DNA of 37,797 nucleotides from positions 1 through 37,797 of the IMG/VR virus record IMGVR_UViG_3300021338_000001, one strand, 5' to 3'. The translations under genes and the position numbers were made by a program. The stretch's first letter is position 1, and every line of letters begins with the position of its first letter. Shown here piece by piece: positions 1 to 37,797 of this stretch. The notes under the pieces were generated by a model. It made no database searches. It saw only the letters and a program-made list of their open reading frames with translations, and had not been told where the DNA came from. Source of the stretch: a virus.

Positions 1-127
1 GCTATTGGGGCTTTTTAGTTATGTTGTATTTAGAGATAAGTGTATCAGTTATTTCTAATGCCTCAGCGCCTGTTATAAAATTGTATTTATCGCAAAGATA
101 AACCGCAATATCATCGCGCAATTCTTC
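1..127. repeat. Left copy of 127-bp terminal overlap
   Basis: Bases 1-127 are identical to 37671-37797. The copy begins in the loop of the terminator that follows the portal gene and runs into the 3' end of a minus-strand gene that is whole only here. Nothing marks it as a packaging end. The length equals a common largest assembler k-mer, so it is best read as overlap of a circular or circularly permuted genome. Confidence 0.93.
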
Positions 128-793
128 CTCTGGTGTTTTTGGCTTTGATAGAGTTGCAATAGATACAGATGCGTAACCTTTACCAATAGATGTATTTTCG
201 TATTTAATCCAAGCCTCTTCTGAGTCAATGGCAATCACTTGACCTTTTTGCTCGCTAGCAGTTAAAACCTTATCACCTACAACGGGCCACTCACGCTCTT
301 TTATTTTACTTTTAAAATAAACGCCACCCTCAGATGTATAACCTAAAGTTTCAAATGTTTTAGCTACTGGCTCGCTGCTGTTAATTGATGCGCCGATAAA
401 TTCCTTAGGTGGTAATGGGATGGTTACTTGCTCTCTTTCCCTTACGTGAACAAGTTCGTCAGCATCTTTTTTGTAGAAGCAGAATGTACCATCAGAGTAA
501 AATATAAATGACTTGATATTTTCCGCGCTTACGTCTACACCTGCAAACTTAATCCCAGCACCCTCAGCAAGCTTAGCTATAAGCCTAGCGTGCTCTTTGC
601 TCTCAATCTTGCCGTAGGTGTTTGATAAGTATTCGCTGGTTATGTTTTCAAATGAATCCTCGTTAATACAATTACTATATTCAAAGCTTTTGCTGGCCCA
701 AGTTTTTGAGTTTAAAGTTACACCTGTATTTTGCTCATAAAACAAAACGATTGATCCACTTTCTAAACCTTTACCTATGTATGGATATCCCAT
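2..793 (-). CDS. Hypothetical phage protein, 263 aa
   Basis: I do not recognise the function. The 263-aa protein is soluble-looking, with no membrane segment. The C-terminal third has a small beta-rich stretch (about residues 165-215, around WPVVGDKV and EAWIKYEN) followed by a helical tail starting TPEEELRDDIA. Similar WPVVGD-type segments are, from memory, common in hypothetical proteins of marine gammaproteobacterial phages. The ATG at 793 has a GGAGAG ribosome site and follows the upstream 52-aa gene by three bases, so it is probably coupled. It is the last gene of a five-gene minus-strand cassette and converges on the portal gene, sharing that gene's terminator. The stop at 2-4 is complete, so the gene is not cut by the window edge. 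Confidence 0.75.
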   Translation of the reverse strand: MGYPYIGKGLESGSIVLFYEQNTGVTLNSKTWASKSFEYSNCINEDSFENITSEYLSNTYGKIESKEHARLIAKLAEGAGIKFAGVDVSAENIKSFIFYSDGTFCFYKKDADELVHVREREQVTIPLPPKEFIGASINSSEPVAKTFETLGYTSEGGVYFKSKIKEREWPVVGDKVLTASEQKGQVIAIDSEEAWIKYENTSIGKGYASVSIATLSKPKTPEEELRDDIAVYLCDKYNFITGAEALEITDTLISKYNITKKPQ

Positions 794-796
794 TTT

Positions 797-955
797 TCAC
801 TCTCCACTAACAATCTCAGTTAAAGCCCAGGCTCTTCTGACCGTTAAAATATTATCAATTTGTTCATTGCTGATTGAATCGCCATTAGGCACAGCTAACC
901 AGCATAAATTAGTAAGCGTGTTGCGCCCCCCTAAAGCTCTCTGCAAGAGCTTCAT
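797..955 (-). CDS. Small hypothetical protein, 52 aa
   Basis: A 52-codon open frame starts at ATG 955 (MKLLQRALGG...) and stops three bases before the next start at 793. Its 3' end carries the GGAGAG ribosome site of the next gene. It overlaps the end of the upstream gene by 47 bases. The middle part (SISNEQIDNILTVRRAWALTE) is predicted helical; no family is recognised. Support is the tight spacing and the uninterrupted frame filling what would otherwise be a 115-base hole in a compact operon. The ribosome site for its own ATG (GAGG, three bases away) is poorly spaced, so a different start is possible. Confidence 0.5.
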   Translation of the reverse strand: MKLLQRALGGRNTLTNLCWLAVPNGDSISNEQIDNILTVRRAWALTEIVSGE

Positions 956-1277
956 GAGCCTCATTAAGGTAATCCACTAGCTGAGACTGCAAAAGCGGCT
1001 CAGTAAGCTTTACTTCTTCAACTTCAAAGCGTGATTTGCCGTTACTTTCCACGCCTACAGCGATTAAATGTATATTCCATAGGTGGCGAATTTTTGACAC
1101 AGCTTGAGCCATTGAATATCCGACATCAATAGAGCGGCCAGTTTTATAATTCAACATATGCGCCGTGTACTTTTCATTTTCATCAATTTGACTGTGAAAC
1201 ACCGCCAGGCTTTTAAGGCCAGCCCTAGCGCAAGCTAGAGCACCTTTCATTTTGTTGTACTTCTTTTTACGAGCCAT
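909..1277 (-). CDS. Hypothetical basic phage protein, 122 aa
   Basis: The start is set at ATG 1277 (MARKKKYNKMKG), preceded by AAAGAGAT. A frame 17 codons longer (to 1328) lies deep inside the upstream gene and is less likely. The N-terminus is strongly basic (RKKKYNKMK), the centre mixed alpha/beta with a VGYSMAQAVSKIRHLW helix, and the C-terminus acidic and helical. No domain is recognised; the basic head could bind nucleic acid. It overlaps the upstream gene by 11 bases and belongs to the same minus-strand cassette between portal and MuF. Confidence 0.7.
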   Translation of the reverse strand: MARKKKYNKMKGALACARAGLKSLAVFHSQIDENEKYTAHMLNYKTGRSIDVGYSMAQAVSKIRHLWNIHLIAVGVESNGKSRFEVEEVKLTEPLLQSQLVDYLNEAHEALAESFRGAQHAY

Positions 1278-1512
1278 ATTTATATCTCTTTGCGCTTGGT
1301 TTTGCATAGCCTGTTTTATCGCTAACAATCACACCGTTTTTACGGATAATTACACGCTTCATTTGTTTGCTATGAGCCTCTGCTAGTTGCCCTGGTGTTT
1401 TAATTACGTGCTTAACATCTTGCACAGCTTGAAAGCGCTGCATATTTCTTTGTATGTGCCAATCGCTCATATCAGACATTTTTTCTTGAAATGCTAATTT
1501 TTCATCTGTCAT
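1267..1512 (-). CDS. Hypothetical phage protein, 81 aa
   Basis: This 81-aa protein starts at ATG 1512, one base after the upstream stop region, with GGAG about seven bases before the start. The first two thirds are charged and helical (FQEKMSDMSDWHIQRNMQRFQ), and the tail is basic with beta character (KRVIIRKNGVIVSDKTGY). I do not recognise a family. Tight spacing with both neighbours supports co-transcription and translation within the cassette. Confidence 0.7.
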   Translation of the reverse strand: MTDEKLAFQEKMSDMSDWHIQRNMQRFQAVQDVKHVIKTPGQLAEAHSKQMKRVIIRKNGVIVSDKTGYAKPSAKRYKYGS

Positions 1513-1513
1513 T

Positions 1514-1756
1514 TTATTTCTCCAATTCTGCTAGCAGTACATCTGCCATTAATACAGCTTTTTCAGCTACCTCTTTAAAGCTAATCCCGCTTTTCTGCAT
1601 TACATCATTTGATAAGTAACCATTCATAGTGTGTATTGCAAACATTTCGCGCTTTGTTAGACCTGTAGGAACTTGATTAATACCATCACCATAATTGCAA
1701 CCATAGCCATCTTCTTTTGCTGATTGTGGCATTGCTGGTTTATCTGCATTTGTCAT
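1514..1756 (-). CDS. Small phage protein with TKREMFA motif, 80 aa
   Basis: This is the first gene of the minus-strand cassette. The 80-aa protein has the layout of a very common small phage protein of unknown role: an N-terminal PAMPQ stretch, then a TGLTKREMFAIHTMNG block (about residues 32-47), then a helical tail ending LLAELEK. The motif is seen directly; the family link is from memory of many phage proteins with 'GLTKREYFA'. The start at ATG 1756 has GGAG upstream. The region before it carries a GTTATA-type motif and then diverges into the promoter of the candidate RNA. Confidence 0.75.
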   Translation of the reverse strand: MTNADKPAMPQSAKEDGYGCNYGDGINQVPTGLTKREMFAIHTMNGYLSNDVMQKSGISFKEVAEKAVLMADVLLAELEK

Positions 1757-1810
1757 TTTATTTACTCCGTTTGTTTCGATAGCTGAATACTATTAGATTA
1801 TTTTGCTGCT

Positions 1811-1848
1811 GTGAAATAACAAATTGGAATATACATATAACTAAACGG
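1811..1848 (-). promoter_or_regulatory. GTTATA-type intergenic motif, copy 1
   Basis: Read on the minus strand, 1827-1846 gives GTTTAGTTATATGTATATTC, closely matching the copy at 33265-33285. It lies between the minus-strand cassette and the divergent candidate RNA, so it could control either. See the motif family in the findings. Confidence 0.45.
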
Positions 1849-1880
1849 TATTTAAATTTTGCGCAGTCTGCGGTTAAGGT

Positions 1881-1908
1881 TTGCACTGTTGGTTATGTGG
1901 TGTATAAT
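1881..1908 (+). promoter_or_regulatory. Sigma70-like promoter of candidate RNA 1
   Basis: TTGCAC at 1881-1886 and a perfect TATAAT at 1903-1908 are separated by 16 bases, predicting a start near 1915. The -10 lies inside a 13-base perfect palindrome (GTATAATTTATAC, 1902-1914), a possible operator. Confidence 0.7.
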
Positions 1909-1914
1909 TTATAC

Positions 1915-2050
1915 TGCGGAGGTGAGATGCCGCGTTAAATTGATAAAGTAACAAGGGTTTATTAGTGCAGGTCTAGTGTTCGTGGGAAAACATCTCACTT
2001 ATGCTTTATCAGCCCCGAGTTACTGGGCTTGTACTAATAAGCCTTTTTTG
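1915..2050 (+). ncRNA. Candidate structured RNA 1 with 26-bp stem and pseudoknot potential
   Basis: No gene-sized open frame fits here. Transcription from the 1881-1908 promoter would give about 135 nt ending in a T-run (2044-2049). Bases 1953-1978 pair with 2021-2046 in 26 consecutive pairs (19 Watson-Crick, 7 G-U), leaving a 42-nt loop. That loop holds two segments complementary to the 5' leader: 1991-2000 pairs with 1920-1929 (10 bp) and 2002-2012 pairs with 1940-1950 (11 bp), so the fold can be pseudoknotted. The leader carries GGAGGTGA (1918-1925), a perfect anti-SD complement, followed by a three-codon frame ATG-CCG-CGT-TAA (1927-1938). The 10-bp pairing would cover both. Function is unknown; a leader or attenuator is an alternative, but the next gene is almost 400 bases away. 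Confidence 0.65.
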
Positions 2051-2145
2051 TGTCTAAAGCCGATGGCGAGGTAGTCGGCTGCTGGTTAAACAAAGCTGAG
2101 CGATTGACCATAACTAAACGCAGACAATATACAGCTAGACACAAA
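2046..2145 (+). other. Inverted-repeat segment downstream of RNA 1; gene-free stretch
   Basis: A perfect 10-bp inverted repeat, TTTGTGTCTA (2046-2055) and TAGACACAAA (2136-2145), encloses a 6-bp hairpin AGCCGA/TCGGCT. It could be a second domain of the RNA when the terminator is read through. The rest of the gene-free stretch to 2436 shows another copy of TCTCACTT (2159-2166, also in both candidate RNAs) and the inverted repeat at 2369-2403. I see no convincing gene there. Confidence 0.4.
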
Positions 2146-2368
2146 CCCTTCTAACGTATCTCACTTGATTAAGCATTCGGTACTTACCGCAAAACACCAA
2201 CAATTTAAACAACACTGGTTAGTGCGTCGACTTTTAGACCGAGGAAAAAGCGAGTTAATGTTGATGTGATCACATAAGCCGAATTTAACAAATTCATATA
2301 GGCGTGATGTATCGGAGCGACAACTCTAAAAACTGTTTCGCATATTGAGTAGCTAACATAACAGTAAA

Positions 2369-2403
2369 AGACCTTATTTGTTTGATGTATCAACTAAAGG
2401 TCT
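2369..2403 (+). promoter_or_regulatory. Interrupted inverted repeat upstream of orphan gene
   Basis: AGACCTT (2369-2375) and AAGGTCT (2397-2403) are perfectly complementary, with an inner TTGAT/ATCAA pair. It ends about 24 bases before the ribosome site of the gene at 2437. It could be an operator or a leader hairpin. No T-run follows, so it is not a terminator. Confidence 0.35.
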
Positions 2404-2436
2404 AGTGATAACTATCATTTAAATTTGGAGAGTAAA

Positions 2437-2724
2437 ATGAGTAAAGTGAAAATAGAAGAAATTGCAAGAGTTATAGTCCATTGGTCTGAGTCTGAGTTGA
2501 TTAATGATAGGTTGGGATGTGATGAATTCTCAGATATTGAAAAAGAGGTTTCAGTTGTTGATCTTGAGATTCTGATAAGTGAAGCTTCAAAACTAATTTG
2601 TTGTGGCTATGACAAGGCATCGCTTACAGTGGTTTTAAAAAGCGGGTTAGTGTGGGCTAAAGAATCGAAATTCTACATAACAAAAGGAGATACGCTTGAA
2701 TCACTTTTAAATAAAGGTCAGTAA
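2437..2724 (+). CDS. Orphan hypothetical protein, 95 aa
   Basis: The start is ATG 2437 with GGAG six bases upstream; a TTG twelve bases earlier overlaps the ribosome site and is unlikely. The 95-aa protein is acidic and helical (VKIEEIARVIVHWSESELIND, then SVVDLEILISEASKLICCGY) with no membrane segment and no recognised domain. It is the only + strand gene in the cassette between portal and MuF. The upstream control region and the terminator at 2766-2792 make it an isolated transcription unit, which is the usual look of a moron. Two adjacent cysteines (ICCGY) are notable. Confidence 0.65.
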   Translation: MSKVKIEEIARVIVHWSESELINDRLGCDEFSDIEKEVSVVDLEILISEASKLICCGYDKASLTVVLKSGLVWAKESKFYITKGDTLESLLNKGQ

Positions 2725-2736
2725 GTTAACCCTTAA

Positions 2737-2764
2737 TTGCCCCAATTCCCCACCATGCTATAAT
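2737..2764 (+). promoter_or_regulatory. Promoter for MuF/scaffold/capsid operon
   Basis: TTGCCC (2737-2742), 16 bases, then a perfect TATAAT (2759-2764). The predicted start is near 2771, inside the hairpin that follows, so the new transcript would lack the left arm of that terminator. Confidence 0.55.
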
Positions 2765-2765
2765 T

Positions 2766-2792
2766 GCCCTATATCAAATTAGGGCATTTTTT
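2766..2792 (+). terminator. Terminator overlapping the start of the MuF gene
   Basis: GCCCTA (2766-2771) pairs with TAGGGC (2780-2785), followed by ATTTTTT, which ends one base before the MuF ATG at 2794. It would stop transcription coming from the orphan gene while sparing transcripts begun at about 2771. Confidence 0.7.
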
Positions 2793-2793
2793 C

Positions 2794-3897
2794 ATGCAGA
2801 GTCCAGAGCTATTTGCAGCATTAACAAACCGAAGCATATTAGACCAGCGCTTTGCTTCATCTCTAAACAAGCAAACAACCGAAGCGCTTCAAGAGCTTGC
2901 TAAATGGCTACGTGAGCGTATTAATCGCGAAGGTGCTACCATTGCGTCTAGAAAGCGCTATCAGAAGCTATTAGATGATGTAGAAGCAAAGACAGCGCAA
3001 GTGTACGAAGATATTACAGCGCTTTACTATGAGCAGTTTAAAGCACTATCTGCTGATGAAGCTGAATTTATCACACAAGCCATTCAAGCCTCTGTAGTTA
3101 CTGACGTAATTGTCGAATCACCGTCAAATAGAAAACTATGGGCGGCAGTAACTAAAAATCCATTAGCCATTGGCGGCAATAACTCATTTGTTGACTTTGA
3201 CGAGATGATAGATAGGTTAGGCGATAACAGTCGCAAGGTGGCTAGCGTTATATCTGGCGGATTCTCTCAAGGTTTAACGCTTCAAGAAATGACTCAAACC
3301 ATTATCGGTACTAGGGCGCAAAAGTATACAGACGGAATTATTGATGCTTCCAGGCGAGAGGCTGAGTCTATTGTTAGAACTGCGGTTACTCATATTGCAT
3401 CAACTTCACGCGATGAAATATTTAGACAGAATGACGATATTATCTGGGGCTATACAATCTTGGCCACTTTAGATACTCGAACATCCGAAACGTGCCGATA
3501 TTTTGACGGCAAAACGTTTAAATACTCTGATAGCTACAATCCAAAGCCTGCCTTTCATTATCGCTGTAGGTCGCAAATCACAGCAGAGTTTTACAATGAC
3601 AAGCTAAACCGCACAGGCTCTACACGCTCAGCTAACTTTGAAGATGAAAAAGGTCAAGTTGACGCAACTAAGCAGTACTATGATGTACTTAAAAGACAAC
3701 CAGCAGCGGTGCAAGATGAAGTGTTAGGAAAATCACGCGGCTTGATATTTAGAAACGCAGGATTAAGCGCGCAAGAGTTTAGAGATGCTTTGGCTAATCG
3801 CATGGGTGAGCCTTTAACACTCGCAGAAATGGCGCAGAAGAATCGGAAAATACTTGAGTACATGAATAAGAATGAATTTTTAAAGGGTTATATCTGA
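2794..3897 (+). CDS. Minor head protein, phage Mu gpF (SPP1 gp7) family
   Basis: This 367-aa protein belongs to the MuF family of minor head proteins, which bind the portal and enter the procapsid at low copy. The diagnostic C-terminal block is visible at about residues 200-270: RTAVTHIAS, then LDTRTSETCRYFDGK, then a histidine-cysteine pair in FHYRCRS. The N-terminal half is helical (LQELAKWLRERINREG). The start is ATG 2794; a TTG at 2764 lies in the terminator stem. An AGGG nine bases upstream is the only ribosome site. It is normally next to the portal gene; here a cassette of about 2.8 kb separates them, and it has its own promoter. Confidence 0.9.
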   Translation: MQSPELFAALTNRSILDQRFASSLNKQTTEALQELAKWLRERINREGATIASRKRYQKLLDDVEAKTAQVYEDITALYYEQFKALSADEAEFITQAIQASVVTDVIVESPSNRKLWAAVTKNPLAIGGNNSFVDFDEMIDRLGDNSRKVASVISGGFSQGLTLQEMTQTIIGTRAQKYTDGIIDASRREAESIVRTAVTHIASTSRDEIFRQNDDIIWGYTILATLDTRTSETCRYFDGKTFKYSDSYNPKPAFHYRCRSQITAEFYNDKLNRTGSTRSANFEDEKGQVDATKQYYDVLKRQPAAVQDEVLGKSRGLIFRNAGLSAQEFRDALANRMGEPLTLAEMAQKNRKILEYMNKNEFLKGYI

Positions 3898-3911
3898 CGA
3901 TAGTTTGACGC

Positions 3912-3939
3912 TTATAACCTTTAGTTATATCATTATAAC
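3912..3939 (+). promoter_or_regulatory. GTTATA-type intergenic motif, copy 2
   Basis: The site reads TATAAC, CTTTA, GTTATA, TCAT, TATAAC: three half-sites in alternating orientation, between MuF and scaffold. It belongs to the same family as 7481-7508, 10984-11010 and 22558-22587. Confidence 0.5.
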
Positions 3940-3972
3940 AATTATTAACCAGTAGCAGGGCTACAACCATTT

Positions 3973-3986
3973 TAATCAGGAGATTA
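3973..3986 (+). promoter_or_regulatory. AGGA-loop hairpin holding the scaffold ribosome site
   Basis: TAATC-AGGA-GATTA forms a 5-bp stem with the Shine-Dalgarno AGGAG in loop and stem, five bases before the scaffold ATG at 3991. Two hairpins before terS share the ATC-AGGA-GAT core with different outer pairs. Confidence 0.5.
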
Positions 3987-3990
3987 TTAA

Positions 3991-4626
3991 ATGGCAGAGT
4001 ACACAGAAGAGCAATTGAAAGAGTTGTTAGCTAAACAAGAGCAAGAGCTTACAGCTAAATTTGAAGCTGAAACCGCAGGCTTAAAAGCCAATAAAGATGC
4101 GCTACTAGCAGAAAAGAAAAAGCTAGAAGAAGAAACGCAAGCCAAGTTATTGGAAAAAGAGCAAGCGGCAATTGAAGCAGCAAAAGAGGCTGGCGACGTT
4201 AAAAAGGCTTTAGAGCTTGAGCAAGCTAAATACGAGCGTGAACGCAAAGAATTATCCGAGCAATTAAACTCACGCAACGAAATGATCCTTTCATCTAAAA
4301 AGCAAGCTTCTGTTCAAAGCATTGTTTCTAACTTTGCTAAAAACGATAAGCTCAGTCAGTTAACAGCGAGTCAATTAGTTGATTATGGCTTTGGTGAAGA
4401 CGGTAGCGTAGTCGCAAGCTATAAAGACCTAGACGGCAAGCACGTAGCTGATAACCATGATGATTGGTTGAAATGGGCTAAATCTGATCCTGATATGCAA
4501 AACCATTTGGCAGGGTCGAAAGCTTCTGGTATTGATCAAAGTATTGTAACACCGTCGAGCCAAGGGCAGCGCCAAGAGCTAGACAAGCAGTCTAAGATCG
4601 CAGAAATTAACGCTAAATTTAGTTAA
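3991..4626 (+). CDS. Head scaffolding protein, coiled coil
   Basis: The 211-aa protein sits directly upstream of the major capsid gene, where tailed phages encode the scaffold that shapes the procapsid. Residues 5-100 are an almost unbroken Glu/Lys/Ala/Leu-rich coiled coil. The C-terminal half is mixed, with a DDWLKWAKSDPDMQNHL segment and a basic helical tail typical of capsid-binding ends. No protease motif is seen, so a separate or fused maturation protease is not evident. The assignment rests on fold type and position. An AGGAG ribosome site lies in the loop of a small hairpin just upstream. Confidence 0.8.
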   Translation: MAEYTEEQLKELLAKQEQELTAKFEAETAGLKANKDALLAEKKKLEEETQAKLLEKEQAAIEAAKEAGDVKKALELEQAKYERERKELSEQLNSRNEMILSSKKQASVQSIVSNFAKNDKLSQLTASQLVDYGFGEDGSVVASYKDLDGKHVADNHDDWLKWAKSDPDMQNHLAGSKASGIDQSIVTPSSQGQRQELDKQSKIAEINAKFS

Positions 4627-4639
4627 AAGGTAAAAAGTT

Positions 4640-5608
4640 ATGGCATTAGCAAATATGCAAGTTTACAACAACGAGATTGTAGGCACTACTATCGAGCTTT
4701 TAGGTCAAATGACTAATAAGTTCAATCAAGCGTCAGGCGGTGCGATTGTGCTATCTACTGACGGTTTCCGTGGTGACTTTGATAAAGAGTCATTTTTTAA
4801 TCAAATCGCAAGCGCACAACGCCGTGTAGATCGCTATGCAGCAAACGGCGCTCAAGGTGCAACTAACCTAACTCAAGGTGAAGTTGTTGGCGTTAAAGTT
4901 GGCGGCGGTTTTGGCCCTGTATTGTTTGAACCTTCACAGCTTTCATGGTTACAGCGAGATCCAGGCGCGGCTATCATGGCTATCTCAGAAGGTTTTGCTG
5001 ATGCTCTAATTGCAGACCAGTTAAACACGGCAGTGGGTGCAGCGGTTGCGGCAATCGAAAACCAAGCAGCATTAGTAAATGATGTTTCTGGTGCTGGCGG
5101 TATTAGTCAAATCGCACTAAACGGCTCTCACGCCAAGTTTGGCGATAGCTCTTCAATGCTTATTACTGATGTAATGTCTGGCTCTGTTTATCATCGCCTA
5201 GTAGGTGAAGCAATCAACAACTCTAATCGCTTGTTTGAATCTACAAATGTTCAAGTAATTGATATTTTAGGTAAGCTTGTTGTTGTTTCTGACATTCCAG
5301 CTCTTTATGAAGCTGGTACGCCAAACAAAGATAAGGTTCTATCACTTACTAACCGTGGTATCGTTGTTGATAATACATCGGATATTATCTCTAACCTTGA
5401 AACAACAAACGGCAAGCAGCGCATTGAAACAACTTGGCAGGCTGATTACACATTTGGCCTTAAACTTAAAGGCTTTAGCTGGGATGTTCAAAACGGCGGC
5501 GCTTCACCAACTGATGCAGAGTTATTTACTGGTACTAACTGGGATAAAGCTGTGGCAGAAGATAAGCATTTGGCTGGTACTCTTGCTATTGGCTCAGCGG
5601 ACGCGTAA
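4640..5608 (+). CDS. Major capsid protein
   Basis: This 322-aa protein follows the scaffold by 13 bases and precedes head accessory genes, the standard place for the major capsid protein. It is rich in Ala, Gly and Asn, with alternating helix and strand. It has a helical segment near the N-terminus (about residues 10-35), a Gly/Ala-rich block (AALIADQLNTAVGAAVAAIENQAAL, described here as residues about 130-150) and a conserved-looking HAKFGDSSSMLITDVMSGSVY segment (about 163-183). A HK97-like fold is expected for the family, but I cannot show it from sequence alone. A small protein of 48 aa follows within 10 bases. Confidence 0.88.
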   Translation: MALANMQVYNNEIVGTTIELLGQMTNKFNQASGGAIVLSTDGFRGDFDKESFFNQIASAQRRVDRYAANGAQGATNLTQGEVVGVKVGGGFGPVLFEPSQLSWLQRDPGAAIMAISEGFADALIADQLNTAVGAAVAAIENQAALVNDVSGAGGISQIALNGSHAKFGDSSSMLITDVMSGSVYHRLVGEAINNSNRLFESTNVQVIDILGKLVVVSDIPALYEAGTPNKDKVLSLTNRGIVVDNTSDIISNLETTNGKQRIETTWQADYTFGLKLKGFSWDVQNGGASPTDAELFTGTNWDKAVAEDKHLAGTLAIGSADA

Positions 5609-5618
5609 GGGGTAAGTT

Positions 5619-5765
5619 ATGGCTATTGCATACGTTGAACACCCATTAAGCATAGATGAAAAGAAAGCTTTACTTAAGAAGTTTGACAAGGTTTTAGACT
5701 TACGTTTTAAACCAGAAAAACTAGAAACGGGTGATAAAGTTATCGAAAAAGAAAAAGCTAAGTAA
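5619..5765 (+). CDS. Small charged head-region protein, 48 aa
   Basis: A 48-aa frame starts at ATG 5619 (MAIAYVEHPLSIDEKKALL) with AGGGG about eight bases upstream, right behind the capsid gene, and ends just before a terminator. It is highly charged (Lys/Glu/Asp), helical, and has a basic-acidic repeat tail ending EKEKAK. No family is recognised. Position suggests a head accessory or regulatory peptide co-expressed with capsid; this is inference. Confidence 0.75.
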   Translation: MAIAYVEHPLSIDEKKALLKKFDKVLDLRFKPEKLETGDKVIEKEKAK

Positions 5766-5794
5766 GGCTTAAACTTTAGATAACGCTTTTAATA

Positions 5795-5820
5795 GCCTCA
5801 CCTTTGAGTGGGGCTTTTTT
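5795..5820 (+). terminator. Terminator after capsid genes
   Basis: GCCTCAC pairs with GTGGGGC around CTTTGA, followed by six T. It should reduce expression of the downstream fibre and neck genes relative to capsid. A nearly identical hairpin lies at 34303-34330. Confidence 0.85.
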
Positions 5821-5833
5821 ATGTGAGGAAATT

Positions 5834-5944
5834 ATGAGAAATGATTTACTTGAACAAATTGTAGTTGCGGCTGGTGGCACTGTTACCGACCCAAGCAACA
5901 GAAATGAACTATTAAAAGATTGGCTTACAGCTTTAGGGGGTTGA
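5834..5944 (+). CDS. Small protein upstream of head fibre, 36 aa
   Basis: A 36-aa frame starts at ATG 5834 with GAGG upstream and stops one base before the next gene at 5946. It reads RNDLLEQIVVAAGG..., close to the start of the next protein (RNELLADILTATQ), so the two N-termini look like paralogous attachment peptides. The AGGGGG in its last codons is the ribosome site of the fibre gene. Small proteins of this kind appear beside head-tail genes in many phages; the function is unknown. Confidence 0.7.
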   Translation: MRNDLLEQIVVAAGGTVTDPSNRNELLKDWLTALGG

Positions 5945-5945
5945 T

Positions 5946-7208
5946 ATGGTTGATGAAACTAGAAACGAGCTATTAGCAGATATATTGACAGCAACACAGA
6001 ATATTAGCGGCGCTTATGATGGTAGGGTTGTTGTAAAGCAAGCGTCAGACCTTGCAGGGACTCTAGATAGCACCAAAGAGTATTTTATTGATGGTGTCGT
6101 TGATATGGGGTCTCAGTCGATTGAAGTGCCAGCGAGTGGTCTGTACTTATCTGGCTATAACTTTGACACATCCAAACTAATATCTAGCGCAACAGGCTAT
6201 ACAATGTTCACCTCGCCCGTTGGTGGTAGCGGTAATGTGATTGGTAAGGATTACGCGATAGAGGTCACAGGAGCAACATCAAAAGTATATGACTTAACTA
6301 GCGCTACTGGTTTTGACGCTTTTGAGTTTAGCAGGATTAACTATAACAACTGCGAATCTCTTGGTGAAATAAACGGGTACAGACAAGGCTTTGAAAGTGG
6401 AACGGGTAGGTTTGGCGGAAAACCAGAACTGACACTATCTGGCACTTGGGTTGGCGGGTATTTTATCGACGCTTCAATAGTTAGAAGTCTTGCCGATGGC
6501 GCTTACTCACTATTCAAGGCAGGGGCTGGCTTTAGCATGGCCTCACGATTTAGAACTAACATGAATTTAGACTTACCAGCTAGCGCTTCATTCTTTGACT
6601 TTGCTCCCGCTAACTTTCCAAACCCATCAACAGTACAAGTGGATGGCGCGATAGTAACAAGACAGGGAAATCAAGATGCAACCGATACAAATTACACGCC
6701 AAACATAAGCGCAGGCAATATAGCCTGTTCATGGTCTAACAATATCGGGATGCCTAACACATTTGAAGGTGGTGCAATTGGTATTGCGGCAGAGGCTGCA
6801 ACAACAATTAATGCAGTTGGAACTTTTGAGGATGTTAATGCTGTGGCATGGAATGTTACCGACTTGCAGCACTTTGATAACCCAGCGGGAGGGCAGTTAA
6901 GGCATATAGGCATAAATCCAAGAGAGTACAAAGTTGTAGCTTCAATGTCTGCATCATCAACAGCAAACAACGTGCTAACCTTGAGGGTTTCGAAGTGGGA
7001 TAACTCAGCCTCGGTATTTGTGACTGTTTTAGATCAAGTTAGACCAGTTAATAATTTCACGGGCGCAAGGGATGTAGCTTTTTTCGATGTAAACATAAAT
7101 ACAACTCTAGACCAAAACGACTATATAAAGTTGCAAGTTACAAATAACACAGCAACTAACGGTGTTACTTTTGAAGCTGATGGATATTATCTAGTAGAGG
7201 AAAGATAA
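5946..7208 (+). CDS. Putative head fibre or decoration protein
   Basis: This 420-aa protein lies in the head module between capsid and neck genes, so a capsid-attached fibre or decoration protein is more likely than a tail fibre. Residues 1-20 form a short helix resembling the 36-aa neighbour. Residues about 30-200 are beta-rich with regularly spaced short strands and Gly turns, as in a beta-helix or beta-prism. The last 100 residues (EYKVVASMSASSTANN, TLRVSKWDNSA, LDQNDYIKLQVTNN) look like a compact jelly-roll of the C1q/TNF-like or BppU kind. No enzyme motif is seen. The domain reading is inferred from pattern, not from an alignment. Confidence 0.6.
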   Translation: MVDETRNELLADILTATQNISGAYDGRVVVKQASDLAGTLDSTKEYFIDGVVDMGSQSIEVPASGLYLSGYNFDTSKLISSATGYTMFTSPVGGSGNVIGKDYAIEVTGATSKVYDLTSATGFDAFEFSRINYNNCESLGEINGYRQGFESGTGRFGGKPELTLSGTWVGGYFIDASIVRSLADGAYSLFKAGAGFSMASRFRTNMNLDLPASASFFDFAPANFPNPSTVQVDGAIVTRQGNQDATDTNYTPNISAGNIACSWSNNIGMPNTFEGGAIGIAAEAATTINAVGTFEDVNAVAWNVTDLQHFDNPAGGQLRHIGINPREYKVVASMSASSTANNVLTLRVSKWDNSASVFVTVLDQVRPVNNFTGARDVAFFDVNINTTLDQNDYIKLQVTNNTATNGVTFEADGYYLVEER

Positions 7209-7212
7209 CAAT

Positions 7213-7235
7213 AAAGCCCCATTAATCGGGGCTTT
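7213..7235. terminator. Bidirectional terminator
   Basis: AAAGCCCC and GGGGCTTT form an 8-bp stem with a 7-base loop. It serves the fibre gene on + and the membrane protein gene on minus, whose stop codon lies in the loop. Confidence 0.8.
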
Positions 7236-7425
7236 CTTCATTCGCTTGATGGTCTATTTGGCTATCAATAACAGCGACGCCGCACAGGAATATAACTGTA
7301 ATCGCCATCAATGCAGTTAACAGCGGAAACGTACCGTGAAACTCTAAAAGCTCAAACGCTTCACTAATCATCCAAAGACAAGAAGCAGTTAATGCTAAAG
7401 ACTGTAAAAATATTTTAATTTTCAT
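7222..7425 (-). CDS. Small two-TM membrane protein, 67 aa
   Basis: The start chosen is ATG 7425 (MKIKIFLQSL) because GGAGAT lies six bases before it; an ATG twelve bases upstream contains that ribosome site. Two hydrophobic segments are visible, about residues 5-22 and 34-54, joined by a short loop with EAFELLEFHG. The tail is acidic (DSQIDHQANEESPD). No family is recognised. It is a single antisense gene inside the late region, flanked by a shared terminator and a divergent control region. That is typical of a moron, perhaps acting at the host membrane (inference). Confidence 0.65.
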   Translation of the reverse strand: MKIKIFLQSLALTASCLWMISEAFELLEFHGTFPLLTALMAITVIFLCGVAVIDSQIDHQANEESPD

Positions 7426-7480
7426 AACTATCTCCATTTGTTTAACTAACTCGAATATAGCTCATAATCATTTGAATGTT

Positions 7481-7508
7481 TAATAACCTTTAGCTATAAG
7501 CTATAATC
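7481..7508 (+). promoter_or_regulatory. GTTATA-type motif with TATAAT, copy 3
   Basis: The site reads TAATAACCTTTAGCTATAAG followed by CTATAATC. The TAAGCTATAAT (7497-7507) matches 33289-33299 and 34342-34352. No good -35 is visible. It lies between a divergent minus gene and the neck genes, a likely late promoter. Confidence 0.5.
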
Positions 7509-7539
7509 AAAAGCAATAAAAACATTATAGGTTTAAATA

Positions 7540-8013
7540 ATGGCTGTCACAGTTGGTATAGATTCTTACTTAACACTTGCGGAGTTTAAAGCGCAAGCTG
7601 ATGCTTTGGCGCGTGATTATTCAAGTTATACAGATGCGCAGATTGAAGCGGCATTAATTGAGAGTTCACTTTTTTATATTGATCCAACTTACACCTTTAG
7701 AGGTAGCAAGGTCGATGAGTCTCAAGCAATGGACTTGCCGACTACATTGGTATCTATTGCGGATATCTCAAAAGGTGCGTTTCAGGCTGCATGGCAAGCT
7801 TTGACTGGCTATCTATTTGTTGATCAAGCAGTGAACGCTAACGGCAAGGTAATCAAAGAGCGCAAAAAGCTAGCAACGCTAGAAAAGGAAACCGAATATA
7901 AAGATGGTTCAATTCCTACGGTTACTTATGACACAAGCAGAATCACAGCTTTATTGAGACCGTACTTAGTAAATCAATCAGGTGCGTTTATGGTCGCTAA
8001 AGGTTATAGCTAA
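7540..8013 (+). CDS. Head-tail adaptor, DnaT-like/HK97 gp6-type
   Basis: The 157-aa protein is the first of four closely overlapping neck genes. The sequence shows an N-terminal LTLAEFKAQADALARDY, a helical DAQIEAALIESSLFYID, and a C-terminal TSRITALLRPYLV. This is the pattern of phage proteins annotated as 'DnaT-like ssDNA-binding', now understood as head-tail connectors. Position after capsid and fibre and before head-closure and tail-terminator-like genes supports the connector role. It overlaps the next gene by one base (TAATG). Confidence 0.75.
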   Translation: MAVTVGIDSYLTLAEFKAQADALARDYSSYTDAQIEAALIESSLFYIDPTYTFRGSKVDESQAMDLPTTLVSIADISKGAFQAAWQALTGYLFVDQAVNANGKVIKERKKLATLEKETEYKDGSIPTVTYDTSRITALLRPYLVNQSGAFMVAKGYS

Positions 8014-8366
8014 TGGCTACGTTTAAAAGTGAATTTCAATCTTTAGCTGTTGAGCTTTTTAATGAGTTCGCTGACTTTCAAGTGGACTTCACGATTAAAA
8101 AAGACATCGGTTACGATCCAATTACCGACACCGAAACAAAGTTTAGCGAAACGGTTGGCGCTATACCTATCGACATTAAAACCGCTGAAAATATTTTCGG
8201 TGAAGTTACAGCGAGCGATATTTATTTAGTTATCCTTGATTCTTCACCTGTACCTGATGACTTTGACGCAAGTTATTATTGCAACTATGACGGCGCAGAC
8301 AGGGAAATAGTGCAAGTAATGAGCGATGCGGCTGATGCTGCTTATTTTGTGCGAGTGGTTATTTAA
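8013..8366 (+). CDS. Head closure / head-tail joining protein
   Basis: This 117-aa, acidic, beta-rich protein lies between the adaptor and the gp10-like gene. That is the slot for the SPP1 gp16/HK97 gp7-type stopper that closes the head after packaging. Its strands (DFQVDFTIKKDIGYD, AIPIDIKTAENIFGE, DIYLVILDSSPV, YFVRVVI) fit a small beta-barrel. The assignment relies mainly on order and size. Overlaps of one base at both ends imply translational coupling. Confidence 0.65.
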   Translation: MATFKSEFQSLAVELFNEFADFQVDFTIKKDIGYDPITDTETKFSETVGAIPIDIKTAENIFGEVTASDIYLVILDSSPVPDDFDASYYCNYDGADREIVQVMSDAADAAYFVRVVI

Positions 8367-8746
8367 TGGCTGGGCGCAACGAGTCAAGCGCTGATGTATC
8401 GGACTTTTTAGCCGATGCAGTTAACAAAGAGACTCGCGAGACTGCTTTATATATTGAGCAAGAGCTTGTTAGAAAAGCGGCAGTTGATAAAGGTATGTTG
8501 AGAGCCAATTTTATTGCTAGCGTTGGCGCTCCTGACAGCTCGGAGGTAGATGGTGAGGACTTAACAGGTAGCTCGACAATAAATGCAGCATTCAGCGTTA
8601 TAGCAACAGCAAAACCGATTAAGTACCCAACTATCTATGTGCAAAATAATTTACCTTATGCTTATAGAATCATGGAAACTGGTTACTCTAAACAAACGCC
8701 ACCAAAGGCGCTAAGCTTAACAATACAAGCGGCGGTTAATAAATGA
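8366..8746 (+). CDS. Neck / tail completion protein, HK97 gp10-like
   Basis: The 126-aa protein has the features of HK97 gp10-like neck proteins: an N-terminal helix with VNKETRETALYIEQELVRKAAVDKGMLRANF, then a beta segment, and an NLPYAYRIMETGYSKQTPPKAL block near the C-terminus, where the family keeps a conserved 'YA..xE.G' motif. These proteins connect the head-tail interface. It overlaps the next gene by four bases. Confidence 0.75.
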   Translation: MAGRNESSADVSDFLADAVNKETRETALYIEQELVRKAAVDKGMLRANFIASVGAPDSSEVDGEDLTGSSTINAAFSVIATAKPIKYPTIYVQNNLPYAYRIMETGYSKQTPPKALSLTIQAAVNK

Positions 8747-9162
8747 GTTATTTAAATAATCTAACAAGAGCTTTCCAGCTTAGATTGGTGCAGAATCTAC
8801 CAACTGGTTACACTGCTTCTGATACTGTAAATTTAGATAGAGGCCCAGAAGCAACAAAGACCGAAAGGCATTTAGTGCAGTCAACCTCTTTGGGTTTAAG
8901 GCAGCAAACAGCGCCAGACGTTAAACGGTGTATTAGGCAATACTTTATCCACACAATATCAGTCAACGTACCAAATTCAAATAGGGCACAAAGAGCTGAT
9001 ATAATGACAACTGTATCAGAGATTCAGGCGCTTTTTGAAAAGCTTGAGTTTGACGAATACAAAACGCAGACAGCGACTATTGACGTTGTTGGTAAATTAA
9101 CAGATTCAAAATTTTACAGGGTTGACGTTAGTGTCAACGGCTACTTTGAGGAAATATTATAA
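8743..9162 (+). CDS. Tail terminator protein
   Basis: The 139-aa protein lies between the gp10-like protein and the tube protein, the usual site for the tail terminator that caps the tube and sets its length with the tape measure. The first half is polar and the second half alternates helix and strand (FIHTISVNVPNSNRAQR, TVSEIQALFEKLEFDEY, YRVDVSVNGYF), fitting the gpU-like fold. Start ATG 8743 overlaps the previous stop (ATGA), and the stop overlaps the tube gene start. Confidence 0.72.
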   Translation: MSYLNNLTRAFQLRLVQNLPTGYTASDTVNLDRGPEATKTERHLVQSTSLGLRQQTAPDVKRCIRQYFIHTISVNVPNSNRAQRADIMTTVSEIQALFEKLEFDEYKTQTATIDVVGKLTDSKFYRVDVSVNGYFEEIL

Positions 9163-10334
9163 TGGCTACTACAGTAACAGATAGAGAGTTGGTCGGCGAA
9201 GATATTAGCGTCTACTTATCAGCTCAAACAGTTAAAGGCACAGTTGATGCTAATCCCGAGTTTTTTAAAGTTAAACGAGTTGGTGGCGCACCCAAGCAAT
9301 CAATCAGCTCAACAACTTCAAATACACTCAGCAATTCACAAAACGGCAAACAGAATATTCAAACCAACTCTGAGCAGGCGGCAGAGTTATCTACGGAAGT
9401 GTTTCAGCAAACAAAGGATTTACTTGTTGCTGCAATTCATTCTGAGCTTGATGATAATTCTTACACCGGTACTGATGTTGAAATCACCGCTACTGGTGTG
9501 ACATACCCAGGTGCAGACGCTTTACTTTCAATTGGTGACTTTGCATTTATCAGTGGCGCAACTGATGACGAAAACAATATCACTTACTACGTTTCTAATG
9601 TTGTCGGTGATGCCGTTACATTAAACCCGGCGCCAGCAGCAACTGAGGCAGTTGGCGCGAGCATTACAGTTGCAAGCAAGAAGTACGCAAACGGTTTAAG
9701 CCCGACTTACTTCCTAGGGCAGCGTAGACAGTTAGATAAATCTGCTGCCGGTGAAACTACATACTTTAACTTTGTTGACGGTTTAATCGACTCGTTAACG
9801 CTTGAAGTGCCTGAGTCTGACTTAATGACCGCTACGACTAATATTTTGTGGGAAACTGCAAGTGATAGCCGACTAGCAATCACTGGTCAAACCGATGCGG
9901 CTGACGATACAAGCGAAGCGGCAGGCGTGGAGAATCAATTTAAAAAGTTTTGGCTTGGTGGCGCTCCTGCTGAATGTTCACTTAAATCTGCAAGCTTAGA
10001 AATCGCTAACGGCTATCAATCAAGTGCCGCTGCTGGTTGTAAGCGTAATAGTTTAGGTGGTCGTCAATTTGCAGTTACAGGCTCATTTGTGGCTAAAAAC
10101 TTCATTTCTGATTCTACTTATTGGGAAGAGTTATATCTTGCAGGCTCGCGCGTTAACTTAGCATTCGAGATTGTTTGGGCCGATGGTAAATCTATGGTTG
10201 TTCAAGTTGAGCGAGCCTATTTATCTGAGCATGAGCAATCTATGGAAACAGGATTCTCTAACTCAACACTAAACATTAGCGCAGAAGAAAACACGACAAC
10301 AGGCACAACAATTCGAGTTTTCTCAAGCTTCTAA
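9162..10334 (+). CDS. Major tail tube protein
   Basis: The 390-aa protein is the tube protein by position (after the tail terminator, before chaperones) and by sequence. It has an N-terminal strand with GEDISVYLS, VDANPEFFKVKRVGG, a long polar TTSNTLSNSQNG loop, and a C-terminal QSMETGFSNSTLNISAEE tail, as in the Phage_tube_2 family. A central segment (about residues 90-150, VEITATGVTYPGADALLSIG) looks like an inserted immunoglobulin-like domain, which explains the length. A terminator follows, as expected for a protein needed in high amounts. Confidence 0.85.
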   Translation: MATTVTDRELVGEDISVYLSAQTVKGTVDANPEFFKVKRVGGAPKQSISSTTSNTLSNSQNGKQNIQTNSEQAAELSTEVFQQTKDLLVAAIHSELDDNSYTGTDVEITATGVTYPGADALLSIGDFAFISGATDDENNITYYVSNVVGDAVTLNPAPAATEAVGASITVASKKYANGLSPTYFLGQRRQLDKSAAGETTYFNFVDGLIDSLTLEVPESDLMTATTNILWETASDSRLAITGQTDAADDTSEAAGVENQFKKFWLGGAPAECSLKSASLEIANGYQSSAAAGCKRNSLGGRQFAVTGSFVAKNFISDSTYWEELYLAGSRVNLAFEIVWADGKSMVVQVERAYLSEHEQSMETGFSNSTLNISAEENTTTGTTIRVFSSF

Positions 10335-10340
10335 AATATA

Positions 10341-10366
10341 AAGCCCCTTAATTGGGGCTGTTTTTT
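10341..10366. terminator. Terminator after tube gene, shared with minus gene
   Basis: AAGCCCC pairs with GGGGCT around TTAATT, then G and six T. The minus-strand gene's stop codon (10348-10350) lies in the hairpin, so the element serves both directions. Confidence 0.82.
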
Positions 10367-10542
10367 GGGTAAGCTCTCACAATCTGATTTATCATTTTGC
10401 AATTGCAATCACCCATCTTTGCGTTGAACACCCCATCATCAGTAATCACGGTTAGCAGAATGTGTGTTAGCTTATAATCCGCAGCAACGCCTACACCATC
10501 CAAGTAATCCATTGCTTGTTGTGCTATTTGCTCAAGATTCAT
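10348..10542 (-). CDS. Small hypothetical protein, 64 aa
   Basis: The start is ATG 10542 (MNLEQIAQQAMDYLDG), preceded by a strong GAGGAG; the longer frame upstream is inside the neighbour. The 64-aa protein is soluble, with an N-terminal helix, a beta stretch (LTHILLTVITDDGVFN), and two cysteines in a MGDCNCKMI segment. No family is recognised. It is the last gene of a three-gene antisense cassette placed between tube and chaperone genes. Confidence 0.62.
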   Translation of the reverse strand: MNLEQIAQQAMDYLDGVGVAADYKLTHILLTVITDDGVFNAKMGDCNCKMINQIVRAYPKNSPN

Positions 10543-10759
10543 TTTCTTTCTCCTCAATCTTTCTAGCCCATAAAACAAAACCAGCTAAAACCCCGCAAAG
10601 CAACGGCATGAAAACATAGATACCCAAAATGCCAGTAATAAATGATCTACATAAATCACCCTCACTATCAAAAGCCATAAACACAAAAGTGATAACTGCT
10701 GAAACATACAAAAAAATTAACGGGAAAAATTTAATCAATGTTGATTTTTTAACATTCAC
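10532..10759 (-). CDS. Membrane protein, 2 TM, 75 aa
   Basis: GTG 10759 is the likely start, with AAGG about seven bases before it; TTG at 10765 is possible but too close to that site. Two hydrophobic segments are visible (FFPLIFLYVSAVITFVFMAF and a longer one from ITGILGIYVFMPLLCG onwards), with a charged tail ARKIEEKENES that should face the cytoplasm. No family is recognised. It overlaps both neighbours, so the three genes form one operon. Confidence 0.6.
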   Translation of the reverse strand: MNVKKSTLIKFFPLIFLYVSAVITFVFMAFDSEGDLCRSFITGILGIYVFMPLLCGVLAGFVLWARKIEEKENES

Positions 10760-10928
10760 ACTCAAACACCTTCAAACCGTTAAAACCCAAATACAAGCCA
10801 CCACAAACCACACTATTAACCATCATCGCGGGCCAAAACATAAAACCCAAAACGGCATTATTGTATAGATAATGATTAGCCAAGCTTGCGCCTATAACCC
10901 ATAAGCAAGATAAAATAAATCCGATCAT
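10749..10928 (-). CDS. Membrane protein, 2 TM, 59 aa
   Basis: The start is ATG 10928 with GGAG seven bases upstream; a GTG two codons earlier is too near the ribosome site. Two hydrophobic segments (MIGFILSCLWVIGASLANHY and a second from about residue 27, AVLGFMFWPAMMVNSVVCGG) are joined by a short loop. The end, FECEC, has two cysteines. No family is recognised. As the first gene of an antisense cassette in the late region, it resembles a moron that might alter the host membrane or exclude other phages (inference only). Confidence 0.62.
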   Translation of the reverse strand: MIGFILSCLWVIGASLANHYLYNNAVLGFMFWPAMMVNSVVCGGLYLGFNGLKVFECEC

Positions 10929-10983
10929 TTGCACTCTCCATTTGAAAACACCTTAAACATATCACCTGACACCAACAAATCTA

Positions 10984-11010
10984 AATAACATTTAGCTATA
11001 AGCATATAAC
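10984..11010 (+). promoter_or_regulatory. GTTATA-type intergenic motif, copy 4
   Basis: The site reads AATAACATTTAGCTATAAGC followed by ATATAAC, between the antisense cassette and the chaperone gene. The 16-base core GCTATAAGCATATAAC is a near-palindrome. Confidence 0.5.
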
Positions 11011-11058
11011 TTTTTATTTTGCTAGAATGTAAGCATTGATATTAATAAGAGTAGAAAT

Positions 11059-11520
11059 ATGTTTTTTCGTAAACGTAAGCAAGAATTAAACGAGCAAGTA
11101 AGTGCATCAATATCATGCTTTAAAGAGTGCGCTAATAAATTAAAAAATGGCGCCCCGATTTATCCATTCCCTGATAACGCAGATTTATTTTTCAATGTGT
11201 TGCGAGTCGGCACACATCAACAGCAAATTCAAATGGAAGAAGTACGCAAAGCGGTTTACGGATTTAATCCACCTCGACACGTTGACCACAACTTATTATT
11301 TGCTCATTGGTTGGGTAACTATGGCGTAACAGGCTGGGGATATTTAGAAGATGAAAGCGGGAAAGAATTAAAGTTCACTCGTGAAACTTGCCGCAAAATA
11401 TTCCTTGATGAGTCACATAGAAACTTTTTAGTGCCGACTTTAATCAACGGTGCAAGCGATGCTTACGCGTATTTAGCAGATGAAGCAGTAGAGGCTATAG
11501 AAGAGCTAAAAAAGCGCTAG
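11059..11520 (+). CDS. Tail assembly chaperone, short form (gpG-like)
   Basis: The 153-aa protein precedes the tape measure gene with one overlapping downstream frame, the arrangement of lambda G/T. Such chaperones bind the tape measure and recruit tube subunits; they are not in the virion. The sequence is mostly helical, ending DEAVEAIEELKKR. Its last codons contain a slippery heptamer, A AAA AAG (11508-11514), just before the TAG. A fraction of ribosomes would shift -1 and make a longer form. The ribosome site is weak (AGAG). A GTTATA motif lies about 50 bases upstream. Confidence 0.82.
   Translation: MFFRKRKQELNEQVSASISCFKECANKLKNGAPIYPFPDNADLFFNVLRVGTHQQQIQMEEVRKAVYGFNPPRHVDHNLLFAHWLGNYGVTGWGYLEDESGKELKFTRETCRKIFLDESHRNFLVPTLINGASDAYAYLADEAVEAIEELKKR
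11508..11514 (+). promoter_or_regulatory. Programmed -1 frameshift site A AAA AAG
   Basis: The heptamer AAAAAAG sits in phase (CTA AAA AAG CGC TAG), the same slippery sequence as E. coli dnaX. The -1 frame is open from here to 11879, while the zero frame stops at 11518-11520. A small palindrome CGCTAGCG follows. Predicted product: 152 + 121 = 273 aa. Confidence 0.82.
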
Positions 11521-11879
11521 CGTGGGATTCAAGCGGCAATCAAGCGACTTTAGACACTTTGATGCGAACACCTATTAAACATTTATCGCCGCACTTAAAG
11601 AAAATGCTTGAGCAACTGCAAAAGCAAAAGCCGAATCTCACAGAAAAGATGCAGGAATTACTAGGCGCTTTTTATAGATTAGACAGAGAGCGCGAGCGGG
11701 TGGGCCAAATGGCAAGCCCGCAACACATAAAGCAGAGTCAAATAATTGACTACATAAAAAATAATGGCTCTCATGGGTTCGAACATGATTACTTTGAAAA
11801 GATTATCTTTGAAATTGACGAAGCGCATTTAAAAGCGTTTTACGAAAAGCAGAAACAGGAGGCCAAAAAACATGGCTGA
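11514..11879 (+). CDS. Tail assembly chaperone, frameshift extension (gpT-like)
   Basis: This frame is reached by -1 slippage from the upstream gene and continues ALAWDSSGNQATLDTLMRTP to the stop at 11877-11879. It adds 121 residues, helical and charged, giving a GT-type chaperone of about 273 aa. An internal ATG at 11562 lacks a clear ribosome site, so independent translation is unlikely. The frame has no stop from the slippery site on, which is the main support. In lambda the T domain contacts the tube protein while G binds the tape measure. The stop overlaps the tape measure start at 11872. Confidence 0.75.
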   Translation, partial: ALAWDSSGNQATLDTLMRTPIKHLSPHLKKMLEQLQKQKPNLTEKMQELLGAFYRLDRERERVGQMASPQHIKQSQIIDYIKNNGSHGFEHDYFEKIIFEIDEAHLKAFYEKQKQEAKKHG

Positions 11880-14184
11880 TGAAAGAATTATCCGAATACG
11901 CTTAGACGGTAGCGGTGCAAGGGCGGAAGCTGGAAAGACTAATAAGGCTGTTCAGTCCGTTGGCGCAAGTGCTGACAGGGCTGGCGGCTCACTAAATAAA
12001 CTGTCAAGCGTTGCAAGTGCCGTTATTACGGCTTTAGCCACTAATCAGGTGTTAGCTTATGCGGATTCATGGACGACTGTTAATAACAGGCTAAGACAGG
12101 CAACTAAAACCGCTGATGAGTTTAATATTGCTCAGAGAGGTGTGATTGAAATTGCTCAACGTGCTTCTGTTGGCATTGAAGGTGTTGCAACTGCATACTC
12201 TAGACTCGCTCAAGCTACAAGCGAGCTTGATTTATCTCAAGAGCGATTACTTGATTTAACCAACAAGCTAACACTGGCACTAAAGGCTGGCGGCGCAACT
12301 GCTGATGAAACAAGCTCGGTAATGATTCAGCTTGCGCAAGGTTTAGGCTCAGGCGCTTTGCAGGGCGATGAATTAAGATCAATCCTAGAGGCTTCAATAC
12401 CAATTACAAAAGCTTTAGCTAAAGAGTTCAATGTAACAACTGGCGAGCTTAAAACGCTAGGCTCTGAGGGTAAAATAACCGCTGACAGGGTTGTAAACGC
12501 AATTGAAAATATGGATGAATCAGCGCTTACTTTTACAAAAACATTCTCTGACGGATTAACTAACGTCAGCAACGCTTTAACTGTTTATGTCGGTGAAATT
12601 GACGAATCAGTGGGTGCAACTAAGTTTCTTGGCGAGTCACTTCAAACGATTGCGCAAAATGTTGACTTAATAACCGACGCGGTAATCGCTTTGGGTGTTT
12701 TATTTGGCGCTAGACTTGCGGGCGCTATAGCTTCATCAACGGCCGCAATAATTGCTTACGCTAGAGGTGCGCTAACAGCAACAGTTCAGACAAACGCGCT
12801 AGGGCAAGTAGTGGCTAGAAGCACAGCTTTGATGAATGCTCAAGCTCTAGCGGCTCGCGGCACTTCTGCTGCATTTGCTTTAATTGGCGGGCCTGCTGGT
12901 GCTGCGTTCTTGGCTGCTGCTGCAATAGTTTACTTTATATCGCAAGCTGAAAGCGCAGAGGAAAGAAGTAAAAGGCTCGCGCAGGAGGTTGAAAACCTTA
13001 AAACTAAATATTTAGATCTAAACGAAGCGCAAAGGCGCATTGAGATTGCCAAGCTAAACAATCAATTTAAAGAGCTTCAAGCTGAACTGGTGGCGGCAAA
13101 TAAAAGGCTTAATCAATTTAAGGGGTTCGCGGAAAGTCCAGTTAAACGCGAGGGTGTTAGACAATACACAGCGGAAGTTGAGCGATTAAATATCGAGCTT
13201 GATAAAGTCTCACAAAAGCAGCAAGCGGCATTTGGTGCTGGAATAGATAAAATAAACTTCACTGATGCGACAAACCAAAGCGAAGCAGCGACCGCCAGTG
13301 GTGGCTCAACACCGCAACAGAATAGCAACTTAACCGAACAGTTAACAAGAGAAAACCAGTTAATACAAAACTCATTACTGGCTAGGCAAGGTATTTACCA
13401 AAAGTACTACCAGGACGCTAACGACCTGCAAAAGTCTGATTTTGAACGCGCACAAGCTCAATTGCTAATGGATATAGAATTGCAAAAGCAAACCGAACAA
13501 GAGGCTTTTGTGCAGCGCTTGCAAGCAATATCAGATAGGCAGCTATCTATTGCTGAAAACAAATCACTGACCGATCAACAAAAAATCGAAGCTGACGCGC
13601 TACTAAGAGAGCAGGCAGTTTTGGCGGCGCAAGAGTTTGAAAATACCTTGACGCAAATAACAGAAGAGGGTAACGCAAGAAGGCAGCAATTAGATCAAGC
13701 AACCTTAAGCGCTCGCATAACAGCATACTCAGGCTTTGCTAATTCAGCGCTATCATTAATTAGCGCCTTTGGTAGCCAGTCAGAAAAGACACAAAAGAAA
13801 TTTGCTATAGCAGAGTCTATAATCAATATAACTGCCGGTGTGGCTAAAGCCTTAAACAACCCATACCCAGCTAACTTAGGATTCGCGGCGCAGGTAGCGG
13901 CCCAAGGTGCTGCACTGGTTAGCACCATAAAAGGCACAAGCTCAGGCAGCACAACAACGCCAAGCATTAGCGCGCCATCAACAAGCGCAGCATTCTCTAG
14001 AAGCTCAGCACAGGCGAGCGAAAGCCAATCACAAAGAAGGGTTATTGACTTGCGAGGCTTTGAAAGTGGTGGCTATTTAACTAAGCAACAGTTAACAGAA
14101 TTACTGCAAAACGATGATGATGTTATACTAGCTAGTAACAGCGGGCAGACTCAAGCGCAACGCACAGGATTAATAAATGGCTGA
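11872..14184 (+). CDS. Tape measure protein
   Basis: At 770 aa this is the tape measure, whose length sets tail length; at the usual 1.5 angstrom per residue it predicts about 115 nm. Residues about 65-255 match the conserved tape-measure N-terminal domain: WTTVNNRLRQAT, VATAYSRLAQATSEL, GLGSGALQGDELRSILEA, GKITADRVVNAI. Hydrophobic Ala-rich segments follow (about 275-360), then a long coiled-coil region (about 365-640), another Ala-rich hydrophobic stretch, and a Ser/Thr-rich tail (SGSTTTPSISAPSTS). It overlaps the chaperone stop and the next gene by eight bases each. Confidence 0.92.
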   Translation: MADERIIRIRLDGSGARAEAGKTNKAVQSVGASADRAGGSLNKLSSVASAVITALATNQVLAYADSWTTVNNRLRQATKTADEFNIAQRGVIEIAQRASVGIEGVATAYSRLAQATSELDLSQERLLDLTNKLTLALKAGGATADETSSVMIQLAQGLGSGALQGDELRSILEASIPITKALAKEFNVTTGELKTLGSEGKITADRVVNAIENMDESALTFTKTFSDGLTNVSNALTVYVGEIDESVGATKFLGESLQTIAQNVDLITDAVIALGVLFGARLAGAIASSTAAIIAYARGALTATVQTNALGQVVARSTALMNAQALAARGTSAAFALIGGPAGAAFLAAAAIVYFISQAESAEERSKRLAQEVENLKTKYLDLNEAQRRIEIAKLNNQFKELQAELVAANKRLNQFKGFAESPVKREGVRQYTAEVERLNIELDKVSQKQQAAFGAGIDKINFTDATNQSEAATASGGSTPQQNSNLTEQLTRENQLIQNSLLARQGIYQKYYQDANDLQKSDFERAQAQLLMDIELQKQTEQEAFVQRLQAISDRQLSIAENKSLTDQQKIEADALLREQAVLAAQEFENTLTQITEEGNARRQQLDQATLSARITAYSGFANSALSLISAFGSQSEKTQKKFAIAESIINITAGVAKALNNPYPANLGFAAQVAAQGAALVSTIKGTSSGSTTTPSISAPSTSAAFSRSSAQASESQSQRRVIDLRGFESGGYLTKQQLTELLQNDDDVILASNSGQTQAQRTGLING

Positions 14185-15067
14185 TAACTTATTTAACAAC
14201 TTGATAGTTACTGACTCAGTACAGGGCGCTGAGTTAGTGCCGATGAGTAATAATGTTTTTGTACTTGGCAGCGAGGATGGTTCAGGCGGTGGCATTGATG
14301 GTACTGGCGGCATTTGCAAAAGCATTATAGGCTTTAGAAACTCAATCCTAACCTCAACAGTAAGCGGCCAGCAAGAGGACTTAAACTATCCTTTCTCTAA
14401 CTGCTTAGACTATCGAGACAATACGCAATATAGCCCATCCATCAATAGCGGCTCAGTCGTTATTGAGTTTACCCAGACTGCTAACATTGATATTGATTAC
14501 ATTGGTATTGCTATTCATAACGGGAGAACGGCTAATTTAGTTGGCTCGCTTGAAGTGCAAATAAATGGTGTCTGGGAGGTGGTGGCAACGTTTACGCCCA
14601 TTGGTGACTTGCGCACTATATGCGAGAAGTTTGGCACTGTATCAAGTCGAAAACAGCGCCTAACGCTTAACTTTGAATCTAAATTGTATATAGGCACTAT
14701 CTACATGGGTAAGTCTTGGGAGTTTGATAGAATGCCTAACGTTGGCTTTACTCCTGCAAACTCTAACAATATTGATGAAGTTGTTAATTTTCAATCAAAC
14801 ACAGGTCAATTCATAATCTCAAGACGCAAGCAAATTGGTTACGCTCAAAGCGGTGATTTTGACTTTATTGCATTTGATGACATTAATGTGAGCTACATTG
14901 ACTATATGCACCATGTAAAAGATGGGAAGCCGTTTTTTATGAAGTGGGACAGCGAGGCAAATCAAAACATTTTCGGGCAGCACGCAAACCCTAACAACTT
15001 GAGAGCACCAAACTACACAAGCCCAAACACCGCAACATTCAGTTTTGAAATGGTGGGGTATAACTAA
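14177..15067 (+). CDS. Distal tail / tail tip protein
   Basis: The 296-aa protein sits between the tape measure and the large hub-like protein, where distal tail proteins are encoded. It is beta-rich: a jelly-roll-like middle (VVIEFTQTANIDIDYIG, LVGSLEVQINGVWEVV) resembles a carbohydrate-binding or discoidin-type module, and the C-terminal part (FIISRRKQIGYAQSG, KPFFMKWDSEA) looks like the structural base. A Gly-rich stretch (SGGGIDGTGG) separates off the first 40 residues. I cannot name the exact family. Role: connecting tube to tip, possibly with sugar binding (inference). Confidence 0.65.
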   Translation: MADNLFNNLIVTDSVQGAELVPMSNNVFVLGSEDGSGGGIDGTGGICKSIIGFRNSILTSTVSGQQEDLNYPFSNCLDYRDNTQYSPSINSGSVVIEFTQTANIDIDYIGIAIHNGRTANLVGSLEVQINGVWEVVATFTPIGDLRTICEKFGTVSSRKQRLTLNFESKLYIGTIYMGKSWEFDRMPNVGFTPANSNNIDEVVNFQSNTGQFIISRRKQIGYAQSGDFDFIAFDDINVSYIDYMHHVKDGKPFFMKWDSEANQNIFGQHANPNNLRAPNYTSPNTATFSFEMVGYN

Positions 15068-17670
15068 TGTCATTTGATAACAATAAGAGCCTACACGGAA
15101 CAAAGGTAATTCAAGCTGTTGCTATATATCCAAACGCTTGCAGATACTCAACGCCAGAAGCGCTTGCTGCTGGCCAAGTTATCTCTGGCGGTGATTACTC
15201 AGATAGCTATACAGGCAATATAACTGTATCAGGTGGCGATTTAACCATATTCACGGCGCAATCTAACGAATACCTAAAAATAGGCAAAGAGCTAGCTAAA
15301 TGCTCAGTGGTTAACGCTACAACTGTAAACATTACAGCTAGAGCGCAACTAGGTACTACAGCGGAGGCGATGGTAAGCGGACAGGTGATAAGGGTTTTGC
15401 ATGGCGGCGAGGCTGACGGCTCGTGTCGTGGCTACCCTAAGAGACCAGACGGTAAGGGTTGCTCAACTGATGACAGTTTTGACGCCAATGTAACTAGAGA
15501 GTTTTTGATAACCGATACTCAGTTAGTAGCTGGTGAGATTTATTACAACGGGTTGCGCTCAATTAGTCATAGCCCGACAATTTTAAAGCCAGGTAAGGAG
15601 ATTGCTAAAAACGCGAGTGTAACAGTAACTATTAGCGATAATACTGATGATGATGTTTATTCTGTGCCATACCCAAGCGTTAGAAATAGCCGCTCAACTT
15701 ACTTGCGCAAATTACACGCTCGCACCGGTGGGTATCTACGCAACCGCAAAATGATAGTGCACTCAGGTTTTACTTTTGGTAATACATTCGACCCAAGCGA
15801 ATGCATATCAAGAGAGTATATAATTGATGACTTTAATATCAGCAATGATGATGTTGTAACTATTCGCGGTGTTGATCCACTTATCTTTACCGAGGAAGCA
15901 AAAGCGAAAACTCACGATGTTGGTGCAGGCGTATTGTTAGCCGATATTGATAATACATCAACTCAAATCACGCTTAAAAACTTTGCTGTTGGCGAGTATG
16001 GCGCAGACACAGAAAGCGGTACGGTTTTAATCGATAGCGAGCTAATTGATTACACTGTAAATGATAGCGCCACAGGTGTTTTAGATATCGTAAACCGTGG
16101 TGTTGGTGGTAGCACTCAAAAAGACCACAAAATAAACGCGTCCGTTCAAAAATGCTTAGTCTTAACTGATTTCAATCCAATAACTGAAATTGTTAATATT
16201 CTGCAAGCTCGCACAATGATAGAAAGTCGTTTTTATGATGATTACACTGCTGTTACTGCTACTGTACCAAATAACAGCGGCACTGTTTACGTACCAAAAC
16301 CTGAAAGCATTAAGTCATTTATAAACTCGATCATTAGATCATGGGCTGAAAATAACATTAGCTTATACTTTGATGAGCTTGCTAAAAAGATAAGGATTAA
16401 AGCGGTTGGAGACTTTGAACAACAACCTATAACGATTACAGACACCGACATTAAGCGTGATAGCGTTCGCATTGATAATAAGTATCAAGATCAAATTACT
16501 CGCGCTTCAATCGGTTTTGCGCCATTTGACGCAAGCAAGAAGGTTAATGATGAAAACAGTTCAATATTGTTCCAATCAATCAATTTGCAAGCAGAATCAA
16601 GCGGCACACTTGAGCCTCAGGAAGATAAAACGTTTTACTCTAAATTCTTAACCTCTAGCGACACTGACGTAAGCATTGCTGTTGGCGGTGTGTCGCGTAT
16701 TGCAAACGTAAACACCAAGCCACCGCAAGAATACACAATGACACTAGACTATGAAAGTTACGGCAATGTATCAGGCGGCAAAGTTGAAGAGGGTGAGATA
16801 ATAAACGTTAAGACTGAGCTATCTATAGATGATGACGGCCAGCCAATGTCGCAAAACCTGCAAATTCTTAGTATTAAAGATGATATGAAAAACAAGCAGG
16901 TGCAAGTTAAAGCTGTTACGTATCAAGACGTTATAAATGAGCAGGACTTTGATTTTGTTATCAATGAGAATAAAGAAAACTATGTATTAAGTGATGAATT
17001 TGCGCCCACTGACGCTGGTGAGCACACTGTTTTTATCGCTTCAAATGTAACCATTGGTGCAACATCATCGAGCGGCTTTGCTTTTGATACTGGCGCTCAA
17101 AACGCTGGTGTAACACTTAGGGTAATTCATCGCGGGCAAATTCTAGGGGCTGGTGGTGATGGCGCAGCAGGGCCAATTGCTAGAGCGCCAAACCCTAACG
17201 ACAATCCGCAAAGGGTTGTTGCGAGTGGATTAAATGGCCTGAATGGTGGTGACGCAATAAACATTACAGTGCCGACCACAATAGATGCTACGCAGGGCGT
17301 TATTTACGCAGGCGGCGGCGGCGCACCATCAACCGATTCAATAGCTGATAGCTCTGTCAATCCATTTTTCTTAAGTGGCGGCAATGGCGGCAGTGGCGGG
17401 CAGGGCTATATCGGCGGCAATGGCGGCAATGGCGGCTCTGCAATAGTTGAGGGTGAGCTAGACGAAGATGCGGGCATAGATGGTGTTGACGGTTCGCGCT
17501 CAGGTCCTGGCTCCTTGGCTGGTCTAAGTGCTGGCGCATGGGGTGAAGACTCTGATTCAAACTTACAAAGCGGCGAAGCGGGTCAAGCAGGTTACGCAAT
17601 ACGCAGCAACGGAAATAGTGTTACAATTATCGGTGACAATGACGCAACAATTCGCGGAAAGAGAGACTAA
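15067..17670 (+). CDS. Tail hub / tip protein with glycine-rich end
   Basis: The 867-aa protein is the largest structural protein after the distal tail protein and before the spike, the place of the tail hub (gp27/gpJ-like). Residues about 1-660 are beta-rich hub-type sequence; PITITDTDIKRDSVRIDNKY and TLDYESYGNVSGGKVEEGE resemble phage tail proteins annotated upstream of fibres. From about 690 the sequence becomes strongly Gly-rich (GGAGAPST-like, SGGNGGSGGQGYIGGNGG), with short loops, ending IRGKRD. That end resembles polyglycine-type adhesin tips, suggesting host receptor contact. Bases 17377-17440 encode it with GGCGGCAATGGC repeats that could vary by slippage. Confidence 0.72.
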   Translation: MSFDNNKSLHGTKVIQAVAIYPNACRYSTPEALAAGQVISGGDYSDSYTGNITVSGGDLTIFTAQSNEYLKIGKELAKCSVVNATTVNITARAQLGTTAEAMVSGQVIRVLHGGEADGSCRGYPKRPDGKGCSTDDSFDANVTREFLITDTQLVAGEIYYNGLRSISHSPTILKPGKEIAKNASVTVTISDNTDDDVYSVPYPSVRNSRSTYLRKLHARTGGYLRNRKMIVHSGFTFGNTFDPSECISREYIIDDFNISNDDVVTIRGVDPLIFTEEAKAKTHDVGAGVLLADIDNTSTQITLKNFAVGEYGADTESGTVLIDSELIDYTVNDSATGVLDIVNRGVGGSTQKDHKINASVQKCLVLTDFNPITEIVNILQARTMIESRFYDDYTAVTATVPNNSGTVYVPKPESIKSFINSIIRSWAENNISLYFDELAKKIRIKAVGDFEQQPITITDTDIKRDSVRIDNKYQDQITRASIGFAPFDASKKVNDENSSILFQSINLQAESSGTLEPQEDKTFYSKFLTSSDTDVSIAVGGVSRIANVNTKPPQEYTMTLDYESYGNVSGGKVEEGEIINVKTELSIDDDGQPMSQNLQILSIKDDMKNKQVQVKAVTYQDVINEQDFDFVINENKENYVLSDEFAPTDAGEHTVFIASNVTIGATSSSGFAFDTGAQNAGVTLRVIHRGQILGAGGDGAAGPIARAPNPNDNPQRVVASGLNGLNGGDAINITVPTTIDATQGVIYAGGGGAPSTDSIADSSVNPFFLSGGNGGSGGQGYIGGNGGNGGSAIVEGELDEDAGIDGVDGSRSGPGSLAGLSAGAWGEDSDSNLQSGEAGQAGYAIRSNGNSVTIIGDNDATIRGKRD

Positions 17671-17673
17671 AAC

Positions 17674-19818
17674 ATGGCATTACAATCATTTACTATAACT
17701 ATAGGCGCGCTAACTGATGCGGGTAATAATGGTAAAAACTATGTAAACAATCAACCCGTTTACATTAAAAAAACCAACGGTACGCTGGCGAGTATTTATC
17801 GCGATTTAGCAGGTACATCGCAAATTTCTCAAGATGGACTATCTAACGTAACAAACTCAAAAGGTCAGTTTACTTTCTTTGTTGATGCTGGCGATTACAA
17901 TGCAGAATATCAAAGCCAAGTTACACCGATTACAGTTGTAGGCCCTGATTACTTCAACAATCGAATTGATGAGGCTGTAAATCAAATTATTTTAGATTTA
18001 TCTACTTCTCGCGGGTTTAGGGTGCGAGGTACTTTTGCAGCTGGCTTTACTTATGAATTGCCTAATGATGTAGGTTTGGATGTTAGTGGAAACGCATGGA
18101 TTTATACTGATGTCAACGCCTTACCTTTTACTGTACCCGCTGCGACAACGCCAAGCTTTCCAACTTATACGCAAGTAACATTTAATCAGGCTTCAAATGT
18201 TAGTGACTCGCAAGGAACTAACGTGCAAGACTACATAAATAAAAATTTAACACCGTTTGAAACGGTTTCAGACATGCGAGCCTATGACTTTTCGAGCATT
18301 CAAGGTGGATCAAGAGTGGAGTGGAGTGGTTACTATGTTGATAATGATGGCGGAGGAAACGAGGGTATAGTTAGAACTGGAGATTCTACCGGTTTAACTG
18401 ACGATGGTGGATCTATCTTTGTTATAGTTAACGACCCTGTTAATGGTGTTTGGGTTGAAGCTAACCTGAAAGGGGAAACAGTAAATCCTCTCAAGTTTGG
18501 CGCTTTAGAATACCCAGTCGATAGCACAACACAGTTACAAAACGCCTTTAATTACAGTAAGTCAATTGAATTTAAAAAAGGGGTTTACGGCTACTCAACC
18601 CTTGCAGTGACGGATGATGCAATAGTAAATCTAAATGGCGCAACCTTAAAGCAAGTTGAGTATAGTGGTGACGCCTTAATTATAGACGGTTCAAACGTTT
18701 TGCTGAAAAATGGAATTATAGAGTCAAACCCGTCAGCAACAAATAGCAATAATGACGGAGTAAAAATAAATAGTGATAACTGTAAACTAGATAATATTGT
18801 AGTGGATGGTTACTATTACTCTATAGATGTAAGGGCCGATAACTGCACGCTAGAAAAAACTAAATCAATCAACTCTCTTTATGCCGGTGTGAGATTATTT
18901 GTTGGTGGTACTTTTAAAAGCTTTAGCCTGCTAAATCACACTAGCGAGGATTACGCGGTAAAAGGTTTAGTCGTAAACGGTACAGGATTTATAGATACAA
19001 TAGTAATAGACAACTACAACTCAAGCATTGACGGTATATCAACACCAGTTGACGCTATGAATGATTTACTAATTGATTCTGGTGAACCTGCAAGCACTAT
19101 AAACGTCGGTGTTTGCAAGTTGTTAAACTCAAGATCCAGAACGGCAGGATCAGGAAACAAGATACTAAACACTGGAAAGATCATAATCGAAAACACTGAA
19201 TTAAAAGTGGATAGAACCTATTCAAGCGGATATGGTTTATTATCTACAGCAGATACCGTACTAAAGGATGTAGAGGCGAACAATCGAATTCACGCTAGAA
19301 ACCTAACTGTAGACAGGTTGAAGTTTAAAGATTGCGTTACAGGTCTGGCCGAGCTAATAGGTTTAATTGGTGGCGGGGATAAAGCCGACCTAAGAGATTT
19401 GGACTACTCTGATACTAACACCACGATAAGCGGTCAAGTGATTAGACTAGACAGAAGCACGTCAAAAGATGAGTTCATCAAGCTTGGAAATATTAAAGGA
19501 GATGGGGTGTCAACCTTGCTTGGTGTTTTCACGGCTCCAACGAATAGGATTGGCTTTCTTGAGCTTCAAGGCTCGTTACAGGATGTTGCAACCATCTCAA
19601 CTGTTAGCGTTTACAGAGATTCGTTGTTTGTCAGAATTAGTCCGAATCAAAGACGCTTCGGTGCTAGAGCATCAGCACCGACGTCTGGCGACTATACTGT
19701 TGGCGACATACACCCAATCTCTACATTAAGCGCATCATCAACACATTCGGAGTATGTTTGCGTACAAGATGGCAATCCTGGGACTTGGTACTATCAAAAT
19801 CCTATAACAAGTATTTAG
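17674..19818 (+). CDS. Tail fibre / tailspike with beta-helix
   Basis: The 714-aa protein is the last structural gene. The N-terminal 140 residues (FTITIGALTDAGNNGKNY, QPVYIKKTNGTLASIYRD) should be the virion attachment part. From about residue 270 a long run of short strands and Asn/Asp turns (LNGATLKQVEYSGDALIIDG, VKINSDNCKLDNIVVDGYYY) indicates a right-handed parallel beta-helix of the pectate-lyase type seen in tailspikes. The end (APTSGDYTVGD, then CVQDGNPGTWYY) is a common phage-spike C-terminal motif. Depolymerase activity is possible, but no catalytic triad can be assigned by eye. A bidirectional terminator follows. Confidence 0.82.
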   Translation: MALQSFTITIGALTDAGNNGKNYVNNQPVYIKKTNGTLASIYRDLAGTSQISQDGLSNVTNSKGQFTFFVDAGDYNAEYQSQVTPITVVGPDYFNNRIDEAVNQIILDLSTSRGFRVRGTFAAGFTYELPNDVGLDVSGNAWIYTDVNALPFTVPAATTPSFPTYTQVTFNQASNVSDSQGTNVQDYINKNLTPFETVSDMRAYDFSSIQGGSRVEWSGYYVDNDGGGNEGIVRTGDSTGLTDDGGSIFVIVNDPVNGVWVEANLKGETVNPLKFGALEYPVDSTTQLQNAFNYSKSIEFKKGVYGYSTLAVTDDAIVNLNGATLKQVEYSGDALIIDGSNVLLKNGIIESNPSATNSNNDGVKINSDNCKLDNIVVDGYYYSIDVRADNCTLEKTKSINSLYAGVRLFVGGTFKSFSLLNHTSEDYAVKGLVVNGTGFIDTIVIDNYNSSIDGISTPVDAMNDLLIDSGEPASTINVGVCKLLNSRSRTAGSGNKILNTGKIIIENTELKVDRTYSSGYGLLSTADTVLKDVEANNRIHARNLTVDRLKFKDCVTGLAELIGLIGGGDKADLRDLDYSDTNTTISGQVIRLDRSTSKDEFIKLGNIKGDGVSTLLGVFTAPTNRIGFLELQGSLQDVATISTVSVYRDSLFVRISPNQRRFGARASAPTSGDYTVGDIHPISTLSASSTHSEYVCVQDGNPGTWYYQNPITSI

Positions 19819-19827
19819 CTATGTTAT

Positions 19828-19857
19828 AAGCCCGCTTTAATTAGCGGGTTTCTTTTT
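19828..19857. terminator. Bidirectional terminator between spike and holin
   Basis: AAGCCCGCT pairs with AGCGGGTTT around TTAATT, followed by CTTTTTT. It ends the late + operon and, read on minus, the lysis operon whose stop codon lies in the loop. Confidence 0.85.
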
Positions 19858-20359
19858 TAATCCAATCCTTTAACTTACTTCCGATTGTAGAGCCAAAGCG
19901 GTAATTCATTACCTGCTGACGCTCTTGCATCAACTGGTTAACAATACCGCCAATTAACGCACTCAGCGCCATTGATACGTCTTTACTTAAATCTAATTGC
20001 ATTACATAGATAAAAGCGTAAACGCCCACACCGATTAACAGCGGGTTTAAATACATAACAACATAGCTAAGGTTTTTAGTTACCTCATCATTGTTATGCT
20101 CGCGTGCGTGCTGAATATCTTCAAGATGCAACTCAAGCTCTTTCAGTATTGATTGTTCATGCAGTTTAAAAAACTCAGGCGAATCTTGCACTTTGCTAAG
20201 TGCTTTTTGCGGATCCGACTCACCCGTGAATTCTTTTGCAGCTTCAAAGATTGTGCTTGCAATCGCCTTGGCTTTTGGTGATTCAATCTTCGACTCGATT
20301 ATCTTTGGTATGTACTTGCTCGCTGCTGATACTGCAAGCTGTATTAATAGTGGACTCAT
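19841..20359 (-). CDS. Holin, GTA-type 3TM family
   Basis: The 172-aa protein has the layout of the 'holin of 3TMs, for gene-transfer release' family. It has a long N-terminal amphipathic and charged region (KYIPKIIESKIESPKAKAIA) and a helix LKELELHLEDIQHAREHNND. Then come hydrophobic segments at about 97-120 (YVVMYLNPLLIGVGVYAFIY) and 128-145 (VSMALSALIGGIVNQLM), and a basic tail. Holins open the inner membrane to release endolysin. It is the last gene of the minus-strand lysis unit, four bases overlapping the gene upstream. Confidence 0.82.
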   Translation of the reverse strand: MSPLLIQLAVSAASKYIPKIIESKIESPKAKAIASTIFEAAKEFTGESDPQKALSKVQDSPEFFKLHEQSILKELELHLEDIQHAREHNNDEVTKNLSYVVMYLNPLLIGVGVYAFIYVMQLDLSKDVSMALSALIGGIVNQLMQERQQVMNYRFGSTIGSKLKDWIKKETR

Positions 20360-20538
20360 TGCGTTAACCTCGCCATAACTGCGATTAATAATAAAAAGAA
20401 CATAACAAAGCAGTAAAAATTACGCTCAATTACCTTCTTTCTTAACTTGATGTTTTCTTTAATTAGAGCATGAGGGTCATGCGGGTTACATTCGCATTGC
20501 TCTGTTTCTTGCTCTTGGGTGTCTATGTGAGCTGTCAT
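20356..20538 (-). CDS. Small C-terminally anchored membrane protein in lysis cluster, 60 aa
   Basis: This 60-aa protein lies between endolysin and holin, overlapping both by four bases. The first 35 residues are polar with a Cys pair (EQCECNPHDPH) and a basic stretch (KLRKKVIERN), followed by one hydrophobic segment (FYCFVMFFLLLIAVMARL) at the C-terminus. Position suggests a lysis accessory: holin regulator, antiholin or spanin-like. There is no lipobox or N-terminal signal, so a classical Rz/Rz1 spanin is not supported. Confidence 0.65.
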   Translation of the reverse strand: MTAHIDTQEQETEQCECNPHDPHALIKENIKLRKKVIERNFYCFVMFFLLLIAVMARLTQ

Positions 20539-21035
20539 AACTTAACCTTTAAAATTCCATGCTCTTCTATTTTAGCTAGCCACTTTTGAAAGGTGCTCGC
20601 GCCTAAATGCGTATTGTAAACGCGCTTGTAATACCGATAAAACATATCAAGATCTAATGCGGTGCCACCATTGTATTTTGGCAGTGCATGAGGATCCATT
20701 GAGTATTTAAGCCTAGCTATTGCGCAAGCGTATTTAGGTGAGTCAATCAAATCATTATCTGTTGAATTTGAGTAAATTGGGGCTAAATTTCTAATGATTT
20801 GACCAAATTCATTTTTAAGGGCATCGCAATTGGCCCAAATGTCATTGTGAGTCTTTGGCTCCATTTGCCAAATGCCAAGAGCTGGCCCGTTAACTTGCTT
20901 TATAAAGTGACCGCAATCAGATTCAATTGCAGCGGTGCAAAGCAGTAAAAATCTAGCTTCTTCTGAGTTGTAAGACTTACCCATATATTCAAGTGTTGGT
21001 TTGATTATGAAATCGTGTAATTGCTGTGCATTCAT
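20535..21035 (-). CDS. Endolysin, lysozyme/transglycosylase-like
   Basis: The 166-aa protein is the likely peptidoglycan-degrading enzyme. Near the N-terminus LLLCTAAIESDCGHF carries a candidate catalytic Glu38, followed by GPALGIWQMEPKTHNDIW, a motif pattern of lysozyme-superfamily muramidases in marine phages (Gly-x-Trp-Gln-x-Glu). No signal peptide is present, so release would depend on the holin two genes downstream. The start chosen is ATG 21035, seven bases after AAGGAG; GTG 21038 is the alternative. Exact family assignment would need a profile search. Confidence 0.75.
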   Translation of the reverse strand: MNAQQLHDFIIKPTLEYMGKSYNSEEARFLLLCTAAIESDCGHFIKQVNGPALGIWQMEPKTHNDIWANCDALKNEFGQIIRNLAPIYSNSTDNDLIDSPKYACAIARLKYSMDPHALPKYNGGTALDLDMFYRYYKRVYNTHLGASTFQKWLAKIEEHGILKVKL

Positions 21036-21181
21036 CACTCCACTCCTTTAGATTTTAAATAAAGCATATCTTCTGCATTTCTGCGTCGCTCTAAGTTTTT
21101 AGCGGCTTTTTCTTTGTTGCGCCTATTCACTATTGATTTAATCAGTCTATGACGCGATGCTTTTTCTTCAAGTGTTAGCAT
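21035..21181 (-). CDS. Small basic helical protein, 48 aa
   Basis: An uninterrupted 48-codon frame starts at ATG 21181, with GGAG seven bases upstream, and ends in a TGA overlapping the endolysin start. The sequence is strongly basic and helical (MLTLEEKASRHRLIKSI, VNRRNKEKAAKNLERRR), a composition typical of small nucleic-acid-binding or regulatory peptides; no family is recognised. It overlaps the upstream gene by 14 bases. It also carries the AAGGAG ribosome site of the endolysin in its last codons. Confidence 0.7.
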   Translation of the reverse strand: MLTLEEKASRHRLIKSIVNRRNKEKAAKNLERRRNAEDMLYLKSKGVE

Positions 21182-21422
21182 TATCATTCTCCATCTTGGC
21201 TAGTTGGCGCAAAAGCTCAAGCTCTAGCGCCTCGTTATTTGTATTTTGCGCGGTTCTAATCTTGCGCAATAACTCGCATCGTTTAGAGTGTTCATATCTT
21301 GCGCGCTTAGTAAAGTCTAGTGTATTTTTTCGTAATACGTGCATCTCGCCGCAATTAAGCGGTGCGTGCATTTTTAACACTAGGCTATCAATTAAGTCTG
21401 CCTGGTCATTTAAGTAATTCAC
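21168..21422 (-). CDS. Hypothetical protein, 84 aa
   Basis: The 84-aa protein is mostly helical, with a C-terminal Leu/Glu/Lys-rich segment (EALELELLRQLAKMEND) that could form a coiled coil. The centre has CGEMHVLRKNTLDFTKRARYEHSKRC, with two cysteines. No family is recognised. The start at 21422 overlaps the upstream stop by one base, so it is translated in the same minus-strand unit leading to lysis genes. Confidence 0.68.
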   Translation of the reverse strand: MNYLNDQADLIDSLVLKMHAPLNCGEMHVLRKNTLDFTKRARYEHSKRCELLRKIRTAQNTNNEALELELLRQLAKMENDNANT

Positions 21423-21709
21423 TAAGATTCAATCCTCATTTTCTTTTTGTATCTATACCTATATTGAGATGCTTGCTCGCCTGTCATATTTAGACTTTTT
21501 GCAATCTCTTTGATTGGCATATCAGACATTAAAACTTTTAGCTCATTAGCCTTTATCTGCCTATAAGGGCCAGTTAAGCCAAACCTTTTTCTTTCAGCTT
21601 TAATTTTGTAAATGCTGCAACCTGTTATTTCAGATATTTCTTTTATCGACTTGCCACTTTCAATATTAAGCTTTAAAGCAAGCTCGATGTTTTTATTTCT
21701 ATCACTCAT
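21422..21709 (-). CDS. HTH-domain protein, 95 aa
   Basis: Two helix-turn-helix-like segments are visible in 95 residues: SGKSIKEISEITGCSIYKIKAERKR (about 18-42) and MPIKEIAKSLNMTGEQASQYRYRY (about 64-87), both with the small-residue turn expected. The protein is basic and ends KKKMRIES. It is probably a DNA-binding regulator of the minus-strand late/lysis unit, by analogy with NinH-like or antitermination regulators upstream of lysis genes (inference). It overlaps neighbours at both ends by one base. Confidence 0.72.
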   Translation of the reverse strand: MSDRNKNIELALKLNIESGKSIKEISEITGCSIYKIKAERKRFGLTGPYRQIKANELKVLMSDMPIKEIAKSLNMTGEQASQYRYRYKKKMRIES

Positions 21710-22101
21710 TACTTACCACCAAATTGCAATCCTGCAAAAGGGTCTAGTATTGTTTTAACTGGCTTTCTAATTCGCTTTTCTTCAAATGGATCTAAACCAT
21801 TTTCAAGCATCCAAATAAGCTGACCTTGAAACTTTATTGCATTATCAAAAGAGCCAGTGAATAAGAGCTTCATTTTATATCTCACTCGCCACTTTGATGA
21901 GTGTTGCCATTTATCAAAATGAAAAAACGGAATGCCTACGCCGCTATAAGACCATTTGACTCCGCCATTTCTACGCCTGTAGCTTGTAACGGTATTCACG
22001 CTTAAACCAAGAAGTTTTGCTAACTTGCCGCTTTGCAGGTGCGGATTCTGGTCTAGAACCCGCTTTTGCTCATCCGTAAGCTTGTTACGAGGCGTAAGCA
22101 T
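21709..22101 (-). CDS. HTH-domain protein, 130 aa
   Basis: ATG 22101 (MLTPRNKLTDEQKRVLD) is favoured because AAGG lies five bases upstream; ATG 22113 is an alternative. Residues about 17-45 form an HTH: NPHLQSGKLAKLLGLSVNTVTSYRRRNG. The rest has aromatic segments (WSYSGVGIPFFHFDKWQ) resembling the AP2/HNH-associated part of some phage proteins, but no nuclease residues are evident. A regulatory role is likely by its place between a hypothetical gene and another HTH gene. It overlaps the upstream gene by 17 bases. Confidence 0.7.
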   Translation of the reverse strand: MLTPRNKLTDEQKRVLDQNPHLQSGKLAKLLGLSVNTVTSYRRRNGGVKWSYSGVGIPFFHFDKWQHSSKWRVRYKMKLLFTGSFDNAIKFQGQLIWMLENGLDPFEEKRIRKPVKTILDPFAGLQFGGK

Positions 22102-22504
22102 GATAACCTTCATCTAACTGACTAATAACGCCTAGGATGGCAACTGACGCTTTCATATGCGTGAAATACTTGTTAGCTCTTTGAGCGTGCCAACCTGCTG
22201 ACGTTGACTTTAGATCAATTGCATAATGCCAGGCCATTCCAAGTATCTCGTCAGTTTCAGACCAATCATAGTAGCTGTTATCTTCATTTTCATAGCGAAC
22301 TAAAAATTGATTGTATGAGAATTGAAAATACTCAGCTTTATCAGTAAGCCACTTAATCACTAATGAGTCTTTAGCTGGTTTCTGGTTTGCTATTGAGTAA
22401 GCGGCCTTAACTTGGATTACCATTTCATCACTAATGTTAGCGTGAAAGTTTTCGATGTCGTTTTCGTCAATAATTTGACTTAAAAGTAAAGGTGTAAGTT
22501 TCAT
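22085..22504 (-). CDS. Hypothetical protein, 139 aa
   Basis: The 139-aa protein is soluble, acidic in its first half (IIDENDIENFHANISDEM) and rich in aromatic residues in the middle (YFQFSYNQFLVRYENEDNS). No family is recognised. It is the first gene of the minus-strand unit that ends with endolysin and holin. GGAG lies upstream of its ATG 22504, and a GTTATA motif about 55 bases further up probably belongs to its promoter region. Confidence 0.68.
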   Translation of the reverse strand: MKLTPLLLSQIIDENDIENFHANISDEMVIQVKAAYSIANQKPAKDSLVIKWLTDKAEYFQFSYNQFLVRYENEDNSYYDWSETDEILGMAWHYAIDLKSTSAGWHAQRANKYFTHMKASVAILGVISQLDEGYHAYAS

Positions 22505-22557
22505 TATTTATCTCCATTAGTTGATAGTTTGATACTAACTAAGATAAATGAGTTTTT

Positions 22558-22587
22558 GAAATAACATTTAGTTATATGGATATAACA
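22558..22587 (-). promoter_or_regulatory. GTTATA-type intergenic motif, copy 5
   Basis: The core GTTATATGGATATAAC is a perfect palindrome (7-bp arms, 2-base spacer), and the AATAACATTTAG prefix matches copy 4. It lies upstream of the lysis-directed minus-strand unit, just after a terminator. Confidence 0.58.
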
Positions 22588-22592
22588 GAAAT

Positions 22593-22615
22593 AAAAAAGC
22601 CCTCATAAGAGGGCT
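22593..22615 (-). terminator. Terminator of SSB/ERF operon (minus strand)
   Basis: On the minus strand AGCCCTC-TTAT-GAGGGCT is followed by TTTTTT. It separates the recombination genes from the lysis-directed unit. The remaining bases to 22699 hold no gene that I can see. Confidence 0.82.
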
Positions 22616-22699
22616 AGCAAGTAATGGAGTAGTAAAATAGCAGAGTTGGGGAGACAATGCCTTTTTGAATATTATTTCACTACTCTGGTTTAGTCAAAT

Positions 22700-23170
22700 T
22701 TAAAATGGCGGGTTGTTATTTTGCTGCGGTGCAAAACCTCCCTGCTGCTGCCCTTGGTATTGCTGCTGCTGCGGTGCAAATCCGCCTTGCTGCTGTTGCG
22801 GTTGCTGGTATTGAGCTTGCTGATACTGTTGAGCCTGCTGTTGAGGTGCTTGCTGACCAGTGTGAACATACCCCAGCTTTGCATTTAAAATCTCAATGCT
22901 TAACTGCTGACCATTCTGGCCATCAAAAGATTTAACCTTTAACGCATCTCCAGAAACTTCAATCACGCTACCTTCAACTAATGCGTTTTGATAGAACTGA
23001 ATTTGATTAGGTTGCTTTGCAAAAATAGCGGCTTCGTAGTTAGTCCACTCATTCTGTTGCGTTTCGCGATCGTAATACTTAACACCAAGACGAATTCCGA
23101 AGCCTGTAGATTCGCCAGCCTGAAAGATTGAAGCGTTTTTATTTAATTTACCTACTACTGTGTGGGCCAT
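22700..23170 (-). CDS. ssb: Single-stranded DNA-binding protein
   Basis: The 156-aa protein has an OB-fold N-terminal part (about residues 1-105): VVGKLNKNASIF, FGIRLGVKYYDRET, EWTNYEAAIFAKQPN, GSVIEVSGDALKVK. Then comes a Gln/Gly-rich tail of about 50 residues. The tail ends NNNPPF: the Pro-Pro-Phe end is kept, but the acidic residues that usually bind partners are missing. It would coat ssDNA during replication and ERF recombination. Gene order ERF, exonuclease, SSB supports one recombination operon. The Gln-rich coding region is made of CAG/CAA-type repeats and could vary in length. Confidence 0.85.
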   Translation of the reverse strand: MAHTVVGKLNKNASIFQAGESTGFGIRLGVKYYDRETQQNEWTNYEAAIFAKQPNQIQFYQNALVEGSVIEVSGDALKVKSFDGQNGQQLSIEILNAKLGYVHTGQQAPQQQAQQYQQAQYQQPQQQQGGFAPQQQQYQGQQQGGFAPQQNNNPPF

Positions 23171-23179
23171 TTTGTTTTC

Positions 23180-23875
23180 CTATTTAATAAAGTTAATTTT
23201 GTTGTAAATTTCACGAAGTAAACGCACATCATCAGCGCAATACTCTGCAATTTTATCTATGTTTCCAACCTTGAACTCAGGCCAAACCTGAGAGCCGTCC
23301 ATGCCTTCATACTTGCCACCTAACCCAAGTTGCTTTGCTAGATTATCTAGTGATATACGACCGCCAAAACCTTCCCACAACTCCATTGTGCAAATGTGTT
23401 TTTTAGCGTAAGCATCAAAGCTAAATTGCGGCTCAACGCCATTAATAACAAAGCGCTTAAACAAGAAAGGTAAATCAAACTTTTTGTTATGAGCTACAAA
23501 AGTTACGCTTGGGTATTCTTTTAAAAGTACATTAATACTTTCTAGCATTTGTTTTTCGCTGCCAGTCAGAGTGATTACAGGGTCGTCGCCGCGAGCGATG
23601 CCAACACAGCACAGTTGACCTTTCCCACCATCAAATGAAGTCTTTAACCATTGCTCAGTGGCTTGGTTTTCTTTTTCTGACTCTGCGAATTCAGCAACCC
23701 AAAGCTCTTTTAATTCATCAACTGTTTTGTATTTACCTTGTTCTCCAAGATCTAAAGCTTCAATAAGTTTTGGTTTTGTTAAGCCTGGCGCTTTAACCTC
23801 TAGGTTTTCAGCAATCGACGCAACTGCGCCGACTGTTTGGTCTGGAATTGTCTCAATGTCTATAAATACGTTCAC
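23180..23875 (-). CDS. PolB-type DnaQ-like 3'-5' exonuclease
   Basis: The 231-aa protein carries the three exonuclease motifs of the DEDD superfamily: FIDIETIPD (Asp6, Glu8) at the start, VAHNKKFDLPFLFKRF (about 128-143) as ExoII, and YCADDVRLLREIY near residue 215 as ExoIII. The DIETIPD signature is that of predicted 3'-5' exonucleases related to the PolB exonuclease domain. It probably processes DNA ends for ERF-mediated annealing. Its start overlaps the ERF stop by four bases, indicating coupling. Confidence 0.85.
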   Translation of the reverse strand: MNVFIDIETIPDQTVGAVASIAENLEVKAPGLTKPKLIEALDLGEQGKYKTVDELKELWVAEFAESEKENQATEQWLKTSFDGGKGQLCCVGIARGDDPVITLTGSEKQMLESINVLLKEYPSVTFVAHNKKFDLPFLFKRFVINGVEPQFSFDAYAKKHICTMELWEGFGGRISLDNLAKQLGLGGKYEGMDGSQVWPEFKVGNIDKIAEYCADDVRLLREIYNKINFIK

Positions 23876-24465
23876 AGTGCTAGCTCCTGTATTTTTTTGA
23901 TGGTTTCTTTGCTAAGTGATAAGCCTTGGCCTGTAAGATTGTCAATAATATCTTGCACAGAACCACCGTTATTAAGGTGCTCAATCATGCCTTGCTTGTC
24001 ATTCTCAAAACCGTTGTACCAGTTTTTTTGCTGAGCTTGGTTGTTTTGCGCTTTAGATGCGCCAGAAACGCTTGCTGCGTCATCATCTTCCTGTGCTAGC
24101 CCGATTATAGCGGCGTAAGCATAACGGCGCTGATAAGTGATTGCAGAGCCTAATACTTGCGCTGGGTTTTTACCGCTACCACCTTGAAGCACAGCATTAA
24201 CCATAACAAACTCAGATGAAATCCATTGACCACTAGAATGACTTAACAGTGTAATCATCGTCTGTTTGCCTTGCTCATCCGAACCAAGCATTTGAGATAC
24301 AGCCAAGCCATTTGCAGCTAGGTGTGGTTTAGCAACATTTATGCACTCCGCAAGGTCTGCATACTTATAACCATGACCCTGCTTACCCTTACTTGCATTT
24401 TCTAGCTCACCTTGAAACTTAGACAAGGCGGTAAATAAATCATTTAACTTTTCTGACATTTTCAT
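23872..24465 (-). CDS. erf: ERF-family single-strand annealing protein
   Basis: The 197-aa protein shows the ERF family signature. It has an N-terminal FTALSKFQGELENASKGKQGHGYKYADLAE, where the YKYADL block is typical, then GLAVSQMLG, and ITYQRRYAYAAIIGLAQEDDDAA (about residues 108-130), the conserved 'Y.RRY...A..G...D.DDDG'-like region. A polar linker and a short C-terminal domain follow. ERF proteins anneal complementary strands and promote circularisation of P22-like genomes. ATG 24465 overlaps the stop of a 33-aa gene (ATGA), which supports this start over the ATG two codons later. Confidence 0.88.
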   Translation of the reverse strand: MKMSEKLNDLFTALSKFQGELENASKGKQGHGYKYADLAECINVAKPHLAANGLAVSQMLGSDEQGKQTMITLLSHSSGQWISSEFVMVNAVLQGGSGKNPAQVLGSAITYQRRYAYAAIIGLAQEDDDAASVSGASKAQNNQAQQKNWYNGFENDKQGMIEHLNNGGSVQDIIDNLTGQGLSLSKETIKKIQELAL

Positions 24466-24563
24466 GATCTAGCACTCAGTATTTGCTCAATCTCATAAAC
24501 TAAAGCTTCATCATTGTTTGCTTTAGCTCGCTCCAACTCTTCAAGTAAATTTTCACTACTCAT
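24462..24563 (-). CDS. Micro-protein upstream of ERF, 33 aa
   Basis: A 33-codon frame starts at ATG 24563 with a strong AGGGG ribosome site six bases upstream and ends in TGA overlapping the ERF start. The sequence is acidic and helical (MSSENLLEELERAKANNDEA), a single predicted helix. No family is recognised. Strong ribosome site and tight coupling make it a real gene or a translated leader that sets ERF expression. Confidence 0.68.
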   Translation of the reverse strand: MSSENLLEELERAKANNDEALVYEIEQILSARS

Positions 24564-24573
24564 TACTTACCCC

Positions 24574-24759
24574 TTACTTTTCTACATAAGTTAATTTAAA
24601 ACCCATAGCGTCAAGAAGCTTATTCACTGTTGATGTGTTTGGGTTTTTGCCTCGCATAATATCTGAAATAGTGTCGTAACTAACGCCAGATATACGGGAC
24701 AATTCTTTATTGCTGTTAATGCCAGCATCAGCCATTGCCTTTTTAATTAATACCTTCAT
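24574..24759 (-). CDS. Cro/C1-type HTH regulator, 61 aa
   Basis: The 61-aa protein is almost only an HTH domain of the Cro/C1 type: NSNKELSRISGVSYDTISDIMRG (about residues 15-37) with the recognition helix at YDTISDIM, then TSTVNKLLDAMGF. There is no peptidase or dimerisation tail, so it resembles a Cro or a short antitoxin-like regulator rather than a cleavable CI. It is divergent from the early + operon, across a region with facing promoters and two TGGTGAT sites. AAGG lies seven bases before ATG 24759. With no integrase seen, a lysogeny role is doubtful. Confidence 0.82.
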   Translation of the reverse strand: MKVLIKKAMADAGINSNKELSRISGVSYDTISDIMRGKNPNTSTVNKLLDAMGFKLTYVEK

Positions 24760-24776
24760 TTGCTAACCTTGTTTGA

Positions 24777-24881
24777 TTTGGTGATATGTAGAATAGCACA
24801 AGTTAAGATAGGCGCAACCACTAAATTAAATTAAAATAACACAAACTTAAAATTGACTGGTGATCAAGCAACTGCTACAGT
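24777..24881. promoter_or_regulatory. Divergent early control region
   Basis: On + there is TTGACT (24853-24858), 17 bases, TACAGT (24876-24881). On minus there is TTGCGC (24812-24817), 16 bases, TATTCT (24790-24795). TGGTGAT occurs at 24779-24785 and 24858-24864; the second lies in the + promoter spacer, beside the -35. They are candidate half-sites for the HTH regulator. The AT-rich middle (24820-24850) lacks other signals. Confidence 0.6.
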
Positions 24882-24906
24882 TACTGAAACTTAATAGGAG
24901 ATAGTA

Positions 24907-25164
24907 ATGAAAGAGAAATTTAACGAGCTATTCCCATACGGGATTGATTTTGATAGTGCAGGCCATGGCACTCTAATGCAGAACCGCTATGATGAACTGG
25001 GCGAAAATCAAATAGAGTACATTGAAAATGCAACTCTAGCTCATGCTGATATGTATGAAATGTTAAAGCTAACAATAAGCCTAATGGATGGTGACAGTAT
25101 CGAAGATTTTACATATCAATACAAAGAAATCGAATCTCTACTTAAACGCGCAAGGGGTGAGTGA
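24907..25164 (+). CDS. Early hypothetical protein, 85 aa
   Basis: First gene of the early + operon. The 85-aa acidic protein (MKEKFNELFPYGIDFDSAG, MYEMLKLTISLMDGD, IEDFTYQYKEIESLLKRA) is helical and soluble with no recognised family. GGAG lies before ATG 24907, under the TTGACT/TACAGT promoter. Its stop overlaps the next ATG. Its acidity and early position would suit an inhibitor of host functions, but that is only a guess. Confidence 0.7.
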   Translation: MKEKFNELFPYGIDFDSAGHGTLMQNRYDELGENQIEYIENATLAHADMYEMLKLTISLMDGDSIEDFTYQYKEIESLLKRARGE

Positions 25165-25337
25165 TGAATAAGCAACTTAAAAAATATTGCGAAGATAACC
25201 AAACCGCAATAGCTATGCGAGCAAGCAAGAGTGGCGAAGCTTTAATTTACGTAAACCCAAACGCTGATAGTAAAGAGGTTTCTAAAAGCCTAATGATTGC
25301 AATGACTGAGATATTAAAGATTAAGGATGGCGAGTAA
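25164..25337 (+). CDS. Early hypothetical protein, 57 aa
   Basis: A 57-codon frame runs from ATG 25164 (in TGATG with the upstream stop) to a stop that overlaps the next ATG at 25337. The sequence is MNKQLKKYCEDNQTAIA..., with a small alpha/beta pattern (GEALIYVNPNADSKEVSK, then a helix LMIAMTEILKI). No family is recognised. The perfect start/stop coupling on both sides strongly supports it as real. Confidence 0.75.
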   Translation: MNKQLKKYCEDNQTAIAMRASKSGEALIYVNPNADSKEVSKSLMIAMTEILKIKDGE

Positions 25338-25543
25338 TGGATAAAAAAATCAAACTACCATCCAAATTCACACAACTAAACGAGTTCCAAGCTCAAAGCC
25401 TTTTATACGCAATACGAGAAGCTATGGAACTGAGAAAAAACAACAAGGTAAATACACGCACAATTGAAGGTAAGTGCGGACTGGTATTTACTTTTAACTT
25501 TACCGATGCAGGCCATACAATTGTTGATTGGAGTGAGAAATGA
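25337..25543 (+). CDS. Early hypothetical protein, 68 aa
   Basis: The 68-aa protein has an N-terminal helical part (FQAQSLLYAIREAMELRKNNK) and a beta-rich end (GLVFTFNFTDAGHTIVDWSEK). No family is recognised. It is coupled on both sides: its ATG overlaps the preceding stop and its stop overlaps the next ATG. Confidence 0.7.
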   Translation: MDKKIKLPSKFTQLNEFQAQSLLYAIREAMELRKNNKVNTRTIEGKCGLVFTFNFTDAGHTIVDWSEK

Positions 25544-25857
25544 TAAAGGAAATTCTTACCAAACTTCTAACTATAAAAAGATTTATCACAGTTGAAAATG
25601 TTGAGATTTCAAAGTGGATGCCTATAAACTCCGCTGCATCATCAACAGAAAAGATTGTTATTAAAAATGATCGTGGATGGGTAAGGATTTGCCACTGCTT
25701 AATGGATGGCGATCGCCTAAGATTTTACGACCATAACGAGATAGAGATAGTTGGATTTAAACCAACTCATTACATGAGCTTAAATGACGAGGTTAAAGAT
25801 AAGGATTACGCAATCGCCATTGCAAAGCACTTTAACTTAATAGCAGAAGATTTATAG
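25540..25857 (+). CDS. Early hypothetical protein, 105 aa
   Basis: The 105-aa protein has a basic N-terminus (MIKEILTKLLTIKRF), a beta-rich middle (EKIVIKNDRGWVRICHCL, DRLRFYDHNEIEIVGF) and a helical end. The middle could be a small barrel. No family is recognised. It overlaps the previous gene by four bases and is followed 10 bases later by the DUF551 gene. Confidence 0.7.
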   Translation: MIKEILTKLLTIKRFITVENVEISKWMPINSAASSTEKIVIKNDRGWVRICHCLMDGDRLRFYDHNEIEIVGFKPTHYMSLNDEVKDKDYAIAIAKHFNLIAEDL

Positions 25858-25867
25858 AGAGGTTAGT

Positions 25868-26047
25868 ATGAGTGAATGGATTAGCATTAAAAATAAAACA
25901 CCAAGCAAAAACGGAAGTTATCTAGTATATCAAAAGCTTGGGTATAGATTCACAAGAGAGTTTTTTAATGGAACATGGCAAAACGCAAAATCAGATAAGT
26001 ACGGGGTGATAACTCACTGGATGCCACTACCCGAACCACCAAAATAA
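25868..26047 (+). CDS. DUF551 domain protein, 59 aa
   Basis: The 59-aa frame starts at ATG 25868 with AGAGG upstream. It begins MSEWISIKNKTPSKNGSYLV and ends GVITHWMPLPEPPK. The 'WI......P......V' opening and the 'THWMPLPEPP' ending are the signature of DUF551, a frequent small phage and prophage protein of unknown role. It closes the first early operon and is followed by a terminator. Confidence 0.88.
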   Translation: MSEWISIKNKTPSKNGSYLVYQKLGYRFTREFFNGTWQNAKSDKYGVITHWMPLPEPPK

Positions 26048-26058
26048 CCACCACAGCC

Positions 26059-26081
26059 AGCCGCTTAATTGCGGCTTTTTT
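26059..26081 (+). terminator. Terminator of first early operon
   Basis: AGCCGC-TTAATT-GCGGCT followed by TTTTTT. A second promoter with a palindromic operator follows at once. Confidence 0.88.
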
Positions 26082-26092
26082 GTGTCTGGGTG

Positions 26093-26121
26093 TTGACACG
26101 ATATTATGCACAGTGCATAAT
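26093..26121 (+). promoter_or_regulatory. Strong promoter overlapping a 19-bp perfect palindrome
   Basis: A consensus TTGACA (26093-26098), 17 bases, CATAAT (26116-26121). The palindrome ATTATGCACAGTGCATAAT (26103-26121; 9-bp arms, one centre base) covers half the spacer and the whole -10. It would drive the replication operon and looks built for repression by a dimer. Confidence 0.8.
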
Positions 26122-26152
26122 TGCTTAAACACACTAAATAAAGGTAATTAAA

Positions 26153-26404
26153 ATGAATATGACAAAAGAAGACTTGATGGATTTAATCAAGTATTGCAAC
26201 ACACAAAGACATAACGATGAAAGGGTCATAAGAAGAATTAAGCGAAACTACAAAGGGATTATGGAGAGATACAATCAAATTCCAAAAGAGCTAATAAGCG
26301 AGGATGGGATCATGTCACCAGATGAAGAAATTCAAATGCTTGTAGACTCCAAGGCTAAAGCAACAATACTTAAAAAGAAACTTCAATTAGAGCTTAGAAA
26401 ATAA
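26153..26404 (+). CDS. Hypothetical helical protein, 83 aa
   Basis: The 83-aa protein starts at ATG 26153 with AAAGG upstream. It is charged and helical throughout, with a basic central stretch (ERVIRRIKRNYKGIMERY) and a Lys/Leu-rich end (ATILKKKLQLELRK) that could form a coiled coil. No family is recognised. It is the first gene after the palindromic promoter, a position where phages often encode regulators or replication helpers. Confidence 0.68.
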   Translation: MNMTKEDLMDLIKYCNTQRHNDERVIRRIKRNYKGIMERYNQIPKELISEDGIMSPDEEIQMLVDSKAKATILKKKLQLELRK

Positions 26405-26453
26405 AAGCCAGTGGGTCAGACTGGCAATTTAAATATCAATTAACGAGGTAATT

Positions 26454-27176
26454 ATGACAAACAGAAAGCAAATAAGCAAAAGAATGCGGTTTGAGGTTTT
26501 AAAGAGAGATCATTTCACTTGTCAATATTGCGGCGGAAAGTCACCAGAAAAGATATTGCATATAGATCATATTAAACCAGTTTCTAAGGGCGGCAAAAAC
26601 ACAATGCTAAACCTTGTCACATCATGCATAGATTGCAATTTAGGTAAATCTAATAAGCTTCTATCTGATGATTCAGCGGTTATAAAGCAGCAAAAAGAAA
26701 CTGAGCTTCTAGCTGAGAAAAAGGCGCAAATAGAGCTTATGATAAAGTGGCAGGAGTCTTTAAACAACGCAGATGAAAAGCTTTATTCCAGCGTTGAAAA
26801 ATTAGTTAACAGTTATCTAGTTGATAGAAGTGTTAATGAAAATGGAATGATGAAGATAAGAAAGGCTGTTAAAAAAAATGGATATGAAAAAGTTTTCAAA
26901 TCTGTTTCTGAATGCTACATGAGAAGCGAAAGCATTGAAGCGTTTGCAGACTCTTGGGCTAAGGCAATTTTGCACTGTTACGAAAATAAAGGATTTAACA
27001 TACATTACATAAAGGGGATCTTGAAAAACAGACTCGACTATTTTAATGAGCGCGGGTTTTACATAGCAATGAACAGCCATGAGATAACAAAAGAAAATGA
27101 AAGTATCTATTTGAATGCTGCAAAAAACTGTAGAAACCAAACTGACTTTTACGAACTTATTTCTGAGGTGCTTTAA
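26454..27176 (+). CDS. HNH endonuclease domain protein with extra C-terminal domain
   Basis: The 240-aa protein has an N-terminal HNH domain (residues about 10-66): Cys23-x2-Cys26, HIDHIKPVSKGG with His39, Asn53, and Cys58-x2-Cys61 followed by NLGKS. A coiled segment follows, then a helical C-terminal domain of about 150 residues (SSVEKLVNSYLVDRSVNENG, FNIHYIKGILKNRLDYF). Its style is like replication-associated proteins rather than free homing enzymes. It stands directly upstream of the O-like initiator, so it may act in replication or be a domesticated nuclease. It is not inserted within another gene, which argues against simple homing. Confidence 0.82.
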   Translation: MTNRKQISKRMRFEVLKRDHFTCQYCGGKSPEKILHIDHIKPVSKGGKNTMLNLVTSCIDCNLGKSNKLLSDDSAVIKQQKETELLAEKKAQIELMIKWQESLNNADEKLYSSVEKLVNSYLVDRSVNENGMMKIRKAVKKNGYEKVFKSVSECYMRSESIEAFADSWAKAILHCYENKGFNIHYIKGILKNRLDYFNERGFYIAMNSHEITKENESIYLNAAKNCRNQTDFYELISEVL

Positions 27177-27177
27177 A

Positions 27178-27849
27178 ATGTCAATGACGTTAATGGTGAA
27201 AGCCTTAAAAACAAAGGTAGGAAACCCCCTTAGAAAGCTGGTTCTTTTAAAGCTAGCCGACAACGCAAATGATCAAGGCGAGTGCTGGCCTAGTTATCAG
27301 TACATTGCAGACCAGTGCGAAATGAGCAAGCGATCAGTAATGATTCACATAGCAAAGCTAATTGAAGATGGTTTTTTACGTAAAGAGCATAGGCTTGGAG
27401 GTGAAAAGAAAAACAAATCCAACCTTTACACTCTTATGGTTGGTGCAGGAGATTCACTAGGGGTGGTGCAGGAGATTCACCCCCCTAGTGCAGGAGATTC
27501 ACTAGGGGGTGGTGCAGGAGATTCACCCAGAACCTATCACTCTTTAGAACCTCCCATTAAACCATTGGATCAATCAAAGATTGCTCGCGCAAAACTTGAA
27601 GAAGATAGCTTTGAATATTGGTGGAAAGCTTACCCGAAGAAAGTTGCAAAAGCATCTGCTCTAAAATCCTGGAAAAAGGTTGTTAAGAAAATGGATGATG
27701 AAACAGTAACCGAACTAACCAATCACATTGTTAGCGATGTTGAGTTTAGGCTTAAAGACTTGGAAAGCGGCAATGATAGATTTATAGGCTTTGATAGACT
27801 TCACGCAACAACATATTTAAACCAGGAGAGATACAACGATGATTATTGA
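27178..27849 (+). CDS. Replication initiator, winged-helix, lambda O-like
   Basis: The 223-aa protein starts at ATG 27178, with GAGGTG seven bases upstream. The N-terminal part (LRKLVLLKLADNANDQGECWPSYQYIADQCEMSKRSVMIHI..., described here as residues about 18-75) is the winged-helix domain of phage replication proteins. A Gly/Ser/Pro linker follows, encoded by four 15-bp iterons. The C-terminal part (FEYWWKAYPKKVAKASALK, then ATTYLNQERYNDDY) matches the tail of O-like and helicase-loading proteins. The DnaB gene follows with an 11-base overlap. It probably binds the iterons and loads the helicase. Confidence 0.82.
   Translation: MSMTLMVKALKTKVGNPLRKLVLLKLADNANDQGECWPSYQYIADQCEMSKRSVMIHIAKLIEDGFLRKEHRLGGEKKNKSNLYTLMVGAGDSLGVVQEIHPPSAGDSLGGGAGDSPRTYHSLEPPIKPLDQSKIARAKLEEDSFEYWWKAYPKKVAKASALKSWKKVVKKMDDETVTELTNHIVSDVEFRLKDLESGNDRFIGFDRLHATTYLNQERYNDDY
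27443..27526 (+). repeat. Four iterons, probable replication origin
   Basis: GTGCAGGAGATTCAC occurs exactly at 27443-27457, 27466-27480, 27488-27502 and 27512-27526, spaced 23, 22 and 24 bases. Copy 2 lies in a different codon phase from the others yet is identical, so DNA rather than protein sequence is conserved. A 12-bp inverted repeat (CACCCCCTAGTG-type) links copies 2-4. The location inside an O-like gene parallels lambda ori. Confidence 0.8.
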
Positions 27850-29155
27850 TAACTTATGGGCTGTATTGTCTACCGCGCTTTTAAAAGGTGTAAGCCCAAA
27901 GACTAGGGAAGCTTTGAATGTAATCACCGAGGACATGATTGAAGATAAGTTTTCGCTTGAAGTTTACAAAACGATTAAGCAGTTAGATCAATTCGGTTCA
28001 ACTGTTAGTTTGATTGCTGTTGATGACGTTGCTGGTGGAAAGCTTGGGTATTCAGATTTGATTGAAGCAACTCAAAAATCAGGGCCAACATCCGACCCGA
28101 TATATTCAGCTATGCAAGTGCGAGCAATGCACAACGACAAGCTTGCAGCTAATGAGTTAAAAAATATCTTAGGAATGATACAGGGCGGCAAACCGTTTGA
28201 ACGTGAAACTGTTAGCCAATCGCTAAACGAATTGAGCCAACTGCTTGCGCCCGAAGTTAAAAGCAAGCCAAGGCCATTTAGCGAGTTTGTTACTGGTTAC
28301 ATTGATGTTATCGAGGAAAGGCAAAAGAACCCACAAGGAAGCTATCTTGATATTGGCCTAAATGTAATTGTTGAAAAGGTTGCTCTTGTTGTTGCTGGTG
28401 GCCAACCTGGCATGGGTAAAACTGCGCTGGCCTTGTTTTGTAATCGCTATGTTGCACAGCAAGGATTAAAAACGCTTATGTTTTCTCTTGAGATGGAAGG
28501 CGGTCAATTATTTGAGCGTGAGGTTGCAGCATTTGCAAGGATACCAACAAGAAGACTTAAAAAGGTTGGCGAAGAGGATTTGACTGATTTGCAATGGGCG
28601 CAATTAACTAAAAGCCTTGATGACTTGGACAAGCAGCAAATATTTATTGATGATGACCCTATGCTATCAATGCCAATCCTTCAAAAGAAGTGCAGAGAGT
28701 TTAAAGAAAAGCACCCAGACCTAGCCTTGATAACTGTTGATTACTTAACGTTGATGAAAATGCCTGACGCTTATTCTAGGGCGCTTTCAGTGGGTGAGGC
28801 TACCAGACAGATGAAGCTACTAGCAAAAGAGCTTAAAACACCTATTCTGTTGCTCTCACAGCTAAACCGTGAAGCAGATAAAGCACTTAGAGAGCCAAGA
28901 CCATCAGATTTGCGTGATTCAGGCTCAATTGAGCAGGACGCTGATATTATTGTTTTCCCTTATCGTGAAGAAGTTCACAAGCCAGAATCAAACAACAAAG
29001 GACTGGTAAAGGTAATCAAGGCCAAGGTGCGAGACGATGAAGTTGGTGAGCATATTTTAAGCTTTGAAAATGGAGCCATGTACGAATCAAATAGGGATTG
29101 GGCTGAAACCGTTGAGGATGATGTGGGCGGATTTGTGCCAAGGAAGAAATTCTAA
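27839..29155 (+). CDS. dnaB: Replicative DNA helicase, DnaB-like
   Basis: The 438-aa protein has the two-part DnaB layout: a short N-terminal helical domain (residues about 1-130) and a RecA-like helicase domain. Walker A is GGQPGMGKT (187-195); the Walker B-type LITVDYLTLMK lies near 300; SQLNREADKALREPRPSDLRDSGSIEQDADII (described as about 335-365) holds the typical DnaB motif 3/4 region. It unwinds DNA at the fork and should be loaded by the upstream initiator. It overlaps the initiator by 11 bases and the next gene by one. No phage primase or polymerase is seen, so host enzymes are needed. Confidence 0.92.
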   Translation: MIIDNLWAVLSTALLKGVSPKTREALNVITEDMIEDKFSLEVYKTIKQLDQFGSTVSLIAVDDVAGGKLGYSDLIEATQKSGPTSDPIYSAMQVRAMHNDKLAANELKNILGMIQGGKPFERETVSQSLNELSQLLAPEVKSKPRPFSEFVTGYIDVIEERQKNPQGSYLDIGLNVIVEKVALVVAGGQPGMGKTALALFCNRYVAQQGLKTLMFSLEMEGGQLFEREVAAFARIPTRRLKKVGEEDLTDLQWAQLTKSLDDLDKQQIFIDDDPMLSMPILQKKCREFKEKHPDLALITVDYLTLMKMPDAYSRALSVGEATRQMKLLAKELKTPILLLSQLNREADKALREPRPSDLRDSGSIEQDADIIVFPYREEVHKPESNNKGLVKVIKAKVRDDEVGEHILSFENGAMYESNRDWAETVEDDVGGFVPRKKF

Positions 29156-29493
29156 TGAAAAACGATGCACAAAAACAATTTGAAAATCATTGCTCAGAAC
29201 ACCTAGATATGCGCCATCACTTACCGATAGCGCAACAGGTCTACAAAGAGGCATACGAAGCAGAGCCTATCGAAGTTAAAAAAAGAAACATGGCTTTTAG
29301 AGCTATGAATACATATTTAAGACGACAGCTTGAAGCTATAGGCTGGGGCAATTGGCGACCAGACGAAAAAGGAAATAAGCCAAAACGAGTAGCACCGCAG
29401 CAAAGTAAATTAACAGATTCAGAACGCGCAGCAGTAGCGCATAAAGCGACAAAAGAAATACCGAAAGGTATGGGCATAAAATTAGATTGGTAA
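29155..29493 (+). CDS. Hypothetical replication-region protein, 112 aa
   Basis: The 112-aa protein starts in the TAATG shared with dnaB. It is basic and helical; the middle part (RNMAFRAMNTYLRRQLEAIGWGNWRPDEKG) carries a Trp-rich GWGNW turn, and the end is basic and polar. No family is recognised. Its place between helicase and a Ref-like nuclease suggests a DNA-metabolism role. Confidence 0.7.
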   Translation: MKNDAQKQFENHCSEHLDMRHHLPIAQQVYKEAYEAEPIEVKKRNMAFRAMNTYLRRQLEAIGWGNWRPDEKGNKPKRVAPQQSKLTDSERAAVAHKATKEIPKGMGIKLDW

Positions 29494-29503
29494 GGGGTAG
29501 AAG

Positions 29504-29887
29504 ATGCTAAGTAAAAACACAAAACCAAACGCAGAGGAAAAGGCGTGGCTTAAAGCTGTAGCTGATTTTCATAACGAGCATGGAGTTGGTTATCTATTCG
29601 GTGATATGTGGAATGATGCACCATTCCAGGTGCACCATGTATGCGGCAGAAGCTACAAACACAACAAGGTTAAAATCGGGCATTGGTTTATTTTACCTGC
29701 ACCGCAACAGCTTCACGATGTGCATAGTTCACACCCGCTGAATGTTACGCACTACAGAAAGCGATTTTCAGAAGCTTTTGGAAATCAGAGATACCTATGG
29801 CGCAAGATGGTTGAGAAAATGGCTGAGCATGGCATAGCAGAGCCAGAAAGCGATATTATTAATGTAATTATGTTGACTAAGTATTGA
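29504..29887 (+). CDS. Ref-like recombination nuclease (HNH fold)
   Basis: The 127-aa protein contains FQVHHVCGRSYKHNKVKIGHWFILPAPQQLHD (about residues 41-72). This is the 'HHV.GR.......G.WF.LP....HH'-type core of the P1 Ref / HNHc_6 family of RecA-dependent nucleases found with NinB and RuvC-like genes. A later segment (HPLNVTHYRKRFSEAFGNQ) fits the same family. The second His of the usual pair is replaced by Gln-Gln-Leu-His spacing, so activity cannot be judged by eye. It belongs to the replication-recombination operon. Confidence 0.72.
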   Translation: MLSKNTKPNAEEKAWLKAVADFHNEHGVGYLFGDMWNDAPFQVHHVCGRSYKHNKVKIGHWFILPAPQQLHDVHSSHPLNVTHYRKRFSEAFGNQRYLWRKMVEKMAEHGIAEPESDIINVIMLTKY

Positions 29888-29894
29888 GGTTGTT

Positions 29895-30353
29895 ATGAAC
29901 AAAGTGATTATAGGGTGCGACCCAGACAGCAGCAAAAGCGGTATAGCGGTTTATGTGGATGGTGAATTGGTTAATCTTAAATCAATGCCGCTAATGGATG
30001 TCATAGATTGCTTTAATGAAATGGGAGGCAGATATGGGTTTAATACAATCGAGCTGCACATTGAAAATGTAAAAGGTGTTAGCGCGGCTTTTGCTGGTGC
30101 AAACGCAAAGCAGCCGCAGGCTGTAAAAATGAAAATGGCTCAGTACGTGGGTATGTGTAAGCAAGTTCAAACTGAGATTGAAAGAATTGCAGAGCACTTT
30201 GGAGTTAAGGTTGTGCACCACAAAATTAGCAAGCAATGGAAAGATGCAAAGACAGGTAAGTCATTATTTCAACGCGCTACAGGTTGGGACGGTAAAAGCA
30301 ACGAAGATACCAGGAGTGCGGCGTACTTTGGGTTTTTAGGGTGTAGAAAGTGA
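29895..30353 (+). CDS. RuvC-like Holliday-junction resolvase
   Basis: The 152-aa protein has the RNase H-like pattern of RuvC: an N-terminal strand VIIGCDPDSSKSGIAVY with Asp9, ELHIENVKG with Glu57, and a C-terminal NEDTRSAAYFGFLG carrying Glu137/Asp138 in the place of the last acidic pair. It should resolve branched DNA before packaging or after ERF annealing. Its stop overlaps the GTG start of the next gene. No separate RusA is found, consistent with this enzyme being the phage's resolvase. Confidence 0.82.
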   Translation: MNKVIIGCDPDSSKSGIAVYVDGELVNLKSMPLMDVIDCFNEMGGRYGFNTIELHIENVKGVSAAFAGANAKQPQAVKMKMAQYVGMCKQVQTEIERIAEHFGVKVVHHKISKQWKDAKTGKSLFQRATGWDGKSNEDTRSAAYFGFLGCRK

Positions 30354-30790
30354 TTGAAAAATACAAACTAGTAACAAGCAATAAATCAGCACTGATTGAA
30401 GCACTTGAGGTTATGCTTAGCCAAAACGAAGCGGTACAAGTTACCGCTAAGCCTTGGAGTGGTAAAAGAAGCCTGCCAGCTAACTCCCAGATCTACGTAT
30501 GGTACGCACACATAGCAAAACTGGAAGGAGAAAGCGCCGAGTCAGTGCGTAACTTTTGCAAATTGATGTTCGGGCTGCCAATTCTGCTACAGGATGAGAA
30601 TTACAAAGATAAGATATCATGGACGCTTAACAAGCTAGGTTTTTATAACTGGAACCATGAGCAGCAAGTTAATTACATGGAATTACTACCAGTTAGCAGC
30701 TTGTTTAATACGAAGCAGCACAATGAATACAGAGATAACATGCAGGCTTACTATGCTAAGAATGGCGTTATGCTTGATTATGCAAGCTAG
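30350..30790 (+). CDS. NinB-like recombination protein
   Basis: GTG 30350 overlaps the upstream stop (GTGA). The 146-aa protein resembles NinB. It has an N-terminal helix, then VQVTAKPWSGKRSLPANSQIYVWYAHIAKLEGESAESVR..., described as residues about 30-65, corresponding to the 'pWs.kRT..QN...w..l..ia' block of NinB. NinB (Orf) of lambda binds ssDNA and replaces RecFOR-like functions. Position after a RuvC-like gene supports a recombination role. I call it NinB-like, not certain. Confidence 0.65.
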   Translation: MIEKYKLVTSNKSALIEALEVMLSQNEAVQVTAKPWSGKRSLPANSQIYVWYAHIAKLEGESAESVRNFCKLMFGLPILLQDENYKDKISWTLNKLGFYNWNHEQQVNYMELLPVSSLFNTKQHNEYRDNMQAYYAKNGVMLDYAS

Positions 30791-30805
30791 TTATAAGCAT
30801 ATAAC
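30787..30805 (+). promoter_or_regulatory. GTTATA-type intergenic motif, copy 6
   Basis: TAGTTATAAGCATATAAC overlaps the stop codon of the NinB-like gene. The 16-base core differs from the perfect palindrome at one symmetric position. It lies upstream of the small gene at 30870. Confidence 0.5.
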
Positions 30806-30869
30806 AAAACATTATTTATAAATCTAAATTTAAAGTGTTAAATTCAGTAAAAATTAAATGGAGAGTGAA

Positions 30870-31088
30870 ATGACACCACAGCAAGCAGATTATTGCGACA
30901 AACTGCAAAGCGGCAACATTGAGGTTGCAGTACCATGCGAAAATGCACTTAGTTTATTTGAGCTTGAGTTCTATTCTGGGATGATGCGATTGCTTGGGTT
31001 GGAAGATATTGACCGCAGAGAGCGCAACTTGGCTTATGCTGAAACTACGATAATTGTTAGTGATGCTTTGGAGGGTTTAGGTAAATGA
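30870..31088 (+). CDS. Hypothetical protein, 72 aa
   Basis: The start is ATG 30870 (MTPQQADYCDKLQSGN) because GGAG lies six bases upstream; an ATG at 30858 contains that site. The protein is acidic and helical (LFELEFYSGMMRLLGLEDIDRRERN). No family is recognised. Its stop overlaps the start of the Dam-type gene by four bases, so the two are coupled. Confidence 0.7.
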   Translation: MTPQQADYCDKLQSGNIEVAVPCENALSLFELEFYSGMMRLLGLEDIDRRERNLAYAETTIIVSDALEGLGK

Positions 31089-31579
31089 GCACGGAGCATA
31101 AAAGTAATACGCCAGAGTCAATTAGGGACTTATGGCAAACGCCACCGAAGCTGTTTGAGCAACTAAACAAAGAGTTTAGTTTTACTTGTGATGTTGCAGC
31201 AAGTCGCGAAAACAGACTTTGCAAAATGTATTTTGATGAAGCTGGGAACGCGTTAGAACCTATGTGCGATTGGTTTAAGTCAAACTGGTGCAATCCGCCA
31301 TATTCAAAAATATTGCCGTGGGTTCAAAAAGCCAGAATTGAGCATGAGAAAGGTAAAACTATTGTTATGCTAGTGCCAGCAGATACTAGCGTCAAATGGT
31401 TTAAAGAAGCTTATGAAAGCTGTAATGAAGTAAGGTTTATTAGTGGTCGGCTATCGTTTATAAATGCTGATACGCAAAAGCCAGTAAGCGGCAATAACAA
31501 AGGGTCGGTTTTATTTATATGGCGAGCGCATTGCAAAAGCCACTGTGTCAGCCTGGTTGATCGAGGTGATTATGAGTAA
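31085..31579 (+). CDS. dam: Phage DNA N6-adenine methyltransferase (Dam type)
   Basis: The 164-aa protein matches the phage Dam family (PF05869 type). It begins with a WQTPPKLFEQLNKEFSFTCDVAAS segment whose Asp36 belongs to the SAM-binding part. Then comes WCNPPYSKILPWV with the catalytic NPPY (70-73), then LVPADTSVKWFKEAY and FISGRLSFINADT. These small enzymes methylate adenine, often in GATC, and protect phage DNA or copy host marks. No cognate restriction gene is present, so it is an orphan methylase. Confidence 0.92.
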   Translation: MSTEHKSNTPESIRDLWQTPPKLFEQLNKEFSFTCDVAASRENRLCKMYFDEAGNALEPMCDWFKSNWCNPPYSKILPWVQKARIEHEKGKTIVMLVPADTSVKWFKEAYESCNEVRFISGRLSFINADTQKPVSGNNKGSVLFIWRAHCKSHCVSLVDRGDYE

Positions 31580-31709
31580 ATGCAGAACCAGAAACAACCA
31601 CACCAAATCAGAAGATGTAAACGTGAATCGCATTATTACAGCTCAACAGTTTGGTTATGATGCAAGCAATAAGAATTGGAGGTTAGCAGAAAGGTTTAAG
31701 TCCAAATAA
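31572..31709 (+). CDS. Small basic protein, 45 aa
   Basis: A 45-codon frame starts at ATG 31572 inside the end of the Dam gene, with GAGGTG about four bases upstream. It reads MSKCRTRNNHTKSEDVNVNR..., basic and polar with a helical end (NKNWRLAERFKSK). No family is recognised. Coupling to the methylase is probable. After it begins the 600-base gene-free stretch with candidate RNA 2. Confidence 0.62.
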   Translation: MSKCRTRNNHTKSEDVNVNRIITAQQFGYDASNKNWRLAERFKSK

Positions 31710-31740
31710 CCAAAAAGCATAAGCATAGAACAAAATGGTA

Positions 31741-31769
31741 TTAAACAAACACACCGATTTTGCTATGAT
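31741..31769 (+). promoter_or_regulatory. Promoter of candidate RNA 2 (extended -10)
   Basis: TGC-TATGAT (31761-31769) is an extended -10; a poor -35 (TTAAAC, 31741-31746) lies 17 bases upstream. The predicted start is about 31776, at the first hairpin. Confidence 0.6.
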
Positions 31770-31775
31770 TAACTT

Positions 31776-32025
31776 ATCGGGTTTAACGACAGAAGGCCCG
31801 ATAATCTTTGTTAGACAGCTACGGAAAGACGGCCCTCAATAGGTTGGAGGTGATAAAATCTCGCTCTCACTTGCGTTAAAGTGGGTTGTAACAAACTAAC
31901 TACAGTCGTGAGATAGCAGTTAGCAAACCTTAAACTATAATCTTTTAATTAATAATGGAGACTGTAGTTCGAGGATTGAGACGAAAATAGTTCCTTGGCC
32001 TGCATTAAGTTGCAGGCATTTTTTA
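31776..32025 (+). ncRNA. Candidate structured RNA 2 with kissing-loop potential
   Basis: About 250 nt without a gene-sized frame, between a promoter and a strong terminator (GCCTGCA-TTAAGT-TGCAGGC, 31998-32017, then ATTTTTT). A first hairpin TTATCGGG/CCCGATAA (31774-31804) has a loop with TTTAACG (31782-31788), complementary to CGTTAAA (31874-31880). That partner lies in the loop and stem of a second hairpin, CTCACTT-GCGTTA-AAGTGGG (31866-31885). A further helix AACTACAGTC/GACTGTAGTT (31898-31907, 31960-31969) closes a 52-nt loop. GGAGGTGA (31846-31853) sits in its own hairpin and shares ordered blocks with RNA 1. The function is unknown. Confidence 0.62.
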
Positions 32026-32131
32026 GAGTTTATTTGATGAGGCTGAGTTGGAATTTTGGGGCGGTGGGGTTAATTAATTTTAGGTAGCTCCTAATTTGAT
32101 ATTAACCACTATGGATTGATCAACCAAATGC

Positions 32132-32176
32132 AAAGTCCGCCGTCCTGATTGGGTTCGAATCCCGACAGCTTCACCA
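32132..32176 (+). other. tRNA/tmRNA 3'-end-like sequence
   Basis: TTGGG-TTCGAAT-CCCGA forms a full T-arm and is followed by CAGCTTC-A-CCA, like an acceptor 3' strand with encoded CCA. No cloverleaf 5' half is found in the 80 bases before it, so it is not a complete tRNA. The CAGCTxCACCA end is similar to the 3' end of tmRNA genes, a usual phage attachment target. GAGGCTG at 32039-32045 could pair with the acceptor strand, possibly by chance. Bases 32026-32131 show nothing else I can name. Confidence 0.55.
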
Positions 32177-32219
32177 AATACGCTTTTCCCATGGTGTATT
32201 ACATTGAACGAGAGTAAGC

Positions 32220-32246
32220 AAAGCCACTTTAACAGGTGGTTTTTTA
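32220..32246 (+). terminator. Terminator
   Basis: AAAGCCAC pairs with GTGGTTTT (one G-U) around TTTAACAG, with the T-run continuing to 32246. It isolates the RNA region from the membrane-protein genes. Confidence 0.78.
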
Positions 32247-32261
32247 TTATCTGTTGTAAAA

Positions 32262-32290
32262 TTGACCTTAGATATAAAACCCATTAACAT
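32262..32290 (+). promoter_or_regulatory. Putative promoter of membrane-protein genes
   Basis: TTGACC (32262-32267), 17 bases, TAACAT (32285-32290). The -35 is good, the -10 moderate. It is the only candidate between the terminator and the gene at 32314. Confidence 0.45.
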
Positions 32291-32313
32291 TTACCCACCG
32301 AGGAACGATAAGC

Positions 32314-32814
32314 ATGGAGAGTGATTTATGTCTACTCTTAAACGCCGCACAGGTGGCGGTAAAAAGCGTAAGTAACGTAACTTTAATAGCTGTGTTCTTA
32401 ATCGCTTCATTTAAAGTTCACAGCTATCCTGTTTTTGTTCACCTGGTTATTTGCAATATAGCTTTTATATTAACAGCGGCTCAACCTGCGGAAGTTTACT
32501 GGTTGTTATGTTTTATATCAGCAACATACATGTTTGAGTATTATTACAAACTTAAAAAGGCTGCTTGCATACCTGCTTTTGCTTTAAGCGCTGTAACTCT
32601 AGCAATGGGATGCGGAGTGATATTTGAATATCTAGGATGGTACAATATTTATGATTCACTTTTTAACCGCTATGAGATATACGTCAATATCATTTATATA
32701 TCTCTCTTTTTGTCTCTTATTGATTGGCGACGAGTTCAAAAGCATCTGGGCGACTTCATTGATAATGTACGCAGCGGGCAGGTTGGTTTTAACAATCTAT
32801 TTATTGTACTATAG
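32314..32814 (+). CDS. Multi-span membrane protein, up to 166 aa
   Basis: The frame starts at ATG 32314, with GAGGAA eight bases upstream. It shows three or four hydrophobic segments: VTLIAVFLIASFKV (about 22-35), FVHLVICNIAFILTA (41-55), VYWLLCFISATYMFEYYY and PAFALSAVTLAMGCGVIF. The last 35 residues (DWRRVQKHLGDFIDNVRSG) are polar and lie where another frame also encodes hydrophobic sequence. The real C-terminus is therefore in doubt: a +1 shift in the T-rich run near 32700 would join it to the next frame. No family is recognised; it might be a holin-like or exclusion protein. Confidence 0.6.
   Translation: MESDLCLLLNAAQVAVKSVSNVTLIAVFLIASFKVHSYPVFVHLVICNIAFILTAAQPAEVYWLLCFISATYMFEYYYKLKKAACIPAFALSAVTLAMGCGVIFEYLGWYNIYDSLFNRYEIYVNIIYISLFLSLIDWRRVQKHLGDFIDNVRSGQVGFNNLFIVL
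32328..32375 (+). CDS. Nested basic micro-ORF, 15 aa
   Basis: In another frame inside the membrane gene, ATG 32328 opens MSTLKRRTGGGKKRK and stops at 32375. GGAG lies eight bases upstream. Nine of its 15 residues are Lys, Arg or Gly in a pattern (KRRTGGGKKRK) unlikely by chance, resembling nucleic-acid- or membrane-binding peptides. It may be a translated leader peptide that tunes the membrane gene, or only a coincidence. Confidence 0.35.
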   Translation: MSTLKRRTGGGKKRK

Positions 32815-32917
32815 GTATAAATACGGTGAATTTTTAAACTTAACTTACTATGGCAACAAACGAACAAATACATCAAGACTTGAAAGAGATAGCGCACAAG
32901 CTAACAGAAACCAATGA
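32651..32917 (+). CDS. Overlapping membrane ORF, 88 aa
   Basis: This frame starts inside the previous gene (164-base overlap) and ends inside the next. It encodes hydrophobic segments (SISFIYLSFCLLLIG and a second starting IWATSLIMYAAGRLVLTIY) and a polar end. No ribosome site is seen at ATG 32651. It may be the true continuation of the upstream gene after a +1 shift, or an independent dual-coded membrane protein. The natural-looking hydrophobic composition argues against a chance frame. Confidence 0.45.
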   Translation: MIHFLTAMRYTSISFIYLSFCLLLIGDEFKSIWATSLIMYAAGRLVLTIYLLYYRYKYGEFLNLTYYGNKRTNTSRLERDSAQANRNQ

Positions 32918-33212
32918 GTTATTAGTTAAAGTTGTTGCTGATAATGAGCATAGAGACAAAAGAATGGACTCTCAGGATAAAGCTTTAGCTGCTATGAACC
33001 AAGAAATCCAAGCAATGAAAACGCAGCGCATATCAGACAGGGAAGAGTATAAACCTGTTTGGGATAAGTCCAAGAATGAGCAAGAAACAAAAGCGGGATT
33101 TATTCGTAACGGCATTTGGATATTTATAGTTTGCCTTGTTCTTGTTGTGAGTAATAGTATTTCTTCTGGTGCAATCAAGCTACCAATGCAGGGAGAAGTA
33201 AAAAATGAATAA
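32850..33212 (+). CDS. Coiled-coil protein with C-terminal membrane anchor, 120 aa
   Basis: The 120-aa protein has a long helical, heptad-like N-terminal part (HQDLKEIAHKLTETNELLVK, MDSQDKALAAMNQEIQAM) and one hydrophobic segment near the C-terminus (GIWIFIVCLVLVVSNSIS). This layout is common among small phage membrane proteins such as haemolysin XhlA-like ones; the exact family is unsure. There is no clear ribosome site at ATG 32850, so it may depend on translation of the overlapping frame. Its last codons hold the GGGAGA site of the 18-aa micro-ORF. Confidence 0.65.
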   Translation: MATNEQIHQDLKEIAHKLTETNELLVKVVADNEHRDKRMDSQDKALAAMNQEIQAMKTQRISDREEYKPVWDKSKNEQETKAGFIRNGIWIFIVCLVLVVSNSISSGAIKLPMQGEVKNE

Positions 33213-33261
33213 TAAAAGAAAGCAATTCAAAAAATCCCACTCAAAATACAGACCGCGCTAA
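33205..33261 (+). CDS. Basic micro-protein, 18 aa
   Basis: ATG 33205 overlaps the end of the coiled-coil gene and has a strong GGGAGA site seven bases upstream. It encodes MNNKRKQFKKSHSKYRPR, ten of 18 residues basic, and stops in the terminator stem. It resembles the 15-residue basic micro-ORF at 32328. The function is unknown; the good ribosome site is the main reason to list it. Confidence 0.42.
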   Translation: MNNKRKQFKKSHSKYRPR

Positions 33262-33270
33262 TGCGGTTTT
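33252..33270 (+). terminator. Weak terminator
   Basis: ACCGC-GCTAAT-GCGGT followed by TTTG. The stem is only 5 bp and the T-run short. Confidence 0.55.
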
Positions 33271-33299
33271 GTTATATCTATATTCCAATAAGTTATAAT
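33271..33299 (+). promoter_or_regulatory. GTTATA-type motif with TATAAT, copy 7
   Basis: GTTATATCTATATTCC matches copy 1 at all but one base, followed by AATAAGTTATAATCAAAAGC, which matches copy 3 downstream of its core. TATAAT is at 33294-33299. A likely promoter for the 33401-34281 genes. Confidence 0.52.
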
Positions 33300-33400
33300 C
33301 AAAAGCCTAAAATAGTTGGTTTTTTGCTTTACGACACAATCTATAGTTGCTATTATTACCTCAACGAAACGCAATAACGCGAATTAATGGAGATATAAAA

Positions 33401-33631
33401 ATGGGGAATTCTTATTATTTATCTGATGCACCACAAGTTGAAAATCACCTAGTGTACACTGATGATTTTCACTCTGGTTATTCTTACATGATGGACAAAA
33501 TAAACAGCGGAATTAACATTACCTTGCTTGCTGACAACCTGAGGAGCGAGCAGGTACCTGCATTCAATAGCATGAGTGACTACTTCTACGATAAGGGTCA
33601 GTGGGCTGCAATTATGGATAATAAGCAATGA
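33401..33631 (+). CDS. Hypothetical protein, 76 aa
   Basis: The start is ATG 33401 (MGNSYYLSDAPQVENH) with GGAGAT eight bases upstream; the frame extends 18 codons further without a ribosome site. The protein is acidic and aromatic-rich (DDFHSGYSYMMDKINSG, SDYFYDKGQWAAIM). No family is recognised. Its stop overlaps the next ATG, giving a chain of coupled genes to 34281. Confidence 0.7.
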   Translation: MGNSYYLSDAPQVENHLVYTDDFHSGYSYMMDKINSGINITLLADNLRSEQVPAFNSMSDYFYDKGQWAAIMDNKQ

Positions 33632-33798
33632 CCCCATCAAAGCGCGCTAAGCAACTCGGCGCGCAATCTCTAAAGCAGGTTGCAGACACATACGGTTGCG
33701 GCGTAGAGAATATGCGCAAGAAGTTTTATCAAAAGCCTAAGCAGTTTGAGATTATTGTTTTAGGTGTAGTTAATTTAAACAATGGAGAAGAAAAATGA
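33628..33798 (+). CDS. Small HTH-like protein, 56 aa
   Basis: A 56-codon frame runs from ATG 33628 (overlapping the previous stop) to TGA overlapping the next ATG. The middle, LKQVADTYGCGVENMRKKFYQKPKQFEIIVLG, has the spacing of a small HTH followed by a beta end, as in short phage proteins with 'LKEVAEISGVS..TL..W....P..F'. It could be a small regulator. Confidence 0.7.
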   Translation: MTPSKRAKQLGAQSLKQVADTYGCGVENMRKKFYQKPKQFEIIVLGVVNLNNGEEK

Positions 33799-33971
33799 TT
33801 GAGTTTTGGAGGCTTATTATTATGGCTATTATTGTATCTATAATTTGGTACCTGCCAGCAAAAGCCCACCACAATGACATGGTTAGAGCTTGCAAAGAGG
33901 TGGGGCACGTTAAAGAGTCGATTTTTGGTGATGAAATAAAGTGCAAAGAAATGGAGAAGAAAAATGATTAA
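33795..33971 (+). CDS. Small signal-anchored protein, 58 aa
   Basis: A 58-codon frame starts at ATG 33795 (ATGA coupling). It has an N-terminal hydrophobic segment (RLIIMAIIVSIIWYLP), then a mostly charged part with two cysteines (VRACKEVGHVK, DEIKCKEME), probably in the periplasm if the segment acts as signal anchor. No lipobox is seen. The function is unknown. It overlaps the next gene by eight bases. Confidence 0.68.
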   Translation: MIEFWRLIIMAIIVSIIWYLPAKAHHNDMVRACKEVGHVKESIFGDEIKCKEMEKKND

Positions 33972-34281
33972 GCAGAAAGGTGGGTCGAGCAAACTAAAAA
34001 CCTCTGTTGATTACCTTGAAGAATGTATCGAAGTGCAAGCGGAAAGGGGTAAGCAATACGATTCAAGCGGTACGGGTGAGCGTTCATTTGATGCAGCAGC
34101 AAAAGCATTTAACGCTTTAACTGGTGAGAAGTTAAGCGGCTCTGATGTTTGCTTATTATTAGCTTGCGTTAAGGTGGTGAGGCAGAATAGTGATAAATCA
34201 AGACTGCATGATGATAGCTTGCTCGATGGTGTTAGTTATTTATCACTTTGGGCGGAAGAATTGAATAAAGAGCTAAGTTAA
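33964..34281 (+). CDS. DUF6378-like protein, 105 aa
   Basis: The 105-aa protein has the layout of DUF6378 phage proteins: YLEECIEVQAERGKQYDSSG, then SFDAAAKAFNALTGEKLSGSDVC..., LLACVKVVRQNSDKSRLHDDS, DGVSYLSLWAEEL, with the repeated acidic-helical pattern of 'RG..Y', 'K..R' and 'HDDS..D...Y'. This is an all-alpha family distantly like MazG; nucleotide hydrolysis is possible but not shown. It ends the gene chain before a terminator. Confidence 0.75.
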   Translation: MIKQKGGSSKLKTSVDYLEECIEVQAERGKQYDSSGTGERSFDAAAKAFNALTGEKLSGSDVCLLLACVKVVRQNSDKSRLHDDSLLDGVSYLSLWAEELNKELS

Positions 34282-34302
34282 ACACTTGTTAATTTGAAAT
34301 CT

Positions 34303-34330
34303 AAAGCCTCACTTTTTAGTGGGGTTTTTT
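34303..34330 (+). terminator. Terminator before terS
   Basis: AAAGCCTCAC pairs with GTGGGGTTTTTT around TTTTTA, nearly the same as the terminator after the capsid gene. It separates the accessory genes from the packaging operon. Confidence 0.82.
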
Positions 34331-34341
34331 ATTGTCTGTAA

Positions 34342-34352
34342 TAAGCTATAAT
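34342..34352 (+). promoter_or_regulatory. Putative packaging-operon promoter, copy 8
   Basis: TAAGCTATAAT matches 7497-7507 exactly and 33289-33299 at ten of eleven bases. TATAAT is at 34347-34352. No -35 consensus is seen, suggesting an activator. Confidence 0.5.
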
Positions 34353-34361
34353 AACTTTGAT

Positions 34362-34402
34362 GCTCTATCAGGAGATAGGGCGCTTAATTATCAGGAGATA
34401 AT
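34362..34402 (+). promoter_or_regulatory. Two AGGA-loop hairpins before terS
   Basis: GCTCTATC-AGGA-GATAGGGC (34362-34381, 8 bp with one G-U) and ATTATC-AGGA-GATAAT (34387-34402, 6 bp) have the same loop and closing ATC/GAT but different outer pairs. The second contains the only ribosome site for a three-codon frame ATG-AGT-GAA-TGA (34401-34412) whose stop overlaps the terS ATG. Confidence 0.6.
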
Positions 34403-34408
34403 GAGTGA

Positions 34409-34858
34409 ATGACAAAGTTAAACGAAAGCCAACCGACAAAATACAACTTTAGGGTTGCAACTCAAATAATCAAGCGGATTATGAATGGCGAAGCTGTTTG
34501 TAGTATCGTTAAAGATCCAGAAATGCCAGCTAATAGCACTCTGTATAAATGGCTTGCAAATAAGCCTAAATTCGCGGAGAGATATGCACAGGCTCTAGAG
34601 TTTAGGACGCACCTAAAAGCCGAAGAAAGGCACCAAGTAATAGACTCAGCCATTAAAGAGTTGAAGATTGGCGATATGCCAGAAGGCTTTAACTATAATG
34701 TTTGGGGTAATCTAATCAAAGAAAAGGTTAGAGCTATTGAATGGGATGCTGAAAGATTGGCGCCTATTAAATATAAGTCTGGTTATATTGCTAAAGAAGA
34801 AGATCAAGACGAGAAGTTAACCGTTATACCTGTGAGAATTGTTGATGCCTCTAAGTGA
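34409..34858 (+). CDS. terS: Terminase small subunit
   Basis: The 149-aa protein precedes the large terminase and overlaps it. Its N-terminal part (FRVATQIIKRIMNGEAVCSIVKDPEMPANSTLYKWLANKPKFAERY, described as residues 14-58) is the HTH of Sf6/bordetella-type small terminases, which recognise the packaging site. A helical middle (FRTHLKAEERHQVIDSAIKE) and an acidic C-terminus follow. The start is ATG 34409, about 12 bases from AGGAG, overlapping the stop of a three-codon frame, so re-initiation may govern expression. Confidence 0.85.
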   Translation: MTKLNESQPTKYNFRVATQIIKRIMNGEAVCSIVKDPEMPANSTLYKWLANKPKFAERYAQALEFRTHLKAEERHQVIDSAIKELKIGDMPEGFNYNVWGNLIKEKVRAIEWDAERLAPIKYKSGYIAKEEDQDEKLTVIPVRIVDASK

Positions 34859-36176
34859 TGGTATACGGCTTAATGAGCCTCAAGGTGAGTTTATAGCCTC
34901 AACAACTCCATTTAGGGGTTATGTTGGTGGCTATCGGGCAGGCAAGACTTTTGTAGGCTGCTTTAGGCTTTGGACTTTGGCAGTTAATTACCCAGGTATT
35001 AAGCTTGGTTATTTTGCTCCGACCTATCCACAAATCACAGATATTTTTTACGATACGATCGCAGAAGTTGGCGAGGCTTTTTCTCATCATGTTGGCTTGC
35101 AGTGTTGGGTTGATATTAATGTATCAAGTAAGACAGCAAAGCTAATGGTTGGCCGTAAATGCTATGCAACTGTTAAGTGCCGCTCAATGGAGCACGCGCA
35201 CAGAATAGTAGGTTTTGATATTAGCCATGCTTTAGTTGATGAAATCGACACCATGAAAAAGGCCAAGGCTGATGCGGCATGGAAAAAGATAGTCGCTCGA
35301 ATGTCATCGGTTCGGGATGATTACAAAGTTAATACAGTTGATTTTACGACTACGCCAGAGGGCTTTAATTGGATGTATGACTTTTTTGTCAAGCAGCTAA
35401 GGGAAAAGCCAGAAATGCAAAAGTATTACTCATTGGTTAAAGCTAGCACACTAAAGAATGCTAAAAACTTGCCTGATGATTACATAGATAAATTATATGC
35501 AACTTACCCTGGTAATTTAGTTGATGCTTATGTCAACGGTGACTTTGTAAACTTAACAAGCGGCACTGTTTACCCGCAATTCGATAGGCAGCTAAATAAC
35601 TCAACTGAGCAATACCAGCAAGGCGAGTCTATTTATGTAGGTATGGACTTTAACGTAGGTCGAATGTGTGCGGTTGTTTACGTCTTGAGAAACGGCAAAC
35701 CTCATGCAGTTGACGAGTTTATAGATGCTTACGATACACCTGAAATGATTAGGTTGATTAAGCGCAAATACTGGCGTGAGGTGTCAGAGGGTGAATTTGA
35801 AAAGCTTAACACTATTTACGTTTACCCTGATAGCTCAGGTAAAAACCGCAAATCAGTCGGGGCAAGTGAAACTGATATAAGCTTACTTAAAAATGCAGGC
35901 TTTACAGTTAGAGCGAAATCAAAGAATCCACCGGTAAAAGACCGGGTGAACTCAATGAATGCGGCCTTCTGCAACTCGAAAGGTGAGCGTACTTTATTTG
36001 TTAATACCAAGCTTTGCCCGCACTATACAGAGAAGCTAGAGCAGCAAGTTTACAATGATAGAGGTGAGCCAGACAAAGACGGCACAGAAGACGTCAATGA
36101 CGCTGGTGGCTATTATATCGCATATGAATACCCTATAATCAAGCCTATGTGGACAGGCGGATTAAAAATGAGATAA
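34845..36176 (+). CDS. terL: Terminase large subunit
   Basis: The 443-aa protein is the packaging motor. Walker A is GGYRAGKT (28-35), Walker B HALVDEID (Asp132, Glu133). The C-terminal nuclease has GMDFNVG, then IYVYPDSSG and DGTEDVNDAGGYY as the acidic residues. Start is ATG 34845; two TTG codons lie before it. It overlaps terS by 14 bases. Whether packaging is headful or by cos cannot be told here; the circular, k-mer-overlapping contig is compatible with circular permutation. Confidence 0.94.
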   Translation: MPLSDGIRLNEPQGEFIASTTPFRGYVGGYRAGKTFVGCFRLWTLAVNYPGIKLGYFAPTYPQITDIFYDTIAEVGEAFSHHVGLQCWVDINVSSKTAKLMVGRKCYATVKCRSMEHAHRIVGFDISHALVDEIDTMKKAKADAAWKKIVARMSSVRDDYKVNTVDFTTTPEGFNWMYDFFVKQLREKPEMQKYYSLVKASTLKNAKNLPDDYIDKLYATYPGNLVDAYVNGDFVNLTSGTVYPQFDRQLNNSTEQYQQGESIYVGMDFNVGRMCAVVYVLRNGKPHAVDEFIDAYDTPEMIRLIKRKYWREVSEGEFEKLNTIYVYPDSSGKNRKSVGASETDISLLKNAGFTVRAKSKNPPVKDRVNSMNAAFCNSKGERTLFVNTKLCPHYTEKLEQQVYNDRGEPDKDGTEDVNDAGGYYIAYEYPIIKPMWTGGLKMR

Positions 36177-36178
36177 AT

Positions 36179-37657
36179 ATGAATGCTAACACTTTAGTAA
36201 ATCCAGAATACGCACTTAACTATAAGAAATATCAGTTAGTGCGCGACTGTATTAATGACATGGTAAAACAGCGTGCCTGTAGAGGTGCAAGCTGTGTTTA
36301 TGAGCACCAACAAGCGGTAAACCAAGGTTATATAGTAAGAGCGCCTGATATTAGCGACGAGTCTTACTACGCCTTTGCTAATCGAGCTGTATTTAAAAAC
36401 TATGTAGGCAATACGCTTGATATTTTATGCGGTGCAGCAATGATGCGACCTTACAAATTAACCGGTGAAAGTTTAGATGACCAAGAGCAAGATCTTCCCG
36501 AGTCGATCGCCTACATTACCGAAACATTTACGCGATCAGGTAACAGCTACTACGACAGCTTAAAAGAAAAGCTGCGTGAGGTTTGCTCAGTTGGTAGATA
36601 TGGCGTTTGGGTTGATTATCCAGGTTCAAGCGGTGAAAGAACAGCGGCAGACATTAAGCAAAATCAACTGTACGCTAGAGCGCAAGCTTTTAAGGCTGAG
36701 AATATCAAAGACTGGTCAGAAAAGATCATAAACGGACGCAAGCAACTAAACTACGTTCGCTTGGAGGAGTGTCGCACTGAAATAGACTTTTCTAATGGCT
36801 CGCCTAACCGTGTTGAGTTTAATGTTTGTTACGAACTTTATCTTGATGATGAGGGTTATTACAGCGTGAAGCTTGATGATGGCACTAACGAAATTATATA
36901 CCAGCCTACTTTAGGCAATGGCGAAAAGCTTGATTTCATCCCATTCCAGTTTTACGGCTCGATTGACAACACGCCAAGCGTTGATCCACTTCCACTGTAT
37001 AAGATAGCCGAAATTAACATTGCATTGTTTAACTCTGATGCGACTATGAGGCAGGCTACATGGCTATTCGGTTCGCCTACTGCGACATTTAGCTTGAACC
37101 AAGATGTATCACCAGAAGAGTTTATGAGAATTAACGGCATTGCAGAAGGTGGTTCACCGGTGTTTGGTGGCTCTGCTTATGTTGGCTGTGAGATTGGTTT
37201 AGCTCAGATTAGCGTTGATTCAATGTTACTTGAAACCATGGATAAAGACGTCGATTCAATGGCTCAAATTGGCGCACAGATTATAACTGTTGGCCAAAAC
37301 GAAACAGCGGAAGCGGCGAGAATTAGGAAAAGCTCAAGCCTTGCAAGTCTTGGCGGCATAGTTAGCAACATTGAAGCGGGCGACAGAAATGTCATTAAGT
37401 GGATGATGATGTTTAACAACCAAAGCGGCCAGCCTGATGAGTTTATTTTAGAGCTTAACCGTAAATTCTATGATGACGGAATTAGCCCGCAAATGATGCA
37501 GCAGTTGCTAACCATGAATTTCCAAGGTAAATACCCTGATGAGTATTTATTCAAAGTAATGAAAGAAAACAACCTTACGCTTGATGGTGATACTGCTATG
37601 GATTACAAGGAAAGGCTAGGTAATGAAATACCTAGCACTAATATGAATTTAGAATAG
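36179..37657 (+). CDS. Portal protein, DUF4055 / SPP1 gp6-like
   Basis: The 492-aa protein follows terL and is the portal, the ring through which DNA enters the head. Its features fit the DUF4055 portal family: an N-terminal ALNYKKYQLVRDCINDMVKQRA, TLDILCGAAMMRPYKL, a LREVCSVGRYGVWVDYPG segment, the stem-like region and a C-terminal IRKSSSLASLGGIVSNIEAGD. Start is ATG 36179 after GAGAT; a GTG ten codons earlier lies inside terL. It ends at a terminator shared with the convergent gene on the other strand, instead of running on to MuF. Confidence 0.88.
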   Translation: MNANTLVNPEYALNYKKYQLVRDCINDMVKQRACRGASCVYEHQQAVNQGYIVRAPDISDESYYAFANRAVFKNYVGNTLDILCGAAMMRPYKLTGESLDDQEQDLPESIAYITETFTRSGNSYYDSLKEKLREVCSVGRYGVWVDYPGSSGERTAADIKQNQLYARAQAFKAENIKDWSEKIINGRKQLNYVRLEECRTEIDFSNGSPNRVEFNVCYELYLDDEGYYSVKLDDGTNEIIYQPTLGNGEKLDFIPFQFYGSIDNTPSVDPLPLYKIAEINIALFNSDATMRQATWLFGSPTATFSLNQDVSPEEFMRINGIAEGGSPVFGGSAYVGCEIGLAQISVDSMLLETMDKDVDSMAQIGAQIITVGQNETAEAARIRKSSSLASLGGIVSNIEAGDRNVIKWMMMFNNQSGQPDEFILELNRKFYDDGISPQMMQQLLTMNFQGKYPDEYLFKVMKENNLTLDGDTAMDYKERLGNEIPSTNMNLE

Positions 37658-37662
37658 AAAAC

Positions 37663-37686
37663 AAAGCCCCGCTATTGGGGCTTTTT
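37663..37686. terminator. Bidirectional terminator at the join
   Basis: AAAGCCCC-GCTATT-GGGGCTTT followed by TT. It ends the packaging operon and, on the minus strand, the gene at 2-793. The repeat copy at the window start begins in its loop. Confidence 0.85.
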
Positions 37687-37797
37687 AGTTATGTTGTATT
37701 TAGAGATAAGTGTATCAGTTATTTCTAATGCCTCAGCGCCTGTTATAAAATTGTATTTATCGCAAAGATAAACCGCAATATCATCGCGCAATTCTTC
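37671..37797. repeat. Right copy of 127-bp terminal overlap
   Basis: Identical to bases 1-127. It repeats the loop and right arm of the terminator and the 3' end of the minus-strand gene at 2-793; no additional gene begins here. Confidence 0.93.

Follow-up and report, generated by a model that had tools for sequence, protein, structure and literature searches.

A pseudoknotted phage hairpin is probably the 5' module of a modular structured non-coding RNA gene

Introduction

To our knowledge, no function is known for GOLLD and ROOL, two abundant large structured phage RNAs that form cages in vitro. In GOLLD, the 5' region is variable, the 3' region is conserved and the linker between them sometimes carries tRNAs; ROOL is a large RNA of phages and prophages located near tRNA islands and containing several pseudoknots, and both build their cages through kissing loops (PMC12286853). 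In the Vibrio cholerae phage ICP1, a non-coding transcript of ~800 nt located in a gene-free gap was reported to be the most abundant phage transcript (PMC7567579).

Here we analysed a single phage record, IMG/VR record IMGVR_UViG_3300021338_000001, whose 37,797 bases (the window) include Mu-F-like head morphogenesis, scaffold, major head, terminase, portal-like and DnaB-type genes. The original prediction placed in it a phage RNA with a promoter, a long stem and a pseudoknot, all three of which we could confirm, but its end at position 2050 was set too early, since the cassette runs to ~2420. We propose that the hairpin is very probably the 5' module of a modular structured non-coding phage RNA gene of ~500 nt (about 1915-2420).

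As a large structured phage RNA with tRNAs in the linker of its homologs, the cassette resembles GOLLD. However, it is shorter (~500 nt vs 800), its 5' module forms a pseudoknot close to the promoter and ends with a U-tract, and its 3' region comes in several unlike classes, the core topology being conserved yet swapped for unrelated 3' RNAs. It shares with ROOL a large size, a location near tRNAs and the presence of pseudoknots. The RNA of ICP1, a Vibrio phage, is likewise large, non-coding and located in a gene-free gap, whereas ICP1 has no tRNAs; this likeness is one of description only, with no ICP1 record among the BLAST matches listed. Attenuator leaders and intrinsic terminators likewise have a hairpin and a U-tract right after the promoter, but the cassette has a 26-bp stem and two covarying leader-loop helices, and no Rfam attenuator class matches it.

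Results

The original prediction knew of no named family that fits, and an Infernal-type search agrees: none of the 4227 Rfam families, GOLLD and ROOL included, gave a gathering-score match in the whole window, and the homologs described below yielded only real tRNAs. With the GOLLD model (RF02032), none of 14 records matched at E values up to 10, a result of limited calibration, since the model gave no match above its cut-off in any control genome or in 399 genomes of another class either; ROOL, covered through the full Rfam scans only, gave no match in the window or the homologs. Nor did we find a description of the cassette in the open-licence literature. The cassette thus appears to be GOLLD-like in organisation and is not a detectable GOLLD member.

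The coordinates that had been given for the promoter, the stem, the loop and the leader-loop complements all hold in the window sequence (Table 1). Single promoter matches in this region of the window occur at chance level; the predicted promoter, made of TTGCAC (1881-1886), a 16-nt spacer and TATAAT (1903-1908), is conserved across homologs, being kept in 33 of 36 at a near-fixed distance vs 8% of shuffled upstream regions. Since the -10 element lies ~40 nt from P3 in most homologs, we place the transcription start at P0. The 26 consecutive pairs of P3 contain no mismatch and 7 G-U pairs, and the first of them draw on the U-tract. The fold of the hairpin in the window has a z-score of -4.25, with 0 of 200 shuffles being as stable, and its 42-nt loop (1979-2020) carries the two proposed complements of the leader, of 11 bp (TTGATAAAGTA/TGCTTTATCAG) and 10 bp (AGGTGAGATG/CATCTCACTT).

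Table 1. Predicted features of the cassette in window coordinates
Feature	Position	Strand	Evidence
Sigma-70 promoter, TTGCAC-16-TATAAT	1881..1908	+	Sequence; spacing kept in homologs
P0, 5'-terminal hairpin GCGG...CCGC, loop carries P1a	1916..1933	+	14 homologs: 89% of cells paired; a two-sided change in one pair
P1a, GTGAGATG, partner P1b in P3 loop (kissing/pseudoknot)	1922..1929	+	90% of cells paired; 3/7 pairs changed on both sides
P2a, TTGATAAAGTA, partner P2b in P3 loop	1940..1950	+	95% of cells paired; 7/10 pairs changed on both sides
P3, 5' arm	1953..1978	+	26 pairs in window; 96% of cells paired, 8/23 pairs changed on both sides
P1b, CATCTCAC, partner of P1a	1991..1998	+	Pairing kept in homologs
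P2b, TGCTTTATCAG, partner of P2a	2002..2012	+	Pairing kept in homologs
P3, 3' arm	2021..2046	+	Pairing with 5' arm, kept in homologs
U-tract, terminator-like, conserved	2044..2049	+	Terminator scan; T5-T7 after P3 in the homologs inspected
P4 linker element, GTGTCTA (2050-2056) with TAGACAC (2136-2142); tRNA slot elsewhere	2050..2142	+	Sequence, inspection
Second linker, ends in conserved AACAATTT (module swap boundary)	2143..2213	+	Homolog comparison
3' domain helix S1, 5' strand 2214-2222, 3' strand 2353-2365	2214..2365	+	Covariation
3' domain helix AC, UUAGACC (in 2231-2244) with GGUCUAG (in 2399-2412)	2231..2412	+	Changes across classes
3' domain helix S6, GTTGAT 2260-2265 with ATCAAC 2389-2394	2260..2394	+	Pairing kept in very different sequences

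By using a mechanical descriptor (a long hairpin, a large loop, then a U-tract), we recovered the 5' module in ~45 loci, a homolog set into which the presence of the U-tract is partly built, as the descriptor itself demanded it. Among 14 divergent type-I members, 94% of 605 cells were paired and 19 of 44 pairs had changed on both sides, counts that concern structures named after inspection of the same sequences, in alignments of 14 to 22 sequences. None of 500 shuffles matched this pairing and two-sided change, and shifting the partner strands by 1-3 columns lowered pairing to 39-50%. Thus, the proposed stem and pseudoknot-type leader-loop pairings are real, the compensatory change in homologous phages being far beyond chance and extending to the stem pairs themselves (P3 in Table 1). 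First, P2 is the strongest case of covariation (GATAAAG/CTTTATC, GGTAAAAG/CTTTTACC, GTAGATATAG/CTATATCTAC and others). Second, the near-identical phages L319 (GTGATAC/GTATCAA) and L320 (GTGATGC/GCATCAA) differ by a compensatory A-U/G-C change in P1, which is a loop-loop contact given that P1a lies within the loop of the P0 hairpin. Third, types II and III differ in sequence but retain P0, P1 and P3, and their P2 is their own. In an automatic best-helix test, pairing of the leader with its own loop was clearly better than with the loops of other phages for P2 and modestly so for P1, partly because many phages have the same P1.

A G-C hairpin followed by a U-tract, as in an intrinsic terminator, is found at 2025-2049 in the window and as P3 plus U-tract in homologs. 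The RNA had been credited with its own terminator; the U-tract is indeed conserved, but the conserved cassette continues to ~2412-2420. In the window, the genes at 2-1756 lie on the minus strand, there is no + strand gene upstream of the cassette, and a scan of the + strand from 1908 to 2737 detected no promoter-like site. Given this lack of another + strand promoter and of + strand genes upstream, the conserved 3' domain would be made by reading past the U-tract, which implies at least partial read-through at this site.

Beyond the U-tract, the linker of the window is predicted to close through P4, for which covarying versions could be recognised by eye in other phages (GTATCTG/CAGATAC, GTTTCTGG/CCAGAAAC, ATGCCTG/CAGGCAT). 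tRNA genes directly follow the U-tract in L132, L006, L007, L155, L162 and L321; neither ARAGORN nor Rfam detected a tRNA in the P4 linker of the window, unlike in L132, L006, L007, L162 and L321. A tRNA-like element (42 bits) was also seen within the linker of the RNA in L311 (9364-9465, minus strand), and its acceptor stem is extended by the flanks into an 18-bp perfect helix (AAACTGTATAAGTCTGAG/CTCAGACTTATACAGTTT), which would leave no free CCA end. A further leader-linker pairing (GTATCTCAC, ~2153-2162 in the window) was also considered; it was good in some phages and not in others and was dropped by inspection.

The 3' domain spans ~200 nt 3' of the conserved AACAATTT and is supported by pairing counts along the named helices. 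In the alpha-2 set, all 90 cells of S1 were paired and 6 of its 9 pairs had two-sided changes; in the alpha-1 set, 93-100% of the cells were paired. S6 is found in unlike sequences as GTTGAT/ATCAAC, AGTGGTATGA/TCGTACCACT and TTCGATGG/CCATCGAA, and AC changes across classes (GACC/GGUC, GACCCG/CGGGUC, GATACG/CGTATC, TTAAGAC/GTCTTAA), being nearly invariant within the close set with no two-sided change inside alignment A4. Both S6 and AC cross S1, making a second pseudoknot. RNAalifold on alignment A4 recovered only the outer part of S1, as expected from an alignment that is pseudoknotted and gappy. Together, these comparisons show a cassette of three predicted parts, that is a pseudoknotted hairpin with its U-tract, a linker occupied either by tRNAs or by a closed stem of tRNA size, and a 3' domain with a pseudoknot of its own.

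In five other loci (L003, L164, L316, L318 and L321), the 3' RNA is unlike that of the window and belongs by inspection to one different class; these unrelated phages have in common GGGGGAAAAAGGG-like and GAGTACC motifs. The 3' core fold was also observed at 3396-3640 of L144, a phage contig with no recognisable 5' module, where it lies near an ORF resembling by eye a C-5 cytosine methylase and where the end of the core weakly resembles algC RNA. Only L144 matched the algC model (RF02929), with 30 bits against a cut-off of 33.8, and an algC identity was ruled out on context, as genuine algC loci are short leaders behind coding sequence and lack the S1/S6/AC fold.

BLASTn searches with the region and its relatives returned 27, 33, 40, 11 and 19 phage records (overlapping sets), all of them Vibrio or Pseudoalteromonas phages, and further homologs were found in IMG/VR contigs. 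The matches lie mostly in gene-free gaps with differing neighbours; among plasmids, there was no match to the region. Two loose DNA patterns gave mostly chance matches among the matches listed, and the matches of an exact-pattern scan of host genomes, found in scattered taxa, were taken for chance. In 395 sampled genomes of one host order, searched with strict filters that may miss some and with no positive-control genome, the type-I model matched none and the type-II model one; this match, in a numbered contig of a draft genome, has a tRNA beside it in the same arrangement. The RNA seems to be one of phages that rarely integrate.

Then, we compared closely related phages with 1.074.O (L009). 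First, 1.167.O (L164) is 93% identical to it up to AACAATTT and 95% after the 3' domain, and unrelated between. Second, 1.132.O (L161) is 92% identical up to AACAATTT and 99% after the 3' domain, again unrelated between. Third, in 1.116.O (L155) the 5' half is exchanged while the 3' half is 97% identical. Judged from sequence, these pairs show that 5' and 3' modules are exchanged between closely related phages at a fixed boundary. Phage BT-1011 (L163, 2002-2170) has only the 5' module, after which come the initial bases of a tRNA and the next gene; this locus is a natural deletion derivative. At 1005-1555 of phage 1.168.O (L167), a T5-Orf172-like DNA-binding gene takes the place of most of the RNA, of which only the 3' end is left, and a T5-Orf172-like gene lies directly 3' of the RNA in 1.016.O and 1.265.O (L158, L159).

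Discussion

According to the reading that we favour, transcription would start at P0, and P1 and P2 would already have formed when the 3' arm of P3 is synthesised. These two helices would hold the 5' module in its pseudoknotted state, hinder full closure of P3 and lower termination at the U-tract, such that the polymerase would read on into the tRNAs and the 3' domain; cellular RNases would subsequently trim the transcript. The working part would probably be the 3' domain, a swappable effector, with the 5' module as a stabilising cap and gate. The gating step taken by itself is tentative, and we would put it at somewhat below even chances. The whole proposal is drawn from sequence, P3 with its U-tract resembles an efficient terminator, and P4 was judged by eye. 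Moreover, since P2a lies 2 nt from P3a and P2b is found inside the P3 loop just before P3b, full-length P2 and P3 would be strained in a single molecule and may not form together, leaving side-by-side packing, a partial P3, sequential folds or pairing in trans as possible solutions.

The same geometry would suit an attenuator, in which the 5' module mainly sets the output of the downstream tRNAs, 3' RNA and gene, P1 and P2 delaying closure of the terminator and the short form being a by-product. The joint conservation of promoter, crossing helices and U-tract, and the presence of a conserved downstream RNA with no other promoter, also favour such an attenuator. On the other hand, P3 (-35 kcal/mol) is far stronger than P1 or P2 (about -10 each), and no ligand, protein site or alternative helix beyond P1 and P2 has come to light. 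We consider this explanation quite possible, although short of probable.

The 5' and 3' domains might instead be two RNAs side by side, that is a terminated small RNA of ~135 nt and either an independent 3' RNA or the long 5' leader of the next gene. The terminator-like U-tract, the lone 5' module of BT-1011 with its tRNA remnant after the U-tract, and the short distance, in several phages, from the end of the 3' domain to the following start codon point in this direction, as does the 3' core alone in L144. However, no promoter precedes the 3' domain in the window, the order of the modules is preserved across some 20 loci, and almost every phage has a different next gene, which speaks against a leader specific to one gene. 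Separate RNAs are thus unlikely in our view.

It is equally doubtful that P3 mainly serves as an RNase III processing signal, a duplex of 25-26 bp, slightly more than two turns, whose cleavage would release the tRNAs and the 3' RNA. RNase III acts on stems whose length and near-perfect pairing are like those of P3, and the length of P3 is held at 21-29 bp across types, but processing leaves the covariation of P0, P1 and P2 unexplained.

Covariation cannot tell pairing in cis from pairing in trans. By analogy with GOLLD and ROOL, whose cages depend on kissing loops (PMC12286853), the leader and loop of different RNA copies might pair to form oligomers, which would relieve the strain that P2 and a full P3 impose on one molecule; we regard this also as rather improbable.

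Finally, the switch first proposed, in which leader-loop pairing would mask a Shine-Dalgarno sequence (SD) or the RNA would titrate ribosomes through it, is refuted as a conserved function and can be given next to no weight: the anti-SD complement GGAGGTGA and the three-codon frame ATG-CCG-CGT-TAA exist in the window, but GGAGGTGA and the AUG coincide with the P1 strand, which in homologs reads GTGAGAAG, GTGGAAG, GTAGGAG, GTGGTAG, TTGGTAG or TTGAAAG, with neither SD nor AUG, whereas its partner changes to match and the P1 pairing is conserved. A switch of another kind, between leader-loop helices and full terminator closure, is conceivable.

Coming back to the modular RNA gene that we favour, the cassette appears to represent a class not yet described, in phages of Vibrio and Pseudoalteromonas that are cultured and amenable to work. 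A broader view, which we hold as speculative and somewhat unlikely, is that of a new large phage RNA class with a constant launching part (promoter, pseudoknotted 5' module and tRNA slot) and exchangeable structured 3' effectors, traded between close relatives like anti-defence or exclusion genes and possibly working as RNA assemblies. Its promoter is simple, it has a slot for tRNAs, and near-identical phages have naturally swapped its modules, these swaps being ready-made experiments. Phage PSA-HS2 carries the cassette (KF302036.1, about 18,315-18,770, + strand) and has a culture-collection entry, and its published infection RNA-seq time courses (PMC7082346, PMC11170926) make expression of the cassette checkable at once.

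Two further elements were observed in the window. At 2737-2786, a TATAAT promoter-like site is immediately followed by a terminator-like hairpin with six T, the head-morphogenesis gene lying just 3', and an HNH endonuclease gene is located at 26454-27176 (Pfam HNH, E 6e-13).
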